From Alteromonas stellipolaris (lineage in GTDB: Bacteria; Pseudomonadota; Gammaproteobacteria; Enterobacterales; Alteromonadaceae), in assembly GCF_001562115.1 (NCBI RefSeq), contig NZ_CP013926.1, forward strand, positions 2,604,001 to 2,668,000: 64,000 nucleotides of DNA, in the 5' to 3' direction. This document shows positions 1-64,000 of this stretch, piece by piece (positions within the stretch are counted from its first letter, which is position 1; every line of letters starts with the position of its first letter). Made by a program: the position numbers and the translations under genes. A model generated the notes under the pieces. That model saw only the letters and a program-made list of their open reading frames with translations, ran no database searches and was not told where the DNA came from.

Positions 1-48
1 ACGGCCAATAGGCGTTCTTGCGGTACTTACTATTACTGCATCGCGCAT
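1..48 (-). CDS. Thiolase (acetyl-CoA acetyltransferase), N-terminal fragment
   Basis: The first 16 codons of a minus-strand gene that runs off the left edge read MRDAVIVSTARTPIGR, the usual start of thiolases of the FadA/AtoB type. An AAGGAGT ribosome site lies just upstream. It follows the stop of the hydratase/dehydrogenase gene by about 10 bases, so the two are probably one transcript, as in fadB-fadA operons. It would cleave 3-ketoacyl-CoA to acetyl-CoA. Only the beginning is visible, so substrate length cannot be judged. Confidence 0.75.
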   Translation of the reverse strand, partial: MRDAVIVSTARTPIGR

Positions 49-58
49 AGCGTACTCC

Positions 59-2179
59 TTAGTTTTTAAATTTTGCGAAGCTACTGCGCTCTTGCGCTAG
101 CTTGATTAATAGGTCGCTTGGTTGTAACCACATTTTTCCGTAGTCACCCAATCTTTCAGCGTAGGTAGATAGCTTATCGACGATTTCCCCAAGGCCAACT
201 TCATCGGCATACTGCATAGGACCGCCACGATAAACTGGGAAGCCATAACCATAAACATAGATAACATCGATATCGCTAGACTTAGCCGCGATGCCTTCTT
301 CAAGAATGCATGCGCCTTCGTTGATTAAGGTGTATAGGCAACGTACCAGAATTTCTTCATCGCTAATGTCATTGCGCTGGGCAACCCCTAGGCGAGCAGC
401 TTCTTGTTTAGCAATTTCTAATACTTCAGGGTCTGGAATGGGAACACGGCTGCCAGCTTCATAAAGATAAGCACCACGACCTGTTTTAAGACCGTTACGA
501 TCTTTCTCAACCAATCGGTCAGCCACTGCGCCGTAAGAAGGGTCATGTGAAATAAAGGCTTGGCGAGATTGGCGTACGTAGTAACCAATGTCTAACCCAG
601 CCATGTCACCCATGGTAAATGGCCCCATAGGCATACCAAATTGTGTAAGCACGCGATCGACTTGCTCAGGGCTTGCGCCTTCAAGCAATAAACGGTTAGC
701 TTCACGGCCATAAGGTTCAATCATCCGGTTGCCAACAAAACCAAAACATACGCCAACCAATACCGCTACTTTCTTAATGCGTTTGGCTAGTTTCATACAG
801 GTTTTAATAACGTCAGCCGACGTATCTTCTGCTTTAACCACTTCAAGCAGCTTCATAACGTTGGCTGGCGAGAAGAAATGCAGACCGATAACATCTTGTG
901 GACGTGAGGTACATGCGGCAATTTCGTTCACATCCAGGGTAGACGTGTTAGACGCTAAAATAGCCCCAGGCTTACAGACTTTATCTAAGGTAGTGAAAAC
1001 GGTTTTCTTCACTTCCATTTTTTCAAATACAGCTTCAATAACAAGATCAACATCGGCTAAGTCGTCATACGTTGTGGTGCCGCTCAACAGCGCCATACGT
1101 GTTTCCACTTGCTCTTGGGTTAACTTGCCTTTTTTAGCTGAGTTTTCGTAGTTTTTACGAATAAGGGCCAAGCCTTTATCTAGCGCTTCTTGCTTAAGCT
1201 CTAGCATAGTGACTGGAATACCCGCATTCGCGAAGTTCATGGCGATACCGCCACCCATGGTGCCAGCACCAATAACCGCAACTTTCTCTATACTGCGCTC
1301 TGTCGTGCTCTTGTCGAAATCACTCACGTGACCCGCTGCTCGCTCGGCAAAGAAGAAATGTTGTTGTGCACGGGCTTGAGGGGTGTTCATGCATTCCATG
1401 AACAATTTCCCTTCGTGTTTAAGTCCATCACTAAAAGCTAATGTATAAGCACCTTTTACTGCTTCAATACATTTTAATGGTGCAAAAAATCCACGAGCTG
1501 CTTTTTTCGTTTGTGCCGAAACGGCGTCAAATACGCCCTGCACTTCTTCAGACATTGTCAGCGTAATATCACTAGTACGTTTAATACCGTTTTCAGCATT
1601 TAATGAACCAAGATACTGCTTAGTGTCTTCAAGCAGATGTTCAGGTTTATCAGAAATTTTATCGAACACACCTGAAAGCTTCACTACCGAGGTAGGTTTA
1701 CCCGTAACTATCATCGTTAAAGCGGTAGCAGGATCGGCTAAGCGCGGTAAACGTTGTGTTCCACCCGCGCCTGGCAATATGCCTAAGTTAACTTCTGGAA
1801 GTCCAACTTGATTACCCGCAAAGGTAATTCTGTGATGACACGCTAATGCGACTTCTAAACCGCCACCAAACGCAGGACCAGGCAATACTGCTACTACTGG
1901 CTTGGTTGCATTTTCAATTTTGTCGAGTACTTCAGGAAGGTTCGGCGATAAATCGCCACCGGAGAATTCACTAATATCAGCGCCGCCCGAAAATAGGGCG
2001 AGAGAAGAAGTGATTACAATAGCACTAACACTGTCGTCGCTTAATGCGCTTTCAATGCCATCTATTAGACCAACTCGTACTGCACGAGAAAGTGCGTTGA
2101 CTGGGGCACTTTGCATAGTGATTGTTGCTACGCCCTGTTGGACTGTGTAGCCCACTGCCTTGTTTTCCATCTCTGTCAT
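59..2179 (-). CDS. Bifunctional enoyl-CoA hydratase / 3-hydroxyacyl-CoA dehydrogenase
   Basis: This 706-residue enzyme of beta-oxidation hydrates trans-2-enoyl-CoA and then oxidises the 3-hydroxyacyl-CoA with NAD. The N-terminal crotonase domain (about 1-190) shows the oxyanion-hole stretches [10 protein letters not shown] and [13 protein letters not shown], and [18 protein letters not shown]. The dehydrogenase half begins near residue 300 with the NAD-binding [12 protein letters not shown] and includes HFFSPA, followed by the C-terminal helical domain with GFVGNR. The order and length match the single-chain peroxisomal-type (EHHADH-like) and FadJ-like proteins. The thiolase gene follows closely, giving a complete hydratase-dehydrogenase-thiolase set. 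Whether it is FadB, FadJ or a third paralogue cannot be decided here, so no symbol is given. Confidence 0.9.
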
Positions 2180-2424
2180 AACGGTATCCTGTTATTCACG
2201 TTAACCGGATGTTATTGCAGTGTTGTCAATCATCCAAGTTTATTGGTGTTATAGACATTCATCACAATATTTAATATGGACAGCAACCCCTTTATTTGTG
2301 CCCGACTCCCCTTGAGCGCTTATTCGATAGGGTATAAGGAAGATTTGACAGATTACCTCACTAGTGTTTTTGTTAACTGACACAATAATTGGTTACATAT
2401 AATTTACATTTGAGGTTGGCAAGT

Positions 2425-3339
2425 ATGCAAGTCTTAAAAACCCCTGAAAGTGCATTCTCTTCTATTACCGACTTTCCCTATAGGCCGAGGTACGTAAACG
2501 TTACCGACACGGTGAGCGGCGAAATAGCCATGGCTTATTATCAGTGCGGTCCTGAAGATAGCCACACTATTCTTCTTTTGCACGGTGAGCCTTCATGGGG
2601 CTACCTATATCGCAGCATGATTCCAATATTGGCAGATGCAGGTTTTAATGTATTAGTTCCCGACCTTATCGGCTTTGGCCGTTCAGATAAGCCCACCAGG
2701 CGGGAAGATTACACTTATGCCCGTCATCTTATTTGGCTGAAAGACTGGTTTAATCAAACCATTGAAGGAAAAGTCACCCTCTTTTGTCAGGATTGGGGCG
2801 GATTACTCGGTTTAAGGCTGGTTGCTGACATGCCAGACCGCTTTGCTGGCGTCATGGCTTCTAATACCTTTTTACCTACCGGTGAGCACAAGCCCCCTGA
2901 GGCATTTTTGAACTGGCGTCGCTTCTCGCAAGATGTTCCTGTATTTCCTGTATCAGGTGTGATTAAAGGCGGAACCGTATCTACACTTTCTCAAGAAACA
3001 TTAGATGCTTACGACGCCCCTTTCCCTTCTGAAGAATATAAAGAAGGGGCCAGACAATTTCCGTTATTAGTGCCTGCCACACCCGACGATCCCCAAACCC
3101 AAGCAAACCGAGATGCGTGGGAAAGGTTAAAACAATTTAATACGCCATTTATGACCGCATTCAGTGACAGCGACCCAGTAACCGCTGGCGGCGACAAGCT
3201 GATGCAGTCTTTGATACCTGGCTGCCGTGGCGTGCAGCACACCACAGTAGTGAAAGGCGGACATTTCGTACAAGAAGATAAAGGCCCTGAATTGGCCGAT
3301 CTTCTAATCACTTTTATTAATGCAACTGGACAAGCTTAA
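2425..3339 (+). CDS. Haloalkane dehalogenase (alpha/beta hydrolase)
   Basis: This 304-residue alpha/beta hydrolase would hydrolyse a carbon-halogen bond to give an alcohol and halide. The signature HGEPSWGYLYR is typical of haloalkane dehalogenases of the DhlA/DhmA group. The nucleophile Asp sits in CQDWGG (Asp123 from the chosen start) and the Trp beside it is the usual halide-binding residue. A second Asp in SDSDP and His in KGGHFVQED complete a catalytic triad. I chose the ATG at 2425, preceded by GAGG; an upstream in-frame start at 2389 has no good ribosome site. An SDR gene follows after 9 bases, suggesting that the alcohol product is oxidised next. Other hydrolytic substrates remain possible. 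Confidence 0.85.
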   Translation: MQVLKTPESAFSSITDFPYRPRYVNVTDTVSGEIAMAYYQCGPEDSHTILLLHGEPSWGYLYRSMIPILADAGFNVLVPDLIGFGRSDKPTRREDYTYARHLIWLKDWFNQTIEGKVTLFCQDWGGLLGLRLVADMPDRFAGVMASNTFLPTGEHKPPEAFLNWRRFSQDVPVFPVSGVIKGGTVSTLSQETLDAYDAPFPSEEYKEGARQFPLLVPATPDDPQTQANRDAWERLKQFNTPFMTAFSDSDPVTAGGDKLMQSLIPGCRGVQHTTVVKGGHFVQEDKGPELADLLITFINATGQA

Positions 3340-3348
3340 GGAACCACC

Positions 3349-4113
3349 ATGGATTCATTGTTAGATTTTAGCGACAAAGTGATATTGATCACCGGCGCGG
3401 GCAGCGGTTTTGGCCGCTTATTAGCAGAAGGCTTAGGGAGTCGAGGTGCCAAATTGGTACTATCAGATATTAATGAAGAAAATTTAGCGTCATGTCGCGC
3501 TGACGTTGCAAGCTATACTGATGTGGTAGCGAAAGCAGGCGATATTGCCAGCGAAGAATTAAACAAAGCCTTGGTAGAATTGGCAAAAGACAAGTTTGGT
3601 CGTTTAGATATCGCCATTAACAATGCGGGCATTGCCCATGTGCCTGCCCCTATGCATGAAATGACCGAAGAGATAATAGACCTTCAGTTTGCTGTGAACG
3701 TAAAAGGCGTGATGTTTGGCATGAAGTATCAATTGCCGCAAATGTTATCGCAGAAGCAAGGGCATATATTAAATGTGAGCTCCCTTGCCGGTTTAGGCGG
3801 CGCACCTAAAGGTGGCGCATATGCCGCTGCTAAACATGCGGTTGCAGGCGTGACTCGAACTGCAGCTGTTGAATATGGCCGTAAGAATGTACGTGTAAAT
3901 GCAGTGTGCCCTTTTTATAGCCCTACCAACATTTTAAATGTGGATGGTTACAACACCAAAGAAGCACAAGCTCAACTTGGTATGGGAAGCCCAATGAAAC
4001 GCTTGGGCGAACCTCAAGAAATTGTGAATGCCATGATCCTTATGTTGTCACCAGGTAATAGCTACATGAATGGGCAAACTGTTGCGGTAGATGGCGGCGT
4101 GACTGCATGGTAA
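3349..4113 (+). CDS. Short-chain dehydrogenase/reductase (SDR)
   Basis: This 254-residue classical SDR has the cofactor motif TGAGSGFG near residue 18, a structural NNAG, the catalytic Ser in NVSSLAG and the YAAAK active-site pair. Asp in LSDIN after the second strand favours NAD over NADP. It is translated right after the dehalogenase with an AAGGA site, so the two form one unit. A plausible role is oxidation of the alcohol released by dehalogenation or of a hydroxy-acid intermediate, but that is inferred from position only. A hairpin terminator lies about 135 bases downstream. Confidence 0.85.
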   Translation: MDSLLDFSDKVILITGAGSGFGRLLAEGLGSRGAKLVLSDINEENLASCRADVASYTDVVAKAGDIASEELNKALVELAKDKFGRLDIAINNAGIAHVPAPMHEMTEEIIDLQFAVNVKGVMFGMKYQLPQMLSQKQGHILNVSSLAGLGGAPKGGAYAAAKHAVAGVTRTAAVEYGRKNVRVNAVCPFYSPTNILNVDGYNTKEAQAQLGMGSPMKRLGEPQEIVNAMILMLSPGNSYMNGQTVAVDGGVTAW

Positions 4114-4248
4114 GCACTTGGCAGATGCTTATACCTGGTTTAGATGGGCATCCAAAAGTATAAGTTTTCATACCTTAGTATGTATGGTGATGTTTTGTTT
4201 TAGTGCGACTTTAGTTGTAATGAAGGGGAACAAACAAAACCTTCGGAC

Positions 4249-4279
4249 GAAGCGACTTGTTAGTCGCTTCTGACTTTTT
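4249..4279 (+). terminator. Rho-independent terminator after dehalogenase-SDR
   Basis: GAAGCGAC (4249-4256), a 6-base loop and GTCGCTTC (4263-4270) form a perfect 8 bp stem followed by TGACTTTTT. It lies between the SDR and the next small gene and reads in the plus direction. Confidence 0.75.
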
Positions 4280-4324
4280 ACCTAACCAATCTGTGCGCTA
4301 AGAAACTAAACGCTAAGAGTACTT

Positions 4325-4630
4325 ATGAAAATGACATTAAGACACTTCATTACTATGAGCAGCATTGTAGTTGGTTTAGGCCTATCTTCGAACGGTTTAG
4401 CTAACGAGTTATCAACGCAATACGCAACGTCTTCTTCAGCACAAACATCTGGGTTTCAACTTGCAAACCCTACGCAGAATTCACCCGTTACCGTTAAGAA
4501 AGTACGAAGCCAATCTTCTTCTTTTGCGCTTAAACGTTTGATTTCTGTTTCAACACAAAAGCCATCTGCGTCTAACGCTACGCGCTTACTTCATACTGCA
4601 TTACCACAAGGCATAGTTGTAGCCCAGTAA
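4325..4630 (+). CDS. Small exported protein of unknown function
   Basis: This 101-residue protein begins with a likely signal peptide (basic MKMTLRHF, hydrophobic core, then NGLANE with a probable cleavage after ALA-like residues near 27). The mature part is short, rich in Ser, Thr, Gln and Ala, and carries several Arg/Lys. I recognise no domain. It stands alone after a terminator, with about 260 bases of gene-free sequence downstream. It is probably a periplasmic or surface peptide. Confidence 0.55.
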   Translation: MKMTLRHFITMSSIVVGLGLSSNGLANELSTQYATSSSAQTSGFQLANPTQNSPVTVKKVRSQSSSFALKRLISVSTQKPSASNATRLLHTALPQGIVVAQ

Positions 4631-4902
4631 TTGCCAGTCAATGCTCGTAAGCCCATAATTATTAGCATGCCGGTAAGCAATCGCCGCTCTGCTTCTAACT
4701 TGACCAACCTGCTTTTGCCCCCAGATTATTCAAGCCAATTAGCATGTGCTTCTTATAGGCAATAGCTAAATACATTGCTGATATAAACGCCGTTTCTTAT
4801 CTACACTTATCTGTATTTATCTACATTTGGCCGCCTATAATCACCCTCATTAGTATGCCACAATACGGCTAAAAGTCAGTTAGACATTGGTTGGAGAAAC
4901 GC

Positions 4903-5250
4903 ATGGACGTTGACCATATTAAAGTATTTATTCCCAGTAAAGATTACGAAGTATCGAAAAGGTTTTACAGACAAATCGGCTTTAAAGGTGAATTTGTTTC
5001 CGATGAATTAACCCTATTTGAAAATGGCGATTGCCAATTCTTTTTACAGGATTTCTATCAGGAAGATTTAGCAAAAAACTTCATGCTGCAGATTTGTGTG
5101 CAGGATATTGAAGCGGCACATTCATTATGTGAAAAAGCCACCAATAAACTCAAGATATCAGACGTTTCAATGGAAGCATGGGGAAAGGTATTTTATCTTT
5201 GGGGCCCTAGCGGCGAACTATTGCATATCACTGAGCTTCGTAAATTTTAG
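4903..5250 (+). CDS. VOC superfamily (glyoxalase/bleomycin resistance-like) protein
   Basis: This 115-residue single-domain protein has the paired beta-alpha-beta-beta-beta layout of the vicinal oxygen chelate fold: DHIKVFIPSKDYEVSKRFYRQIGF at the start and WGPSGELLHITE at the end. The last Glu and an early His are in the usual metal positions. The ATG at 4903 follows GGAG; the slightly longer reading from TTG 4891 would overlap that ribosome site. VOC proteins include lyases, dioxygenases and antibiotic-binding proteins, and the substrate here is unknown. Confidence 0.7.
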   Translation: MDVDHIKVFIPSKDYEVSKRFYRQIGFKGEFVSDELTLFENGDCQFFLQDFYQEDLAKNFMLQICVQDIEAAHSLCEKATNKLKISDVSMEAWGKVFYLWGPSGELLHITELRKF

Positions 5251-5261
5251 GCAATAAAAAA

Positions 5262-5310
5262 GCATGGCACGTAATGGAAGCTCTATCCAATCGTAGGCCA
5301 TGCCTTTTTG
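5262..5310. terminator. Bidirectional terminator-like hairpin
   Basis: GCATGGC (5262-5268) pairs with GCCATGC (5297-5303). There are A residues before and a T run after, between two convergent genes. The loop is long (28 bases), which lowers confidence. Confidence 0.5.
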
Positions 5311-5377
5311 TTTTATTAATTAGTGCCTTTCAGGCTTCGCTTTTAAACGCCTCTGGTTTAAAACTAATTTTAAAACC

Positions 5378-6358
5378 CTACGGCGTAATAACCATTTTGC
5401 CTTTTACTTCGCGGTTCATCACTTTAGCCATGGCTTCGGTAGCACGCTCCAAGGGTAAGGCTTCATCTACCACGACTTTCACTTTACCTTGCACATACCA
5501 AGTTAAAAGCTCTTGCATGTTAGCAGCAAAGCCTTTCGGATCGTGCTGCGTGAATGAACCCCAGAATACACCCACTACCGAATAGCCTTTCACTAACGAT
5601 AAGTTCACAGGGAATTGAGGGATTTCACCACCCGCAAAACCGACTACGAGCAAACGCCCTTCCCACGCCATACTGCGGCTACAGGCGTGAAACGTATCGC
5701 CACCAACACATTCGTAAACCACATCAGCGCCTTTGCCGTCTGTGGCTTCTTTAATGGCATCTTTTAGGTTCTTTTCTTTGTAGTTAATAAGTATATCTGC
5801 GCCATGCTCTTTGGCTAGCGCAAGCTTTTCTTTGGTAGAACAAACGGCGATTACCGTTGCCCCCATTTCTTTACCTATTTGCACTGCCGCTAAGCCAGTA
5901 CCACCAGCCGCGCCTGTTACCACAAGGGTTTCACCCGGTTGAATTTTGGCTCGCTGTTTTAAAGCATGGTGGGCAGTAGCATGCGCAGTCACTAGTGCTG
6001 CACCTTCTTTTACATCGATAGGATCGGGTAATGGCATAACATGAGTAGCAGGCACCAACACTTTCTCGGCAAAGCCACCTAGATTAGACAATGCAATAAC
6101 GCGCTGCCCTACACTGATATGTTTTACGCCTTCTCCCACTTCGACGACCACACCAGCCACTTCATTTCCTGGCACGAATGGGCATGGCGGTTTCATTTGA
6201 TATAAACCTTGTACCAGTAACCCATCAGGGAAATTTACACCAGCCGCTTCTACATTCACGACTACGTGACCTGGCTTAATTACTGGGTCGTCGATTTCTT
6301 TGCATTTTAAATCGTCTATTGGTCCAAATGCTTCACATACAATCGCTTTCATAGCCAC
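5378..6358 (-). CDS. Zinc-less NADPH:quinone oxidoreductase-family protein
   Basis: This 326-residue medium-chain dehydrogenase/reductase has an N-terminal GroES-like domain (VEAAGVNFPDGLLVQGLY, PFVPGNEVAGVV) and a Rossmann domain with VTGAAGGTGLAAVQIGKEMGA. It lacks the Cys ligands of zinc alcohol dehydrogenases, which marks the quinone oxidoreductase/enoyl reductase branch. It would use NADPH to reduce a quinone or an enoyl group. It lies beside a phosphotransferase and an acyl-CoA dehydrogenase on the same strand with a 180-base gap. Alteromonads and pseudomonads often carry this set in acyl-CoA catabolic clusters. Confidence 0.82.
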   Translation of the reverse strand: MAMKAIVCEAFGPIDDLKCKEIDDPVIKPGHVVVNVEAAGVNFPDGLLVQGLYQMKPPCPFVPGNEVAGVVVEVGEGVKHISVGQRVIALSNLGGFAEKVLVPATHVMPLPDPIDVKEGAALVTAHATAHHALKQRAKIQPGETLVVTGAAGGTGLAAVQIGKEMGATVIAVCSTKEKLALAKEHGADILINYKEKNLKDAIKEATDGKGADVVYECVGGDTFHACSRSMAWEGRLLVVGFAGGEIPQFPVNLSLVKGYSVVGVFWGSFTQHDPKGFAANMQELLTWYVQGKVKVVVDEALPLERATEAMAKVMNREVKGKMVITP

Positions 6359-6537
6359 TCCTTATCATTCGTTTCTTTGCTTACCGCTCGTTTATTAACG
6401 GGCGACAAGTTGTTCATTAGCGCCTAAGTAATCCAACTCGCGCCTTTCTATTAGCACCGCGAGTGAGCACAATCACCATCCGTATGACGTTTAAGCGCAT
6501 TTCAAAGCAAATAAGGTCTACAACCGTATTCGGTCGT

Positions 6538-7578
6538 CTACCCGTTTTGATGAATTGTTTTATTCGCAATTTGTGCCAGAGGACGCACCATAGCGCCTAA
6601 TTGCATCGCCTTGTCACTTGATGCATTCCCATCATGAGCCCGTTTTACAACCCCTTGCAGGATGGCTGCTAAACGGAAAAAACTAAACGCGAGGTAAAAC
6701 GTCCAGTTTTCTATTTTGTCGATGCCCCGTCGTTTGCAATAAGCATCTACGTATTCTTCTTCACTAGGAATTCCTAATGCGTCCCTGTCTAACCCGCCTA
6801 AACCGGAAGCGTGGGCAATGTCACTCGGTAAACGCAATTGCATGCATTGATACGCTAAATCAGCATACGGATGCCCTAAGGTAGACAGTTCCCAATCAAG
6901 TACCGCAATTACTTTAGGTGCATCAAGGTTAGACATATCAAACATCATATTATCTAACCTAAAATCACCGTGAACTAAGGCTATCTGCCCATCGTCTTCA
7001 GGCAAATTTTCTTCTAAATAGGTAATCAATTGTTCGATGTCTTCAATGTGTTCTAGCTCAGACGCACGGTATTGTTGAGTCCAGCGGCTTAACTGACGTG
7101 AAAAGTAACTCCCGGGTTTGCCGTAACTCGTTAACCCAGCGGCTTCAATATCAACACTGTGCATTACTGCCAACACGCGGTTCATTTCATCGTACATGGC
7201 ACCACGGGTTTTTGGGCTATCGACTTCCGGTAAGGCGCTGTTCCAATAAATGGTACCTTCGACGTAGGCCATAATGTAAAACATACTGCCAATGATGTCG
7301 GCATCTTCACACAGGTGATAAACCTTAGGCACAGGTACTTCTGTATTACTGAGTGCATTAATCACGCGGTACTCGCGATCAACCGCATGGGCAGACTTAA
7401 GCAGTTTCCCCGGCGGTTGGCGACGCAGCACATAAACGCCAGAATCAGCATTTAATTTAAACGTAGGGTTAGATTGCCCACCAGAGAATTTCTCTGCCGA
7501 CAATACCGTGCCTATTTCTGGGCACGCCTTATTTAAGTAGCGATTTAACGTGTCTATCTCTAGCGTGTGCGTAGCCAC
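6538..7578 (-). CDS. Phosphotransferase-family protein, ACAD10/11 kinase-like
   Basis: This 346-residue protein has an aminoglycoside phosphotransferase/choline kinase-like fold. An early FSGGQSNPTFKL glycine loop is followed by VLRRQPPG, the catalytic loop HGDFRLDNMMF and the metal site DWELSTLGHP. In animals this kinase-like domain is fused to an acyl-CoA dehydrogenase in ACAD10 and ACAD11. Here the dehydrogenase is the next gene upstream, 9 bases away. Those enzymes act on 4-hydroxy fatty acids by phosphorylating the hydroxyl so it can be eliminated. The same role is a reasonable inference here but is not shown by sequence alone. Confidence 0.82.
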   Translation of the reverse strand: MATHTLEIDTLNRYLNKACPEIGTVLSAEKFSGGQSNPTFKLNADSGVYVLRRQPPGKLLKSAHAVDREYRVINALSNTEVPVPKVYHLCEDADIIGSMFYIMAYVEGTIYWNSALPEVDSPKTRGAMYDEMNRVLAVMHSVDIEAAGLTSYGKPGSYFSRQLSRWTQQYRASELEHIEDIEQLITYLEENLPEDDGQIALVHGDFRLDNMMFDMSNLDAPKVIAVLDWELSTLGHPYADLAYQCMQLRLPSDIAHASGLGGLDRDALGIPSEEEYVDAYCKRRGIDKIENWTFYLAFSFFRLAAILQGVVKRAHDGNASSDKAMQLGAMVRPLAQIANKTIHQNG

Positions 7579-7587
7579 AGATACTCC

Positions 7588-8802
7588 TTAAGCGTTCTTT
7601 TCGGCAATAAGATTGCGACCCAATTGCATCATGTGCACTTGATCTGGGCCATCTGCTAAACGAATGGTTCTGGCATACGCGTACATGGCTGACAAGGCGT
7701 AGTCTTGACTTGTACCCGCAGCACCGTGCATTTGAATAGCTTCATCAATAACCTTACACGCCATTTTAGGTGCAACAATTTTTATAGCGGCAATAATATC
7801 GCGAGAGACTTTATTGCCGTATCTGTCCATTTTATCGGCGGCTTTAAGTGTTAATAAGCGAGCTTGCTCAATGTCACAGTGCATTTGCGCAATACTTTCT
7901 CGCACTGATTGCTGTTTGCTAAGTGGCTTACCAAACGCTTCACGCTGTTCTACTCGCTCGCAGGCTAAATCTAGGGCGCGCTGCGCACAGCCTATTAGAC
8001 GCATGCAGTGATGAATACGACCTGGCCCTAAGCGACCTTGTGCAATTTCAAAACCTCGGCCTTCACCCAGTAATAAATTACTTACCGGAACGCGCACGTT
8101 TTCGAACAATACTTCCGCATGCCCTACTGGTTCATCAAAATAGCCCATTGCAGCCATCGGGCGCACAACAGTGACTCCCTTAGTATCCATTGGCACTAAA
8201 ATTTGCGACTGTTGTTGATGGCGAGCAGCTTCAAAGTCGGTTTTGCCCATGACCACCATGATTTTGCAATTTTCGTTCATTGCACCACTGGTGTACCATT
8301 TGCGCCCGTTGATTACGTATTCGTCGCCTTCACGGGTAATTGAGGTTTCAATGTTAGTCGCATCACTTGAAGCAACTGCTGGCTCGGTCATGGCAAATGC
8401 CGAACGAATTTCGCCATTAAGCAGCGGCTCTAGCCATTGTTTTTTCTGCTCTTCATTTCCGTACTTTGCCAATACTTCCATGTTGCCTGTATCTGGCGCG
8501 CTACAATTGAAAATTTCTGAGCTAAACAACACGCGCCCCATCTCTTCACACAAAGGGGCGTACTCAGCATTTGATAACCCAGCGCCATAAGGTTTGTATT
8601 CCTCTGGCAAGAATAGATTCCAAAGGCCCGCGTCTTTAGCGCGTTGTTTGAGGGTTTGCATCATATCGGGGGTTTGCCAACGGTTTTCACCATTTTCTAC
8701 CGCGTGAACATAATCCTTTTCAATTGGATACACTTCTTCTTGCATGAAGGCTCTTAATTTCGTTAAAAGCGTTTGTGTTCTTTCATTATATTCAAAGTTC
8801 AT
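7588..8802 (-). CDS. Acyl-CoA dehydrogenase family protein (ACAD11-like)
   Basis: This 404-residue FAD enzyme oxidises an acyl-CoA to the enoyl-CoA. It shows [19 protein letters not shown] (FAD/substrate loop), GRKWYTSGA, the QXXR-type segment [25 protein letters not shown] and the C-terminal QMHGAAG. Length is normal for the family. Partnership with the adjacent kinase-domain gene argues for the ACAD10/11 branch. The histidine phosphatase gene is only about 30 bases upstream, so phosphatase, dehydrogenase and kinase are probably co-transcribed. Confidence 0.88.
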
Positions 8803-8830
8803 AACTGTCCTTATCCGCTGATAGCGCTGT

Positions 8831-9505
8831 TTAGCTGTATGTCACAGCGTGTAATCTATCCACAACATCTAAATGTGGTACGCTGTTGAAATTATTCAAA
8901 TGCACGCCGCGAGTATTCGCGAAGCACTGAGAAAAACTCGCATTTCTAATCTGCAAATTCATGTTAATAACCGTTGGGGCGTCGTATCCGAGTATGTGTT
9001 TTAGCATCATGGCAATAGCACCACCTGAACTCACCACTAGCACTCGCTTAGCCTCTGTGCTTTGAAGCGCGCTTAGCATGGTGGCAACCCTGTCTTCGAA
9101 GCCTGCCCAACTTTCATCCAATAGGTTATGGTCCAATTCATTGGCTGCCCATGCCAGCATGGCTTTTTTAAGCAAGCGATAATATTCAGCGCGAGACGCA
9201 CCTTCGGGGACCTTTTGATCTGGGTATCGGGTTAAAAATGCCGTTGCCACAGCTTGGAAATTAAATTCGTTCAGTTCACTGTTGATATTTGCTTGGGGTA
9301 AAGAACCTGCCCCCTTTGCAATACCTTCGGCAGTCTCTCTGTGGCGCACCATGTCACCCATAAAAACACTATCGAAAGTAATATCGCGCTGCTTGAAATA
9401 ATGCCCAAGCCACTTGGACTGTTGTGCACCTAAGTCGCTGAGCTTGTCGTAGTTTGCTGCGCCAAAAGATGCTTGCCCGTGGCGTACTAGGTAGATGTCA
9501 GTCAT
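8831..9505 (-). CDS. Histidine phosphatase family protein (phosphoglycerate mutase-like)
   Basis: The catalytic [10 protein letters not shown] motif lies at the very N-terminus of a 224-residue protein, with the second His in [11 protein letters not shown] replaced by Ser/Gly context and an RHRETAEG segment carrying the second Arg. I chose the ATG at 9505, which puts the RHG motif at the usual place; a longer reading from 9538 adds a 11-residue tail. It heads the dehydrogenase/kinase operon. A phosphatase next to a hydroxyacyl-CoA kinase is suggestive, but its substrate is unknown. Confidence 0.78.
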
Positions 9506-9698
9506 ACTACTCTCTGATGTTATCAACATGTTAACCATGGTAAGAAAAGTAGCACCATAAGTTTAATTGATATTTTGAATGGGAATACATCATGTTAGGC
9601 TATGGGGAAATCAGGCGAGTACACACGCTCTAATGTCGTTAAAACGGGTCGTTAAAACGGTTCGTTTTCGGATTATTTCTACCATTGTTATAACGACA

Positions 9699-9766
9699 TA
9701 AAATTACTGCAACACTAGGTTGTTACGTTCTTTTTTGCATAATGATGCAAAGCGTAAAATTACTGC
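9699..9766. promoter_or_regulatory. Putative regulatory region of the TonB-dependent receptor
   Basis: The 12-mer TAAAATTACTGC occurs twice in direct orientation, at 9699-9710 and 9755-9766. Between them lies an inverted repeat TTTGCAT-AATG-ATGCAAA (9734-9751). The block sits 50-115 bases before the receptor gene and looks like one or two regulator binding sites. The regulator is unknown. Confidence 0.4.
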
Positions 9767-9815
9767 TAAGGTTCTAGCTGTAGTCAAACGACGCTATTCG
9801 TTTGAAATGGGTTAG

Positions 9816-12383
9816 ATGTTAGGTAAAAAAAAAATGAAAAAATTGCTGCCCAAGCACACACTTGTCGCACTAGGTGTCTCACTAAGTATTGCGGCGAGTT
9901 GCACATCTTCACTTGCTTACAGCCAAGATAGCGCCTTAGAGCACATTACTGTTCAGGCACAAAAAACGGCACAAAATTTACAGGAAGTCCCTGTTGCGGT
10001 GACCGCCCTTTCCGGCGACGATTTAATTGAAACCGTAGTGAAAGACGTTTTTGATTTACAAAACTATGTACCGGCTTTTGGTGCTTTTCAAAATCAAAGC
10101 GTGACTAATTCAGGGTTTTCTATTCGCGGTATTGGCACATCATCACAAAACTTCGGTTTCGAATCTTCTGTGGGTTTATATGTGGATGGGGTTTATCGTT
10201 CACGGCAAAATGCCCTTATCAACGACTTAGTCGATATTGCCGCTATTGAAGTATTGCGCGGCCCCCAAGGCACTTTGTTTGGTAAAAATACTGCTGCGGG
10301 TGCAATGACACTTACCTCTGTGGCGCCAAGTCATACTGATACCGATGGGTTTGTAGAAGTACTGGCGGGCAATGATTCATTATTGAGAGTAAGCGCTGGC
10401 GCTTCGTTCTCGTTGATTGATGATGTATTAGCCATGCGAATTTCAGGCTTTAAAACCGATGGAGATGGCTACATTACCGATGCCACTTCTGGGCAAAGTT
10501 TAAATAATAAAAATCGCTCGGCGGTAAAGGCCCAGTGGCTTTATACACCAACAGAGAACGTAAGCGTTCGTATTATTGCCGATTACGGTGAGTTAAATGA
10601 ACGCTGTTGCGGTGCACTTACTTGGCAAAATAATTTTCAGGCAAATGAAATCTCTGGCAAGTTTGGCACTGATGCGGTGCTTTCTCAGCCCCCCTTTAAC
10701 GCCACGATTTACAGTACGAAAGATTTCTACGACTTCACCACGTCGTTGTCTCAACCACCTCTTTCAAAAATGGAAGATAAAGGTGTATCGGCTCAAATTG
10801 ATGTGGCCCTTAATGCACAATGGTCTTTAGTGGGTATTACGGCTTATCGTGCTTTTGACAGCATAGATATTGTAGATACTGATTTTTCAGATGCAGATCT
10901 GTTAACCGCCACTAACGATGCAAAACAACAATCTTTCTCTCAAGAATTAAGACTGCATTATAAAAGCGACAAAATTCGTGGTCTTGTGGGTGCATATTAT
11001 TTCAGCCAAAATTTAGATTTAACCTTTAACACCACGACACAGTCGGAATTCGATAGCTTCTTTAGCATTGCAGGTGCCCAATTACTTCCCTTGGCAAATG
11101 CGATTGATGGGCTCAGCGCAGCTACAGGCGGGCTAATCGCCCCTTCTGGTGTGGCAGCACCAAGCAATACTGTATTTATGCATACAGCAAATCAAGAACA
11201 AGATAGCATTGCTCTTTTTGCCCAAGCTGACTGGTTACTTTCTGATTCACTTACCTTAACAACTGGCCTGCGTTTTACCGATGAAAAGAAGTCGATAGAT
11301 GGGAGGTATACCGAGCAAGGCCCTGGCATTGATGGCTTAAACGGCGACCCCGAAAGTAGACCGAATATAGGTGCTGCGGTGACAGCGTTGAATGATATTG
11401 GCGCAGCGCTTATTACGGGTACTGCAATTAGTCCAACGTCACTAAATGACCTAGCCCCTTTTCAGCAACCAGGATGGGGGTATTTCTTCTTGGGATCATC
11501 CGCGGTGCTCCCTCGCCCTGACTTAAACGAAGAAATAGATGATAGCCAGTTAACGGGCACAGTAAAGCTTGCTTATCAGCCAAATAAAAACCAGCTAATT
11601 TATGCCAGCTTGGCCACAGGTTATAAGGCAGGCGGTACTAATACCGATCGTATTTTACCGTCTTTGGATGCCACTTTTGAAGCCGAAAAGGCCCGCAGTG
11701 CAGAAATAGGCTTAAAACAGGATTGGCCTGAATATGGTGTGCGGGTAAATGTAGCGGCACATTATTCAACTATTAAAGATTTTCAAGCTACCACTTTTAC
11801 TGGCACGGGGTTTAACCTACAAAACGCAGGCGACATTCATGTTAAAGGACTGGAGCTTGAAACTACTTGGTTGATAAGCGCAAATACAGAACTTCAGCTT
11901 AATGCTTCACGTACGTTAGCCAATTTTGATACTTTCAAACAGGGTACATGTTGGGTGGCCTATTCATGGCATACAGGTATTGACGATCCGGGCAGAGCGT
12001 CACCTACCGACCCATATTGCGCACGAGACGGTGACAGAGTGGGTTTCGAACCTCAAAACAGCTTTTCAGTTCTGCTAAACCATCATTTTTCAGTGGCGAG
12101 TTACGACACCACGATAAGCGCAGACTATCAATATACGGGCGATGTATATTTGGATGATTCGAACGACCCGTATAAACAGTCTGGTTCATACGAGATTATT
12201 AACGCTCGACTCGCACTTCATCTTGATGAGTGGGACAGCGAAGTCATTGTATGGGCTCGAAATCTTTTAGATGAAGAATATATCGCCCGAAGCGGTTTTG
12301 ATGTGCCAGTGCAAGAAGGAAAAATTATGGCTTACGCTGGCGCACCTCGCACCTTTGGAGTGTCGGTAAGGAAGCGCTTCTAA
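9816..12383 (+). CDS. TonB-dependent receptor
   Basis: This 855-residue outer-membrane receptor has a signal peptide (about 1-35), a plug domain (VPVAVTALSGDDL, then VLRGPQGTLFGKNTAAGAM) and a long beta-barrel ending in FGVSVRKRF, with the terminal Phe expected for Bam-dependent insertion. It belongs to the large group with no assigned ligand that is common in marine heterotrophs. An A10 run at 9824-9833 lies between two possible starts (9816 and 9834); slippage there would change which start stays in frame. A divergent catabolic operon lies upstream, hinting at uptake of a lipid-like or xenobiotic compound, but this is inference. Confidence 0.9.
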   Translation: MLGKKKMKKLLPKHTLVALGVSLSIAASCTSSLAYSQDSALEHITVQAQKTAQNLQEVPVAVTALSGDDLIETVVKDVFDLQNYVPAFGAFQNQSVTNSGFSIRGIGTSSQNFGFESSVGLYVDGVYRSRQNALINDLVDIAAIEVLRGPQGTLFGKNTAAGAMTLTSVAPSHTDTDGFVEVLAGNDSLLRVSAGASFSLIDDVLAMRISGFKTDGDGYITDATSGQSLNNKNRSAVKAQWLYTPTENVSVRIIADYGELNERCCGALTWQNNFQANEISGKFGTDAVLSQPPFNATIYSTKDFYDFTTSLSQPPLSKMEDKGVSAQIDVALNAQWSLVGITAYRAFDSIDIVDTDFSDADLLTATNDAKQQSFSQELRLHYKSDKIRGLVGAYYFSQNLDLTFNTTTQSEFDSFFSIAGAQLLPLANAIDGLSAATGGLIAPSGVAAPSNTVFMHTANQEQDSIALFAQADWLLSDSLTLTTGLRFTDEKKSIDGRYTEQGPGIDGLNGDPESRPNIGAAVTALNDIGAALITGTAISPTSLNDLAPFQQPGWGYFFLGSSAVLPRPDLNEEIDDSQLTGTVKLAYQPNKNQLIYASLATGYKAGGTNTDRILPSLDATFEAEKARSAEIGLKQDWPEYGVRVNVAAHYSTIKDFQATTFTGTGFNLQNAGDIHVKGLELETTWLISANTELQLNASRTLANFDTFKQGTCWVAYSWHTGIDDPGRASPTDPYCARDGDRVGFEPQNSFSVLLNHHFSVASYDTTISADYQYTGDVYLDDSNDPYKQSGSYEIINARLALHLDEWDSEVIVWARNLLDEEYIARSGFDVPVQEGKIMAYAGAPRTFGVSVRKRF

Positions 12384-12420
12384 CGTTAGCCTTTACTAAG
12401 TTAAAGCGTTTCGAACATTA

Positions 12421-12453
12421 AAAAAGCCCCATGTACTCTTTCACTTTGGGGCT
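12421..12453 (-). terminator. Terminator for the xdhC-like gene region
   Basis: On the minus strand AGCCCC (12453-12448) pairs with GGGGCT (12430-12425), followed by TTTTT. It separates the receptor gene from the convergent XdhC-family gene. Confidence 0.55.
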
Positions 12454-12510
12454 GCCGATTTATTGAACTGTCGACTTGTAGAGCTGTGTATATTGACCGC
12501 GAGTTGCACA

Positions 12511-13554
12511 CTACTGCTGTAATAATGGTAGCTTTTGAGCTAGCACCGCATGGCACTGAGCGATAATCGATAACGCGATACTTTCAGGTAAATCGCCGCC
12601 AATATCAAACCCAGCTGGGCTAGCAAAGAAGCCCTGAAAATCACTTTCTGTCACCCCAGCTAGCGCAAACATTTCTTCTTTACGATGAATGGGCCCCAAC
12701 ATGGCCACGTACTTCAGCGGGTGCCGACTTAACGTTGCTAAGGCTTTGCTGTCTATTTGACGGTGATGGGACATCAGCACCGCTGCATCAACATTATGCT
12801 CTGCGATATGTAAATTGAGTGCGTCGGCTTCCGTAGACTCGACTATAAAGTTTGCATCGGTAAAGTGCTCTACCCTTGCCTGTGCTGGCCTAGGATCCCA
12901 CACACTCACCGACCATCCTTGCTGTACCGCCATCTTCACCACAAAGGTTGCATCGTATCCACCGCCAATAATAAGTATGTGTGGAGGCGATTGACAATGC
13001 ACTGTTAAAAAGCGCTTTCCGTTTTGGGTATCCAGTGACGCAGCCACTTTTTTAGCTGCAGCCTTTACCAGAGGAGTAGTGTCAGCCAGTTCACTTGAAC
13101 CCGTAGGTTGGGCGCCGCAAATGCTAACAGAAGACGAAAGCTCGCCATTAATTTCTTGCTTCCATAAACAAGCATTCCCGCTTACCAAATGAGAATAAAC
13201 CGTATGTAACTGCAAATAATGATTATCGCTTTTTACGGGCAGCAGCGCTAAATGCACGACCCCGCCACAGCCTACACCTAACTTAAAGGCAATGTCTTCT
13301 TCGTCATTGTCATCATAAACCGCAGTGCGATACTTACCATCTTGCATTACCCGCTGGGCTTGCTTGTTAATATCTGATTCAAGGCACCCCCCACTTAACA
13401 CACCAAGCTGGTGCCCTGCGTCGCTGAACAACATCACAGCCCCGGCTTTTCTGTAACAAGAGCCTTGCGTTTTATAAATAAGCCCCAGCACCCACTGGTG
13501 GGAATCCTTTAGCGGATACCACTGGGCTAAAAGGTGTATTAGCTGATTACTCAT
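12511..13554 (-). CDS. XdhC/CoxI family protein
   Basis: This 347-residue protein has the XdhC-type N-terminal motif TQGSCYRKAGAVMLFSDAG, GVLSGGCLESDI and a conserved Cys in GVGCGGVV. A C-terminal Rossmann domain carries ILIIGGGYDA and ends with SPAGFDIGGDLPESIALSI. XdhC proteins bind molybdenum cofactor and help its sulfuration and insertion into xanthine dehydrogenase-type enzymes. No such enzyme is visible in the window, although the molybdenum operon lies 4 kb away. It overlaps the preceding DsbA-family gene by 4 bases, so they are translationally coupled. Confidence 0.85.
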   Translation of the reverse strand: MSNQLIHLLAQWYPLKDSHQWVLGLIYKTQGSCYRKAGAVMLFSDAGHQLGVLSGGCLESDINKQAQRVMQDGKYRTAVYDDNDEEDIAFKLGVGCGGVVHLALLPVKSDNHYLQLHTVYSHLVSGNACLWKQEINGELSSSVSICGAQPTGSSELADTTPLVKAAAKKVAASLDTQNGKRFLTVHCQSPPHILIIGGGYDATFVVKMAVQQGWSVSVWDPRPAQARVEHFTDANFIVESTEADALNLHIAEHNVDAAVLMSHHRQIDSKALATLSRHPLKYVAMLGPIHRKEEMFALAGVTESDFQGFFASPAGFDIGGDLPESIALSIIAQCHAVLAQKLPLLQQ

Positions 13555-14189
13555 TGCTCGGTTGATGCTTGCATAATAAACTGCGCTAAAGTATCTGGGT
13601 CCTGTGCGCCTGCAACACCGCTATTGCCAATCACAAAAGTAGGCACACTTTGAATACCGCGCTGCAACCATAAGTTCTCATGCTCTCGAACCACATCTGC
13701 GTAGGTTTGATTGGCCAGAATTTCACGTACCTCTTGCTCGTTTAACCCTACAGACACTGCTTCGTTTGCCAACACGTCAACATCGTTCACGTTCTTTCTT
13801 TCACTGAAATAAGCGGCAAACAAGCGTAATTTTAGTGCTTCTTGCTTACCTTTTTCCCCTGCGAAGTGCAGTACTTGGTGTGCATTGAAAGTGTTGGCCA
13901 TGCGCATGCCGTCGAAGTAGTCAAACTCAAAGCCAACTGATGCACCTGCATCAATAAGTTGTTGTCGGTTTTGATCACTCTGTGCCGGAGTAAGCCCGTA
14001 TTTTTCCATTATGTGTTCACGAACGTCTTGGCCTTCTAGCGGCATATTCGGATTAAGTTCAAATGGATGGAATTGAATAGTTACTTCTATATCGTCTAGT
14101 TGCGCGATGGCTTTTTGTAGACGTTCGTAACCTATAATGCACCAAGGACAAACCACATCTGACACCATATCTATTGTTACTTTTTTCAT
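13551..14189 (-). CDS. DsbA family oxidoreductase (FrnE-like)
   Basis: This 212-residue thioredoxin-fold protein carries the active-site CPWC in SDVVCPWCIIGYERL at the N-terminus and the cis-Pro loop SVPTFVIG near the C-terminus. There is no signal peptide, so it is cytoplasmic, as in the FrnE/2-hydroxychromene-2-carboxylate isomerase-like group. It would reduce or isomerise disulfides. Its coupling to the XdhC gene suggests a shared function in redox or cofactor assembly, which is not proven. Confidence 0.85.
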   Translation of the reverse strand: MKKVTIDMVSDVVCPWCIIGYERLQKAIAQLDDIEVTIQFHPFELNPNMPLEGQDVREHIMEKYGLTPAQSDQNRQQLIDAGASVGFEFDYFDGMRMANTFNAHQVLHFAGEKGKQEALKLRLFAAYFSERKNVNDVDVLANEAVSVGLNEQEVREILANQTYADVVREHENLWLQRGIQSVPTFVIGNSGVAGAQDPDTLAQFIMQASTEQ

Positions 14190-14277
14190 TGCACCTCCAG
14201 CGCGAAGCCGTTAAATATTGTTGGTTTTTCAACACCTACTAAATGAATAATGCATTGTAGGGGTGAACCTTCCAGCT

Positions 14278-15204
14278 TCAACCAACATGGCTATTTTTAC
14301 CGACCAATTCATCAAGTTCTTCGTTAATTAACTTCACAACAGCGTTAGACCACAATTGATAGCCTGTAACTTGTGGATGAAAACCGTCTTCGGCCATGTA
14401 ATTGTGTGTGTTGTTTGATTGGCTGTTATCTATTGGATTTAGCGTTAGGGTAAGTACGTTAACCCCATGATAATTGTTCACCAGCTTTAGCAAGGCGGCA
14501 TTAAGGTACTTCGCTTTTTGCCCTAATACCCACCGTAATGGTTGAGGTAGTGCGGGAAATTCGTGCATAGGAGGCAGCGCAGTAAATACAATAAACCTGC
14601 ACTGGAATCGTGCTTTTAGTATTTCAATTATTTGCTTTAGGTTGCAACGCCACTTCCGCAAAGAAGTAAAACCCGTAATATCATTTACCCCTATTGAAAT
14701 CACCGCCACGTCAAACGCTCTGCATTCAAGAGGCGTGTCGAAGTCATGAGTAGAAGTGAATATTTGACTAGAAGTAAGTAGTGAAGGCGGTGTTGATTTA
14801 GAATCAACAGTAGGTTCAGAGTTTGGTTTAGCCCGCTGCAACATAGATAACAAATCAGTACTGTTAACTCCTGCCTTGGCCTTTAACTCCCAATTAATGC
14901 AGTAGTTTGTTGATAAGCTTTCCACTAGCCAGCCAGACAGTGCTTGTTTTTGGGTAGATACTCCCACACCAGCGGCGGCGGAATCTCCTACAATTAGTAA
15001 CGCCAAGGAAGGTTTTGATTGCGCATGGCCTTTAAGATCTGCTTTGCTGTTGACCTTGTTAACGCACTGACAACAGCCCACTCTACTACCCGTAGGTTCC
15101 GGTAATTTGAGCGTTTTTTTCCTTACCCGCAAGCCTTGCAATAGCAAAATTGGAAAACTGACTATAATGAGTATGTTTAAGAGCAAAACCTTGAACGAGA
15201 TCAA
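14278..15204 (-). CDS. SGNH/GDSL-type hydrolase
   Basis: This 308-residue esterase-like protein shows all four SGNH blocks: LLIVGDSAAAGVGV (Ser), a Gly in GVNSTD, ISIGVNDITGF (Asn) and DGFHPQVTGY (Asp and His). A hydrophobic N-terminal segment (FKVLLLNILIIVSFPILLL) is a signal anchor. A Ser/Thr-rich insertion between blocks II and III is unusual in length and may be a loop. It is divergent from hemN and its 5' end meets the hemN upstream region. Confidence 0.8.
   Translation of the reverse strand: MISFKVLLLNILIIVSFPILLLQGLRVRKKTLKLPEPTGSRVGCCQCVNKVNSKADLKGHAQSKPSLALLIVGDSAAAGVGVSTQKQALSGWLVESLSTNYCINWELKAKAGVNSTDLLSMLQRAKPNSEPTVDSKSTPPSLLTSSQIFTSTHDFDTPLECRAFDVAVISIGVNDITGFTSLRKWRCNLKQIIEILKARFQCRFIVFTALPPMHEFPALPQPLRWVLGQKAKYLNAALLKLVNNYHGVNVLTLTLNPIDNSQSNNTHNYMAEDGFHPQVTGYQLWSNAVVKLINEELDELVGKNSHVG
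15191..15204. promoter_or_regulatory. FNR/ANR-like binding site upstream of hemN
   Basis: TTGAACGAGATCAA matches the FNR consensus TTGAT-N4-ATCAA with one mismatch. It is about 115 bases before the hemN start. Control of hemN by FNR-type regulators is well known in enterics and pseudomonads. It lies inside the first codons of the divergent GDSL gene, which somewhat weakens the case. Confidence 0.45.
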
Positions 15205-15320
15205 TAAACACCTTACTAGTTTGCATTACTATCAATGATGAAATGGGTTTAACACGAAAGAAAGACACCGTGTATGTGAGTCTTTCGCTACTTTACTAGC
15301 AAACTAAGCAGAAGATAACT

Positions 15321-16688
15321 ATGAATTCGCCAATTGAACAAGCCACAAGTACAATAACAAAGTATGCACAACAGGCGCCACGTTACACTTCTTACCCTAC
15401 TGCACTTAAATTTGAGGCGGTGAATGATGGCTTATTAGAGAGCGCGTCTGAAAACTGCGGTGCCGATACAATAAGCTTGTATATCCACATCCCTTTCTGC
15501 GAAGAGCTTTGCTATTACTGTGGCTGCAATAAAATAGTGACTCGCCACAACGAAAAAGCCGACCATTACCTTAGCTATATTGAAAAAGAGATGGTAGCGA
15601 AAAAGTCGCTATATAAAGATAAGAAAGTAGTAGCGCTTCATTTAGGTGGAGGTTCTCCTAGCTTCCTCTCAGCAACACAACATACCTATTTAATGTATTT
15701 GATTAAGAAACACTTTCTTATTTCCAGCGATGCAGAGTTTTCGATTGAGTTAGATCCCAGAAATGTGACTTGTGAATACTTAGAAGATTTAAATGAATTA
15801 GGTTACACCCGCGTTAGCTTCGGTGTGCAAGATATTAATGTGGATGTTCAGCAGTCTATCAATCGTGTTCAAAGTACGGCGCATATTGCCAAATTAGTAT
15901 TCGATGCAAAAAACATAGGCTATACCTCGGTTAATTTAGACTTGATTTATGGTTTACCAAAACAAACTATGGAGAAGTTTCGCACCACGATAGTGGCGGT
16001 AAAAGCCATGTCACCCGACCGAATTTCTCTTTTTAGTTATGCACATTTACCCGATAGATTCGCAGCCCAGCGTAAAATACCGCTAGATACCCTACCCACC
16101 CCTGATGAAAAAGCGGCACTGCACCAAATGGCAGTAGAAAGCTTTACTAAAACAGGTTTTGAGATGATTGGTTTAGATCACTTCGCTAAACCCAGTGATA
16201 CTCTAGCCATGGCTAAGCACAACCACGTATTGCACCGAAACTTTCAAGGTTACACTACCCATAAAAACAGTGACTTACTTGGTTTAGGTGTATCGGCTAT
16301 TAGTACAATAGGTAATGCATATGGTCAGAACCCTAAGCAACTCAAAGACTATTACAACCGGTTGGATAACGACTTACCACTAACCGCCAATGGTATTGCG
16401 TTAAGCTTAGACGATCGCATTCGCCGAGATGTGATCATGTCTTTAATGTGTAATTTGTATTTAGACAAGAAAGACATTGAAGATAAATACAATATTAACT
16501 TCAATGGCTATTTCTGTATTGAATTAACAAGCCTTAAATCCTTAATGGCCGACGGTATTATTGAGCTTAGCGACCGATATATTAGTGTTCCAGATACGTC
16601 TCGCATTTACATAAGAGCAATATGTGCAAGGTTTGATGCTTACCTAAATAAAGATCACCATATCTCGCGCTATTCTGCTGCAATTTAG
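15321..16688 (+). CDS. hemN: Oxygen-independent coproporphyrinogen III oxidase
   Basis: This 455-residue radical-SAM enzyme converts coproporphyrinogen III to protoporphyrinogen IX without oxygen in haem synthesis. The iron-sulfur ligands are Cys60, Cys64 and Cys67 in HIPFCEELCYYCGCNK; the GCNK tail separates true HemN from HemW-like proteins. Further family blocks are LHLGGGSPSFLS, the ELDPR segment and LDLIYGLPKQT, and the C-terminal HemN domain is present. Length is normal. It is preceded by an FNR-like site, consistent with use at low oxygen. Confidence 0.95.
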   Translation: MNSPIEQATSTITKYAQQAPRYTSYPTALKFEAVNDGLLESASENCGADTISLYIHIPFCEELCYYCGCNKIVTRHNEKADHYLSYIEKEMVAKKSLYKDKKVVALHLGGGSPSFLSATQHTYLMYLIKKHFLISSDAEFSIELDPRNVTCEYLEDLNELGYTRVSFGVQDINVDVQQSINRVQSTAHIAKLVFDAKNIGYTSVNLDLIYGLPKQTMEKFRTTIVAVKAMSPDRISLFSYAHLPDRFAAQRKIPLDTLPTPDEKAALHQMAVESFTKTGFEMIGLDHFAKPSDTLAMAKHNHVLHRNFQGYTTHKNSDLLGLGVSAISTIGNAYGQNPKQLKDYYNRLDNDLPLTANGIALSLDDRIRRDVIMSLMCNLYLDKKDIEDKYNINFNGYFCIELTSLKSLMADGIIELSDRYISVPDTSRIYIRAICARFDAYLNKDHHISRYSAAI

Positions 16689-16836
16689 GAAGTGGGAATT
16701 TAGATCGCAAGGATTTAAATCGCGAGAATGTTGGTCGCGGGAATGTAGGCAGTGAGAATAAAGAGAACCGGAATTTAGCCTGCAGCATTTAGCTTGTAGA
16801 AATACCAAACGCTGGGCTTTAAAACACGCTGCACAT

Positions 16837-18033
16837 CTACTGAAGCTTGAACCTGGCAACCACGGATAAACCAGGTTCAAGTTTCAACCTTTCAATCGAC
16901 AAAGTACTTACTCTGGCATATAGCGTTTGTGCATCGTGGGATAGCATCACGATTGCGGTTTGAAGTTGCTGGCTGTTAGCTTGTGGATTGTTATATTGCA
17001 GTGTTTCAGGATAATAAATTTTCACCACCTCGCACGGTAGCGCATTCAAAATACTGCTAGAGGGCACATTCACTTGTGTATTGGTATCGATACTCACTTC
17101 ACTGGCAAAAACGGCTATTTTTCCTCGCGCTTGACGCGGGTTCGAGTCTAGCCCTTGTTCAGTGTTGTTATTGGTATTCCGTTCGTTATCACTTTGTACG
17201 GTCGCTTTAGCGTACAATATATTGCCGCTTACGTTTAAACGAGTAAACGGATGAGGAAAATCATCCGAGTGTGGAATTATCTCACCTTCTAAAATGGCAC
17301 AGGGGTTTTCTACGCTTCCTTGGCTGGCGATTTTCGCCATAACGTAAGCTACTGAGCCCGCCGCGTCTACCGCCCCATCTTCAACCAATATTAGCCCATC
17401 ACAAAATAGGGCTAAGTCTTGAACATCGTGAGACACCATGATTAATTTTATATTTAAGCGCCCACAGGTTTTTACTAAAAATCGTAAGATTTTACTGCGT
17501 AACGTTGCATCTAATGCGCTTAACGACTCATCAAGCATTAGCACATCTGGCCCATTAACCAGTGCTCGCGCTAACGCCACCCGCTGCGCTTCGCCACCTG
17601 AAAGGCTATCTATTGATTTATGCAACAGGTGTTCGCACTCACACCCAGCGAGGGCATGCTCTACCGCTAACGCTTTGCTCCCTGCATGACGCTGTGCCAG
17701 TGCTAAATTGCCTTTTACGTTTACATGAGGAAATAGCATTGGTTGTTGGAATACTAAGCCCACTCGCACGGGGGCAAGCGCGTTTTTTGCGTTATATGCT
17801 TTTATCGCGTTTACCGTCTTTGTAGCTGAACCCGCTTTAGCGGTAGCTATTGATTTAGCGCCTTCGCCAAACCAATTAACACTTACCGTCGCTTCTGGCT
17901 CGAACCCAGCTAGCGCACGAAGCAAACTGCTTTTGCCGGCACCTGATGGCCCGGTAATACCCACAACCTGCATGGAGTCTGGCAACACGGCGTTCGCACT
18001 AATGCGGTTTACTAACGAGATATTGAACTCCAA
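16837..18033 (-). CDS. modC: Molybdate ABC transporter ATP-binding protein
   Basis: This 398-residue ATPase powers molybdate import. It shows Walker A GPSGAGKSS, the Q-loop VFQQPMLFPHVNVKGNL, the signature LSGGEAQRVALARAL, Walker B VLMLDESLSALD and the H-loop MVSHD. The C-terminal region (about 260-398) has the TOBE/molybdopterin-binding-like layout of ModC. Between Walker A and the Q-loop there is an Ala/Lys-rich insertion longer than in typical ModC. Its start overlaps the end of modB by 22 bases. It closes the molybdenum operon. Confidence 0.9.
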   Translation of the reverse strand: MEFNISLVNRISANAVLPDSMQVVGITGPSGAGKSSLLRALAGFEPEATVSVNWFGEGAKSIATAKAGSATKTVNAIKAYNAKNALAPVRVGLVFQQPMLFPHVNVKGNLALAQRHAGSKALAVEHALAGCECEHLLHKSIDSLSGGEAQRVALARALVNGPDVLMLDESLSALDATLRSKILRFLVKTCGRLNIKLIMVSHDVQDLALFCDGLILVEDGAVDAAGSVAYVMAKIASQGSVENPCAILEGEIIPHSDDFPHPFTRLNVSGNILYAKATVQSDNERNTNNNTEQGLDSNPRQARGKIAVFASEVSIDTNTQVNVPSSSILNALPCEVVKIYYPETLQYNNPQANSQQLQTAIVMLSHDAQTLYARVSTLSIERLKLEPGLSVVARFKLQ

Positions 18034-18704
18034 CCTTGCCCTCCCTTTCCATTAAAGCGATACAGCAGCGTAAGCAGCAAAAATGAAAACAACAGTAGCC
18101 CAAACGAAAGTGCATGTGCTTGACCATACTCTAAGGCTTCAACATGCTCATACAACGCTATTGAAAGCACTTGGGTTTCACCTGGAATATTGCCTCCAAT
18201 CATTAGCACTACACCAAATTCACCTATGGTATGGGCAAAACTAAGGCCGAAAGCTACTATAAACGGCGCTTTGCACAAGGGAAGTATGATGCGAAAAAAC
18301 GTCTCAATTTTGCCAAAACCTAATGAATGCGCCACTTCAACATACCGTTTATCGAGTTGAGTAAAGCCGCTATACAGCGGCTGTAGTGCAAAGGGTAACG
18401 AGTAAATAAAGGAGCCTATCACTAAGCCTTCAAAACTAAACGCAAGTTGATGGCCGGTGAGCCATTGCCACCCTTCCCCTACTGGGCTTTGCGGCGAAAA
18501 GGCCACCAACAGGTAAAACCCAAGCACTGTGGGCGGAAGTACCAAGGGTAATGCAAGCACCGACATAAACACGGGTTTTAATTTATGCTGCCAAGTTGCT
18601 AACTTCCATGCCAAAGGAGTAACCAATAACATTAAAAGCAGACTGGTTAAAAAAGCCAATTTTAGGGTTAAGCCTACTGCGGCAAAAGCGCTACTCTCTA
18701 GCAT
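18012..18704 (-). CDS. modB: Molybdate ABC transporter permease
   Basis: This 230-residue inner-membrane permease has about five to six transmembrane helices. The EAA-type cytoplasmic loop YVEVAHSLGFGKIETFFRIILPL contacts ModC. LALPLVLPPTVLGFYLL near the N-terminus and HTIGEFGVVLMIGGNIPGET are typical of ModB. It starts one base after modA ends and overlaps modC, so the three are translated as a unit. Confidence 0.93.
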   Translation of the reverse strand: MLESSAFAAVGLTLKLAFLTSLLLMLLVTPLAWKLATWQHKLKPVFMSVLALPLVLPPTVLGFYLLVAFSPQSPVGEGWQWLTGHQLAFSFEGLVIGSFIYSLPFALQPLYSGFTQLDKRYVEVAHSLGFGKIETFFRIILPLCKAPFIVAFGLSFAHTIGEFGVVLMIGGNIPGETQVLSIALYEHVEALEYGQAHALSFGLLLFSFLLLTLLYRFNGKGGQGWSSISR

Positions 18705-19712
18705 TTACGGTAAGCCCCTAGTGCCACTGTTGTTTACTTCCTTGTTCTCCCTAATACGCGAATCTACGCTAATCGGTAGTGGATCATTAGCGGGTTGATA
18801 ACCCCAATTGGGTAAGTTTTCCTGTACTTCTAGTGACAATAAATAACGAGCAAATGCTGACGCTGCGGCTTTTCTATCGGCGGCAGCGGTAACCGCAAGG
18901 CTTTGTAATATGGGCTGATGCAGGGTATCGGGAATGAGTAATGCCGCGGCAGCACGAGCACTAGTATTACGCCCGCCAGCCTCATTAATTTGCTTATCCG
19001 TCAATGTAAGTGAGTATGCCACCAAGGCATAGTCGGCGTTACCTGTAGTAAAAAACTGATAGGTTTGAAGTACGTTTTTCCCCATTACAATATGCGGGGA
19101 AACAATGTTCCATTGATTGGTATTAACAAGATACTGTTTTGCTGCGTGGCCATAAGGAGCAAGTTTAGGGTTTGCCATGGCCAGCTTTTTCCCAGCCAAG
19201 GAAGCAGCGGTAAAATTAGGCGTTGAAGTAGTGGTATTCGATGACAGAAAGGCCAGTCTACCTTTAGCATAAACATGCACATCTTCAGCGTTAACACGCC
19301 CAGCCTCTACCAACGCATTTGGCCTAGCAGTATCGGCAGAGAGGAATACATCGAACTGTGCACCATGAGTAAGCTGCGCAAATAGGGTGCCACTGGAAGA
19401 AACGGTAACACTAACTTCCTGCCCGCTTTTCTTAAAATAATCATTGGCGATATTACGTAAGGGCTTGGCAAAATTTGCGGCTACTGCTACCTGTAATGGC
19501 GAAGACAAGATGGGCACTGCTTTGCCATAATTAGCGGAATTATTATCCGAATCAAGATACGTGTTTGATACTGCCGCATTGCACGCAAAGCTCAGAGTAA
19601 AAAAGACAACAGACAGAAACGTACCCGCGCTGACTTTAGGTTTACCTACTCGCGTGCTTAAACACGCGGGTATTATTCTTGAACAAGTAAGTATCTTTGC
19701 GCCAACCGCCAT
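18705..19712 (-). CDS. modA: Molybdate-binding periplasmic protein
   Basis: The solute-binding domain begins at LQVAVAANFAKPLRNIA and includes SSGTLFAQLTHGAQFDVFLSAD, both typical of ModA, and it ends with PNWGYQPAND. At 335 residues it is long for the family because about 75 residues precede the domain. The hydrophobic stretch TFLSVVFFTLSFACNAA looks like the real signal peptide. ATG 19712 lies two bases after the moaE stop; ATG 19733 would overlap moaE. A CGCGTG-CACGCG hairpin (19651-19668) falls within the extended leader. Confidence 0.87.
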   Translation of the reverse strand: MAVGAKILTCSRIIPACLSTRVGKPKVSAGTFLSVVFFTLSFACNAAVSNTYLDSDNNSANYGKAVPILSSPLQVAVAANFAKPLRNIANDYFKKSGQEVSVTVSSSGTLFAQLTHGAQFDVFLSADTARPNALVEAGRVNAEDVHVYAKGRLAFLSSNTTTSTPNFTAASLAGKKLAMANPKLAPYGHAAKQYLVNTNQWNIVSPHIVMGKNVLQTYQFFTTGNADYALVAYSLTLTDKQINEAGGRNTSARAAAALLIPDTLHQPILQSLAVTAAADRKAAASAFARYLLSLEVQENLPNWGYQPANDPLPISVDSRIRENKEVNNSGTRGLP

Positions 19713-19714
19713 TT

Positions 19715-20188
19715 CTATTTTTCTCGCAACCAAGCCAAAGCGGCCTTGTCGTCTGAGGCTTTTACCTCAACCCAACGAGAATCATCTCGGGTAAATTCTT
19801 TTTTCCACAAGGGGACAGATTGCTTAAGCATATCCATTAAAAAGTTGGCGCCTTCAAAGGCCGCGGCGCGATGGGGTGCGGCAGTGCCCACCCAGACTAT
19901 TTGCTCGTCGTTATATAATCGGCCAACACGGTGAACCGCGCCTGCCGAGGTTAGCGAAAATCGAGTGATGGCTTGTTGCACTAAGTCGGTTAAGGCTTGC
20001 TCTGTCATGCCAGGGTAATGCTCAAGCTCAATGCCTAAGATATTGCCATCGACATTGTTGTCTCGTACCAAGCCGGTAAAAGTAACAATAGCGCCTACAT
20101 TGCCTTTCGCTTTTTGGCTAGCTTCTTGGCGTAAGCGATTGTATAACCATTGTTGATCGAAGTCGGCGTCGCCAATTAATGCGAACAT
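19715..20188 (-). CDS. moaE: Molybdopterin synthase catalytic subunit
   Basis: This 157-residue large subunit of molybdopterin synthase transfers sulfur from the MoaD thiocarboxylate onto precursor Z. Typical MoaE blocks are GAIVTFTGLVRDNN, ELEHYPGMTEQAL, HRVGRLYNDEQIVWVG, HRAAAFEGANFLMD and a Lys in PLWKKEF. It follows moaD by two bases. No in-window moaA exists, so the first step must be encoded elsewhere. Confidence 0.95.
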   Translation of the reverse strand: MFALIGDADFDQQWLYNRLRQEASQKAKGNVGAIVTFTGLVRDNNVDGNILGIELEHYPGMTEQALTDLVQQAITRFSLTSAGAVHRVGRLYNDEQIVWVGTAAPHRAAAFEGANFLMDMLKQSVPLWKKEFTRDDSRWVEVKASDDKAALAWLREK

Positions 20189-20190
20189 GA

Positions 20191-20463
20191 TTATCCCCCT
20201 GTTACTGGTGGGAAAAAGGCAAGTTCGTCACCTGGTTGCACATGAGTTTGTATGTCGCACAGTTGCTGGTTTCGCGCCATTAATACACTGCCATTCTCGC
20301 TATCAGCACTGGCACCAAGAGCTTGCGCCCATTTTTCACTTCGGCTTTTTAGCAAGGTAATAACGTCACCCATAGTAACGGTACTATCGGGCAGCGTTAG
20401 AGTGAAGTTACCTTCTTGGGTAATTTCACGTAATTGCGCAAAGGTTTTCACGGTTACATTCAT
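20191..20463 (-). CDS. moaD: Molybdopterin synthase sulfur carrier subunit
   Basis: This 90-residue ubiquitin-like protein ends in FFPPVTGG; the terminal Gly-Gly is the site that MoeB adenylates and that then carries the sulfur. It starts with NVTVKTFAQLREIT. It is encoded directly before moaE, as is usual. A moeB-like gene (21838-22683) is nearby to activate it. Confidence 0.93.
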   Translation of the reverse strand: MNVTVKTFAQLREITQEGNFTLTLPDSTVTMGDVITLLKSRSEKWAQALGASADSENGSVLMARNQQLCDIQTHVQPGDELAFFPPVTGG

Positions 20464-20484
20464 GTTGATTCCTATGAAGGTAAA

Positions 20485-21009
20485 TTACTCACCTAATGGG
20501 TTCTTGTCTTTTATATGGCTACTAGCTGGTTCATCGATACGTTGCCAATGCCCCGTTTTACCGCCTTTTTTATCGAGCACTTGAATGCCCTCTAAGCGCA
20601 TACCAGGATCGATAGCCTTACACATATCAAATAAGGTAAGCAAAGCCACATTTACACCGGTAAGGGCTTCCATTTCCACCCCCGTCTTTCCACTTAGCTT
20701 GCAAAAACAAGTGGTTTTTATACGGTTATTTTCCGGCTCAATGGCAAAGTTAACATCGACTTTCGAGAGCGCTAGAGGATGGCACAAAGGAATAAGATCG
20801 GCGCATCGCTTTGCCCCCTGAATACCTGCAATACGCGCAACGGCAAATACATCGCCTTTAGCAATAGTGGCATTGCTTATTTGGCTGATAACCTCTGGGC
20901 TAGCATATAAATAGCCTTGAGCAGTGGCTTCTCTGACGGTAACCGCTTTATCACTAACATCCACCATGTTAGCTTCGCCGCCCGCGTTTAAATGACTAAA
21001 TGTGGCCAT
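20485..21009 (-). CDS. moaC: Cyclic pyranopterin monophosphate synthase
   Basis: This 174-residue enzyme works with MoaA to make cyclic pyranopterin monophosphate. Family blocks seen are NMVDVSDKAVTVREA, the CADLIPLCHPL substrate loop, GKTGVEMEALTGV and LFDMCKAIDPGM. Its start overlaps the moaB stop by one base. About 20 residues at the C-terminus beyond the usual end are charged and probably disordered. Confidence 0.95.
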   Translation of the reverse strand: MATFSHLNAGGEANMVDVSDKAVTVREATAQGYLYASPEVISQISNATIAKGDVFAVARIAGIQGAKRCADLIPLCHPLALSKVDVNFAIEPENNRIKTTCFCKLSGKTGVEMEALTGVNVALLTLFDMCKAIDPGMRLEGIQVLDKKGGKTGHWQRIDEPASSHIKDKNPLGE

Positions 21010-21512
21010 TACGACACCAAGTGTTTAACGAAATTACAGGGTTTGAAGTCGACATCTAACTGGCTGGCAATAATTTTTTCCCAACCGGTTTTACAAGCAC
21101 CTGTAGAACCCGGTAAACAAAAGATGACGGTGTTATTGGAAAAACCTGCAATAGCGCGAGACTGAATGGTAGAAGTACCAATTTCTTCGTAGCTTACTTG
21201 GCGAAACAATTCACCGAAACCATCAACCTGTTTATCGAATAAAACACTGATAGCTTCTGGCGTTGAGTCTCTATGAGTAAAGCCGGTGCCACCGGTAATT
21301 AATATACCGTGAATGTCGGGGGTTGCTATCCACGCTGACACTATAGCGCGTTGCTGATAGATATCATCTTTTACTAAGGCTCTGTCGCCTAAGTTATGCC
21401 CCGCAGTTTCTAATGCGCCAGTTAAATAATCCCCTGACTTATCGTTTTCAAGTGTGCGGGTGTCAGAAATGGTAAGTACCGCCAAATTTAGCGGCTGACT
21501 AACTACAGACAT
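21009..21512 (-). CDS. moaB: Molybdenum cofactor biosynthesis protein B
   Basis: This 167-residue MogA/MoaB-family protein takes part in molybdopterin adenylylation or handling. It shows NLAVLTISDTR, a Ser/Gly-rich GILITGGTGFTHRDSTPEA nucleotide loop and FCLPGSTGACKTGWEKI. I chose the ATG at 21512, preceded by AGGA; a longer frame begins at 21539 without a clear ribosome site. It is first in the operon that runs through to modC. Confidence 0.93.
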   Translation of the reverse strand: MSVVSQPLNLAVLTISDTRTLENDKSGDYLTGALETAGHNLGDRALVKDDIYQQRAIVSAWIATPDIHGILITGGTGFTHRDSTPEAISVLFDKQVDGFGELFRQVSYEEIGTSTIQSRAIAGFSNNTVIFCLPGSTGACKTGWEKIIASQLDVDFKPCNFVKHLVS

Positions 21513-21630
21513 AAGAAATCCTAAATTGATATGCGACATTTATTCAGGCTTTGATAAAGTACGCCTAATTAATACATCATGTTACGTTCAGCTTACCACA
21601 TTGATGTATGCGGCAACATATACTGCACTA

Positions 21631-21676
21631 GCGGCGCTTCGGTTTTTTAGTCAGGCGCCGCGTCTTTGCAAAGACG
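21631..21676. other. Adjacent stem-loops between moaB and moeB
   Basis: GCGGCGC (21631-21637) pairs with GCGCCGC (21655-21661), enclosing a T6 run. Immediately after is the perfect 16 bp palindrome CGTCTTTGCAAAGACG (21661-21676). They lie in the 325-base region between two divergent genes. This could be an operator or leader structure; it does not resemble the Moco riboswitch as I know it. Confidence 0.4.
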
Positions 21677-21837
21677 TCGATTTTAAAAGCTTAATTTGTA
21701 AAATGCAGCGCCTAATCTGAAAATTGTTGTGTGTTGGTCGTATGACGCATTGCCATGTACCATTATAAATTAAAGTAGTGGTAAGGCTTAAAACACAACG
21801 TGAACAACACCAATTCATCTATAAGGGTACTGCGTAA

Positions 21838-22683
21838 ATGAAAACCCCGCTATCTACTAAGCAGGTAATGCGATACAACCGCCAAATTGTGCTGCCTCAA
21901 GTTGATATAGATGGGCAGGAATTGTTGGCGGCGTCACGCGTTCTACTAATTGGAGTAGGTGGTTTAGGTAATGCGGCGGCTACAAGCTTATGTGGCAGTG
22001 GTGTGGGCAAAATCACACTCATAGACAACGATATTGTTGAACACACCAATCTTCCCCGCCAAACCTTGTTCGATGAAAGCCAAATTGGACAGTCTAAAGT
22101 AATGGCGGCTAAAGCTAGGCTGGCGCAAATAAATAGCGATTGTGACATTGTAGGTATTGAAGCGAGTTTGCAACCAGATAATACGCCATATACTTCTATA
22201 GACCGCTCTGGGGTAGACAGCGAAGAGGTAGATGCCTCTCAGACAGATTCTTCAGGAATAGAGAAAGCTGAAATAAATAACCACAAACTGTTTAGCGAGC
22301 ACGACATTGTGCTGGATTGTACCGATAATACGCAAAGCCGCGACCTCATAAACCACTTATGTTATAAACACGGCGTACCTTTAATTTCCGGTGCGGCCAT
22401 TCGCTTTGAAGGTCAATTATTTGTAGCCAAACCTGGCGAGAGCCAATGCTATGCCTGTTTACGCAGGTTATTTAGCGCTCCTGAATTAAGCTGTACAGAA
22501 GCAGGCATTTTTTCGCCCATCGTGAATATTGTAGGCACTTACCAAGCCCTGCTTGCCATGCAAGTACTAATGAGAGTTGGTTCAGTGCCGCTGAATACCT
22601 TGTTAACCTTCGACGGCTTACAACATGAGTGGCAACAATGGACCTTACCAAATACTATGCAGTGTGATGTTTGCAACAAATAG
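21838..22683 (+). CDS. moeB: Molybdopterin-synthase adenylyltransferase (ThiF/MoeB family)
   Basis: This 281-residue E1-like enzyme would adenylate the MoaD C-terminus. It shows RYNRQIVLPQVDIDGQ, the ATP loop VLLIGVGGLGNAAATSL, the Asp-containing LIDNDIVEHTNLPRQ and zinc-binding pairs CYAC and CDVC. A 25-residue acidic/Ser insertion near residue 125 is not usual. It is divergent from the moa-mod operon. ThiF or HesA function is a formal alternative, but position favours MoeB. Confidence 0.87.
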   Translation: MKTPLSTKQVMRYNRQIVLPQVDIDGQELLAASRVLLIGVGGLGNAAATSLCGSGVGKITLIDNDIVEHTNLPRQTLFDESQIGQSKVMAAKARLAQINSDCDIVGIEASLQPDNTPYTSIDRSGVDSEEVDASQTDSSGIEKAEINNHKLFSEHDIVLDCTDNTQSRDLINHLCYKHGVPLISGAAIRFEGQLFVAKPGESQCYACLRRLFSAPELSCTEAGIFSPIVNIVGTYQALLAMQVLMRVGSVPLNTLLTFDGLQHEWQQWTLPNTMQCDVCNK

Positions 22684-22808
22684 CACAAAAATGCTGATAA
22701 CAATCAAAGCTAGCGCACGTCCATCACCCAAGTGTGTTACGCAAGTACTTGCGAAAGCATCATTAACTTACAACGACATGAATAACAACGAACTAAAAAG
22801 AGAGAGTT

Positions 22809-23930
22809 ATGACAACTAAGGTTGTTAAACAGCATATTGTCGTGGCGCAAAACGCCTCTGGCAGAAATATGAATGTACCTATTTACCGAATGCGTGGCGC
22901 AAGACCCGGCCCCACCGTATACATTCAAAGCTCGATACATGGCGCCGAGGTGCAAGGTAACGTAGTGATATACCACCTTATCCAACGCTTAAAAGACATG
23001 GATATTTGTGGTGAAATTATCTTGGTACCCAATTGCAACCCTGTGGGCACTAATATAAAAGCCGGTGAGTACACCATGGGCCGCTTCGACCCTGTAAACG
23101 GCACTAATTGGAACCGAGGCTATCATTTCGATAAAGGCAGTGTAGAGCAATTTGCTAATACCGTTACTCCAGAAGAGTCGGTACAAGGCATAAAGCAACG
23201 TTTCAGAACGTTTTTATCAAGCGCCATTGATACTAAACTTGCCACACCTTGGGGTTTAGGCTTAGCGCAGCAACTTAACTTAAAATTACAGCAATTAGCG
23301 GTGAACGCTGATTTTGTACTGGATTTACATAACGGCCCTGTTTCCACACGCCATATTTATGTGCCTGAGTATGCTAAGCCCAGCGCTAGCCTATTCAATA
23401 TTCCCCACTGCATTTTTATTCCCAACGTTTTCGCTGGCGCATTAGACGAAGCGACTTTTTGCCCATGGTGGACGCTACAAGAATGTATTGAAGCAAACCT
23501 GCAGCGAAGTATTGAATTTAACGTTGAAGCTTTTACGCTTGAAATGGGTAGCCAAGAGGTGATTAATTTCACCGAAGGCGATGTGGATGCGCTAAGTATA
23601 CTCAGTTACTTAAACGCAAAAGGCGCACTGCATAATTGTGATGTTAAGCCTGACCATATGACTCGGTTAGGGGTAATGCTGAAAGACTATAAAACCCTGT
23701 TTACTGACTGGGGCGGTATGGTGGAATACATGGCAAAACCAGGGGAAACTATTAAGGCGGGTGAGCCCCTAGCTAAAATTCTAAATATCGACGAGCTTGA
23801 TAACGATAATGGCAGCCGTTTATTGAATGCCCCATGCGATTTAATACCTATTTTGCACTTTCCGTCGGCATCGGTACTAAGTGGCACACAGCTGTATAAA
23901 GTATTTACTAATTACGAAACGCTCACCTAG
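22809..23930 (+). CDS. Succinylglutamate desuccinylase/aspartoacylase family protein
   Basis: This 373-residue zinc carboxypeptidase-fold (M14-like) protein shows the metal-site motif SSIHGAEVQGN (His and Glu), an Asn/Arg-containing PVNGTNWNRGY and the second His in VLDLHNGPVSTRH. The C-terminal beta region starting near GMVEYMAKPGETIKAGEP is the extra domain of the AstE/AspA group. It would remove an acyl group from an amino acid or related amide. It is 125 bases after moeB with no terminator between. Confidence 0.82.
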   Translation: MTTKVVKQHIVVAQNASGRNMNVPIYRMRGARPGPTVYIQSSIHGAEVQGNVVIYHLIQRLKDMDICGEIILVPNCNPVGTNIKAGEYTMGRFDPVNGTNWNRGYHFDKGSVEQFANTVTPEESVQGIKQRFRTFLSSAIDTKLATPWGLGLAQQLNLKLQQLAVNADFVLDLHNGPVSTRHIYVPEYAKPSASLFNIPHCIFIPNVFAGALDEATFCPWWTLQECIEANLQRSIEFNVEAFTLEMGSQEVINFTEGDVDALSILSYLNAKGALHNCDVKPDHMTRLGVMLKDYKTLFTDWGGMVEYMAKPGETIKAGEPLAKILNIDELDNDNGSRLLNAPCDLIPILHFPSASVLSGTQLYKVFTNYETLT

Positions 23931-23997
23931 CTAAGGTAATTCGCGTGGTTGCTTGCGAGATTGCGCAAGATTATATAGGAGCACTAATGTCTTCGTA

Positions 23998-24756
23998 TTA
24001 GTGCTCAAATGCGCCATTCTGTAAAAAATGTATAGTTTGATTTGCCACTTCTTCGCTATATCGCATTTGAGCATGGCCAACCTCGATGGTGATAAAATCA
24101 CTCATGCCTTCCAACTTGGTAGATTCTACTGATACCAAACCGTCATTTGGCCCCTTGAACCTGTCGTTCGTTAAACCCAATGGCTTTGTGCCAGCAATAA
24201 CGCCTATATTGAAATCTATCGCATCAAGGTTATTGCCCAGGCTTCTACTGCCTGTTACCAACGCGCGACTAATTCCCCCACCTAGGTTCATCAACCAAGA
24301 ATCACTATAATAGTCGGCCAGCTCACTGCCTTTGTTTGGCGTACCGATTAGTACTACCTCACCCACGTTCACGGCTTCTAACGCTTCTTCGTGGTTTTGC
24401 AGATACGCCCTAATGACTAAACCACCAAGGGAGTGCCCTACAAAATGTACCTTGGGGGCATTTTGTAAGCACGCATCGATTTGGCTGGTTGTTTCATCTA
24501 ATACCGACGCCACACTAACCCCGATGGTAGCGTAGTCTAATCGGCATACTTTATAGTTTGCGTGTTCCAAGCGCTGGGCAAAACGCCACATCGCCCAATC
24601 GCTTCGCCCTAATCCATGGGCTAGCACCACAAGCTCATCATCCACTTGGTAGTTAAGCGACTTTGCTTCAGAGTTAGCACAACCCGCAGTATGAAAAAGC
24701 ATTAGCATTAAAACCGTTACAGCAACGGATTTTGTAGTCGTTAAGAGGAACATCAT
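23998..24756 (-). CDS. Lipoprotein alpha/beta hydrolase (lipase-like)
   Basis: This 252-residue hydrolase has a lipobox (HTAGC, Cys near residue 26), so it is a membrane-anchored lipoprotein. The oxyanion region VVLAHGLGRSDWAM and nucleophile elbow FVGHSLGGLVIRAYL indicate a serine lipase/esterase. An Asp and a His (VGHAQMR) near the C-terminus fit the triad. It starts 5 bases after the FISUMP-domain gene, so the two exported proteins are co-expressed. A 9 bp hairpin (23980-24005) overlaps its stop. Confidence 0.8.
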   Translation of the reverse strand: MMFLLTTTKSVAVTVLMLMLFHTAGCANSEAKSLNYQVDDELVVLAHGLGRSDWAMWRFAQRLEHANYKVCRLDYATIGVSVASVLDETTSQIDACLQNAPKVHFVGHSLGGLVIRAYLQNHEEALEAVNVGEVVLIGTPNKGSELADYYSDSWLMNLGGGISRALVTGSRSLGNNLDAIDFNIGVIAGTKPLGLTNDRFKGPNDGLVSVESTKLEGMSDFITIEVGHAQMRYSEEVANQTIHFLQNGAFEH

Positions 24757-24761
24757 TCAAC

Positions 24762-25490
24762 CTAAATTTTTACGCACCTAACCGAGAACATATAACTCTT
24801 TTTGAGTTTGGCGCGGCGAATTTCTCCTTTATGAGAGTTCCACCACGAATATGCCAGTGTTCTAGCAAAAGCCTCTTTTTCAGTGGCATTGCTGCTTGTC
24901 CAAAACTCAGTATACATGCCTTGGGTAATATACCAATTACCCAACTTCACACCCGCTGGCGTGGCAGAAAATTTATGCTTATTTACTTGGGACTGGTCAA
25001 AACGCTTAAACAATGTATTTGGTTGTGCAGCTTTAAGTGTAATAGCAATGTCGCTTTCGCCTCTCCACCCTTCTTTATCCAGATCAGATTCGGCAATACC
25101 AATAGCAGACTCCAACGCTTTCCAGTCTTCATCTGATGCAACTCGCCACCCCTCAGGGCAAATATTTCGGGAGTCAGAAACATCATTCCAATCATAAAGC
25201 CTGCCATAGCCTGAAAGGTTTTTGTCGTTATCATCAGGAATGAAGCCCGTATTTAACGCAGTGCCATCCTGAAATTTGGTCGACCTTAAATTTTCAGCCA
25301 ACCATACTCTATTGCCAATGTTAACTGTACGATAAACGTTGCCCTCAACATCTTGTATTGAGCCTTGATCAGAACTTTGTTCCGAGCTTTGAATAGCTTG
25401 CTGAGTATCGGCTAACTTACTACTATCGTTAGCCGATGAATTCATTGTAATTAACATACTGATACCCACACCCAAAAATAATCTTTTCAT
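24762..25490 (-). CDS. FISUMP (Fibrobacter major paralogous) domain protein
   Basis: This 242-residue exported protein has a short signal peptide and the FISUMP-type layout: GNVYRTVNIGNRVWLAENLRS, then YGRLYDWNDV, CPEGWRVASDEDWKALE and a C-terminal WTSS...ARTLAYSWW...FSVRCVK. These motifs are shared with the Fib_succ_major family of surface proteins, whose function is unclear. Two Cys residues could form a disulfide. It is the first gene of a pair with the lipase-like lipoprotein. Confidence 0.8.
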   Translation of the reverse strand: MKRLFLGVGISMLITMNSSANDSSKLADTQQAIQSSEQSSDQGSIQDVEGNVYRTVNIGNRVWLAENLRSTKFQDGTALNTGFIPDDNDKNLSGYGRLYDWNDVSDSRNICPEGWRVASDEDWKALESAIGIAESDLDKEGWRGESDIAITLKAAQPNTLFKRFDQSQVNKHKFSATPAGVKLGNWYITQGMYTEFWTSSNATEKEAFARTLAYSWWNSHKGEIRRAKLKKSYMFSVRCVKI

Positions 25491-25526
25491 CTTTTAGCCT
25501 AAACACAAAGCGCGTTACTTGTTAAA

Positions 25527-26477
25527 TTAAAGCGGCCAATCAATAGCGGTTTCTTTTTCAGAAAGCGCCCACAATCGAGTTAACGCGTCTTTTTGCAAAA
25601 CAAATGATTCAAGCTTACCCTCTCCTACCGGGCCACCAAAATTCATGATGCCGGTTGGCCCATAATAAGCACGCTCTTTTAAGTTTTCTTCGGTTGCACA
25701 CATTACCTCTGGATAAGCGCCTTTTTCAGCGGTTTGCGCTAAGCCGATTTTAACCATAAATGCCCAGGAGATCCGTGTCATAAAGCTCGCGCTTTCCCTG
25801 ATAAGAGATGTATTAGAAGCCCCAGGGTGGCAAACGTATACTTTCACATTCTTCCCAGCCGCTTTGATTTTGTCTTGCAGTTCATAGGCAAACATCATTT
25901 GAGCTAGCTTACTTTGGCTATACACTTTATTTGGATGGTAGTTTTTGTCCCAATTCATGTCATCGAATTGAATGGCTTTTAAACCCATTTTATGGCCTTC
26001 ACTAGACACCACTACAATTCTGCCTTCTGACGCTTCAATTCTTTCAAAGAGCAAACCACATAATAAAAAGTGACCGTAATGATTCACCCCTAACTGACTT
26101 TCAAACCCGTCGACAGTAAGCTGTTGCGTGGCGATTTGAGCAATTGCGCCATTGCACACAAGTGCATCGATTTTAGGCACCTTTTCTAATATTTCTTTCG
26201 ATGCGCGCCTTACTGACGCCAACTCCGCTAAATCTAATTGTATAAAACTAACTTTAGCTTCATCACCAAATTCACTTTTTAGCTGGGCCATTGCAGCTTC
26301 CGATTTGCTAGGGTTTCGGTTTAGCATTACCACATTAGCCCCTTTCGATAGCAAGATTCGCGTAGCCTGAAACCCTGCACCGGTATTTGCGCCAGTGATG
26401 AGAAACGTTTTCCCCGTAAGAGAACCTAAACGCTCGGGAGTCCAGCCTTTAGGGCCAAATTGGTTGTTAATCGCCAT
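25527..26477 (-). CDS. SDR family NAD(P)-dependent oxidoreductase
   Basis: This 316-residue SDR resembles retinol dehydrogenase/WW-domain oxidoreductase-like SDRs: TFLITGANTGAGFQATRIL, LNRNPSK (Arg favours NADP), LVCNGAI in place of NNAG, VVVSSEGH and the active site YSQSKLAQM. The start at 26477 follows AGG; a 5-residue longer form begins at 26492. It is the last ordinary gene before the cassette array. Confidence 0.85.
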   Translation of the reverse strand: MAINNQFGPKGWTPERLGSLTGKTFLITGANTGAGFQATRILLSKGANVVMLNRNPSKSEAAMAQLKSEFGDEAKVSFIQLDLAELASVRRASKEILEKVPKIDALVCNGAIAQIATQQLTVDGFESQLGVNHYGHFLLCGLLFERIEASEGRIVVVSSEGHKMGLKAIQFDDMNWDKNYHPNKVYSQSKLAQMMFAYELQDKIKAAGKNVKVYVCHPGASNTSLIRESASFMTRISWAFMVKIGLAQTAEKGAYPEVMCATEENLKERAYYGPTGIMNFGGPVGEGKLESFVLQKDALTRLWALSEKETAIDWPL

Positions 26478-26792
26478 AAAATTACCTGCCAATGTTGATT
26501 ACGCAGTCACCGCCTAGCCTGAGGTAAGCTCTATTAAAAGATTGGTGACGCGCTTAGGGTTAAAACTACTCTTAGCAATGCATTATAGTATTTGGAAACA
26601 ACATTTAGCAGGCGCAATAGTCGCTAAAAAATGCCTATTTGTATCAATATGCTTATATTTAGTGTATTTACTCTAACCTATAGCAAGTCAATTACTCCTG
26701 CGGTAATTTAGTATTTATCAAACTAAAATAATTTTGCATAAGCACTGTTTTTTTATACAGCCAAAGATTCAGTTGCATAGACTCGATCTATT

Positions 26793-26950
26793 ACGGAATT
26801 TTTCCGTCTTTCTCTGGGTGTGGTTTAGGGTTTATTAATAATGACTTGCTAATCATAAGCTTAAAAAATAGACTGGGACAATAAATCAATGAAATATGGA
26901 AATTTTCCACCTTGCATAAAGGATTTTTTCCGTACACTAAATTGTTAGAA
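26793..26950. other. Left boundary of cassette array; possible attI-like region
   Basis: The first cassette joins the flank at a GTTAGAA core (26944-26950). In the preceding 150 bases the 9-mer TTTTTCCGT occurs twice in direct orientation (26799-26807 and 26925-26933), with an inverted repeat ACGGAA-TTT-TTCCGT (26793-26807) and a palindrome GGAAATTTTCC (26898-26908). Direct repeats beside a GTT core are a feature of attI sites. No integrase reading frame is present in 26478-26943, which otherwise holds no gene I can see. Confidence 0.35.
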
Positions 26951-27268
26951 GGCGTCAGCCTAAACTACGTTTAGCTTTATAAAAATAGCAGTTCAACCAC
27001 CCTCACCTGTTGTTTCCAACATCGCTAAAGCCTTGGTAGTTTTAATGTCACCGCGCTCACTTCAAAGGTCGAGCAATAGGCGGTTTATCGGCTAGTTCTT
27101 ATTTTCAGTCAGCAAGCGCCATTGCGTCTGTCAGTTCAAATGGCAGCTTGCTTCAGTCAAATCAAAACCATCACAGCACTGTTGTTTTACTTGTTTGTGT
27201 TAATAATCAATCGTATGCTGACTTCATTAGTTTTTAATTAGGCCAAAGGAACAGGCTCTGCTTCTAAC
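26944..27268 (+). repeat. ORF-less cassette core, copy A (plus orientation)
   Basis: This 325 bp copy runs from GTTAGAA (26944) to TTCTAAC (27268). It is the first of five related copies (B-E below), matched by eye almost throughout. It contains a conserved hairpin at 27111-27152, formed by AGCAAGCGCCATT and AATGGCAGCTTGCT, and a short hydrophobic reading frame that starts inside the right arm. Confidence 0.85.
27140..27241 (+). CDS. Possible 33-residue hydrophobic peptide in ORF-less cassette A
   Basis: An ATG at 27140 opens a 33-codon frame encoding one likely transmembrane helix (ALLFYLFVLIINRML) and ending in TAG. There is no ribosome site, and the ATG is buried in the conserved hairpin. 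In copies C and D the stop is lost (AATAAG) and the frame runs into the attC; in copy E it has an early stop and no ATG. The lack of a constant coding layout argues that the conserved element is the DNA or RNA, not this peptide. Confidence 0.2.
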   Translation: MAACFSQIKTITALLFYLFVLIINRMLTSLVFN

Positions 27269-27370
27269 AAAGCGCTCAAGTCACTCCCTTCGGTCGTTCG
27301 GACGCTAACATGTGGGCTAACTCGCTTCGCTCGGGATTTTAGCCCACATGCCAGCGCCGCTTAGCTTAAG
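27262..27370 (+). repeat. attC site, plus orientation, R' box replaced at the junction
   Basis: R'' box TTCTAAC at 27262-27268, then arms with ACATGTGGGCTAA and TTAGCCCACATG. After CTTAGCTTAAG the expected GTTAGAA is replaced by GTTTTGA, where the opposite-orientation cassette fragment begins. Confidence 0.75.
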
Positions 27371-27596
27371 GTTTTGATTTGACTGAAGCAAGCTGCCATT
27401 TGAGCTGACAGACGCAATGGCGCTTGCAGAATTGAAATAATAACTTGGCGATAAAGCGCCTATTGCGCGACCTTTGAAGTTAATGCGGCGAAGTTAAAAC
27501 CACCTAAAGCCAAAGCGATGCTAGTGAAGACAGTTGAGGGTAGTTTCATTGGGATTTTTATACAGCCAAACGAAGTTTAGGCTGACGCCTTCTAAC
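27371..27596 (-). repeat. ORF-less cassette core, copy B (truncated, minus orientation)
   Basis: This is a 226 bp minus-strand copy that begins inside the element (GTTTTGATTTGACTG on the plus strand) and ends at TTCTAAC (27596). It lacks about 100 bp of the attC-proximal end. Its hairpin arms are kept. Confidence 0.8.
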
Positions 27597-27697
27597 TTTT
27601 CAATAACGGGCGCAGACATGTGGGGCATAATGGCGAAGCCGCCCCGCGTGTATGCGTCCCAGCGAACGAAGTGAGTGACTTAATTTTTTTGTTATAT
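27590..27697 (-). repeat. attC site
   Basis: Minus-oriented site. In plus-strand view TTCTAAC (27590-27596) and GTTATAT (27691-27697) are the outer boxes, with inner arms GTGGGGC and GCCCCGC. Confidence 0.85.
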
Positions 27698-27706
27698 GCC
27701 AGCTTC

Positions 27707-28186
27707 TTACGGAGTGCTGGCTGAAGGTTTATTACTTGCTGACACACTAACTAATTTCCATTGCCCGCTGTGTTTAGACCAGACTTGTGTACCACCACCT
27801 GAAAAAGTATAGGTAGTACCATTTTTAAGCAATACAGATTGTGAAAACTCGTTGACTAAAATAGCGGTGTAATCATCAATGACTGACACCTTGACGTTTA
27901 GGAACTCTAGATAATTAACTTTTTGTATTGAGCTAAAGCCAACATTTATAACTGGTGTCAGCTCATCGATAGAGTTCCAGTTTGTACCGTCGCTATTCAA
28001 ACCGATAAACTTGTCTGCATCAAAATGTTGAAAATAAGATTTTGTATCCAGCCTCTTTGATGCTTCTACAAGACTTTGAAATGAAGCCAACACTTCTTTC
28101 TCTAAGCCGGTGCGCTTTGGGTTTGCATGAGCCAAACATGATAGTGATAGAGCAAAAATCACCAAGATAAATTTATTTTTAAACAA
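27707..28186 (-). CDS. Exported NTF2-like (SnoaL/DUF4440-type) protein, cassette gene
   Basis: This 159-residue protein starts with a signal peptide (KFILVIFALSLSCLAHA). The mature part has the cone-shaped NTF2-like pattern: a helix with LEKEVLASFQSLVEASKRLDTKSYFQHFD, then strands ending VWSKHSGQWKLVSVSAS. These domains bind or isomerise small molecules, and no catalytic residues can be assigned. It is the sole gene of its cassette, on the minus strand. Confidence 0.65.
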   Translation of the reverse strand: MFKNKFILVIFALSLSCLAHANPKRTGLEKEVLASFQSLVEASKRLDTKSYFQHFDADKFIGLNSDGTNWNSIDELTPVINVGFSSIQKVNYLEFLNVKVSVIDDYTAILVNEFSQSVLLKNGTTYTFSGGGTQVWSKHSGQWKLVSVSASNKPSASTP

Positions 28187-28209
28187 TCAGTAATTCCTTT
28201 TCCTTTGGC

Positions 28210-28315
28210 ATATAACTTTTAAATAAGGGGCGCAGGCGCGTGGGCTAAAATGCGAAGCAGCCCACGTGTATGCGTCCCAGCGAACGAAGTGAGTGACTTA
28301 ATTTTTTTGTTAGGT
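28210..28315 (-). repeat. attC site
   Basis: Plus-strand view: ATATAAC (28210-28216) to GTTAGGT (28309-28315), inner arms CGTGGGCT and AGCCCACG. The stop codon of the next gene lies in the last box. Confidence 0.85.
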
Positions 28316-28666
28316 GGCATTGTTTCCTCGAAGATACACACCAATGTGGTCGCCCGAATACTTATGATTTTTAAAGTTACCACGTTTTACAATTGGGATA
28401 GAGCCTAAAGTGTTGGTTATTTGCTGCTGAAGCTCTGGTGTATTGAAACCTGATTTTTTGGGAACAACTATGAGTGGCGTGAATAAGAAATGAGAAAAGT
28501 CTTGATTGCCACTTACTACGGTATATCCACTTTTTTCTAATTTGATTCTTAGGTTAGTTAAGTTTTCTTCGCTAACTCCATCTGAGTGGAGGTGAATAGT
28601 TGGTTTGGCGACTGAAGTGCACCCAGCTAACACAATTACAATAAATGACAGTAGTACCGTTTTCAT
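28310..28666 (-). CDS. Small lipoprotein of unknown function, cassette gene
   Basis: This 118-residue protein has a clear lipobox (VLAGC, Cys near residue 16). The mature part alternates strands and helices (NLRIKLEKSGYTVV, QQQITNTLG, YSGDHIGVYLRG), which suggests a small alpha/beta domain. I chose ATG 28666 because the next in-frame ATG, at 28675, overlaps the preceding attC box. I recognise no family. Confidence 0.6.
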   Translation of the reverse strand: MKTVLLSFIVIVLAGCTSVAKPTIHLHSDGVSEENLTNLRIKLEKSGYTVVSGNQDFSHFLFTPLIVVPKKSGFNTPELQQQITNTLGSIPIVKRGNFKNHKYSGDHIGVYLRGNNAT

Positions 28667-28673
28667 CCCTGAC

Positions 28674-28769
28674 ACCTAACGCCACATTAAGCGGCAATTT
28701 TACAGTTGGTTAAAATTGAGCGAAGCGAACAACCAACTGTAAATTGTCCGTTTGAATGCCTTGTTAGGT
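28674..28769 (-). repeat. attC site
   Basis: Plus-strand view: ACCTAAC (28674-28680) to GTTAGGT (28763-28769), inner arms TTTACAGTTGGTT and AACCAACTGTAAA. Confidence 0.85.
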
Positions 28770-28771
28770 GT

Positions 28772-29176
28772 TTACTTATTGAGTATTTTTAATATCATAC
28801 CAATACGAGAATCGAATTGTTTCTTTTTATAAGGCTGAGCAGTACGAATTAATTCAAGCCATTGACTCAAGAACTGTTTATTAAGGGCTAATTCGTTACG
28901 CTCAGTTTCCCACCTACACTCCATGCCTAAAATATTCTCATTTAAAGTATTCCAATTTTTAGTACATGAAAAGCAAAGTGTTGGTAACCAACCAGGGTAA
29001 ACCTTATCAATTTCAAATTTTTGCTTTTGCTCTTCAGGAGTAAAAACAAAAGAACAATCACATTTTTGACATCTACACCTTATACCTTCGTAATATTTAC
29101 AATCTTTATCATAGTGACCGAGGTAAGATGATTTGTGCCAATTTAAGCGATTTATATCGAGTTTATCTTCCATCAT
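28772..29176 (-). CDS. Zinc-ribbon protein, cassette gene
   Basis: This 134-residue soluble protein has a probable zinc ribbon: CRCQKCDCSFVFTPEEQKQKF followed by LPTLCFSCTKNW. The order CxxC-FxFT-EQ-CxxC matches the probable zinc-ribbon (zf-trcl type) domain found alone or fused to other domains. The C-terminal half is helical and charged. Function is unknown. Confidence 0.6.
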   Translation of the reverse strand: MMEDKLDINRLNWHKSSYLGHYDKDCKYYEGIRCRCQKCDCSFVFTPEEQKQKFEIDKVYPGWLPTLCFSCTKNWNTLNENILGMECRWETERNELALNKQFLSQWLELIRTAQPYKKKQFDSRIGMILKILNK

Positions 29177-29208
29177 TATTGATCTTGAATACCTATGAGG
29201 CTTCGAAC

Positions 29209-29323
29209 ACCTAACACCCCGCTTAGGGGCAATAACACGTGGGCTAAAATTTGGAGCGAAGCGACTGGGCCCACGTGTTATTGTCCCAGGGAGCTTGCGA
29301 CCGACTACAGCGGTTTGTTAGCT
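29209..29323 (-). repeat. attC site
   Basis: Plus-strand view: ACCTAAC (29209-29215) to GTTAGCT (29317-29323), inner arms AACACGTGGGC and GCCCACGTGTT. Confidence 0.85.
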
Positions 29324-29329
29324 GCCGAA

Positions 29330-29806
29330 CTACTCTAAGTCTTCATCGTAAATACGAGTAAAGTTTTCAAACTCTGTACCTACAAGGTCTTTTTCAATGA
29401 TGCGCTTAGCAACCTCAAAATCGACAACGTAATTACATACTTCCATAGTATCACTGCCAATACTTCCGCCATCACAGTGTCCTAAGCCAGTCCATCCAAG
29501 TGTTTTATTTAGACGATCTTGAAGCCTTGCTCTTTTTTCTAGATCTTGTGGTGTCCCGAATCCGTCTACAGAATACTCAACCATAAGGGTAAATTCTTGC
29601 TCGACTTGACTGAATCCATTAGCGACTAAATCATCAATTTCCTTTTGAATAGCTTTCTGTGGATTTTTAAACAGGCCATTTTTTAGAACTTTACTCTCGC
29701 CAGTCGTACCGAGTTCTCCCCAGTGAACCGTATGAGATCCATCATCGTTTGGCCAAGTTTCCCAGTATTCCTTTTTCTCTTCAGAGAAACGATATAGTTT
29801 TAGCAC
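29330..29806 (-). CDS. WGR-domain protein, cassette gene
   Basis: This 158-residue protein has an N-terminal WGR-like domain: KEYWETWPNDDGSHTVHWGELGTTGESKV, with the WG-x-GTTG core where the family has WGR-x-GT-G. The C-terminal half (about 70-158) contains LGWTGLGHCDGGSIGSDTMEVCNYVVDF, a conserved-looking segment I cannot assign. WGR domains occur in PARPs and in bacterial proteins linked to nucleic acids. The Arg of WGR is Glu here. Confidence 0.6.
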   Translation of the reverse strand: MLKLYRFSEEKKEYWETWPNDDGSHTVHWGELGTTGESKVLKNGLFKNPQKAIQKEIDDLVANGFSQVEQEFTLMVEYSVDGFGTPQDLEKRARLQDRLNKTLGWTGLGHCDGGSIGSDTMEVCNYVVDFEVAKRIIEKDLVGTEFENFTRIYDEDLE

Positions 29807-29822
29807 AAAATATCCTATAGGC

Positions 29823-29935
29823 AGCTAACGCTTTGCTAAGGGGCAATTAGCAGTTGGCTAAACTTGCGCGAAGCGCCAAGCCAACTGTTAATTGTCCCAG
29901 TGAGTTTACGAACGAACTTGAGCAACTTGTTATGT
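29823..29935 (-). repeat. attC site
   Basis: Plus-strand view: AGCTAAC (29823-29829) to GTTATGT (29929-29935), inner arms CAGTTGGCTAA and AAGCCAACTG. Confidence 0.85.
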
Positions 29936-29940
29936 AACAC

Positions 29941-30315
29941 TTATCCAGAACCTTTCATGATGTTCTTATTTAGCTGCTCAAACTCTTTCATTAACTTGTC
30001 ACAATCTGCCTTTTTAGCTTGGCAGAGTGCTGACATTTGAATGTGAATTGCTTGGTTTTTCTCAAGGACTTTACGCTTTATCGCTGCTGGGTGAGCTGCG
30101 TGAGTCTCGGGAGTAAACGACCATAAAACCAAGTTAGACTCTTCTGTATCTTCGATAATAGTCCAGCCTCCTTGGATGCTTAAATTTGTACCATCTTTAT
30201 TTTTCAATGCTTGAAGAGCTAGGTCGACTGTTTTGTATCCAATAGAACTATTTTCATTTGCAGATGATGGGAAGGCTAATAGTGCGCCCATGAATGCTAT
30301 AGGTATAATTTTCAC
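29941..30315 (-). CDS. Small exported protein, cassette gene
   Basis: This 124-residue protein starts at GTG 30315 behind GGAGAG. It has a signal peptide (KIIPIAFMGALLAFPSSANE) and a helical C-terminus with two Cys (ALCQAKKADCDKLMKEFEQL). The frame is open upstream through the attC and into ORF-less copy C, giving a 206-residue theoretical protein. The ribosome site at the internal GTG makes the short form more likely. No family is recognised. Confidence 0.55.
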   Translation of the reverse strand: MKIIPIAFMGALLAFPSSANENSSIGYKTVDLALQALKNKDGTNLSIQGGWTIIEDTEESNLVLWSFTPETHAAHPAAIKRKVLEKNQAIHIQMSALCQAKKADCDKLMKEFEQLNKNIMKGSG

Positions 30316-30330
30316 TAAACTCTCCGTGTT

Positions 30331-30439
30331 ACATAACTTTAAGCTAAGGGGCGCAGATACGTGGGGCATAATTGGCGAAGCCGCCCCGCGTATAGGCGTC
30401 CCAGCGACCGAAGGGAGAGGCTTAAGCGTTTTGTTAGAA
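30331..30439 (-). repeat. attC site
   Basis: Plus-strand view: ACATAAC (30331-30337) to GTTAGAA (30433-30439), inner arms ACGTGGGGC and GCCCCGCGT. Confidence 0.85.
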
Positions 30440-30758
30440 GCAGAGCCTGTTCCGTTGGCCTTATTAAAAACTAATAAAGTCAGCATACGATTGATTATTA
30501 ACACAAACAAGTAAAACAACAGCGCAGTGATGGCTTTGATTTGACTGAAGTAAGCTGCCATTTAAGTTACCAAGTGCAATGGCGCTTGCTGGCCTAGAAT
30601 AAGAACTTGGCGATAAAGCGCCTAATGCGCAACCTTTGAAGTCAATGCGGCGAAGTTAAAACTACCTAAAGCAAGAGCGATGCTAGTGAAAACAGGTGAG
30701 GGTAGTTGAACTAGGATTTTTATAAAGCCAAACGAGGTTTAGGCTGACGCCTTCTAAC
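30433..30758 (-). repeat. ORF-less cassette core, copy C (minus orientation)
   Basis: This 326 bp copy is bounded by GTTAGAA (30433) and TTCTAAC (30758). The hairpin arms are at 30549-30562 and 30578-30590; the loop sequence differs from the other copies while the stem is kept. Confidence 0.85.
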
Positions 30759-30860
30759 TTTTAAATAAGGGGCGCAGGCACGTAGGGCATAATGGCGAAG
30801 CCGCCCTGCGTGTTTGCGTCCCAGCCCGCGTTGCGGGCGAGCTTAATTTTTTTGTTATGT
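30752..30860 (-). repeat. attC site
   Basis: Plus-strand view: TTCTAAC (30752-30758) to GTTATGT (30854-30860), inner arms ACGTAGGGC and GCCCTGCGT. Confidence 0.85.
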
Positions 30861-31112
30861 GTCATGCTGCTCAGAAAACCTCGCTCTTATTAATGCTATT
30901 AAACCTTTAGCCATACTCCAAAAGCATAAAGCTATAATAGCTACACCAAGTAAAAAGGCATACCCATCAGAGCGTCGTCCTTCAAACCATTGCTCGAAGT
31001 TCTCGAAAAGCGAACCCATCCAGCAGCAAAGAGCAAACCCCAACAACATACCGAGAGTGTCTAGGATGAACTTATTGAGAGTGTATGGCTTAAGGTCTTC
31101 TTTAACATCCAT
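30855..31112 (-). CDS. Small membrane protein, cassette gene
   Basis: This 85-residue protein has two probable transmembrane helices (FILDTLGMLLGFALCCWMG and GYAFLLGVAIIALCFWSMA) joined by a charged loop, and basic ends. Its stop codon lies inside the attC box. No family is recognised. Confidence 0.5.
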   Translation of the reverse strand: MDVKEDLKPYTLNKFILDTLGMLLGFALCCWMGSLFENFEQWFEGRRSDGYAFLLGVAIIALCFWSMAKGLIALIRARFSEQHDT

Positions 31113-31133
31113 ATAGCCTCAACTTACACTGAC

Positions 31134-31249
31134 ATATAACGCCCAACTTAGGGGCAATAACACGCAGGCTAAACTGGGAGCGGAGCGACTGAGCCTGCGT
31201 GTTGTTGTCCCAGTGAGCGCCAGCGAACGGCTACAGTTGTTTGTTATGT
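31134..31249 (-). repeat. attC site
   Basis: Plus-strand view: ATATAAC (31134-31140) to GTTATGT (31243-31249), inner arms AACACGCAGGCT and AGCCTGCGTGTT. Confidence 0.85.
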
Positions 31250-31250
31250 G

Positions 31251-31721
31251 CTAGTAGCATTTTAAAACCTCTTCACTTGAGCCGCTTGAACCGTCAAGAT
31301 TTGTCCAACTGACCAATACGGTTATGACGTCCGGTGAATCAAAAGTATCATAAGAGCCTAGCAGTTTATAATCGGCAAAGGGTTTTAGCTTTTGAATTGG
31401 TAGCTGCTTTAGTTCGCTCTCAACGATCCTGTTTTCATCATCGTTCTCAAAGGAAATATTAATATTTGATGCATTCGATTTGCCTACATTGCGAACAAAT
31501 AAAGAACCAGAGACTATTTCTAGATCTATTGTCGTCCTCATTTTGTCTTTGTTTGACTCTTCGAGTTCCCTTATTTGACGCTGGCTTAGCTCAGCATGAA
31601 TTTTTTCTAATTCCAAAAACTTTGATTGTGTCTTTCTTGTTCTTATTAAAGCCACAGCAGAAATAGAAGCAGCGATGATTGATACAAGTAAGCTCAATAG
31701 GTTTATTATTGATTCTTCCAT
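31251..31721 (-). CDS. Membrane-anchored coiled-coil protein, cassette gene
   Basis: This 156-residue protein has an N-terminal transmembrane helix (INLLSLLVSIIAASISAVALI), a short coiled-coil-like segment (KFLELEKIHAELSQRQIRELEES) and a beta-rich C-terminal domain of about 85 residues (IDLEIVSGSLFVRNVGKSNASNINISFE). The last part resembles small Ig-like domains that follow membrane anchors. I chose ATG 31721, since longer readings pass through the attC. Function is unknown. Confidence 0.5.
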   Translation of the reverse strand: MEESIINLLSLLVSIIAASISAVALIRTRKTQSKFLELEKIHAELSQRQIRELEESNKDKMRTTIDLEIVSGSLFVRNVGKSNASNINISFENDDENRIVESELKQLPIQKLKPFADYKLLGSYDTFDSPDVITVLVSWTNLDGSSGSSEEVLKCY

Positions 31722-31742
31722 AGATTCCAAACTTCCCGTGGC

Positions 31743-31850
31743 ACATAACATTAAGCTAAGCGGCGCATTTGCGTGGGGCATAATGGCGAAGCCGCCCCGC
31801 GTAAATGCGTCCGAGCGACCGAAGGGAGTGGTTTAAGCGCTTTGTTATAC
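31743..31850 (-). repeat. attC site
   Basis: Plus-strand view: ACATAAC (31743-31749) to GTTATAC (31844-31850), inner arms GCGTGGGGC and GCCCCGCGT. Confidence 0.85.
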
Positions 31851-31867
31851 GTTACCACCGAGCGTTC

Positions 31868-32146
31868 CTAAACCTCTGTAATGACATAGTGACGTAGTGC
31901 ACTTTTTGAAGCTATTCCCCAATCGGAGTTTGATACTCTTTTTTGATGTTTCTCGAAAGCTTCCTTGTCAACGAACTCTTCGTATACGTCAAAAATATTG
32001 GGTTCATTTGTTCTTTGAGTGACTTTAAATGTTAAACACCCATTCTCTTGTTGAGTCAGCTCAATGTGTTTAGGTAGCGCAGATTTGACTAACTTTATTT
32101 GGTCATTCGGTACATCAATGTACCCTGATAATATGATTTTTTTCAA
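31868..32146 (-). CDS. Antibiotic biosynthesis monooxygenase (ABM)-type protein, cassette gene
   Basis: This 92-residue ferredoxin-like fold protein shows the ABM pattern: LSGYIDVPNDQIKLVKSALPKHIELTQQENGCLTF, then FDVYEEFVDKEAFEKHQKR and a final strand. Such proteins act as cofactor-free oxygenases or quinol monooxygenases of the YgiN type. I chose TTG 32146 behind AAGGAAG because earlier starts lie in the attC. Confidence 0.7.
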   Translation of the reverse strand: MKKIILSGYIDVPNDQIKLVKSALPKHIELTQQENGCLTFKVTQRTNEPNIFDVYEEFVDKEAFEKHQKRVSNSDWGIASKSALRHYVITEV

Positions 32147-32167
32147 ACTGACTTCCTTTTCAACAAC

Positions 32168-32275
32168 GTATAACTTTTCAATAACGGGCGCAGACATGTG
32201 GGGCATAATGGCGCAGCCGCCCCGCGTGTATGCGTCCCAGCGAACGTAGTGAGTGCGTTTATTGGCTTGTTAGGT
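32168..32275 (-). repeat. attC site
   Basis: Plus-strand view: GTATAAC (32168-32174) to GTTAGGT (32269-32275), inner arms ATGTGGGGC and GCCCCGCGT. Confidence 0.85.
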
Positions 32276-32308
32276 GCGTTCATAAACAACCTCGTCTGAC
32301 CCAACGGA

Positions 32309-32677
32309 TTAAACACAGTCCAAGCCTATACTACAAATTGTTAGTAGTACAAAAACAGGCCAGCTTGCTCCGACAATTATTGATGAGATTACAGCAATAA
32401 CACTACTTTTTAAGTAACTTAGTTTTTCACACAGTTTTGCAATGGTAGCTAGCAGTGCTACCGGGACAAAGTAGATAATACACAGACTTATAATGAGCTT
32501 TGCATGACTATTTTCTTTGGAAAAGTCGGATGATTCATCAAAATAGCTACTTAAAAATAATACGGCAAATACCAAACACGAAAAAGTCACGAGCCCTTTA
32601 TATTTAAAGCTATTGAATAACAAAGTTCCGATAACAAGAAACAAAAAACACAGAAAAATATATAAAGGAGAGATCAA
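32309..32677 (-). CDS. Integral membrane protein, cassette gene
   Basis: This 122-residue protein begins at a TTG with a GGAA-type ribosome site and has four probable transmembrane helices. Cys residues cluster near the C-terminus (LLTICSIGLDC). No family is recognised. Confidence 0.5.
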   Translation of the reverse strand: MISPLYIFLCFLFLVIGTLLFNSFKYKGLVTFSCLVFAVLFLSSYFDESSDFSKENSHAKLIISLCIIYFVPVALLATIAKLCEKLSYLKSSVIAVISSIIVGASWPVFVLLTICSIGLDCV

Positions 32678-32700
32678 ATTCAGATTCCTTTCTTATAAGC

Positions 32701-32809
32701 ACCTAACTTTTAAATAAGGGGCGCAGGCACGTAGGGCATAATGGCGAAGCCGGCCTGCGTGTTTGCGTCCCAGCCCGCGCAGCGGGCGTGCTTAATTTTT
32801 TTGTTATAA
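32701..32809 (-). repeat. attC site
   Basis: Plus-strand view: ACCTAAC (32701-32707) to GTTATAA (32803-32809), inner arms ACGTAGGGC and GGCCTGCGT. Confidence 0.85.
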
Positions 32810-32840
32810 GCCATTTTAAATTCAACCTTGTTTAGCTACG

Positions 32841-33122
32841 TTAATCACCACAGCCACCACCAGAATCTGAACCCTCATTCCCCGAATATAGATTGCTACT
32901 ACCAGAACCGTCCGTAACAGGATTGCGACTTTTTACTTTAGGGTTTATTGAGCGAAGGACAACCAAAGTAATAGCAGGGCCACCTATTGGAATAAGCCAG
33001 TTAACAAGTAAGGTCATAGCTCGAGAGCTATTATTGATAAACAATGTGCTGTTAACAGCTAGAGTATTAAAAAATGCCCAAGCCAAATGAACACACACAA
33101 TCCCAGCTAATAAGTAAACCAT
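32841..33122 (-). CDS. Small membrane protein with Gly-Cys tail, cassette gene
   Basis: This 93-residue protein has two probable transmembrane helices (LLAGIVCVHLAWAFF and LLVNWLIPIGGPAITLVVL) and a Gly/Ser-rich tail ending SGGGCGD. Gly-rich Cys tails occur in several unassigned membrane protein families. Function is unknown. Confidence 0.5.
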   Translation of the reverse strand: MVYLLAGIVCVHLAWAFFNTLAVNSTLFINNSSRAMTLLVNWLIPIGGPAITLVVLRSINPKVKSRNPVTDGSGSSNLYSGNEGSDSGGGCGD

Positions 33123-33143
33123 GAGTTAGGTTTTCCTAGTGGC

Positions 33144-33249
33144 ATATAACTTTTAAATAAGGGGCGCAGACGCGTAGGCTATAATGCGAAGCAGCCCACG
33201 TGTATGCGTCCCAGCGAACGGAGTGAGAGACTTAATTTTTTTGTTAGCT
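33144..33249 (-). repeat. attC site
   Basis: Plus-strand view: ATATAAC (33144-33150) to GTTAGCT (33243-33249), inner arms CGTAGGCT and AGCCCACG. Confidence 0.8.
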
Positions 33250-33253
33250 GACA

Positions 33254-33511
33254 TTATTTGAATTTGTACCATTTTTTTCGTTGGTAGCAAGCCGCTCCTA
33301 TAGCAATGCCAATAGCTATGAGAAAATAGTGAGTAGTGAATACAGCCCAGACAATCAATGGAGCTGCGACAGAGATTGCAATTGATAACCTTTGATTTGA
33401 TGAGTAATCAACTTCTACAAATTTACCTTTTTTAAAGGCAATAATTTGAACGACTAAGGCGGCAACTATCAAAACCAAAATTAATAGTTGAATAGGGCTT
33501 AAAAATTCCAT
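33254..33511 (-). CDS. Small membrane protein, cassette gene
   Basis: This 85-residue protein has an N-terminal helix (IQLLILVLIVAALVVQIIAF) and a second long hydrophobic region (AAPLIVWAVFTTHYFLIAIGIAIGAA) that could cross the membrane twice, with a basic C-terminus. It is the sole gene of its cassette. No family is recognised. Confidence 0.5.
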   Translation of the reverse strand: MEFLSPIQLLILVLIVAALVVQIIAFKKGKFVEVDYSSNQRLSIAISVAAPLIVWAVFTTHYFLIAIGIAIGAACYQRKKWYKFK

Positions 33512-33527
33512 CTTTATATCCTTTGGC

Positions 33528-33635
33528 AGCTAACTTTAAGCTAAGCGGCGCAGTTGCGTGGGGCACAATGGCGAAGCCGCCCCGCGTAAATGCGTCCGAA
33601 CGACCGAAGGGAGTGACTTGAGCGCTTTGTTAGAA
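33528..33635 (-). repeat. attC site
   Basis: Plus-strand view: AGCTAAC (33528-33534) to GTTAGAA (33629-33635), inner arms GCGTGGGGC and GCCCCGCGT. Confidence 0.85.
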
Positions 33636-33954
33636 GCAGAGCCTATTCCTTTGGCCTTATTAAAAACTAATAAAGCCAGCATACGATTGATTATTAACAC
33701 AAACAAGTAAAACAACAGTGCAGTGATGTAGTTGATTTGACTGAAGCAAGCCGCCATTTGAATTGGTAAACGCAATGGCGCTTGCTGGCCTAGAATAAGA
33801 ACTTGGCGATAAAGCGCCTAATGCGCAACCTTTGAAGTTAATGCGGCGAAGTTAAAACCACCTAAAGCAAGAGCGATGCTAGTGAAAACAGGTGAGGGTA
33901 GTTGAACTAGGATTTTTATAAAGCCAAACGAGGTTTAGGCTGACGCCTTCTAAC
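33629..33954 (-). repeat. ORF-less cassette core, copy D (minus orientation), left arm of giant palindrome
   Basis: This 326 bp copy runs from GTTAGAA (33629) to TTCTAAC (33954), with hairpin arms at 33745-33758 and 33774-33786. Together with the attC at its right it forms the left arm of the inverted repeat centred at 34054/34055. Confidence 0.85.
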
Positions 33955-34161
33955 ATTAAGCTAAGCGGCGCTGGCATGTGGGCTAAAATCCCGAGCGAAG
34001 CGAGTTAGCCCACATGTTAGCGTCCGAACGACCGAAGGGAGTGACTTGAGCGCTAGCGCTCAAGTCACTCCCTTCGGTCGTTCGGACGCTAACATGTGGG
34101 CTAACTCGCTTCGCTCGGGATTTTAGCCCACATGCCAGCGCCGCTTAGCTTAAAGTTAGAA
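33948..34161. repeat. Two attC sites fused head to head (near-perfect palindrome)
   Basis: TTCTAAC (33948-33954) and GTTAGAA (34155-34161) are mirror images about the point between 34054 and 34055, where the sequence is AGCGCT|AGCGCT. Over about 107 bases per side I find one mismatch (TAACATTAAG against CTTAAAGTTA). Each half is an attC that lost its R'' box (TTCTAACAA in the related site at 27262). The minus-oriented block ends and the plus-oriented block begins here. Confidence 0.9.
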
Positions 34162-34480
34162 GGCGTCAGCCTAAACCTCGTTTGGCTTTATAAAAATCCA
34201 AGTTCAACTACCCTCATCTGCTTTCATTAGCATCGCTCTGGCTTTTGGTGGTTTTAACTTCGCCGCATTGACTTCAAAGGTCGCGCAATAGGCGCTTTTT
34301 AGCCAAGTTATTATTTTAGGCCAGCAAGCGCCATTGCGTTTACCAATTCAAATAGCGGCTTGCTTCAGCTAAATCACCTACATCACTGCACTGGCATTTT
34401 GCTTGTTTGCTTTAACAATCAATCGTATGCTGGCTTTATTAGTTTTTAATTAGGCCAAAGGAACAGGCTCTGCTTCTAAC
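34155..34480 (+). repeat. ORF-less cassette core, copy E (plus orientation), right arm of giant palindrome
   Basis: This 326 bp copy mirrors copy D about 34054/34055 at identical distances (425 bases to the outer boxes on both sides). It has scattered differences from copy D. Hairpin arms are at 34323-34335 and 34350-34363. The short frame seen in copy A has no ATG and an early stop here. Confidence 0.85.
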
Positions 34481-34580
34481 AAGCGCTTAAGCCACTCCCT
34501 TCGGTCGCTGGGACGCCTATACGCGGGGCGGCTTCGCTATTATGCCCCACGCATCTGCGCCCCTTATTTAAAAGTTAGGT
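34474..34580 (+). repeat. attC site
   Basis: TTCTAAC (34474-34480) to GTTAGGT (34574-34580), inner arms CGCGGGGC and GCCCCACG. Confidence 0.85.
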
Positions 34581-34594
34581 GCCCTTGGAGATTT

Positions 34595-35056
34595 ATGGCA
34601 ATTCGGGAAGTTCGGCTCAATTTTTTTGGAAGCGACAGCACAAACATCCGCGAGTTAAACGGTGCTATCGGTCAGCCGTTTACTTGGTTTATGGATGGAG
34701 TTATGAGAGGACGATTCAAAATGTATTCGGGCATTGAAGTTAAAGGTGTCAATATCGTAAATTGCAATTTAATGGATGTCGAGTTTGAGGGTTCATATCA
34801 ATGGGAAACACTCTTAAATACTCACCAAATCGAGCTTCCGCTTGAGTTAAAAATGTTGCAAGGAGATCGAATTTCGCAGATAACTAAAGGGATTGAGTTT
34901 TTCTGCCAAGTTGCAGCAAAATCACCAATACCTCAGGTCAAATTAATAGGTGCGCATGCATTGGAATCTATGAAGAGTAATAGAATTGAAGAGGCTATTG
35001 AAAAAGCAGATGAATACTATGCCTTCACGCTCGAGCAACATCGGCTGGGCACCTAA
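34595..35056 (+). CDS. Cassette gene of unknown function
   Basis: This 153-residue soluble protein starts at ATG 34595 behind GGAG. The N-terminal half is beta-rich (MAIREVRLNFFGSDSTNIRE ... FEGSYQWETLL) and the C-terminal half is helical (IEEAIEKADEYYAFTLEQHR). The stop overlaps the next attC box. No family is recognised; the shape would suit a small binding or immunity protein, but nothing proves it. Confidence 0.55.
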   Translation: MAIREVRLNFFGSDSTNIRELNGAIGQPFTWFMDGVMRGRFKMYSGIEVKGVNIVNCNLMDVEFEGSYQWETLLNTHQIELPLELKMLQGDRISQITKGIEFFCQVAAKSPIPQVKLIGAHALESMKSNRIEEAIEKADEYYAFTLEQHRLGT

Positions 35057-35166
35057 CAAAAAACTGTAGTCGTTCGCTAGCGCTCACTGGGACAATAACA
35101 CGTAGGCTCAGTCGCTTCGCTCCCATTTTAGCCTACGTGTTAATGCCCCTAAGTTGGGCGTTATAC
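35051..35166 (+). repeat. attC site
   Basis: ACCTAAC (35051-35057) to GTTATAC (35160-35166), inner arms AACACGTAGGCT and AGCCTACGTGTT. Confidence 0.85.
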
Positions 35167-35180
35167 CCTTGGAGGAAAAG

Positions 35181-35636
35181 ATGCCACGGAAGATGTCTAG
35201 AGAAAAAGAATTAGAATTTGAGGAGCTATCTTTATTCTTAGAATTCTATTCAACAAATGTATCTGGCATTCAGAGGGAAGATCCCATCCATCCTTCGAAT
35301 TGTTTGGTTGAAATCGTCAATAAATTTGGGAAATCAAAAGCTCTCCAAGGCCTCAAACAGGCTATCAACGATACGCTTGAAGATACTGCTAGCTGGGACT
35401 CAAATACTGTAAGTGAATTAGATGAACAATTACGAGATAACGGTACAATCACTTTATCAACGCTAAGAACCAGATATTGGTCAAAGTACAAATCCATCTT
35501 AAAGCGCGGCAAAATAAAAAATGAGACAGAATATTATCTAATTCGAGGGCTTGAATGTGAATTAGATAATGGTATTCCTCAAGAGCAACGAACTTTATTA
35601 GCTGAGTTGGTGAGAGATTTTGAAGAACGGGTATAA
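35181..35636 (+). CDS. Cassette gene of unknown function
   Basis: This 151-residue, mostly helical, charged protein starts at ATG 35181 behind GGAGG. An in-frame TTG at 35154 lies inside the attC and is unlikely. Segments such as LVEIVNKFGKSKALQGLKQAINDTLED and LSTLRTRYWSKYKSIL suggest a helical bundle. No signal peptide or membrane segment. Family unknown. Confidence 0.55.
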   Translation: MPRKMSREKELEFEELSLFLEFYSTNVSGIQREDPIHPSNCLVEIVNKFGKSKALQGLKQAINDTLEDTASWDSNTVSELDEQLRDNGTITLSTLRTRYWSKYKSILKRGKIKNETEYYLIRGLECELDNGIPQEQRTLLAELVRDFEERV

Positions 35637-35746
35637 CAAACAACTGTAGCCGTTCGCTGGCGCTCACTGGGACAATAACACGTAGGCTCAGTCGCTTCGC
35701 TCCCAGTTTAGCCTGCGTGTTATTGCCCCTAAGTTGGGCGTTATAA
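35631..35746 (+). repeat. attC site
   Basis: GTATAAC (35631-35637) to GTTATAA (35740-35746), inner arms AACACGTAGGCT and AGCCTGCGTGTT. Confidence 0.85.
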
Positions 35747-35761
35747 CGATATGGAAATTAG

Positions 35762-36973
35762 ATGATAGAAGTCTTAGGCATTATTGCTTCAATATTAGGG
35801 ATACTTGCATTTTTCGCAGTGGCTCCTAAAGATTTGCTCGCAAACATGAAAAGTTGGTTTGTGGATCCAGTAAGCTCTATAAGCAAGCGACAAAGTAAAC
35901 TGGATATTAAGGAACTATTCGATCTACTTAAAGTTGAAGATATTAGACCAGAAAATGTTTTCTTATCATCCCCTCTTAAGGAATCAAGTTTTGATGCAGA
36001 AGTTTGTGAATATCAGCCAACGATCTCTGAAAATATTGAACAACTGAAAATCAAAGAGATAACAGCCAAGAAAGAATACTCTGAAAAAAATGGTATGACA
36101 TTTGACAATAATGCCTCTTTTGCGCTTAGGAGAATTGATGTTAGCCGACCTGAAGGACAAAATGGTAAACGTGTTAATATTTACAAGCTGATTATAGAGA
36201 ATACAGATTACTATAACTTTGTATTTCCAAACCTTTGCTTAGACAAAGCTTACTATCACGAAGCAACTCAAGAAAATCATACGCTTAGATACATGTTGAA
36301 TATGGACAAAAAATTATTGTCTATATCTACAATGACAGATTTCACAAATTGCCAGTTCAAAATAGGAACAGGGACTTTATTAGTTACTAAAGATGGCTTT
36401 CTTATATGCTCAGTAAGATCGAAAAATCAATTTGTCGCAAGTAAACAAAGCAAGCATGAAATAGCAGTCCATTTATCATCGGCTGAAGGCATGTATCGAT
36501 CATTGAACAATCCTTTAAGTAGTGATGTAAATTCTGAAGGTAAACCATCCCCCTTTGTCACTTCTGCGCGCTCACTTACTGATGAACTAAATTTAAATGA
36601 AGAACACTTCGATCAAGAAGATATATCCTGTCTTGGTTATTTTATGGATCTAAAAAGGGCGCAGCCATTCTTCTTATTCTATTTGAAGATTGACTTAACC
36701 GTGGATGAATTTTTCTCTGTCTATTCAAATACTAGTACAGATATACATGAGAATGAGGCGATCTTTGCATTGCCCAATAAGTTCGAAAATTTAAAAAATC
36801 TATTTCTAGGAAAACCTTTTGATGCTCTAGGAGCACAATTCCCTGCAATGTATAAAGATTTTTTTGACTACAATAAAACTGTAAAAGTAAGAATTGCTTC
36901 GAATCATGCTCAAGCTGGTTTTGCTGCATATGCACTTAAGGATTTGGGGCCCATAACCAAAGCAATGGTGTAA
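35762..36973 (+). CDS. Membrane-anchored Nudix-like protein, cassette gene
   Basis: At 403 residues this is the largest cassette protein. An N-terminal transmembrane helix (IIASILGILAFFAVA) is followed by a mixed region and then, from about residue 200, a Nudix-like pattern: GTLLVTKDGFLICSVRSKNQ, LSSAEGM and SARSLTDELNLNEEHF. The last resembles the REx2EExGU part of the Nudix box but lacks several acidic residues, so catalysis is doubtful. The C-terminus (FFDYNKTVKVRIASNHAQAGFAAYAL) is unassigned. A membrane effector or sensor that binds a nucleotide is one possibility; this is inference. Confidence 0.45.
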   Translation: MIEVLGIIASILGILAFFAVAPKDLLANMKSWFVDPVSSISKRQSKLDIKELFDLLKVEDIRPENVFLSSPLKESSFDAEVCEYQPTISENIEQLKIKEITAKKEYSEKNGMTFDNNASFALRRIDVSRPEGQNGKRVNIYKLIIENTDYYNFVFPNLCLDKAYYHEATQENHTLRYMLNMDKKLLSISTMTDFTNCQFKIGTGTLLVTKDGFLICSVRSKNQFVASKQSKHEIAVHLSSAEGMYRSLNNPLSSDVNSEGKPSPFVTSARSLTDELNLNEEHFDQEDISCLGYFMDLKRAQPFFLFYLKIDLTVDEFFSVYSNTSTDIHENEAIFALPNKFENLKNLFLGKPFDALGAQFPAMYKDFFDYNKTVKVRIASNHAQAGFAAYALKDLGPITKAMV

Positions 36974-36977
36974 GTCG

Positions 36978-37078
36978 TTATAACAAGGCCTTGAAGTCGG
37001 ATTCGTAACTGTTGGCTGGGTTCCGCTTCGCTGCACATTTTAGCCAACAATTACTCACCGCTTAAGGCGGCGTTAGGT
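36978..37078 (+). repeat. attC site
   Basis: TTATAAC (36978-36984) to GTTAGGT (37072-37078), inner arms ACTGTTGGCT and AGCCAACA. Confidence 0.8.
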
Positions 37079-37084
37079 GCTACC

Positions 37085-37516
37085 ATGGAAGAACTTAAAT
37101 TAAGTCACCCTTATTGGGTACGTATTATAGGATGGGTATTTTTACCCATAATGTTGGGCGTTTCTATTTGGTGCCTATTCTTACCGGTTTGGTACCAAAA
37201 ATATGAATTTCTTCTGTTTCTTTCAGCAGCATTTTTAGGCGGTGGGTGCTTATATATGACTGTACATGGTTTAAAAACACTACCATTTATGAATGCTGTT
37301 ATCACTCTATCGGAAAAGGGAATTAGTGTTAAAAATGGAAGTAAATGTAATAGCGTACAATGGAGCTCGATTTTAAAAGTTCGCCATGTAGCAAGCGCTC
37401 AAATACTTCATCTTTACGACACACAAGGGAATAGGTTTCTATCCGTTACAGAACAGCTCAAAGGCTTTAGTATCTTAGTCGGCTGTTTGCACGACAAGAG
37501 CGGCTTGGAGCTCTAA
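37085..37516 (+). CDS. Membrane protein with PH-like C-terminal domain, cassette gene
   Basis: This 143-residue protein has two transmembrane helices (VRIIGWVFLPIMLGVSIWCLF and FLLFLSAAFLGGGCLYMTV), then a soluble tail with strands ITLSEKGISVKNGSKCNSVQWSSILKVRH and LHLYDTQGNRFL. That pattern is usual in two-helix membrane proteins with a bacterial PH-like domain. Function is unknown. Confidence 0.5.
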   Translation: MEELKLSHPYWVRIIGWVFLPIMLGVSIWCLFLPVWYQKYEFLLFLSAAFLGGGCLYMTVHGLKTLPFMNAVITLSEKGISVKNGSKCNSVQWSSILKVRHVASAQILHLYDTQGNRFLSVTEQLKGFSILVGCLHDKSGLEL

Positions 37517-37526
37517 AAGTGAGCGC

Positions 37527-37635
37527 ACCTAACAAAAAAATTAAGCACGCCCGCTGCGCGGGCTGGGACGCAAACACGCAGGGCGGCTTCGCCATTATGC
37601 CCTACGCGCCTGCGCCCCTTATTTAAAAGTTACCT
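37527..37635 (+). repeat. attC site
   Basis: ACCTAAC (37527-37533) to GTTACCT (37629-37635), inner arms ACGCAGGGC and GCCCTACGC. Confidence 0.85.
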
Positions 37636-37657
37636 GCCACGGAGAATTAGGCTCTAA

Positions 37658-38575
37658 ATGAAAAAGTGGGCGTTCTATAAAGAAGGCGAAGAATGGCGAA
37701 AAATTGGTTTGTATGCTGCTTTATCTAAGGAGAAAGAAGAGCCAGGCCAATGGAGAAGGCGAACATATTACAGCACTCATTCTCCTGCAAGTGTGCGTCT
37801 CCGGATGCATATTCGTGAAAGCTCTAAAGGGACTTTTTCCTTTGCTTATAATCGAGGTCAGGAAGCTGAAATAGAAAGACTTGGTGGAGGAGAATCTCTT
37901 GTTCACTACCTTTACAAAATTGCTATAAGCGAATTAAGTCATACCACTCTGAAACTAAGCAATTTGAACGAAGATGTGACTGTTCAGTTTATTAATTCTC
38001 AGACTGAGAGACGCGTACATATTGACGATAGGTACTATGACCTAGATGTGTTCGTAAAATTCACCTCACAATCAAAATACCAACTTAAGTGGAATGGAGA
38101 GCTTGCTATAGAGGTTCATAACACGAATCCTGTTATTGGCCAAAAACTAAAGGATCTAAAAGCGCTTCGAATTCCAGTTATTGAAGTTAGCGTAAATAAA
38201 AAGTTTGCGTACAAAACACCTGAAGAGTACAGCACGCCAAAACTAGAGCGAGAGTATATTAATTTTCTCAAAGGTCGTCTTTCAGAATATTTATGGAGTA
38301 AAGTCTTGTCTGATCCAAAGTCGATAGATTACTTAGAAAATGAAAATTTTGAATTGATTAAAAATATTAAGAAGTTGAGAGAGCAATTAGATCATTCGAA
38401 AGCGCTCCTTGAAAAAGAGAGGGAGAACGTTTTGGATAGCAAAAGCAGGCTCAAACGTGTTAATTCAGAATTAATCGAAAAAGATAAGTTAGTGTCAAAG
38501 CTTAGGACGCAAGTGGAAGGTCTGAAAACCATGGGGGTTTTCAGGTTCTTGTGGTTTAAACTAGCAGGCAGGTAA
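37658..38575 (+). CDS. Putative PD-(D/E)XK nuclease-like protein with coiled coil, cassette gene
   Basis: This 305-residue protein has a central segment like CoiA-type PD-(D/E)XK domains: DLDVFVKF (Asp130), LAIEVHNTNPVIGQKLKDLKALRIPVIEV (Glu152, His154 in place of the usual Lys or Gln). The C-terminal 75 residues form a long coiled coil (about 230-290), ending in a short aromatic tail. The N-terminal part is basic (QWRRRTYYSTHSP). DNA cleavage or binding is inferred from the motif alone. The 38 kb site would be an unusual place for a competence gene; defence is an alternative. Confidence 0.45.
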   Translation: MKKWAFYKEGEEWRKIGLYAALSKEKEEPGQWRRRTYYSTHSPASVRLRMHIRESSKGTFSFAYNRGQEAEIERLGGGESLVHYLYKIAISELSHTTLKLSNLNEDVTVQFINSQTERRVHIDDRYYDLDVFVKFTSQSKYQLKWNGELAIEVHNTNPVIGQKLKDLKALRIPVIEVSVNKKFAYKTPEEYSTPKLEREYINFLKGRLSEYLWSKVLSDPKSIDYLENENFELIKNIKKLREQLDHSKALLEKERENVLDSKSRLKRVNSELIEKDKLVSKLRTQVEGLKTMGVFRFLWFKLAGR

Positions 38576-38641
38576 CAAGCGCATGTTGTCGGACTGGTTT
38601 TCCGCTGTGCTCCAAACCAGCCGCAAATGCGGGCGTTAGGC
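38570..38641 (+). repeat. attC site (short)
   Basis: AGGTAAC (38570-38576, imperfect) to GTTAGGC (38635-38641), 72 bp, inner arms ACTGGTTT and AAACCAG. Different in size from its neighbours, so probably from another source. Confidence 0.7.
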
Positions 38642-38664
38642 CCAATAAAAATCAGAGGAAGAGA

Positions 38665-39237
38665 ATGGATTCAGCAATTGCATATGAAAAAAATGCCAAA
38701 GATTTTATGCAAGCACGCTCCAATTGCGGTTACAAGGTTGTAAGGCAATGGGCAGATAGTCTTGAATCAGGGGCTGAGGTTTTAGAGGTTGCATGTGGTA
38801 GCGGGTTCCCGGTCTCTAAAGAACTTGTAGAATCAGGTTTAAAATTGTGGGCAATCGATAGTTCAAAAACGTTGACTAATGAATTTGCAAAAAACTTTCC
38901 AGACGTCCAAGTTAAATGTGAGCGATTTCAAGATAGTGACTTCTTTAACAAAACATATAATGCCGTTATAGCTATTGGGCTTATATTTTTATTAACAGAA
39001 AACGAACAAGGTCAACTTTTGAGTAAAGTTTCTGAGGTGTTGGAGCCAGGCGGTAAATTTTTGTTTACAGCTCCAACGGAAATTGGGAATTGGCGTGATT
39101 TAAACACAGGCATTACTTGCACTTCTCTAGGGCAAGAGAAATATCAAGAGTTACTTGCTAATTCACGATTAAAAATTATTTCTACATTTGTTGATGAGGG
39201 CAAAAATAATTACTACGAAACTGAAAGGCTGGCCTAA
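38665..39237 (+). CDS. Class I SAM-dependent methyltransferase, cassette gene
   Basis: This 190-residue protein has motif I VLEVACGSGFPVSKEL, an acidic ending strand 2 (LWAIDSSKTL), motif II YNAVIAIGLIFLL and motif III LEPGGKFLFTAPTE. It starts behind GAGGAAGAG. The small size and lack of extra domains suggest a small-molecule methyltransferase. Substrate unknown. Confidence 0.75.
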   Translation: MDSAIAYEKNAKDFMQARSNCGYKVVRQWADSLESGAEVLEVACGSGFPVSKELVESGLKLWAIDSSKTLTNEFAKNFPDVQVKCERFQDSDFFNKTYNAVIAIGLIFLLTENEQGQLLSKVSEVLEPGGKFLFTAPTEIGNWRDLNTGITCTSLGQEKYQELLANSRLKIISTFVDEGKNNYYETERLA

Positions 39238-39348
39238 CAAGTGCGTCAACATGGACAGGGTAACTCCGGCTCGCTTTTGCGCATGGCCTTTGGCCATTAT
39301 TGCGCAACACTCACCTACGTTACCCTGCCAGTTACGCAGGCGTTATAC
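39232..39348 (+). repeat. attC site
   Basis: GCCTAAC (39232-39238) to GTTATAC (39342-39348), inner arms CAGGGTAA and TTACCCTG. Confidence 0.8.
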
Positions 39349-39356
39349 CCAATTGG

Positions 39357-39647
39357 TCAGAATAACTTTTTAACATCGCGGTAAAAGTTCTCATGAGAGC
39401 CAAGTGCTATCAATTCAAGTATTACTGTGCCATCCTCGTAGCTGTAACCGAGTAAAGTTAACTGCTTAACCATCTTGAACTTGTATACGCGAAGAAAAGC
39501 TAGGTCGCCTTTTTTCTGCTCTCCTAAAAGAGGAGCATCCATCAACTCCTTTACAGCTTTATCCAAGTCTTTTTTCTGATTCTGATGTAACTTCTTTACT
39601 GCTCTCTTAAAATTAGCTGTCTGTAAAACACTGGTAATCTTAGCCAA
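39357..39647 (-). CDS. RelE/ParE-superfamily toxin, cassette gene
   Basis: This 96-residue toxin has the RelE/ParE fold pattern: TANFKRAVKKLHQNQKKDLDKAVKELMDAPLLGEQKKGDLAFLRVYKFKMVKQLTLLGY and a final strand ELIALGSHENFYRDVKKLF. It overlaps the antitoxin gene by 8 bases. RelE members cleave mRNA on ribosomes and ParE members poison gyrase; the subtype cannot be fixed here. The pair reads against the direction of its cassette and carries its own promoter, common for toxin-antitoxin cassettes that stabilise arrays. Confidence 0.78.
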   Translation of the reverse strand: MAKITSVLQTANFKRAVKKLHQNQKKDLDKAVKELMDAPLLGEQKKGDLAFLRVYKFKMVKQLTLLGYSYEDGTVILELIALGSHENFYRDVKKLF

Positions 39648-39861
39648 AATCGTAAGGCTCCAATTTTCCTACCTCTTTTTCAGCTTTGGAAATAATTGCC
39701 TGTTTCACGAATTCATATGGTAATTCGGGATTATCTTCCATCATTTCGCCTATCTTTGCCCAATGCTCAATTTGTTTTGGCATAGTTCGGTTTAGTGCTT
39801 TGCCCATAATAGCCGCTTTCTCAACTAAATTTTGGTCTAGTCTTACGCTTGCTGTTGCCAT
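39640..39861 (-). CDS. ParD-like antitoxin, cassette gene
   Basis: This 73-residue antitoxin begins SVRLDQNLVEKAAIMGKALNRTMPKQIEHWAKIGEMMEDNP, the ribbon-helix-helix layout of ParD-like antitoxins, with an acidic toxin-binding tail. It starts behind AGGAGA and overlaps the toxin start. The operator upstream (39891-39916) fits autoregulation. Confidence 0.78.
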   Translation of the reverse strand: MATASVRLDQNLVEKAAIMGKALNRTMPKQIEHWAKIGEMMEDNPELPYEFVKQAIISKAEKEVGKLEPYDFG

Positions 39862-39890
39862 AACATATCTCCTAATAGTTCACCACCATA

Positions 39891-39916
39891 TTGTAGCAAT
39901 GCGCTACAAATGTAGC
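39891..39916. promoter_or_regulatory. Operator of the toxin-antitoxin pair
   Basis: TTGTAGC (39891-39897) and GCTACAA (39903-39909) form a perfect inverted repeat with a 5-base spacer, and a third half-site TGTAGC follows at 39911-39916. It lies 30 bases before the antitoxin ATG, where ParD-type dimers usually bind. Confidence 0.6.
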
Positions 39917-39923
39917 AAATTGC

Positions 39924-40001
39924 GTATAACAAACGCATTAACACTCGCTTCGCTCGGTATTATAGCCTACGTATTTTTGCCCGTTATGCGGGCCGTTAGG
40001 T
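39924..40001 (+). repeat. attC site (short)
   Basis: GTATAAC (39924-39930) to GTTAGGT (39995-40001), 78 bp. The left half appears shortened, with the central TCGCTTCGCTC kept. Confidence 0.7.
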
Positions 40002-40008
40002 AGCTAGA

Positions 40009-40290
40009 GTGTTAAATCAATTTCAGTATCTACTTTCAGAAATAACAGTGTTTCAAGATACTCAGTATGGCGCTGCAATTAAGCTTTTAGATTACGAACA
40101 TATTGATTACATAGATGATGTGCTAATTGAAAAATTTGATGTTGATTGTGAGTTCAGGGTTATGGATGATGAAAATCAGAAATATATATTGTACTTCGGT
40201 TCAAAATTCTCATTTGATGAGGTAAGCAGCGTAGTATCTCAAATTAATGCTTACCATCAAGTGGAGCAAAAACTATATGAAACAGTTTAG
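40009..40290 (+). CDS. Cassette gene of unknown function
   Basis: This 93-residue acidic protein begins at GTG 40009. Predicted order is helix, strand, strand, helix (LNQFQYLLSEITVFQD ... CEFRVMDDENQKYILYFGSKFSFDEVSSVVSQINAYH). The C-terminal half alternates like small alpha/beta domains. No family is recognised. Confidence 0.5.
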   Translation: MLNQFQYLLSEITVFQDTQYGAAIKLLDYEHIDYIDDVLIEKFDVDCEFRVMDDENQKYILYFGSKFSFDEVSSVVSQINAYHQVEQKLYETV

Positions 40291-40296
40291 TAGCGC

Positions 40297-40404
40297 ACCT
40301 AACAACCAAATTAAGTCACTCACTACGTCTCCTGGGACGCATACACGCGGGGCGGCTTCGCCATTATGCCCCACATGTCCGCGCCCGTTATTGGAAAGTT
40401 ATAC
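40297..40404 (+). repeat. attC site
   Basis: ACCTAAC (40297-40303) to GTTATAC (40398-40404), inner arms ACGCGGGGC and GCCCCACAT. Confidence 0.85.
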
Positions 40405-40419
40405 GTTACAGGAGGCTTC

Positions 40420-40764
40420 GTGAATAACTCTGAATTTATTACCGTAATCGAAGATGTTGTATCGACATCTGCTATTGAAGATACAATAAATAATTTGAAA
40501 TCACCTCCAGGTAGAAAAGCTGATGAAAACTTGGTTAAACAATCGGCTTGGTTTAATTCATTAAGTGACTCTGATAAGGATATGGTAAAAAGTATTATAT
40601 CTGACGCTGTAAATGAATCTGCCTTTGGTTTTTTGTGTGTATTAGATGGCGTACGATCTATTTCTGAATCAGGTAGCACTAATAACTTGAAGTTAACTCA
40701 CGGTAATACTTTGCTAAATGACCCAGAAAAAGAATACTTACATGATTTGTATAAAAACGTATAA
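40420..40764 (+). CDS. Cassette gene of unknown function
   Basis: This 114-residue, mostly helical protein starts at GTG 40420 behind GGAGG. The in-frame ATG at 40366 lies in the attC and would add 18 attC-encoded residues. The segment FGFLCVLDGVRSISESG is the most distinctive part. No signal peptide or membrane helix. Confidence 0.5.
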   Translation: MNNSEFITVIEDVVSTSAIEDTINNLKSPPGRKADENLVKQSAWFNSLSDSDKDMVKSIISDAVNESAFGFLCVLDGVRSISESGSTNNLKLTHGNTLLNDPEKEYLHDLYKNV

Positions 40765-40884
40765 CAAGCGCATTAAGTCAGAACCAAAACAGCGGGCTAT
40801 GTTTCGTTCCTCAACATTTTAGTCCACAATTTTTGTCCGCTTTTAGTGGGTAAGACCAATTTCTAGGATGGCTCGGCGTTGGAT
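40759..40884 (+). repeat. attC site, degenerate
   Basis: GTATAAC (40759-40765) to GTTGGAT (40878-40884). Arms are poorly matched and the R' box overlaps the TTG start of the next gene. Confidence 0.5.
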
Positions 40885-41664
40885 TCATTAAAATTAAACG
40901 ACTTTCTTCACCCAAGACCTTCTCCCAAAGGGATTGACGTTCTCTGTAAATTACAACATTTTGCGATCATCACATATGCAGTCGATCCTTCAAGGTTTGA
41001 TGGGCTTTTTCCCGAACGTTTTAAACTAGATACTTTACTAATTAATGGTGAAGAAAAAGCTTTAATTTCCGTAGTTCCTTTTATCGATGTAGATTTTACA
41101 TCTGCTGTTATACCATTTCCTAAGTTCAAAATGGGACAAACAAACTACCGAATCTATATTATCGATCAAGAAACAAATGAGCGATGCGTTTGGTTTCTTG
41201 GTACGACTTTAGATTCATGGACTCTTGCAGTACCAAGACTTTGTTGGAACTTACCTTGGTATAGTGGCGAAGTTAAATTTGAATGTGAATATGATGAATC
41301 TCAACAAATATACCGTAAATACAAAATGACGACAGAAGCCACTTGGGCTCCAGCTAATGTTGAATTAACACAAACCAAAGACTCCAAAATTGAATTGTCA
41401 GGATTCCCTGATACAGAAACAGGTTTGGTATACATAACACATCCTCTAGCTGGTTTTTATCATCGTCGTGATGGTAAATTAGGTACGTATAGGGTGTGGC
41501 ATAAGCAATTAGAAGTATCTTCTGCAAACCTAAAGTCTGCTAGCTTTGGTTTACTATCTCGTTTAGGTTTGGTTACTCAAGAGGAACAACAAACCCCTCA
41601 TAGTGTGCTGATTGAACCGATTAATGAATTTACTATTTATTTACCGCCGAAAGTGGTGAAATAG
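40879..41664 (+). CDS. DUF2071 (YqjF-like) family protein, cassette gene
   Basis: This 261-residue soluble protein has the DUF2071 pattern: an early ITYAVDPSRFDGLFPERFKLD, then NYRIYIIDQETNERCVWFLGTTLDSWTLAVPRLCWNLPWYSGEV and a C-terminal YRVWHKQLEVSSANLKSASFGLL. Function of the family is unknown. The TTG start at 40879 overlaps the degenerate attC end. Confidence 0.65.
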   Translation: MDSLKLNDFLHPRPSPKGIDVLCKLQHFAIITYAVDPSRFDGLFPERFKLDTLLINGEEKALISVVPFIDVDFTSAVIPFPKFKMGQTNYRIYIIDQETNERCVWFLGTTLDSWTLAVPRLCWNLPWYSGEVKFECEYDESQQIYRKYKMTTEATWAPANVELTQTKDSKIELSGFPDTETGLVYITHPLAGFYHRRDGKLGTYRVWHKQLEVSSANLKSASFGLLSRLGLVTQEEQQTPHSVLIEPINEFTIYLPPKVVK

Positions 41665-41666
41665 AA

Positions 41667-41709
41667 ATATAACAAACGCATCAAGAACGGACCTTATACC
41701 CACTTAGGA
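41667..41709 (+). repeat. attC remnant
   Basis: ATATAAC (41667-41673) then AAACGCATCAAGAACGG and CTTAGGA (41703-41709), about 43 bp. It has the start typical of VCR-like sites but lacks most of the palindrome. Confidence 0.4.
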
Positions 41710-41713
41710 TCGC

Positions 41714-41782
41714 ATGAGTATTAAAATAAAAATCTATCTGGGATTTTTCTTTTGGTTCTTTCCACTGGTGCACTTACTATGA
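41714..41782 (+). CDS. Short hydrophobic peptide overlapping the next gene by ATGA
   Basis: An ATG at 41714 behind AGGAT opens a 22-codon frame (MSIKIKIYLGFFFWFFPLVHLL) whose TGA overlaps the ATG at 41779. It looks like a leader peptide coupled to the next gene, or the true N-terminal helix of that protein displaced by a frameshift. Confidence 0.35.
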   Translation: MSIKIKIYLGFFFWFFPLVHLL

Positions 41783-42222
41783 CTGCTGGATATCCCAAAA
41801 TTTACTCTCCTTATTCATTTACCGTAGTTATTCCGGTATTCATGCTTTATGCTCTAGCCTTACCAGGTCCATTAATGTTGTTATTAGCCTCTTTGCCCAA
41901 CGCGCTTCTTTTCTTGCTCAGTACACGCTCAACAGCACATGAAAATTTCAAAATCAGTCGTTTATTTACTGGTATTAGCGTTTTACTGGTTTTGTTATCA
42001 CTAATATTTTTGTTTGTTTCTTACGATTACGGTATTCAATATCAGGGTTTAAAGCACACCCTGTTTATGTATTTATTTAACGGCATTTACATCGTTTCAC
42101 TTATTGCAGCCTATATTGCTAATAACCGAAAACCTAGTTTGAACAACTCTTTGGTATTTAGGATATTGTTTTTTTGCTGGCTTGGTTGGTGCGCGTTCCC
42201 ATGGTTAGGCGAATTGATATAG
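41779..42222 (+). CDS. Integral membrane protein, cassette gene
   Basis: This 147-residue protein has four probable transmembrane helices (FTVVIPVFMLYALALPGPLMLLLA, ISVLLVLLSLIFLFV, LFMYLFNGIYIVSLIAAYIA, ILFFCWLGWCAFPWL). I chose ATG 41779, although the frame is open back to TTG 41752. It may lack its original first helix (see 41714-41782). No family is recognised. Confidence 0.5.
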   Translation: MTAGYPKIYSPYSFTVVIPVFMLYALALPGPLMLLLASLPNALLFLLSTRSTAHENFKISRLFTGISVLLVLLSLIFLFVSYDYGIQYQGLKHTLFMYLFNGIYIVSLIAAYIANNRKPSLNNSLVFRILFFCWLGWCAFPWLGELI

Positions 42223-42225
42223 TAG

Positions 42226-42255
42226 GTATAACAAACACATTATGTTCATGATTAG
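42226..42255 (+). repeat. attC remnant
   Basis: GTATAAC (42226-42232) followed by AAACACATTATG; only the left box and a few bases remain before the next start codon. Confidence 0.35.
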
Positions 42256-42258
42256 ATT

Positions 42259-42639
42259 ATGAAAATTTATTGCTTAACTATCGGAATATCCTTATTAGTT
42301 GGTTCAGCTATTTTGCTGTTACATAGGATTCTATTTATATATCGGGCGAAAACAGTAAATGCGGTTGTTGTAGACAAAATCTTCCGTAACGCTAGTACCG
42401 AAACACGCTCAAGTAGAGCGAAGGTTTTGAAGCTCAGCTTCGAGCATCCGGCTTCTGGACCAACTAGTTATGTTTGCGATACCAGCATTCTTACAATGCT
42501 CTTTGATGTAAATGACAAATTACAGCTATCAATCGTGGGTAATAAGGTGTTAATAAAACACTGGTTCTATGTAATTTTAGCACCGGCAACGTTGTTAACT
42601 CTTGGCATTCTATGCATTAATGGGTCGTATCAACTTTAG
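42259..42639 (+). CDS. DUF3592-like membrane protein, cassette gene
   Basis: This 126-residue protein has transmembrane helices near each end (LTIGISLLVGSAILLLHRI and WFYVILAPATLLTLGILCI) around a beta-rich domain (VNAVVVDKIFRNAST ... KVLKLSFEHPASGPTSYVCDTS). This two-helix layout is that of DUF3592-type proteins. Function unknown. Confidence 0.55.
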   Translation: MKIYCLTIGISLLVGSAILLLHRILFIYRAKTVNAVVVDKIFRNASTETRSSRAKVLKLSFEHPASGPTSYVCDTSILTMLFDVNDKLQLSIVGNKVLIKHWFYVILAPATLLTLGILCINGSYQL

Positions 42640-42743
42640 CAATAGGCTTAGTATCAAGTAAGCGGGATAATAACACGTGGGCTCCCGTCACTTCGTTCCG
42701 TATTATAACCCACGTGCAATTGCCCCTTCTTGGGGTGTTTATG
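42634..42743 (+). repeat. attC site, divergent
   Basis: R' box GTTTATG at 42737-42743, with inner arms ACACGTGGGCT and AACCCACGTG. The left box is poorly kept near TTTAGCA (about 42634). Confidence 0.6.
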
Positions 42744-42774
42744 CGTTCGGCAGATATTACAGTAAGGATGTAAC

Positions 42775-43272
42775 TTGAAAATTAGACACTTAGAAGAATT
42801 TGATCATAAAGATCTTCATAATATTTATAGCTTTACGGAAGTAATGGCAAATACATCACAACTTCCTTTTTTGAGCTCTTCGCAAGTTTCAAATCTCTTT
42901 TCAGCATCAAATCAATACACGTTAGTCGCAGAAGTTGATGGTAAGGTGGTTGGACACGTGACGCTATTCCTAACGGATAAAGTTCGGGATAAGCATACTG
43001 CTTCTATTGCCATCGCTGTTCACCCTGAAAGCCACGGACAAGGTGTCGGAAAAGCCTTGATGCATGAAGCAATCAATCAATCTGATAATTGGCTTAATTT
43101 AGTTCGTGTTGAATTAGAGGTTCATGCTGATAATCTTTCAGCCAAAGCTCTGTATGAAAAGGTAGGCTTTGAAACTGAGGGCATTAAGCGTTTGAGTACC
43201 TTCAAAAGTGGACGGTATATAGATATGGTTATCATGTCCAGAATCAGCCCTGCACATAGAATGAACGCATAG
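42775..43272 (+). CDS. GNAT family N-acetyltransferase, cassette gene
   Basis: This 165-residue acetyltransferase has the acetyl-CoA loop IAVHPESHGQGVGKALMHEAI (motif A, Q-x-x-G-x-G) and motif B VELEVHADNLSAKALYEKVGFETEGIKR. It starts at TTG 42775 behind AAGGATG. The pattern is closest to RimI/SpeG-like small-substrate enzymes. Acetyltransferases are frequent cassette cargo. Substrate unknown. Confidence 0.85.
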   Translation: MKIRHLEEFDHKDLHNIYSFTEVMANTSQLPFLSSSQVSNLFSASNQYTLVAEVDGKVVGHVTLFLTDKVRDKHTASIAIAVHPESHGQGVGKALMHEAINQSDNWLNLVRVELEVHADNLSAKALYEKVGFETEGIKRLSTFKSGRYIDMVIMSRISPAHRMNA

Positions 43273-43393
43273 CAAAGCGTTTAAGGCAGATTCGCAACGC
43301 ATGGCATTCTTGGTTCAAATTGAGTTTTGTGTTTACGGTGTAATGGTTTAGGTTAGACGTAGGCGTCGCTCACTACTTAACGCGGCGTTATAT
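43267..43393 (+). repeat. attC site, VCR-like length
   Basis: GCATAGC (43267-43273) then AAAGCGTTTAAGG, to GTTATAT (43387-43393), 127 bp. The start and length resemble Vibrio-type repeats more than the neighbouring 108 bp sites. Confidence 0.65.
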
Positions 43394-43406
43394 TCTTCGG
43401 TGAGTT

Positions 43407-43646
43407 ATGAGTTTTAAAAAGCCAACAATTTGGGGTAACGGCTCTGTAGCTCCGTCGGCTAAATGCCCACAGTGCAAGCTCTTAATGTACCTCGGCAATC
43501 AGTGCCCTCATTGCAAACATTGGCTGTCCGTGAAGGAAAAAGATGCACAAAAACGTTTTTGGAAAAAGCGCAGAAACAGTGAAATCGTAAAAGGTCTTAT
43601 CTTCTTCCCTATTTTGCTATTGCTGCTGTTTTTGCTTTTTGTGTAG
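43407..43646 (+). CDS. Zinc-ribbon membrane protein, cassette gene
   Basis: This 79-residue protein has CPQCKLLMYLGNQCPHC, a four-Cys rubredoxin-like zinc ribbon at about 21-37, and a C-terminal helix (GLIFFPILLLLLFLLFV) that anchors it in the membrane. Function unknown. Confidence 0.6.
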   Translation: MSFKKPTIWGNGSVAPSAKCPQCKLLMYLGNQCPHCKHWLSVKEKDAQKRFWKKRRNSEIVKGLIFFPILLLLLFLLFV

Positions 43647-43693
43647 AGTTGCAAATCGGCGGTTATATTTAGTTAGCTTTTTTAAAACTCAGC

Positions 43694-43745
43694 AGGCAAA
43701 CATAACAAAAAATAAAGTCGTGTGCCAAGGCTCACTGGGAGACAA
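43694..43745 (+). repeat. attC remnant
   Basis: CATAACAAAAAATAAAG then CTCACTGGGA: the left half of an attC without a right half. It suggests that a deletion fused two cassettes. Confidence 0.35.
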
Positions 43746-43749
43746 GGGA

Positions 43750-44139
43750 ATGTTGCAGTATAAAAGGATGTTTGTATTTATCCCTTTATCTATTATTTTG
43801 CCCGCATTCAGTGTCGCAATTTTGGTTTTAATATTTGGTCGTTCCAATATCGCTATTACTGATATAACATTTCTTACTACATCATATATTGCAGGTTGCG
43901 CGTTAACATTCGTGGTTTTCTGGTGGTTTGCTACAGGTGTAATTAAAAATCCGTATCTTCACGCCTTCGTCGTTTATTTTTTCAACGTGTTAGTATCAAC
44001 TACTGTAATTACGTTGCTTGTTGGAAAAGATTATATTTCCTCTATATCAATCTATGACGCTTTAATTACTATTATCGTTATACTTGTTGCAACCAAGATC
44101 GGATACAAAAACATGGAGATATCAAGCAACGCCTCCTAA
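43750..44139 (+). CDS. Four-helix membrane protein, cassette gene
   Basis: This 129-residue protein has four probable transmembrane helices (MFVFIPLSIILPAFSVAILVL, FLTTSYIAGCALTFVVFWWF, FVVYFFNVLVSTTVITLLV, ALITIIVILVATKI). I chose ATG 43750 behind GGGAG; the frame is open back to 43639 through the attC remnant. No family is recognised. Confidence 0.5.
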   Translation: MLQYKRMFVFIPLSIILPAFSVAILVLIFGRSNIAITDITFLTTSYIAGCALTFVVFWWFATGVIKNPYLHAFVVYFFNVLVSTTVITLLVGKDYISSISIYDALITIIVILVATKIGYKNMEISSNAS

Positions 44140-44233
44140 CGAAATATTTTAGCACGTTCGCTGGGACGCAGACACGCAGGGCGGACTAGCCATTATGTCC
44201 TAAGTGCCTGCGCCCGTTAGCTTATTGTTAGGT
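44134..44233 (+). repeat. attC site
   Basis: TCCTAAC (44134-44140) to GTTAGGT (44227-44233), inner arms ACACGCAGGGC and TGTCCTAAGTGC, moderately matched. Confidence 0.7.
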
Positions 44234-44262
44234 GCATCTAAGGTATTAAAAAAGGAATTTTA

Positions 44263-44508
44263 ATGAATAAAAAAAGCAAAGATTTTCATCCATTTATCAA
44301 AGCATGTGCAATGCTCGGAGCTGTTAGCTGTGGCTTTTTCGCAATCGCACTATTTGTCTCTAGCTTAGTTGCTTTACCTAATATCTTTACTGTATTAGTA
44401 GGTTGTTCTAAAGCTATTTTAATATCAATGCTCTCATGGGCCTTTTGGTATGCGGGTAAATTCGGTAAAAACCCTTTTCTCAGAGCCCCCTTCCGCAGAC
44501 AGGAATAA
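44263..44508 (+). CDS. Small membrane protein, cassette gene
   Basis: This 81-residue protein has two transmembrane helices (ACAMLGAVSCGFFAIALFVS and VLVGCSKAILISMLSWAFWYA) and basic ends. It is the single gene of its cassette. No family is recognised. Confidence 0.5.
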   Translation: MNKKSKDFHPFIKACAMLGAVSCGFFAIALFVSSLVALPNIFTVLVGCSKAILISMLSWAFWYAGKFGKNPFLRAPFRRQE

Positions 44509-44511
44509 TCA

Positions 44512-44592
44512 GAACATAATTAAAGTACGCATACACGCTGGCGGCTTCGCTATTATGCACTACAGCCAGTGCCCCTTAGTGTTAAGTTAGGA
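44512..44592 (+). repeat. attC site, degenerate
   Basis: R' box GTTAGGA at 44586-44592 and inner GGCGGCTTCGCTATTATGC are kept; the left box is lost near AACATAATTAAAG. Confidence 0.55.
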
Positions 44593-44603
44593 GACTAGGA
44601 AAG

Positions 44604-44966
44604 TTGAGTTCCGGTTCTCAAATAGATAAGTTTTATAAAGAGGTTATTGAAAAACAGGTATTGTGGTTTGGAGAGTTTCCAGATGGCACAACACTTGAGT
44701 TTGAAGTATCAGACAATAAAGTCTCTTTCCCGGTATGGTCTTCAAAATCTAGAATTTTAAGGCTTAAGAAGTTAGCTCCAGAATTGCTGAGTGAAATTAA
44801 ACCAAGGGGAATGGTTTGGAGTGACTTTAAAGAACATATGATTCCTATTCTTCACGAGAAAGGCAGACTGGTGAATTTAAATTTAAGTGGTAAAGGCTTA
44901 ACTGGTTTTGACTTACCCTTAAGTTCCCTGGTAAACAATTTAGAAGCGCAACTAAGCGTTTCCTAA
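44604..44966 (+). CDS. DUF2750 family protein, cassette gene
   Basis: This 120-residue soluble protein matches the DUF2750 layout from end to end: FYKEVIEKQVLWFGE, then VSFPVWSSKSRILRLKKL, SDFKEHMIPILHEKGRLVNLNLSGKGLTGFDLPLSSLVNNL. The start is TTG 44604 behind AGGA. Family members are small, often near toxin or immunity genes, with no known activity. Confidence 0.7.
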   Translation: MSSGSQIDKFYKEVIEKQVLWFGEFPDGTTLEFEVSDNKVSFPVWSSKSRILRLKKLAPELLSEIKPRGMVWSDFKEHMIPILHEKGRLVNLNLSGKGLTGFDLPLSSLVNNLEAQLSVS

Positions 44967-45074
44967 AAATCGCATTAACGCGCTCGCAGGCTGTCTGGGA
45001 CAAATACACAAGGCTCCTGTGCTTTGCTTAGTATTGTCGCCTACGTATTTTTGCTCGCTATGCGGACCTTATGT
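44960..45074 (+). repeat. attC site, degenerate
   Basis: TTCCTAAAAATCGCATTAACG at the left and CTATGCGGACCTTATG at the right, with arms ACACAAGGCT and GCCTACGTAT. Both boxes are altered. Confidence 0.45.
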
Positions 45075-45090
45075 GAACGGAAAAATTCGA

Positions 45091-45381
45091 ATGCAATTTC
45101 CTTTAAGAGTGTTTATATTTTTGACTCGACTAGTGGGTTTACTATTTATCGGTGGCAGCCTAATTTTCGGCTATGCGGCAGTGGAATTGATTTTTGACCC
45201 AGAAGCTACGGTCATCGTTAATGGTATGGAAAGAAATGATCGGGAAGCTAAAGGCACGTATTTGCTCGCTCCCATTATTTTACTTATTGTTGGTGTTGTT
45301 CTTTGTAAAGTAAAACCCAAAAGCTGGCATCAATATCACCAAGCTAGATCAAAATTGTGGTCATTTTTTTATGGTAAGTAG
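45091..45381 (+). CDS. Small membrane protein, first gene of a two-gene cassette
   Basis: This 96-residue protein has two transmembrane helices (FIFLTRLVGLLFIGGSLIFGYAA and YLLAPIILLIVGVVLC) with an acidic loop between. I chose ATG 45091; a GTG at 45073 in the attC end is an alternative. It lies 20 bases before an Imm32-like gene with no attC between them, so they share a cassette. Confidence 0.45.
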   Translation: MQFPLRVFIFLTRLVGLLFIGGSLIFGYAAVELIFDPEATVIVNGMERNDREAKGTYLLAPIILLIVGVVLCKVKPKSWHQYHQARSKLWSFFYGK

Positions 45382-45401
45382 TTTAAGCCAATAGGAATCT
45401 C

Positions 45402-45647
45402 ATGCTATCAGTTGAGAAAGATAAGGATGCTGAACAGATATATATCCACGGTTCTCCAGAACAGTTACGCTGGCTTGCAAATAGGTTAGTGGCAATTGCT
45501 AAAGAAGCAGAAAAGTCTGGACAAGCTCATGACCATTTCATGACCGAAGACTGGGGTGGAAACGAACTAACCAATGAGCTTATGGGAAACTCCGAATCTC
45601 ATGCAATCATTAACCACTTGATAGTGTATGGTCATGCTTCAAAGTAA
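45402..45647 (+). CDS. Imm32-like immunity protein, second gene of a two-gene cassette
   Basis: This 81-residue acidic protein fits the short immunity family Imm32: YIHGSPEQLRWLANRLVAIAKEAEKSGQAHDHFMTEDWGG ... INHLIVYGH. Imm32 proteins protect against polymorphic or contact-dependent toxins. No toxin gene lies nearby, so it would be an orphan immunity gene carried as a cassette. Assignment rests on motif memory and is moderate. Confidence 0.45.
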   Translation: MLSVEKDKDAEQIYIHGSPEQLRWLANRLVAIAKEAEKSGQAHDHFMTEDWGGNELTNELMGNSESHAIINHLIVYGHASK

Positions 45648-46001
45648 ATTGATGGAGCTACTCATAGTTTTTCAGATTCCGCACCACAAAAAGCTAAATT
45701 GGTATTTTCAGAGCTCATGAATTTTATAGAACGATGGTCAACCAGCCCCTAATATAAAGGTGGCCGGACCAAAACAATAATGGTGGTTGGTTTTATAGCC
45801 ATGTATATTTGTGATATCAACTTATATAACTTTTATGATGGCGTTCAATTATGGCGGGCCGTTCTGGATGACATTTAATAACACGCTAAAATCACTTCCT
45901 TCGGTCTTTAAAACAAATACACATGTGGTTTCACGATTATGCTCTGCATGTCTTAGCCTGCTGTTTAATCGTTATCTGCAAAATGATTCATCGAAAAATA
46001 T
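45648..46001. other. Gene-free stretch with terminal attC remnant
   Basis: No convincing gene. A weak GTGGCCGG-AC...GG-type repeat is seen near 45760-45860. Bases 45874-45977 hold a decayed attC: TTAATAAC, AAAATCACTTCCTTCGGTC, ACATGTGG and CTGCATGT arms, then GTTATCT (45971-45977). This is the last attC I can see, and the array probably ends here. Confidence 0.45.
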
Positions 46002-46691
46002 ATGGTTCATAGTGAAATACATCGCTCACAACGCGTAGGTTGGTTACGTGCAGCAGTACTTGGTGCAAATGACGGAATTGTATCTACTGCAAGCCTTATT
46101 ATTGGCGTTGCAGCTGCTAGCACTTCCCACGATGGTATTCTTCTCGCTGGAGCTGCAGGTTTAGTGGCTGGGGCTATGTCTATGGCTGCTGGTGAATATG
46201 TTTCGGTTAGTTCTCAGTTAGATACTGAAAACGCCGACCTCGCCATTGAAAAAAAATCGCTGGAACAGAATTTCGAGTCTGAAAAAGAAGAACTCGCAAA
46301 GATATATGAAAGAAGAGGCCTTAAACCAACTCTAGCTGAACAAGTTGCTGAGGAACTGATGTCTTACGATGCTCTTGGCGCTCATGCCAGAGATGATATC
46401 GGAATTTCACAAAGCGTTAATGCTCAGCCCATTCAAGCGGCATTCTCTTCGGCGGCTGCTTTCACTTTAGGTGCTGCACTTCCTTTAGCAGTTGCCTGGT
46501 TAGTACATGGTGAGCAACTTATACCTGCTGTCGCAGCTTTATCTTTACTATTCCTTGCCGCACTGGGCGCTACTGCCGCACGTGTTGGCGGAGCATCTAT
46601 TACAGTAGGTGCAATCAGAGTGACTTTCTGGGGGGCGCTTGCGATGGTATTAACAGCAGTTGTAGGTCGAATCTTTGGCGTGGTTGCATGA
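46002..46691 (+). CDS. VIT family (CCC1-like) iron/manganese transporter
   Basis: This 229-residue membrane protein is a VIT1/CCC1-type transporter: GWLRAAVLGANDGIVSTASLIIGVAAAS, then GLVAGAMSMAAGEYVSVSSQLDTENADL, a charged cytoplasmic region (EKEELAKIYERRGLKPTLAEQVAEEL) and three C-terminal helices. It would move Fe2+ or Mn2+ out of the cytoplasm. No attC follows it, so it is more likely the first chromosomal gene after the array than a cassette. Confidence 0.85.
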   Translation: MVHSEIHRSQRVGWLRAAVLGANDGIVSTASLIIGVAAASTSHDGILLAGAAGLVAGAMSMAAGEYVSVSSQLDTENADLAIEKKSLEQNFESEKEELAKIYERRGLKPTLAEQVAEELMSYDALGAHARDDIGISQSVNAQPIQAAFSSAAAFTLGAALPLAVAWLVHGEQLIPAVAALSLLFLAALGATAARVGGASITVGAIRVTFWGALAMVLTAVVGRIFGVVA

Positions 46692-46831
46692 CAATAGGTT
46701 TATCTGCGATAACGGCCTCTTTTCAAGGTAGGCCTTAATTTAGGAATTGAAGTAAATTGCAAATACGGGCGCTGATTCGTATTATCGCGCTCCTCTTTTA
46801 CCGCTTTATACTTACAAGATAAGGGAATTAA

Positions 46832-47071
46832 ATGAAAACTAAATTAATCGTCGTTTTGATAGCGTCAGCCATTTCGTCAGGGTGCGCATCCACTTCTAAA
46901 AAAACGGTGAGTGATTTTCTTGACGGGGCATCTTCTAGCGCAGAAAAAAGAGAGCAAGAAGAATCAAACGTAATACACGCTAAAAAGAATTCACCCGAAA
47001 CCGATGCCATAGAAGACAGTATGTCAGGTGTATTTACCGCCCTTTTTCGTGGCATATTTGGCTCAGAGTAA
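46832..47071 (+). CDS. Small lipoprotein of unknown function
   Basis: This 79-residue protein has a lipobox (ISSGC, Cys18) after a short signal peptide, then a charged, probably disordered region and a hydrophobic tail (SMSGVFTALFRGIFGSE). It starts behind AAGGGA. No family is recognised. Confidence 0.6.
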   Translation: MKTKLIVVLIASAISSGCASTSKKTVSDFLDGASSSAEKREQEESNVIHAKKNSPETDAIEDSMSGVFTALFRGIFGSE

Positions 47072-47257
47072 CGCCAGCACTCACTAAATATGTTGCATAT
47101 AAAAAGTACGAATCAGGGTTTTGCCAGAAACATTTCCTAAAACTTTTTATTAAAAGGCCCTGCTGATTTACTTTATTATAACCCTTTAATTCTTCTATAA
47201 AATGCTTAAGGTTCTAGGGTGTTTTCAGCATTTGAGTTCTCAAGGGTAAAACAAAAT

Positions 47258-48103
47258 ATGAAATTAAAAATGAAGCATTTTTTACTATTTTTATTCTCGT
47301 TCGTACCAGTATTTACTTTAAGTGCAGCCCCTCAAGTTCTTAACGTTGAGCAAGATGGTATTGTGGGTCACTATTATCATCAACCCGCTAATTCACACAA
47401 GCAGCCGGTTATTGTGCTTGGTGGTTCAGAAGGCGGAATTCCTACAAAGCTTGCCAAAGTCATCGCCGAAAATGGTCACCCAACATTAGCCGTTGCTTAT
47501 TTTAAAGCCGATACACTTCCCAAAGAATTAGAGAAAATTCCCCTCGCCTATTTCGAAAAAGCAACAGCGTGGCTTCAACAAAAACACCCCGCACAAAAAC
47601 ATATCACGCTGGTTGGTTGGTCTAAAGGCGCCGAGTTGGCGTTGCTGATTGCATCTCGCGACACTGTATTTGATCGTGTTATCGCCATTGCGCCCAGTTC
47701 AGTGGTGTGGGCAGGTATTCTAGCTGATTGGCAGACGGTACCTGGCTCCAGCTGGAGTCAAAACGAAAAGGAATTACCCTTTGTTGCATTCAACCCAACC
47801 GGACCTGTTGAAGGCTTGTTAGACCTATATTCTCAATCTTTAGAAAATAGAAATGATGGCGGAAGTGCAACAATCCCTGTTGAGAATATTCGCGGAAATG
47901 TTGTGCTATATTCGGGGGGAATGGACGAAATATGGCCATCCTCTTCTATGGCAGTTTCTATTTGCCAACGTATGACAGAAAACCAGCTATCTCGCTGTAA
48001 GCGTTTTAATTACCCAGAATTAGACCACCTGCTAAATTACAAGATGTTAGCGCCTTCAGAAGACTTGTATAAGCACTTTATTCGCAGTGTCGACGGTAAA
48101 TAA
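47258..48103 (+). CDS. Exported alpha/beta hydrolase (BAAT C-terminal-like)
   Basis: This 281-residue hydrolase has a signal peptide (KHFLLFLFSFVPVFTLSAAP). The core shows VIVLGGSEGGIPTKLAKVIAENGHPTLAVAYF, the nucleophile elbow VGWSKGAELALLIA (Ser in GWSKG) and a late Asp and His (GMDEIWPSS, LDHLLNY). This matches the acyl-CoA thioester hydrolase/BAAT C-terminal family. I chose ATG 47258; 47219 and 47270 are other options. Substrate unknown, probably a thioester or ester in the periplasm. Confidence 0.75.
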   Translation: MKLKMKHFLLFLFSFVPVFTLSAAPQVLNVEQDGIVGHYYHQPANSHKQPVIVLGGSEGGIPTKLAKVIAENGHPTLAVAYFKADTLPKELEKIPLAYFEKATAWLQQKHPAQKHITLVGWSKGAELALLIASRDTVFDRVIAIAPSSVVWAGILADWQTVPGSSWSQNEKELPFVAFNPTGPVEGLLDLYSQSLENRNDGGSATIPVENIRGNVVLYSGGMDEIWPSSSMAVSICQRMTENQLSRCKRFNYPELDHLLNYKMLAPSEDLYKHFIRSVDGK

Positions 48104-48212
48104 TAGTTAACCCTTTGAGTAACAGCCATCAAGTGGCAGTAACGTTAATAGCTCGAAATGTGAATGAATTTTATGTACGTTAATTAAGCGCAATTTATAA
48201 AAGGATTCTAGT

Positions 48213-48599
48213 TTGAATACCATAGGAAAAGTGGCCATTGTCATCAGTGTGATCGCCTTCTTGGCTTTTTACAATTGGCTTCCTGATATGTGCGGTAACG
48301 ATATTTATTCTGAAACGTTGTCTCCTAATGGCGAACTAAAAGCAGTAATTTTCCAAAGAGATTGCGGGGCAACCACAGGCTTTAGTACTCAGGTCTCTAT
48401 TTTGGACACTGATGAAGCCTTGAAAAATGAAAGTGGTAATATCTTTCGTATGGATGGGCACCCTAACGATGCTGCCCCCATTATTTCGTGGGAGTCAGAT
48501 TCAGCACTTACTATTAAAAAGACGGTAAACAATAAAGAGTACTTCGCTGAATCGACCTATGGTTGGTTCAATCCAATTCAGATACGCTACAGTGGCTAG
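48213..48599 (+). CDS. Small membrane-anchored protein (DUF5412-like)
   Basis: This 128-residue protein begins at TTG 48213 behind AAGGA. It has an N-terminal transmembrane helix (VAIVISVIAFLAFYNWL) and then a beta-rich domain with SPNGELKAVIFQRDCGATTGFSTQVSIL, which resembles DUF5412-type proteins. Two Cys may form a disulfide. Function unknown. Confidence 0.55.
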   Translation: MNTIGKVAIVISVIAFLAFYNWLPDMCGNDIYSETLSPNGELKAVIFQRDCGATTGFSTQVSILDTDEALKNESGNIFRMDGHPNDAAPIISWESDSALTIKKTVNNKEYFAESTYGWFNPIQIRYSG

Positions 48600-48621
48600 T
48601 AAGACTAGCAAGGACTCAAAT

Positions 48622-49353
48622 TTGACCAAAGTTGTAATAATAACTGGAGCCAGCAGAGGTATTGGTGCCGCTACTGCTTTTACGCTATCTAAACAGGGTT
48701 ATCACGTTTGCATTAACTATCTTAAAAATGAAAGTTATGCCGAAGCGTTATGTTCTTCAATTAATAACAACGGCGGCGTTGCACTTACTCATAAGGCGGA
48801 TGTCTCAGTGGAGGCAGAAGTCCAAAGTATGTTTAACAGGGTAAACGCTGAGTTCGGCGCTGTTACGCACCTAGTGAACAATGTAGGCGTGCTTTTTACC
48901 AAAACTGCATTTTCCGAAATTAGTGCCGAGCGCTTCAAAACAATATTAACTACGAATGTACTCAGCGCTTTTCTTTGCTCGAAAGCTTTTGTAAAACAAG
49001 TTCAAAGTGATGGTGCAATTGTGAATGTTTCTTCGATCGCGTCTCGTACAGGTGCCCCGTTTGAATACGTAGACTATGCAGCTTCGAAAGGTGCTATGGA
49101 TTCGCTCACCACAGGTATGTCCTTAGAGCTTGCCGGCCAAAATATTAGAGTCAATAGCGTTCGCCCTGGCTTCATTGCCACTGATATTCATGCCGACGGA
49201 GGGGAGCCAGATCGCGTAAATCGCCTTAGCTCACAAATCCCAATGGGGCGCGGAGGCAATACGCAGGAAGTAGCAGATGCTATCGCATGGTTGTTATCAG
49301 ATGAAGCATCTTACGTAACAGGTTCATTTATTGACATTGCGGGTGGGAAATAA
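48622..49353 (+). CDS. SDR family oxidoreductase (FabG-like)
   Basis: This 243-residue classical SDR has VIITGASRGIGAATAFTL, NNVG, VSSIAS and YAASKGAMDS, and the C-terminal FIDIAGGK. I chose TTG 48622, preceded by AAGGA; GTG 48592 overlaps the previous gene's end. Close in type to 3-oxoacyl-ACP reductases, but without other fatty-acid genes nearby the substrate is open. Confidence 0.82.
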   Translation: MTKVVIITGASRGIGAATAFTLSKQGYHVCINYLKNESYAEALCSSINNNGGVALTHKADVSVEAEVQSMFNRVNAEFGAVTHLVNNVGVLFTKTAFSEISAERFKTILTTNVLSAFLCSKAFVKQVQSDGAIVNVSSIASRTGAPFEYVDYAASKGAMDSLTTGMSLELAGQNIRVNSVRPGFIATDIHADGGEPDRVNRLSSQIPMGRGGNTQEVADAIAWLLSDEASYVTGSFIDIAGGK

Positions 49354-49678
49354 GTCACAATAGTCGCGAATACACTTACGCGTTTAAAACGCAGTAAAAA
49401 GTTCTATTCACTTAGTCCTTGATAGATAAAAGCTATCTCCAATTACTATTGCTAACTGTAGCTAAATCTTTAAGCTGAAACCGTGATGATATCACATAAC
49501 AAAATAAAGCAGTTTGGTTAACAGTATTTGTTTTATTCACGTATTTATTTGTTTTGTCTATATGTTTACAACGTGCGAAACCCTTGCTGGTGTTTTGCGC
49601 AAAAGACGAAACCGTTTTAAAATTTGGTAACCAGCTTTAAAACCAACGAAACGATATTTTAAAGGAGAGGTATACATT
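49354..49678. other. Intergenic region, 325 bases
   Basis: No gene seen. It holds an inverted repeat GTGAT-GAT-ATCAC (49483-49495) and AT-rich sequence before an AAAGGAGAGG ribosome site for the next gene. A promoter is likely but no clear -35/-10 pair stands out. Confidence 0.4.
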
Positions 49679-50143
49679 ATGTTTACTAAAGAGATGGTGC
49701 ATACGGCGCTACAAACTTGGTGCGACAATGTAGTAAAAGTTGGAAAAGTTCATGCCGAAGGTGGAGACGTTCAAGCGTTTTCTCTTCAGGTACTCTCTGA
49801 CAGCTATGATTATGACAATGGTCATGTGTTGTTTAAGCCTACTTTGACGTTTGGTCAGCAAACGTTCCGCCCGACTAAAGAAGGCGCGCTTTCTTATTTT
49901 GTAGGTGGAAACAGCGACTACCCCAACGACAATGGTTTTAAGCTCAAACCTTGGGTTAAAGTGTGGTACAGCAAAGAAGATTTTATTTTAAATGGTGAAC
50001 TAGCCATTGTGCAGTGCAATGTTCACTTTATTGGGGAAGACGACAGTCACATCTTTGTGAACAAAAGCTTTGTATTTAAGCAGTGTGAAGATGGCAAAGT
50101 GCGTATTATTTTACATCAATCCTCATTGCCTTATCAGCCGTAA
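49679..50143 (+). CDS. NTF2-like protein of unknown function
   Basis: This 154-residue soluble protein starts behind AAAGGAGAGG. The order helix (TKEMVHTALQTWCDNVVKVGKV), then long strands (WVKVWYSKEDFILNGELAIVQCNVHFI ... KVRIILHQSSLPY), is that of NTF2/SnoaL-like folds; some relatives are annotated as phosphoribosyl-AMP cyclohydrolase without support. No catalytic residues can be named. Confidence 0.55.
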   Translation: MFTKEMVHTALQTWCDNVVKVGKVHAEGGDVQAFSLQVLSDSYDYDNGHVLFKPTLTFGQQTFRPTKEGALSYFVGGNSDYPNDNGFKLKPWVKVWYSKEDFILNGELAIVQCNVHFIGEDDSHIFVNKSFVFKQCEDGKVRIILHQSSLPYQP

Positions 50144-50211
50144 AGGGCTTATTGAAGGTTAACCTATCGCGTTGCATTTCGTTGTAAAGTGAATGCAACG
50201 CGGTATTTGTA

Positions 50212-50493
50212 CTAACGATTACGTCTGTTATCTTCCAACTCACTTTCAATCATGTCTTTACGCTGATTGACCGGAAGCATTTGCTGGTCGAAATCACTAT
50301 GAGGATTGGTTTCACTATAAGCCAGCGGTTCATTTTCGCAATTGAGCTTGTTCGTTAAAACTGCAACACAAACTGGCTTCTCGGCTTTGGCACGAGGATC
50401 ATGACTAAATGTACAAGCAGACTGTGTGGACAATGCGCCCAGTGCCACTAAACATAACGCTGAGCTTCTAATAACTGAACTGGTTTTCGTCAT
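50212..50493 (-). CDS. Probable small lipoprotein
   Basis: This 93-residue protein has a signal peptide ending LSTQSAC (lipobox-like, Cys near residue 27). The mature part has two more Cys and a charged C-terminus (QRKDMIESELEDNRRNR). I chose ATG 50493; ATG 50511 is an alternative. No family is recognised. Confidence 0.5.
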   Translation of the reverse strand: MTKTSSVIRSSALCLVALGALSTQSACTFSHDPRAKAEKPVCVAVLTNKLNCENEPLAYSETNPHSDFDQQMLPVNQRKDMIESELEDNRRNR

Positions 50494-50697
50494 ACCACCA
50501 TGTTTAAACATTATAATTCCCTAAATTAACTAACGTTACTTACCAATTGGCCAATTAGTTATGCAGAACTCAGTGCGCTACCAGTACAATACTATTTTTA
50601 AATCGGGCGATAAAGCGTTTTGAAATAACCCAGCATGTAATACGGATTTAGGGCCACCAATGAGCGCGAATCAATGTTAATGTTAAGTCACTCGTTT

Positions 50698-50726
50698 TTT
50701 AACGACAAAACCATATCGGTTATAAT
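50698..50726 (+). promoter_or_regulatory. Putative promoter of the borosin locus
   Basis: A perfect TATAAT at 50721-50726 is preceded, 17 bases before, by TTTAAC (50698-50703). It lies about 70 bases upstream of the methyltransferase start and fits a sigma-70 promoter. Confidence 0.5.
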
Positions 50727-50794
50727 CACAAAGTGATTAACAATGGATGTATTTTCCATTATATTCAATTAAGGCTATACGTAGCCCACTCTCA

Positions 50795-51619
50795 ATGGAA
50801 ATGGATGAAATGAACATAGAATCAAAAGGATCTTTGGTAGTTGTAGGTACAGGTATTACTGTGTCAGGCCAGATGACCTTGATTACGGAAAGCCTACTTA
50901 AAACAGCCGATATCGTATTGAGCGTTGTAACAGAGTCAGCGCTTGTCAATCTGCAAATGATTAACTCGAATGTGGTGTGTTTACGCCACCTTTACGAGCA
51001 AGGCAAATCTCGGGCACTCACCTACCAAAAAATGACCCAACGCATTGTTGATGAAGTCAAGACAGGAAAAAAAGTGGTGGCGGCGTTTTATGGTCACCCT
51101 GGGGTATTCGTAAATCCCTCACATGAGGCTATCAAACAACTAAAAGAAGAAGGTTATGATGCCGAAATGCTACCGGGGATTTCTGCCGAAGATTGTTTAG
51201 TGGCTGATTTAGGGCTAGACCCCGCACATTATGGATGCCAGTCGTATGAGGCTACTCAGTTTCTGCTGAGGCAATACACCTTAGACCCTCATATGATGCA
51301 AATTATCTGGCAGATTGGCAGTATTGCCGATTTCACGCATAACAAACACCGTACATCACACCCGGGTTTAACGCAGCTAAGAAACGAATTGTTAAAATAC
51401 TTTTCTCCTGAACACACCATTATTGTTTATGAAGCCTCTACCATCCCCATTGCTGCCCCTAGAATTGAATACCTTGAACTAAAAGATTTAGCGGCAGTAA
51501 TACCAAAACCTATCACTACTTTGGTTATCCCCTCTAAAGGGTTACCAGATTTTGATATGAAATCGATGGCAGAACTAGATTTAACCCCCGCCCTTTTTGA
51601 ACAAAAATTATTTGGCTAA
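50795..51619 (+). CDS. Split-borosin alpha-N-methyltransferase (OphMA/SonM-type)
   Basis: This 274-residue tetrapyrrole-methylase-fold enzyme would methylate backbone amides of a ribosomal peptide using SAM. It shows SLVVVGTGITVSGQMTL, ADIVLSVVTES, the block AAFYGHPGVFVNPSHEAI, and MLPGISAEDCLVADLGLDP followed by GCQSYEATQFLLR. These blocks are characteristic of borosin methyltransferases. Unlike fungal OphMA it has no fused core peptide at the C-terminus; the precursor is the next gene, 41 bases downstream. The exact start is uncertain (50747, 50795 or 50810). Corrin or porphyrin methylation is unlikely, as no such pathway is nearby. Confidence 0.88.
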   Translation: MEMDEMNIESKGSLVVVGTGITVSGQMTLITESLLKTADIVLSVVTESALVNLQMINSNVVCLRHLYEQGKSRALTYQKMTQRIVDEVKTGKKVVAAFYGHPGVFVNPSHEAIKQLKEEGYDAEMLPGISAEDCLVADLGLDPAHYGCQSYEATQFLLRQYTLDPHMMQIIWQIGSIADFTHNKHRTSHPGLTQLRNELLKYFSPEHTIIVYEASTIPIAAPRIEYLELKDLAAVIPKPITTLVIPSKGLPDFDMKSMAELDLTPALFEQKLFG

Positions 51620-51660
51620 AACCGTAAATATCTAACCACAAAAAACTAAAGGAATAAGAA

Positions 51661-51870
51661 ATGAATGATTTGTTAGTAAAGTTTTTAATTGCTATGGATA
51701 AAGATGAAAAGTTAAAACAGCAATATATAAGCGATCCTAAAGGCACGGCTAAAGCGTTTGGTCTATCAGATGCAGACGTTCAAATATGTGCAAAAAACGA
51801 TGTTGATGCGATAAAGAGCCGATGTGAGGCTGAAGGCGCAGACACCCTAGAAATTAGTCACTCGAAATAG
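51661..51870 (+). CDS. Split-borosin precursor peptide (BBD + core)
   Basis: This 69-residue peptide starts behind AAGGAATAAG. The helical N-terminus (DLLVKFLIAMDKDEKLKQQYISDPKGTAKAFGLSDADV) matches the borosin binding domain/LigA-like precursor helices of split borosins. The tail ends TLEISHSK. In the Shewanella precursor SonA, as I recall it, the methylated tail contains LVISHG, so ISH at the same place marks the likely core. Methylation would fall on residues around Leu and Ile of this tail. The pairing with the adjacent methyltransferase is strong evidence. Confidence 0.85.
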   Translation: MNDLLVKFLIAMDKDEKLKQQYISDPKGTAKAFGLSDADVQICAKNDVDAIKSRCEAEGADTLEISHSK

Positions 51871-51900
51871 GTTAATACTGGCTAGTATGGGTATAATTTC

Positions 51901-54690
51901 ATGAGATTGTTGCGTCTTTTGTGGGTAGTGCTTTTAGCACTGCCTAGCTTTTTTGTGTATTCTCAAGACGCTACTGTCGATATTGATAAGGTATTGCAAG
52001 CTGCCGATAAGAATGTATTTGTTAACCCAACCCTCGCAAAAAAGCTTCTTACCCAGGCCGAGAGGTACTTAGCAGACAAAGACCTTCCAGCCTATGAAGC
52101 TCATTTGCTCAATCTGAAAAGTCATTCGTACATTCTTGAGGGTAACTATAAACTCGCTTACGAAAAGGCAACCCAAGCAAAAAAGCTAGCCACAGAAACT
52201 GGTAACCAATTGCAACTTGCCGAAGCGTTAAGACGACAAGGGATAATAACTTACTTCTTTGATTTATATGGAGAATCATTAGAGTTACTACTTAACAGCC
52301 TGAGTATTCATCAGTCTTTAGATACCACCTACATACAAAACACGCTACAAGCCATTGGGAATTTGTACGCGAAATCGAATCAATGGGCAGATAACTTAAT
52401 AAATACCGGTGAACAACTGGTTGCCGAATCGATTAAACGTGGCAACACCTATTATGAAGAACAAGGGTACGGTTTTATTATATCTGGCTTATTGGCTAAG
52501 GGAAAAGTAACGCAAGCGAAGTCGTTAATAGACAGGGTAAATACTAACCCAGACGAGTTCGCGCCTATCTTAAATTTTTATTTGGCAAAAACGCATCTGC
52601 AATTAGGTAACTATGAAGAAGCGCTTGCGGTTACGGAAGATATTGTCAAGCATGCTGTCGCTGGAAAACACCGCCAGCGTGAGCTTTCTGGCCTCACGTT
52701 GCAGTCAGAGGTTTTACTCAAATTAGAACGCATTGATGAAGCCACACAAACGGTTTTGAGGTTCTTATCAATTGCACAAGATTTAGATATTACTGAATAC
52801 CAGTATGAAGGCTTAAAAATGCAAGCCAATATTGCGCTACTTCAAGGCCAATATCGCGATGCCTACCAATTTCTTTTACAACATTCAGAATTGAAGCAAC
52901 AAGTTTTTGATACGCGCCAATCAGAGCAATTAGCGTTTAATAGAGCCCGTTTAGAAACCGATCAAAAAATACAAAAAATTACTGAGTTAGAACTTAGTCA
53001 GCAACTGTCTGAACAAAATAGTACGTTTCAAGTGTACATCATTGTTACTATTTGCTGCGTGGCTATTCTTCTATTCTTTATGTTTGTTATCACGCTTAAA
53101 CAGAAGCGAGAATTGCGAGAGCTTGCGTTAAATTTACAAAAAGCCACCGACGCGAAGTCAGAGTTTTTGGCCCGTATGAGCCACGAAATTAGAACGCCCG
53201 TGAACGCCATAGTGGGGCTTACTAAGCTGACACAAAAATCTGTCGTTAATGAAGAACAGAAAACCAACCTAACCCAAATTGAGCAGTCGTCTCAAACCCT
53301 GCTAGGGGTAATTAACGACGTACTAGATTTTTCAAAAATTGAAGCGGGTAAACTTGATATTGAATCTGAGGCATTTGAACTCGACAAACTGGTTGAGCAA
53401 GTCATTCGGTTGCACGGGTTAAATGCCAGAGAGAAACGTATTGAATTATTACAATACGTGGCAAGAGATGTTCCCTTGCAAGTCTCTGGTGACGCCCTGC
53501 GTATTGAGCAAGTGCTGAATAACCTGCTAAGCAATGCGATTAAATTTACCGACGAAGGCATGGTGTTCGTATCGGTTAATAAAAAATATTCTGAACGCGG
53601 TGTTTTACTTGAGTTTTCAGTAAAAGATACGGGAATTGGCCTATCAACAGATCAGATAGAATCACTGTTCGATGCCTTTACGCAAGCTGACGAATCAATT
53701 ACCCGTAAATATGGTGGTACAGGTTTAGGCTTATCGATTTGTAAGCACCTTGTCTCGCTAATGGGCGGTGAAATATGGGTAGAGAGTAAGCTGGGTCAAG
53801 GCGCAACTTTCTTATTTACGGTGTTAGTTGAACAGCACAATCAAATGCCACAACCCACTACGTTAGGAAACTTAACCTTATCTGACTTAAAAGTGTTGGT
53901 GGTTGACGATGTTATGCTTTCAAGACAAGCAATAGCAGAAGCCCTGTTGCGCATCAATATAAACCCAGACTTGGCCACCGGTGGTAAAGAAGCGCTAATG
54001 CATCTACGTACCGCTATGGCAAGCAACGCACCGTACGATTTAATTATTATAGATTGGAAAATGGCGGATATTGATGGCATTGAATTAGCCTCAATTATTA
54101 ACCAAGAATTTAGCCAAGGTAAGCCGAACATAGCGATGCTTTCAGCTTATGATATCGAGTCACTTAAGACCCTCGGCCGCCCAGTGGGTGTAGAATATTA
54201 TCTGCAAAAACCGGTTAATAGCAGCTCGTTGCAGAACTGCTTACTAAGAATGTCTACTAGAGGTAAGCCTCAAATGGCGGCCTTAGAAAGCGATGCTAAT
54301 GTACCACCCGATTTTTCTAAGAAAAACATTCTGCTGGTAGAAGATGATGCGATAAACCGTAAAGTTGCTAAGCTATTTTTAGCCGATACAAAGGCAAAAG
54401 TGAGTGTTGCAGAAAATGGCTTAATTGCTTTGCAAATGTTGGAGCAAGAGAACGTCTTCGATCTTGTCTTAATGGATATGCAAATGCCTGTGATGGACGG
54501 CTTAACGGCAGCTCAAAAGATTCGAGAAGAATTAAAATTAGACGTTCCGATTGTGGCGATGACAGCTCACGCCATGCAAACAGAGATAGAAAAAAGCTTC
54601 GCCGTGGGTATGAATGCACACATTGTAAAACCCGTTAAGCCAGAATATTTGTATCAGGTCTTACAAGAGCAGTTTGTAAAAACACCCTAA
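51901..54690 (+). CDS. TPR-containing hybrid sensor histidine kinase
   Basis: This 929-residue kinase has a signal peptide ([17 protein letters not shown]), a periplasmic TPR-like helical region (about 30-370), one transmembrane helix ([22 protein letters not shown]), HisKA with phospho-acceptor His428 in [14 protein letters not shown], HATPase ([25 protein letters not shown]) and two receiver domains with phospho-acceptor Asp718 ([12 protein letters not shown]) and Asp859 ([13 protein letters not shown]). No output domain is present, so it must signal through a separate phosphotransfer partner. It begins 30 bases after the borosin precursor, hinting at co-regulation. Confidence 0.9.
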
Positions 54691-54751
54691 AGAAAAGCCA
54701 AAGCCTCTACAAGATTTATAATAGCGTTAAATTTAAGTACAAAAATATAGA

Positions 54752-54790
54752 CGAAAAAGCGGCTAACCTCTTTAGGTTAACCGCTTTTTA
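54752..54790. terminator. Bidirectional terminator after the kinase
   Basis: GCGGCTAACC (54759-54768) pairs with GGTTAACCGC (54775-54784) with one mismatch; A run before, TTTTT after. It lies between convergent kinase and metalloprotease genes. Confidence 0.75.
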
Positions 54791-54856
54791 TTTATGTTTA
54801 CGTGTTAAGCATTAGCAAAAATACTCACGTAAAATTCAGCACTCTTTAAGATAGAA

Positions 54857-57322
54857 TTATATGGGCGAGCCTGGTGGCAAAGGCTTCACATCAAACGCCC
54901 CAGACCAATGACCTGATTTCCAGTAAGTGTCGAAATACTTATGCAAAACTTCATCTGCATCTCTATCGCTATCATCATCTAGCCACTCGTCGAACTCAAG
55001 CAGAGCACTGTGCATGGCCATTTTAGCCTCTGGTGCTAATGCAGGGTTTGTTGCAGCTTTCATGATGGCATTCAACGCTACTAACTGTAGGCGGGTAGCA
55101 ACTAAATCCTCTTTACCGCCGCGTTTGTGTTTCGCACGATACCAATGTACGTTCAATATTTGACGTACAAGCCCTTCCACACCCACGAGTTCTTTTGTGC
55201 GGCTACTTTGCCACGCCAAACGGTTTAAACGTTCTGGATGCAACAACAATGATAATGCGAAATCACTGGCAGATGCAGCCGCAGATACGGGGTCTAGCAT
55301 TAGCCCCATTTTTCCTTGAAAATGCTCGCGAGTAACATCGTCACCATAGGCAGTGGGCGGTATAAGTGCCAATACTGCTTCAGGAATAGCTAAATAAGGT
55401 ACGGTAGTAGCCGTTATAAGCTGCTGCATGGCACGTTGCTGTACTTGTGGCGCTACGTCTTGCTGGCCCTGTGGCGTGGTGTAATCACCTTTGCGCTCGT
55501 ATTCGTATATTAAGCCGCCCACTTGTTTTGCTACCGCTTCTAGTTGAAAACGATGCAGTAAATAAATTGGCACTAACGCATTTTCCAATGAAGACAAGCT
55601 AGCATTGGGCTTTAAGGTATCCATTCCTAATTGATCAAGCGCATGACGTCTAATCGCAGAGATTTCATCAAAAGCATCTAGCGGATCGGCGCCATTTTCC
55701 CACATGTGCCCGTTGGCTGAACTATGACGAGAGCTTCTTGTATCTGAATCTGACTTAAACGCCAGCCCTTTATTTCGGGTTTTAACAATTTGCTTAGCCA
55801 AGCCTTCCGTTTCTTCACTGGTTGAACCAAACTCTTGATAACCATAAACAATAGCGTGTTTGTCCCACGCGCCTATGCCCATATCGTAAGCCCCTTCAAG
55901 ACTTACTTTTCCGTCTTTTAAGGTAATTCGAGGGTGTGGATAATCCATCACAGAAGCCATTTCGTTTTCACTGGCAGCAAAGTTGTGCGCTATACCTAAG
56001 GTGTGGCCTACTTCATGAGCCGAAAGCTGCTTAATACGATCTAATGCCATTGCTTCTTGCTCTGGCGAACTCGCATTGTCACCTGAAAATGGGCTGGTAA
56101 GCCCTAGTGCGATTAAATAATCTTGGCGAACACGCAGTGAGCCCAACGTCACGTGGCCTTTTATAATTTCACCGGTGCGAGGGTCGACCACCGATGAACC
56201 ATACGACCACCCGCGGGTAGCGCGATGCACCCAATTAATCACGTTGTAACGTACATCCATAGGATCGGCATTTTCAGGCAACACTTTAACCTGGAATGCA
56301 TTTTTATAGCCTGCTGCTTCGAAGGCTTGGTTCCACCAGCTGGCGCCTTCTTTCAATGATGACATCACCGGCTCTGGAATACCTGGGTCTAGGTAATACA
56401 CAATAGGTTCAACCGCTTCGCTCATAGGAGCATGTGGCGATACCTTGGCTAAACGATGACGGGTAATAAAACGCTGCTCAGTAGGCTCATTAATTGCCGT
56501 TGAGTAATCGAAATAGCGGAATTTCCAATACCCTGAATAGGGATGATAAGCACGCGGTGTATAACCATCGTCAGGCAACGCAACAAATGAATGATGAAGG
56601 TGCACAGAAAGGTTCTCAGGATCTGGCGTGACATCAGATACATAGTTACCGGGCTTGCTGCCAGCGAATGTAACTAAGGCTTCGAGCTCAGTGTTTTTCT
56701 CAAAACCCTTTGTGCGCGATAAATACACCCCGCTTCTGTTTTTGTCTGCTTTAAAGCTGCCTTGATTTTTAGCTGACAACCGATTGCCAATACCATGAAT
56801 ATCGCTGAATAAAAAAGGTGTGTAATCGATTAAATTAGCGCTATCGCTCTTTGCCACTATGACAAAGCCGGCTAATACCGAACTTGCAAAGGCCTCATTA
56901 ATACTTTGCTTTTCGGCTGCGCTACCATGGGCTGCGCGGTACTTGGTATTTAACTGCTTCAGCATAAGCTTATTGCCAAAGCGTTCGAAGGTAATTAAGC
57001 GAGTGCGCCCTAACTGGCCTCTATCTAAACCAATATCGTTAGAGCCTACACCGTAAGGCAAGCTGCTTTGAAATAAAAACCGCTGCTCATCGTTGGGTAT
57101 CGATAAATACACTTTGTCAGTTTCATCATCATAATAGATGGGGATAAGCCCATCTTTAGTGGACATATCTTTGGTGAATTCGCTGATGGTAGGTAAGGCT
57201 GCCCATACCGGTGTCGCGAAAAATGTGGACACGACGACAACCATTAACCACCGAACAGCGCTAAATGAGAACGGCTTCTCACCCTTCGCCTTGTTATTAC
57301 CTTGTTTGTTTTCGACCAACAC
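54857..57322 (-). CDS. Zinc-dependent metalloprotease (DUF5117/DUF4953 type)
   Basis: This 821-residue exported protease has a signal segment (WLMVVVVSTFFATPVWA) and the extended zinc motif HEVGHTLGIAHNF (HExxHxxGxxH), followed by a Met-turn ASVMDYPHPR. That is the metzincin arrangement of the DUF4953/DUF5117 family. The N-terminal region has IPIYYDDETDKVYLSI and ends before an Ala-rich helical C-terminal part. It probably acts in the periplasm or outside the cell; its targets are unknown. Confidence 0.85.
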   Translation of the reverse strand: MLVENKQGNNKAKGEKPFSFSAVRWLMVVVVSTFFATPVWAALPTISEFTKDMSTKDGLIPIYYDDETDKVYLSIPNDEQRFLFQSSLPYGVGSNDIGLDRGQLGRTRLITFERFGNKLMLKQLNTKYRAAHGSAAEKQSINEAFASSVLAGFVIVAKSDSANLIDYTPFLFSDIHGIGNRLSAKNQGSFKADKNRSGVYLSRTKGFEKNTELEALVTFAGSKPGNYVSDVTPDPENLSVHLHHSFVALPDDGYTPRAYHPYSGYWKFRYFDYSTAINEPTEQRFITRHRLAKVSPHAPMSEAVEPIVYYLDPGIPEPVMSSLKEGASWWNQAFEAAGYKNAFQVKVLPENADPMDVRYNVINWVHRATRGWSYGSSVVDPRTGEIIKGHVTLGSLRVRQDYLIALGLTSPFSGDNASSPEQEAMALDRIKQLSAHEVGHTLGIAHNFAASENEMASVMDYPHPRITLKDGKVSLEGAYDMGIGAWDKHAIVYGYQEFGSTSEETEGLAKQIVKTRNKGLAFKSDSDTRSSRHSSANGHMWENGADPLDAFDEISAIRRHALDQLGMDTLKPNASLSSLENALVPIYLLHRFQLEAVAKQVGGLIYEYERKGDYTTPQGQQDVAPQVQQRAMQQLITATTVPYLAIPEAVLALIPPTAYGDDVTREHFQGKMGLMLDPVSAAASASDFALSLLLHPERLNRLAWQSSRTKELVGVEGLVRQILNVHWYRAKHKRGGKEDLVATRLQLVALNAIMKAATNPALAPEAKMAMHSALLEFDEWLDDDSDRDADEVLHKYFDTYWKSGHWSGAFDVKPLPPGSPI

Positions 57323-57663
57323 GACTGATTTCCTTTTAAATAACGCGTACGCTGTATTTTACTTTTTATATCATCACAACTTATACCTCTTCTACCCTAT
57401 CGTAAGTGGTTGATTATGCATATGGCTATTCATCGAAAAACACCGTGTATTGCGGGAATTTTTAATGGGTAAGGTGCTAGTCTAGCCGCTGATGTCTAAT
57501 ACTTGTGTGTATTGCTATTAAAGATTGCGACTAGCACCTTTAATGGTAATGACAACTCATCAACGCTACCTGCTTTTGCTATTAGGTATGGCGACTTTGT
57601 TGGTAATTAGGTTTGCACAATTGATATAATACTGGGCATTGTTACCCCACGTTGTAAGAAAGC
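57323..57663. other. Intergenic region with a long inverted repeat
   Basis: No gene seen. AAGGTGCTAGTC (57471-57482) and GACTAGCACCTT (57529-57540) are perfect 12 bp inverted repeats 46 bases apart, with an inner hairpin AATAC...GTATT. TTTAATGG lies at both outer sides in direct orientation. It could be a small palindromic element or an RNA structure. Confidence 0.5.
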
Positions 57664-58872
57664 ATGTTGAAGTACGCTACACGAGCCACCACCCTATCTC
57701 CTTTTTTAGCCATGGCCTATGGTGAAAAAGCCACTGCGCTTAGCAATCAAGGGCACGATGTTATTCGGTTAAATTTGGGTGAGCCCGACTTTGGCGCGCC
57801 CACGCCGGTTGTTGAAGCCATGAAACAGTCGCTGTCTCAGGCTGATTACCCGTATACTTCAGCGCTAGGCTTGCCTGAACTTCGCAGCGCCATTGCCCAG
57901 TTTTATAAAACACAGCACAACGTTGATATTCCGGCTTCGCGCATTGTGGTTACCGCTGGCGCATCTGCGGCTTTGTTATTAGTAAGTGCAGCGTTAGTTG
58001 AAAACGGCGATAAGGTGATACTTGGCGATCCCTCATACCCCTGTAACCGCCGATTTTTAAACACCTTTGGCGGCGAAGTTACATTAGTGCCTACTTCAAG
58101 CGAGCAACAATTTCAGTTAACGCATGATGATGTAACGAACCACTGGGATAGTAAAACTAAAGGCGTGCTCATCGCCAGCCCCGCTAACCCTACGGGTACC
58201 GCTATTGCACAAGAAGAATTGTTTAGCATTGGTGAAACCTGCAAGCAAAAAGACGGCTTTTTAATTGTTGATGAAATTTATTTAAACTTAGATTTACGTG
58301 AAGACTCGCCTTCTACTGCAGAGCAACCTGCCCCACTTAACACAGTGTTGGCGAATGAGAGCCTTCATAACAATACCATTGTGATTAATAGCTTCTCCAA
58401 ATACTTCGGTATGACGGGATGGCGTTTAGGTTGGTGCGTGGTACCTGAAGGTATGACGCAAGTTATGGAGCGATTAGCGCAAAACCTATTTATTTGCCCT
58501 TCTACCCTTGCTCAGCAAGCCGCGCTCGCCTGCTTTACACCAGAATCACTTGCCCAATGTGAACAGAAAAAAGTACTCTTGCGCACCCGTGCTTCGTTTG
58601 TAATGCAAGCTATTGCAGACATGGGGTTAAGTATTGATGCTACACCAGACGGCGCGTTTTATGCGTATATCAATATTGAACCTACTGGCCTTACCGCAAT
58701 TGAATTCTGTGACCGCTTATTAGAAGAAGAATATGTGGCATTAACACCCGGTGATGACTTCGGTGAACACAATGCCACTCGTTACGTAAGGTTATCGTTT
58801 GCCACAGAGGTAGGTCGGTTAAAAGAAGGCTTAGCCCGTATAAAACGATTTGTTGAAACTTATACTCGCTAA
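57664..58872 (+). CDS. PLP-dependent aminotransferase, class I/II
   Basis: This 402-residue aminotransferase shows RLNLGEPDFGAPTPV, AGASAALLLVSAAL, SPANPTGTAI, VDEIYLNL and the PLP-lysine motif SFSKYFGMTGWRLGW. The C-terminal Arg in RYVRLSFA binds the carboxylate. It would transfer an amino group between an amino acid and a keto acid. Substrate unknown; the class covers aspartate, tyrosine and alanine aminotransferases. Confidence 0.88.
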   Translation: MLKYATRATTLSPFLAMAYGEKATALSNQGHDVIRLNLGEPDFGAPTPVVEAMKQSLSQADYPYTSALGLPELRSAIAQFYKTQHNVDIPASRIVVTAGASAALLLVSAALVENGDKVILGDPSYPCNRRFLNTFGGEVTLVPTSSEQQFQLTHDDVTNHWDSKTKGVLIASPANPTGTAIAQEELFSIGETCKQKDGFLIVDEIYLNLDLREDSPSTAEQPAPLNTVLANESLHNNTIVINSFSKYFGMTGWRLGWCVVPEGMTQVMERLAQNLFICPSTLAQQAALACFTPESLAQCEQKKVLLRTRASFVMQAIADMGLSIDATPDGAFYAYINIEPTGLTAIEFCDRLLEEEYVALTPGDDFGEHNATRYVRLSFATEVGRLKEGLARIKRFVETYTR

Positions 58873-59100
58873 CCGTTATCTTTTCGCTTTTAGCTATGTT
58901 GATGTACCTGTTTTGCTCGATATATTTTCTTTATCAATTTAAGGAGCGGTGCGCATTTTACACGGGTAGTGAATTGCATTTGTATTCACACCCAAATCAA
59001 TACTCAATTATTACCTAAAAAAATAATTTAAGGTTGATAGATTGCGTATATTGGTTGCACATAAGTCTTCCATGAAAAAGTAAAATAGGACACGATATTT

Positions 59101-60276
59101 ATGAGCGATCAACGGGAATTTGATGTTGTAATTTTTGGTGCCACAGGCTTCACAGGTAAATTGGTAGCTGAGTATTTTCAAAATCAATATGGTAGAGACA
59201 GCAGCGTAAAATGGGCTGTTGCCGGGCGCAACGAAGCTAAGCTCGCCGATGTTAAAGCCGAGTTAGGCATTAGCGATGCGGTAGTAAGTATTGTTGCAGA
59301 TGGTGATGACGACGCGGCACTAGATGCGCTGACTAAGCGTACTTCAGTGGTATTAACCACTGTAGGGCCTTATCAAATTTACGGTGAAAAACTACTTTCA
59401 GCCTGCGTTGACAATGGCACGGGCTACACCGATTTATGTGGTGAGCCTGCGTGGATGCACCAGATGATCAACAAGTATGAGGCAAAAGCAAAAGAGACTG
59501 GTGCTAATATTGTGTTCTCGTGCGGTTTCGACTCTGTACCTTTCGATTTGGGTGTTCACTTTTTACAAGAACACGCTAAAAAGCAAACCGGTGCAGCGAT
59601 TGAATATGTAAAAGGCCGTGTAAGAAAAATGCAGGGTACGTTTTCTGGCGGTACAGCAGCCAGCTTAAAAGCGACAATGGTAGCGGCACATAAAGACAAA
59701 TCAATTATGTCTGCGCTTATTAATCCGTTCTCACTTGCCGATGCTAACCAAAGTCACCCACAACCAGATGGCACCAAGCCATACTTCGACGAGTCTTTAG
59801 GCTCTTGGGCTGCGCCATTTATTATGGCTGCTATTAATACCAAGAACGTACACCGTTCTAACTACTTGGCAAACTTCGCCTACGGCAAAACCTTTCAGTA
59901 TGATGAAATGATGCTTACTGGCCCGGGCGAGAAAGGCGAGGCAATGGCGAACCATGTTGCCCAAGATAAGTCATTAGGTGGAGAGGGTGGCCCTAAGCCT
60001 GGTGAAGGCCCAAGTAAAGAAGAACGGGAAAATGGCTTTTACGATGTTATGTTTATTGGTGAGGCAACTAATGGCGATACCCTTGCAGTATCGGTAACCG
60101 GTGATAAAGATCCAGGTTATGGCTCAACCAGTAAAATGATTTCAGAATCTGCACTTTGCCTCTGTAAAGATGTGTCACTTTCTGGCGGTTTCTTTACACC
60201 TGCATCTGCATTGGGCGATAAGTTAATTTCTCGCCTCACTGAAAAAGCAGGGCTTACGTTTAACATCGAGAAGTAA
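59101..60276 (+). CDS. Saccharopine dehydrogenase-like oxidoreductase
   Basis: This 391-residue NADP-binding protein has DVVIFGATGFTGKLVAEYF, AGRNEAKL, TTVGPYQIYGEKL and CGFDSVPFDLGV, which mark the saccharopine dehydrogenase NADP-binding family, close to the trans-acting enoyl reductases of mycobacterial lipid pathways. A Gly/Pro-rich loop (GGEGGPKPGEGPSKEE) near residue 300 is flexible. It is followed by a strong terminator. Actual substrate is unknown. Confidence 0.83.
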   Translation: MSDQREFDVVIFGATGFTGKLVAEYFQNQYGRDSSVKWAVAGRNEAKLADVKAELGISDAVVSIVADGDDDAALDALTKRTSVVLTTVGPYQIYGEKLLSACVDNGTGYTDLCGEPAWMHQMINKYEAKAKETGANIVFSCGFDSVPFDLGVHFLQEHAKKQTGAAIEYVKGRVRKMQGTFSGGTAASLKATMVAAHKDKSIMSALINPFSLADANQSHPQPDGTKPYFDESLGSWAAPFIMAAINTKNVHRSNYLANFAYGKTFQYDEMMLTGPGEKGEAMANHVAQDKSLGGEGGPKPGEGPSKEERENGFYDVMFIGEATNGDTLAVSVTGDKDPGYGSTSKMISESALCLCKDVSLSGGFFTPASALGDKLISRLTEKAGLTFNIEK

Positions 60277-60302
60277 TTTACTGCCATAATTCTACATATT
60301 TA

Positions 60303-60346
60303 AAACGCCGCTGCGAGTCACTTTGCTCGCGGCGTTTTTGTTTTTT
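60303..60346 (+). terminator. Rho-independent terminator
   Basis: AAACGCCGC (60303-60311) pairs with GCGGCGTTT (60329-60337), with a T-rich tail. It ends the saccharopine-dehydrogenase-like gene. Confidence 0.8.
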
Positions 60347-60680
60347 GCACACTTACATCTTCCCCCTCAGCAAGGCTTTTATCCTTTAACTTTATCACTC
60401 ACCCTATCACTTCATTCTTATGCTCACCTATTTTCTGCAGAGCAGATAATTGTCAGCAAAGTGTAAAGGTTTGAACAGATTTCGTCTTATTCACTCCTAA
60501 TCTTTGAACAACAAGATGCCTGCCCCCTCGCCGATCCTTGCCCTCGGTATGCAAATGTCTGAAGAAATAAGAAGTAATTATAAATGCTTCAAAGGATTTG
60601 AAGGTTCAAACAGCAATCAATCTCACCCATTCTTTGAACGAGCATGATTGTTTTTTAAATAGGCAATTACAGGACATATT
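60347..60680. other. Intergenic region with repeated TTTGAAC motif
   Basis: No gene seen. TTTGAAC or its complement GTTCAAA occurs at 60470-60476, 60503-60509, 60604-60610 (inverted) and 60633-60639, within 210 bases of the peroxidase start. The set could be binding sites for one regulator. Confidence 0.4.
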
Positions 60681-62546
60681 ATGAAAAAATTAGCGTTTTT
60701 AGCAGTTACGTTAAGCAGCTTATATGGCTGCGGTTCAGACAACAATGACGATGAGCAAACCACGAACGCCACATTAACATTCCCTGATGTTGATACCATT
60801 TCTGATGCAAATAATGATGCAAACAGCGATGGAAATGACGGCATCGATAACGATGAAAATACGGACAACAACAGAAACAATACAGATAACAACCAAAGAG
60901 GCAGATCTGCTCAGGGAATTGACGAAGATGTAGACCAACAACGTCGCAACAGTCGTGATAGAGAAGGTAGAGACGACTTTGTCTTCAATACTCAAGGGGG
61001 TAGAGAAATACGCTCCTATGATGGCAGTAGTAACAATCAAGATAACCCTGATTGGGGTGCTACCTTTAGTCACCTGCAACGTATAGCACCAGCTTTTTAC
61101 ACCGATGGCGTGTCAGAAATGGCAGGTTCAGCACAAAAAAGTGCTAGGGAAATCAGTAACTTGCTAGTGATGCAGGCTGAAGGTGAGAGTATACCCAATA
61201 CGTATAACACCAGTGATTACTTATGGCAGTGGGGGCAGTTTATCGACCACGATATAAGCCTTACAGACGGAAGTACCTTAGAAGCGGAACACATCATTGT
61301 GCCGTCAGGCGATGTGTTTTTCGACCCTAGCGGTACAGGTAGTGTCACTATTTCATTTAATCGTGCAATTTATGACCCTGACACAGGTACCAGTACGAAT
61401 AACGTTCGTGAACAGGAAAATGAAATTACGAGCTGGATTGATGGCTCGATGATTTATGGTTCTGATACCGAACGTAATGAGGAGTTGCGTGAAGGGGATC
61501 AGTCGCCCTTCTTAGCCACTTCTGACAATAACTTATTGCCACGAAACCCTAACGGGTTACCTAATGCAAATGGCTTTGTATCCGACCCAAGTATGTTATT
61601 TCTAGGTGGAGACGTTCGAGTAAACGAACAAGCCATACTTACCGCTATGCATACCGTATGGGTAAGAGAGCACAACCGCATTGCGGCTATATTACAAGCT
61701 CAACAGCCACAAGCAGATGTTGAAGATATATACGAGCAAACTAGGCGTCTTGTTATTGCCAAATTGCAGATAATTACCTATGACGAGTACCTACCTGCTT
61801 TGTTGGGCGAAAACACAATGCCTGACTATCAAGGCTATGATGATGACGTAAATCCTACTACGTACAATGAGTTTTCAACCGCAGCCTATCGGCTTGGTCA
61901 TAGCGAAGTCAGCAACAATATACTTCGCTTAGATGCCGACAATAATCCAATAGATGAAGGCAGCTTGGCGCTTCGTGACGCCTTTTTTACAGGAATAGGA
62001 CTGTACGTTGAAGAAGATGATATTGACTCAGTGCTTCGTGGCTTGGCGAAACAACGTCATCAAGCTATCGATATTAAAGTGGTAAATGGACTACGTAACT
62101 TTCTCTTTGGCCGACCTGGCAGCGGCGGTTTTGATCTTATCTCTTTGAATATTCAGCGGGGACGCGATCATGGGCTAGCATCCTATAATGATGTTCGCGA
62201 AGCCATGGGCTTTGAGCGTGCTGAATTTTTCAGTGATATTACTTCAAACACCACACTGCAAACGGCATTGTCCAACGCCTACAATTCAGTTGATGATGTA
62301 GAGCTATGGATAGGCGGGTTATCTGAAGACCCTCAAACTGAAACGGGTTCTCAGTTAGGTGAGTTATTTACTGCTATCAATGTTAAGCAGTTCGACGAAC
62401 TACGCGAAGGCGACCGTTTTTGGTATCAAAGATACTTGTCCAATGACGAGCTCGAATTGGTAGAAGGCACCACACTAGCTGAGGTGATTCGAGCGAATAC
62501 CAACATTGGTAACGAACTACAATCCGAGGTTTTCTATGTAGAGTAA
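60681..62546 (+). CDS. Animal-type haem peroxidase lipoprotein
   Basis: This 621-residue protein has a lipobox (SLYGC, Cys17), an Asp/Asn-rich linker (about 25-100, disordered, calcium-binding in style) and a peroxidasin-like catalytic domain: distal His in LWQWGQFIDHDISLTDG, an Arg in WVREHNRIA, proximal His in AYRLGHSEVSNNILRLD, and NIQRGRDHGLASYNDVREAMGF. Such enzymes oxidise halides or phenols with hydrogen peroxide. As a lipoprotein it is tethered to a membrane, probably facing outward. Upstream repeats suggest control. Confidence 0.87.
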   Translation: MKKLAFLAVTLSSLYGCGSDNNDDEQTTNATLTFPDVDTISDANNDANSDGNDGIDNDENTDNNRNNTDNNQRGRSAQGIDEDVDQQRRNSRDREGRDDFVFNTQGGREIRSYDGSSNNQDNPDWGATFSHLQRIAPAFYTDGVSEMAGSAQKSAREISNLLVMQAEGESIPNTYNTSDYLWQWGQFIDHDISLTDGSTLEAEHIIVPSGDVFFDPSGTGSVTISFNRAIYDPDTGTSTNNVREQENEITSWIDGSMIYGSDTERNEELREGDQSPFLATSDNNLLPRNPNGLPNANGFVSDPSMLFLGGDVRVNEQAILTAMHTVWVREHNRIAAILQAQQPQADVEDIYEQTRRLVIAKLQIITYDEYLPALLGENTMPDYQGYDDDVNPTTYNEFSTAAYRLGHSEVSNNILRLDADNNPIDEGSLALRDAFFTGIGLYVEEDDIDSVLRGLAKQRHQAIDIKVVNGLRNFLFGRPGSGGFDLISLNIQRGRDHGLASYNDVREAMGFERAEFFSDITSNTTLQTALSNAYNSVDDVELWIGGLSEDPQTETGSQLGELFTAINVKQFDELREGDRFWYQRYLSNDELELVEGTTLAEVIRANTNIGNELQSEVFYVE

Positions 62547-62760
62547 CGTGTAAAGCGCGGATTTACCCTACTTGCTTTATGGATGAAGGGAACGGTACTA
62601 GCGACAAAGGAACAAGTAGGGTTTATTCCGCACATTGGCCCCTCACCTTTCACCTATCAGTGCACCAAAATTGCCAAGTTGGAGTATACAAAGTAAGGCT
62701 AAATTAACCTTATCAGCTTTTTTGGTACTACCGATGAGAAAATGAGTAAAGGAGATAACC

Positions 62761-63024
62761 ATGGCCAAGCAACACGCTGCACAGATCAAGAACGACGACA
62801 CGTATGAAGCACTTCGGGATAAAGGCTACAGCAAAGAAAAATCAGCCAGAATTGCCAACGCGCAAGCCAACGATGCGCAATCGCCCTCGAAAAAAGGCGG
62901 TGAAAGTAAAAAGTATGAAGAACGTACGAAGCAAGAACTGTACGACAAAGCAAAAGAAGTCGGTATTTCGGGTCGCTCGACCATGAGCAAAGATGAACTA
63001 ATTGATGCGTTACGACATCATTAA
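62761..63024 (+). CDS. Small Rho_N-type (DUF7218-like) protein
   Basis: This 87-residue, highly charged protein starts behind AAAGGAGA. The first half (DTYEALRDKGYSKEKSARIANAQAN) is the DUF7218-type motif and the last part (ERTKQELYDKAKEVGISGRSTMSKDELIDALRHH) is a Rho N-terminal-like SAP helix-extension-helix. It probably binds nucleic acid. Members are often annotated as stress or Rho-termination factor-related proteins. Confidence 0.75.
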   Translation: MAKQHAAQIKNDDTYEALRDKGYSKEKSARIANAQANDAQSPSKKGGESKKYEERTKQELYDKAKEVGISGRSTMSKDELIDALRHH

Positions 63025-63111
63025 TAGCAGATTGAGCGTAACCTTAACAAAGAAGAAGCGTGTGTAATGCTAATGTGTGCCGGTCTAAGTAATATCAAGG
63101 CATTATTTAAA

Positions 63112-63176
63112 GCTGGTGATTTTGCTGTTGTTAAATCCAATGAAGCAAACAACAAATCCACCAGCATTTAGTTTTT
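63112..63176. terminator. Terminator-like stem-loop
   Basis: GCTGGTGATTT (63112-63122) pairs with AAATCCACCAGC (63154-63165), one bulge, with an inner GTTGTT/AACAAC stem. A T-rich stretch follows. It lies between convergent genes. Confidence 0.5.
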
Positions 63177-63210
63177 GTATTATCTTACAGGCCTTAAAAA
63201 CCTTTCAGTA

Positions 63211-64000
63211 TTATGCTAAGACTGTTTTTAATGCTTTTACGCAAGCGTCAGTTTCCTCAGGAATACCTACACTAATTCGCGACCATGTGTCGTAACCAGG
63301 CCATGTGCGGCCAACAACTTTAATACCTTGCGCTTTCATTAACTTTGCAAACTCGTCATGTGGCATACCGGTATCCATGTAGATGAAGTTGCCTTGCGGG
63401 TTTTTTGCATAAGCCTGCCCAAGTGATTCAGCTGCAGCCGTTAGCTTCTCGCGTTCAACCTTTACCCGCGTGCGCATGGTATTTAGGTTTGCATGATCTG
63501 CCATGCTAGCCATACCCGCAACTAATGCTAGGTAATTCACACCACCCATGCGCAACATGCCGCCCATCTTCTTAGCTTGTTCAGCTGGTAAAATGGCATA
63601 ACCTAAACGCTGGCCTGCCATGGCGTGAATTTTAGAGAAAGTACGGCAGATAACGACATCATGCCCTTCTGCCACTAACTTTGATTGTACGTTAGCAGGA
63701 TAAGCATCTGACATTTCAATGTAAGCTTCATCGATAAATACCTGCGCCTTTTTAGATACGCGCTTTGCAAACGCGGTAAGCTTAGCAGCATCTACCACTG
63801 TGCCCGTTGGGTTATTAGGGTTACAGATATACACGGCTGTAGTGTCTTCAGTGACAGCAGCTTCAATCGCGTCTAAATCGAAATTCATATCTGCATCTAG
63901 AGGAACGTAAGTCACATCAGCGCCCATGAATTCAGCGCCACGAGGTACACCCTCGTAAGTAGCCATTGAAGTTACCAGTTTATTACCGTTTTTTGTAATC
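63211..64000 (-). CDS. Histidinol-phosphate-type aminotransferase, N-terminus beyond the window
   Basis: This minus-strand aminotransferase is cut at the right edge; 263 codons are visible and the frame is open to base 64000. It shows VPLDADMNFDLDAIEAAV, ICNPNNPTGTV, FIDEAYIEMSD, the PLP-lysine motif CRTFSKIHAMAGQRLGYAI and a C-terminal VGRTWPGYDTWSRISVG with the carboxylate-binding Arg. This matches the HisC-like branch; some relatives act on other amino acids or lie in RiPP clusters. ATG 63966 is an internal Met, not the start. Confidence 0.87.
   Translation of the reverse strand, partial: ITKNGNKLVTSMATYEGVPRGAEFMGADVTYVPLDADMNFDLDAIEAAVTEDTTAVYICNPNNPTGTVVDAAKLTAFAKRVSKKAQVFIDEAYIEMSDAYPANVQSKLVAEGHDVVICRTFSKIHAMAGQRLGYAILPAEQAKKMGGMLRMGGVNYLALVAGMASMADHANLNTMRTRVKVEREKLTAAAESLGQAYAKNPQGNFIYMDTGMPHDEFAKLMKAQGIKVVGRTWPGYDTWSRISVGIPEETDACVKALKTVLA

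Follow-up and report, generated by a model that had tools for sequence, protein, structure and literature searches.

A split borosin locus with a TPR-sensor hybrid histidine kinase as genomic partner in Alteromonas stellipolaris

Split borosins raise a question of purpose: according to PMC8429565, no type IV pathway was yet tied to a final natural product. The question recurs at a locus in the 64,000-nucleotide stretch of Alteromonas stellipolaris DNA analysed here (the window), where three genes on the + strand encode a methyltransferase, a small precursor and a sensor kinase. A sensor held beside such a pair across genera makes the question of what split borosins are for directly testable.

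The methyltransferase and its precursor

The first gene (50795-51619) encodes a borosin-type alpha-N-methyltransferase of 274 aa, an open frame whose product contains YGHPGVFVNPSHEAI and MLPGISAEDCLVADLGLDP and whose start codon is uncertain (the frame is open from 50747, extending back to an ATG there, and further ATGs lie at 50801 and 50810). Pfam places the product in TP_methylase (E 4.4e-18), the superfamily common to borosin and porphyrin enzymes. In the PDB, SonM was the top match (E 3.6e-57), followed by dbOphMA, OphMA and MroMA (6e-51 to 3e-44), and siroheme synthase was the sole porphyrin enzyme among the matches listed (E 6e-4). An earlier note on this DNA had assigned the gene to the backbone alpha-N-methyltransferases of the omphalotin/borosin class; the profile search bears this out, with SonM and OphMA in the lead, porphyrin and corrin enzymes far behind, and no corrin or porphyrin methylase as best match. 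The NCBIfam porphyrin models scored 19.6-46.4 bits against cut-offs of 163-525, and weak paralogues of the enzyme are present at other sites in the genome. Among eight SonM active-site residues checked by alignment, seven are retained (Y67, R73, Y77, Y99, F105, E152, and W172, corresponding to SonM Y58, R67, Y71, Y93, F99, E146, and W166); altering Y58, R67, Y71, or Y93 has a kinetic effect in SonM (PMC8429565). The eighth, SonM Q178, is replaced by K184 at a position that varies among the 14 sequences compared. The chain stops after the catalytic domain and is thus a discrete enzyme with no fused core.

The second gene (51661-51870) starts after a gap of 41 bp and is an open frame for a split borosin precursor of 69 aa with the C-terminus TLEISHSK. 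As a single sequence it matches SonA weakly (E 0.02), whereas a profile of the window's clade, made from 7 sequences without any Shewanella-like ones and so a fair test of likeness to SonA, has SonA chains alone among its matches at E 1 or better, the best of them at E 3e-4. Another precursor profile, A5, reaches SonA at 1e-24, a value that is partly circular given the Shewanella-like precursors inside A5, and its lower rows are chance matches to repeat proteins. The AF2 model of the precursor (pLDDT 83.8) has five helices (residues 4-14, 16-24, 26-33, 37-44, and 48-57) forming a predicted borosin-binding domain (51670-51831) with the fold of the corresponding SonA/OphMA domain; Foldseek returned SonA chains in all of its top 26 rows, at E values of only 0.16-1. 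The earlier description of this gene as a separate precursor with a borosin-binding-domain leader therefore agrees both with the profile match and with the predicted fold, the prediction for the precursor alone being the five-helix SonA bundle. The computable checks set beforehand, as far as run, favoured the split-borosin reading, and the two genes almost certainly form a methyltransferase/substrate pair. Across 6/6 close species, the window's included, the pair is present with a gap of 39-43 bp and enzymes 90-100% identical; because of this retention, and because substitutions in the precursor gene among these species are mostly synonymous, the pair is more than chance open frames.

The tail TLEISHSK (residues 62-69, 51844-51867) is the predicted core. 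Its L63 (51847-51849) and I65 (51853-51855) align in register with the residues methylated in SonA, likewise L63 and I65 (PMC8429565, PMC11285071), so that N-methylation of the tail at these predicted sites is quite probable. The segment LEISHSK is identical in all six close species, with only synonymous codon changes. Since both SonA-methylated residues are conserved in place, the methylation pattern may well equal that of SonA; the earlier proposal that the mature product may be new retains its footing in a tail that differs from SonA's, and loses some at these two conserved sites. No export signal is evident from reading the precursor sequence, in which residues 4-14 make up helix 1 of the modelled binding domain.

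A third gene and the conservation of its linkage

The third gene (51901-54690), which went unmentioned in the earlier note, lies 30 bp behind the precursor gene and encodes a TPR-sensor hybrid histidine kinase of 929 aa, as recognised by Pfam, hydropathy, and AF2. From its N-terminus, the protein comprises a hydrophobic, signal-peptide-like stretch, a TPR solenoid, one transmembrane segment, HisKA, HATPase_c, and two receiver domains. Hydropathy and AF2 place a predicted periplasmic TPR sensor at about residues 22-379 (51964-53037), ahead of a predicted transmembrane segment at residues 380-398 (53038-53094; Kyte-Doolittle window 3.07), and AF2 models a helical-repeat solenoid with helix pairs in residues 28-335, mostly at pLDDT 80-96. 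A PDB sequence search with the sensor part gave no match; a Foldseek search with the whole chain as query, rather than the sensor alone, had kinase chains only in its best 50 of 1,535 rows. An Rfam search at the locus gave no match. A hairpin of 11 pairs (two of them G-U) can be drawn at 51922-51946, within the signal-peptide codons of the kinase, and is followed in the window by a T run; a similar stem is predicted in the close species, and the full T run is not conserved.

Which genes belong to the unit was judged by a linkage test in which the unit's three genes and 15 further ones from the window, 18 altogether, were compared with 23 large loci: five from close species, eleven from elsewhere in Alteromonas, and seven from four additional genera of the family. 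Neighbours were searched by tblastn (E 1e-10 or better, 40% coverage) over about 8 kb on each side, L108 offering only 13 kb. The kinase was present in 23/23 loci, around enzymes 48-99% identical to the window's, and its match began 1.1-1.6 kb from the enzyme start. Beyond the close species, 18 loci remain, and the search detected none of the 15 other genes in any of them. These genes, drawn from 40.9 to 64 kb of the window, were rejected as parts of the unit; they include SDR, carbonic-anhydrase-like, and lipoprotein genes upstream, and met-zincin, aminotransferase, and saccharopine-dehydrogenase genes downstream. The met-zincin gene (54857-57322, - strand; PF16313, E 9e-56; DUF5117/DUF4953) is large and stands beside the locus in 5/5 close-species loci; it was not found in the 18 more distant ones (tblastn E 1e-10, about 8 kb each side) and, being confined to the close species, was not counted to the unit. 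The earlier statement that no protease is visible nearby was, in view of this gene, incomplete. Farther off in the window, 60681-62546 encodes a member of the animal-haem-peroxidase family (PF03098, E 3e-147), whose N-terminus looks, by eye, like that of a lipoprotein.

Wider sampling, with the next gene defined as at least 250 aa, brought in 20 more large loci, taken from one additional genus of the family and from different families within the order. The same layout recurred in 19 of them; in L159, the remaining one, a second methyltransferase comes before the GGDEF protein. Altogether, the downstream gene had a TM-like stretch in 42/43 large loci, with a sensor of ~330-410 aa ahead of it in 42/42 and an N-terminal hydrophobic stretch in 37/42. 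Pfam identified HisKA plus HATPase in 28/29 downstream proteins and HATPase in 4/4 of a second set, and GGDEF in 9/10 from the Shewanella-like family f6, where the L171 gene is in two pieces, the second of them matching the GGDEF end of its relatives. Of 44 loci centred on other enzymes (37-46% identity; L159 is included once more), 39 had a gene of 250 aa or longer downstream, and 38 of these 39 matched GGDEF in Pfam. TPR_12 was matched by 28/29 and 4/4 downstream proteins of the kinase sets, 9/10 of f6, and 13/39 of the other-type loci.

Taken together, 79 of 87 distinct loci, including the window, have a kinase or GGDEF match downstream (kinase in the window's clade), a figure that does not stand for 79 independent events, as linked loci share descent. 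Cut or split loci among the 87 are L156, L171, L032, L029, L030, and L033 (the last three with sensor matches), and L031 and L138 have GGDEF stretches only; loci with flanks of just 1.5 kb, such as L079-L088, are left out of the downstream-gene counts. Outside the 87, the Shewanella-like L144, L148, L150, and L152 have a downstream frame with a GGDEF/GGEEF motif, recognised by pattern only. As background, the genome holds 62 GGDEF and 48 HisKA matches, six of them in ORFs that also match TPR_12, an undercount in that the scan overlooks the window's own kinase. Chance adjacency of pair and sensor is therefore a poor explanation, kin though the loci are. Separately, in L031 the GGDEF stretch comes straight after the methyltransferase and sensor and precursor were not found, which may mark a truncated locus, and inspection by eye of L184, L187, L190, L191, and L192 (outside the order or with short flanks, and uncounted) showed small ORFs and cut or TPR-like neighbours in some.

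Sensor classes, distribution, and history

The kinase-type and GGDEF-type partners share a sensor-plus-TM layout and not their cytoplasmic domains. HHalign profile pairs of the two sensor types gave 98.9-100%, a result weighed against 15 unlinked TPR proteins of the same genome as controls. On the A4 GGDEF-sensor profile, 26/29 kinase sensors scored above every control, compared with 13/29 on the A2 GGDEF-sensor profile; conversely, 2/10 A2 sensors exceeded the controls on the kinase profile, where controls reach 111. Between the GGDEF types, 10/10 A2 sensors passed on the A4 profile (scores 150-221 vs controls at most 76.5) and 34/39 A4 sensors on the A2 profile. With these controls, the signs of homology between kinase and GGDEF sensors beyond their TPR repeats are mixed, and the claim appears weaker than it first did.

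Judged by its close relatives, MMG017, A. lipotrueae, and 1_MG-2023, the genome falls within Alteromonas. Borosin-type enzymes (E 1e-20 or better) occur in 52/59 Alteromonas genomes and, in samples that overlap, in 119/295 genomes of the family, 95/394 of the order, and 15/398 of the phylum. The 61 matches in the genus comprise 6 at 90-100% identity, 19 at 50-56%, and 36 at 36-43%. A SonA-like precursor adjoins all 25 closer enzymes, and every genus genome whose enzyme reaches 50% (25/25) has a sensor match beside it. Among the other 34 genomes, three have a strong sensor match but no enzyme, 28 have no sensor match, and three have a weak one, in two cases next to an enzyme at 37-41%.

Three of the 59 genus genomes, G014, G055, and G033 (loci L181, L182, and L183, respectively), carry an intact kinase with neither enzyme nor precursor. 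Where G010 (L092) has 972 bp, G033 and G055 have 35 bp, between flanks 88-95% identical to those of G010. Of the pair, 16 bp from the start of the enzyme gene and 60 bp from the end of the precursor gene are still in place, and the kinase frame behind the deletion is open at 1106 aa. Judged from these alignments, the pair was deleted as one piece in G033 and G055 and the kinase stayed. Because remnants of both gene ends persist, pair and kinase were once together there; and because 972 bp holding the pair are gone from two genomes that keep the kinase, the sensor can exist without the peptide. L182 and L183 also differ from G010 at other places farther out in the loci. For the sensor part, dN/dS was 0.12-0.21 in the kinase-only comparisons L092-L182, L092-L183, and L182-L183, 0.081 in L092-L181, and 0.02-0.07 in four enzyme-bearing pairs, a comparison confounded by unequal dS and, in L181, by a shortened frame; on these values, purifying selection on the solo kinases looks somewhat weaker.

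In a tree of 83 enzymes, the kinase-linked loci all fall in one clade (33 rows, support 100/99), while SonM lies within a GGDEF-linked Shewanella-like clade (11 rows, 100/97) and the window's enzyme stands beside, not inside, that clade. L159 forms a long branch adjoining the kinase clade with weaker support (89/77). Mapped with four labels, of which SonM received one of its own, its locus being unlabelled by output, the sensor class changes 3 times on the tree, the minimum possible, vs a shuffled mean of 28.5. This pattern fits a single switch between the kinase and cyclase outputs, the link to the pair being preserved in both lines.

Proposed function and comparison with known systems

The function of the locus may be pictured in two steps. 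In the first, the enzyme would bind the five-helix leader of the precursor and N-methylate backbone amides of the tail, most likely at L63 and I65; the homology behind this step is strong, and the reaction itself is a prediction from it. In the second, the methylated precursor, or a tail peptide released from it, would act on the TPR sensor, and the kinase would pass the signal to its receiver domains, a step that we infer from the conserved linkage. Related loci have the same arrangement, in which the last gene encodes a membrane sensor that carries a diguanylate cyclase domain. The persistence of a sensor beside such pairs in relatives points to a role of the modified peptide in signalling. 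A functional tie between sensor and peptide is fairly likely, and we lean slightly towards reading both steps together, with the three genes as one peptide-modification plus sensor module; that the methylated tail is itself the ligand of the sensor is put forward tentatively. Since no export signal is evident in the precursor, an export step would be needed for it to meet a sensor predicted to lie in the periplasm. If the tail binds and switches the neighbouring sensor, backbone N-methylation would be a way to a durable bacterial peptide signal. More speculatively still, split borosins of marine Gammaproteobacteria might be self-contained signalling modules rather than free natural-product clusters. 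The methylated tail would then be a ligand dedicated to a TPR-like transmembrane receptor, which would signal through a kinase in one enzyme clade and through a diguanylate cyclase in the remaining ones, and strains left with the kinase alone would be listeners or relics.

Regulators are common in RiPP clusters, and the locus could instead be an ordinary split borosin natural product pathway, in which the tail is cut out and exported, while the kinase does no more than regulate the cluster or respond to an unrelated cue. We regard this as somewhat unlikely. It would accommodate the kinase-only loci that persist after loss of the pair and the distant likeness of the two sensor classes, but it would lead one to expect neither a tail invariant in 6/6 species, unlike a diversifying weapon, nor, in each of the enzyme clades sampled, a following sensor whose output is a kinase or GGDEF domain. 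The neighbours tested also include no protease, exporter, or further tailoring gene that has stayed with the window's clade.

A Shewanella borosin precursor is reported to be cut by shewasin A. Pepsin-like proteases (PF00026) occur in 10/59 genus genomes, and in each of these one lies upstream of a 38-43% enzyme, at a distance of up to about 0.7 kb (for example, G042:C1:1510717-1512748 and G058:C105:7848-9874); PF00026 was not found in the window genome, and a pepsin-like leader protease was accordingly rejected for the window's unit. GNAT-like genes, recognised by eye, stand beside many other-type enzymes (L029, L033, L038, L043, L045, L046, L055, and L133-L151) and may serve in tailoring. 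Tandem methyltransferases, 47-49% identical to the window's enzyme, precede one precursor in L075 and L076/L108 (G086, G129), with a sensor kinase behind methyltransferases and precursor in L108, and in L112 one enzyme is followed by two different SonA-like precursors with the tails GLMLTIHS and AILGFFNQ.

No exporter or leader protease was seen in the window's unit. The lack of a leader protease there and of PF00026 in the window genome, together with a precursor sequence in which no export signal is evident, would suit a reading in which the uncut, methylated 69-residue precursor is a cytoplasmic partner whose stiffened tail docks on the cytoplasmic part of the kinase or on another protein, while the TPR domain senses something else; we judge this quite unlikely, as what the partner types have in common is the sensor-plus-TM layout and not the cytoplasmic domains. 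Finally, a uroporphyrinogen/precorrin methylase as the product of the first gene, next to an unrelated small gene, is scarcely credible: the tetrapyrrole identity shares the TP_methylase superfamily with the enzyme but was rejected, given matches of 4e-57 to 3e-44 to SonM, OphMA, and MroMA vs 6e-4 to siroheme synthase, NCBIfam porphyrin scores far under cut-off, retained active-site tyrosines and R73, and weak paralogues that sit elsewhere in the genome.

The enzyme-precursor pair itself is of a known kind, the split borosin. Its nearest described counterpart is SonM/SonA, the type IV split borosin of Shewanella oneidensis (PMC8429565), which has the same gene order, a separate enzyme, and a precursor of ~70 aa, and with which it shares the catalytic residues, the five-helix binding domain, and the L63/I65 register. 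The window's enzyme, however, is 41% identical to SonM, lies outside the SonM clade, and has Lys in place of Q178, and its tail TLEISHSK differs from SonA's YLVISH plus four residues, with Glu64 between the two sites. In L167/L147, with an enzyme at 98.5% identity to SonM, the gene that follows encodes a TPR-GGDEF sensor protein, in contrast to the hybrid kinase of the window. The fungal borosins OphMA, dbOphMA, and MroMA1 are alike in methyltransferase fold and binding domain, yet their core is fused to the enzyme, whereas the window has separate chains. Other split borosins of the genus (36-43% enzymes) consist of an enzyme, a small ORF with an acidic or proline-rich tail by eye, and a sensor with GGDEF output; their tails differ, and they bring the pepsin-like protease (in those 10/59 genomes) and, in many cases, GNAT-like genes by eye, none of which is in the window's unit. 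A GGDEF domain is named in a figure legend on borosin architectures (PMC11395268), and the GGDEF link is thus at least partly in print already. For a hybrid kinase as borosin partner, no mention was found in the open literature searched, a scope that did not extend to the main split-borosin surveys; within that scope, the locus is a split borosin with a TPR hybrid kinase as partner whose kinase version is apparently unreported.

A further likeness is to the RRNPP pairs of Firmicutes, in which TPR domains bind short peptides encoded next door (PMC4873490): there, too, a short peptide gene lies beside a TPR receptor gene, as 51661-51870 lies beside 51901-54690. RRNPP receptors are cytoplasmic and their peptides unmodified, whereas the window encodes a predicted membrane kinase, with an N-terminal hydrophobic stretch and one TM by hydropathy, and a tail predicted to be backbone-methylated. 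The likeness is thus one of resemblance, not membership, with the kinase as a putative receptor for the precursor peptide.
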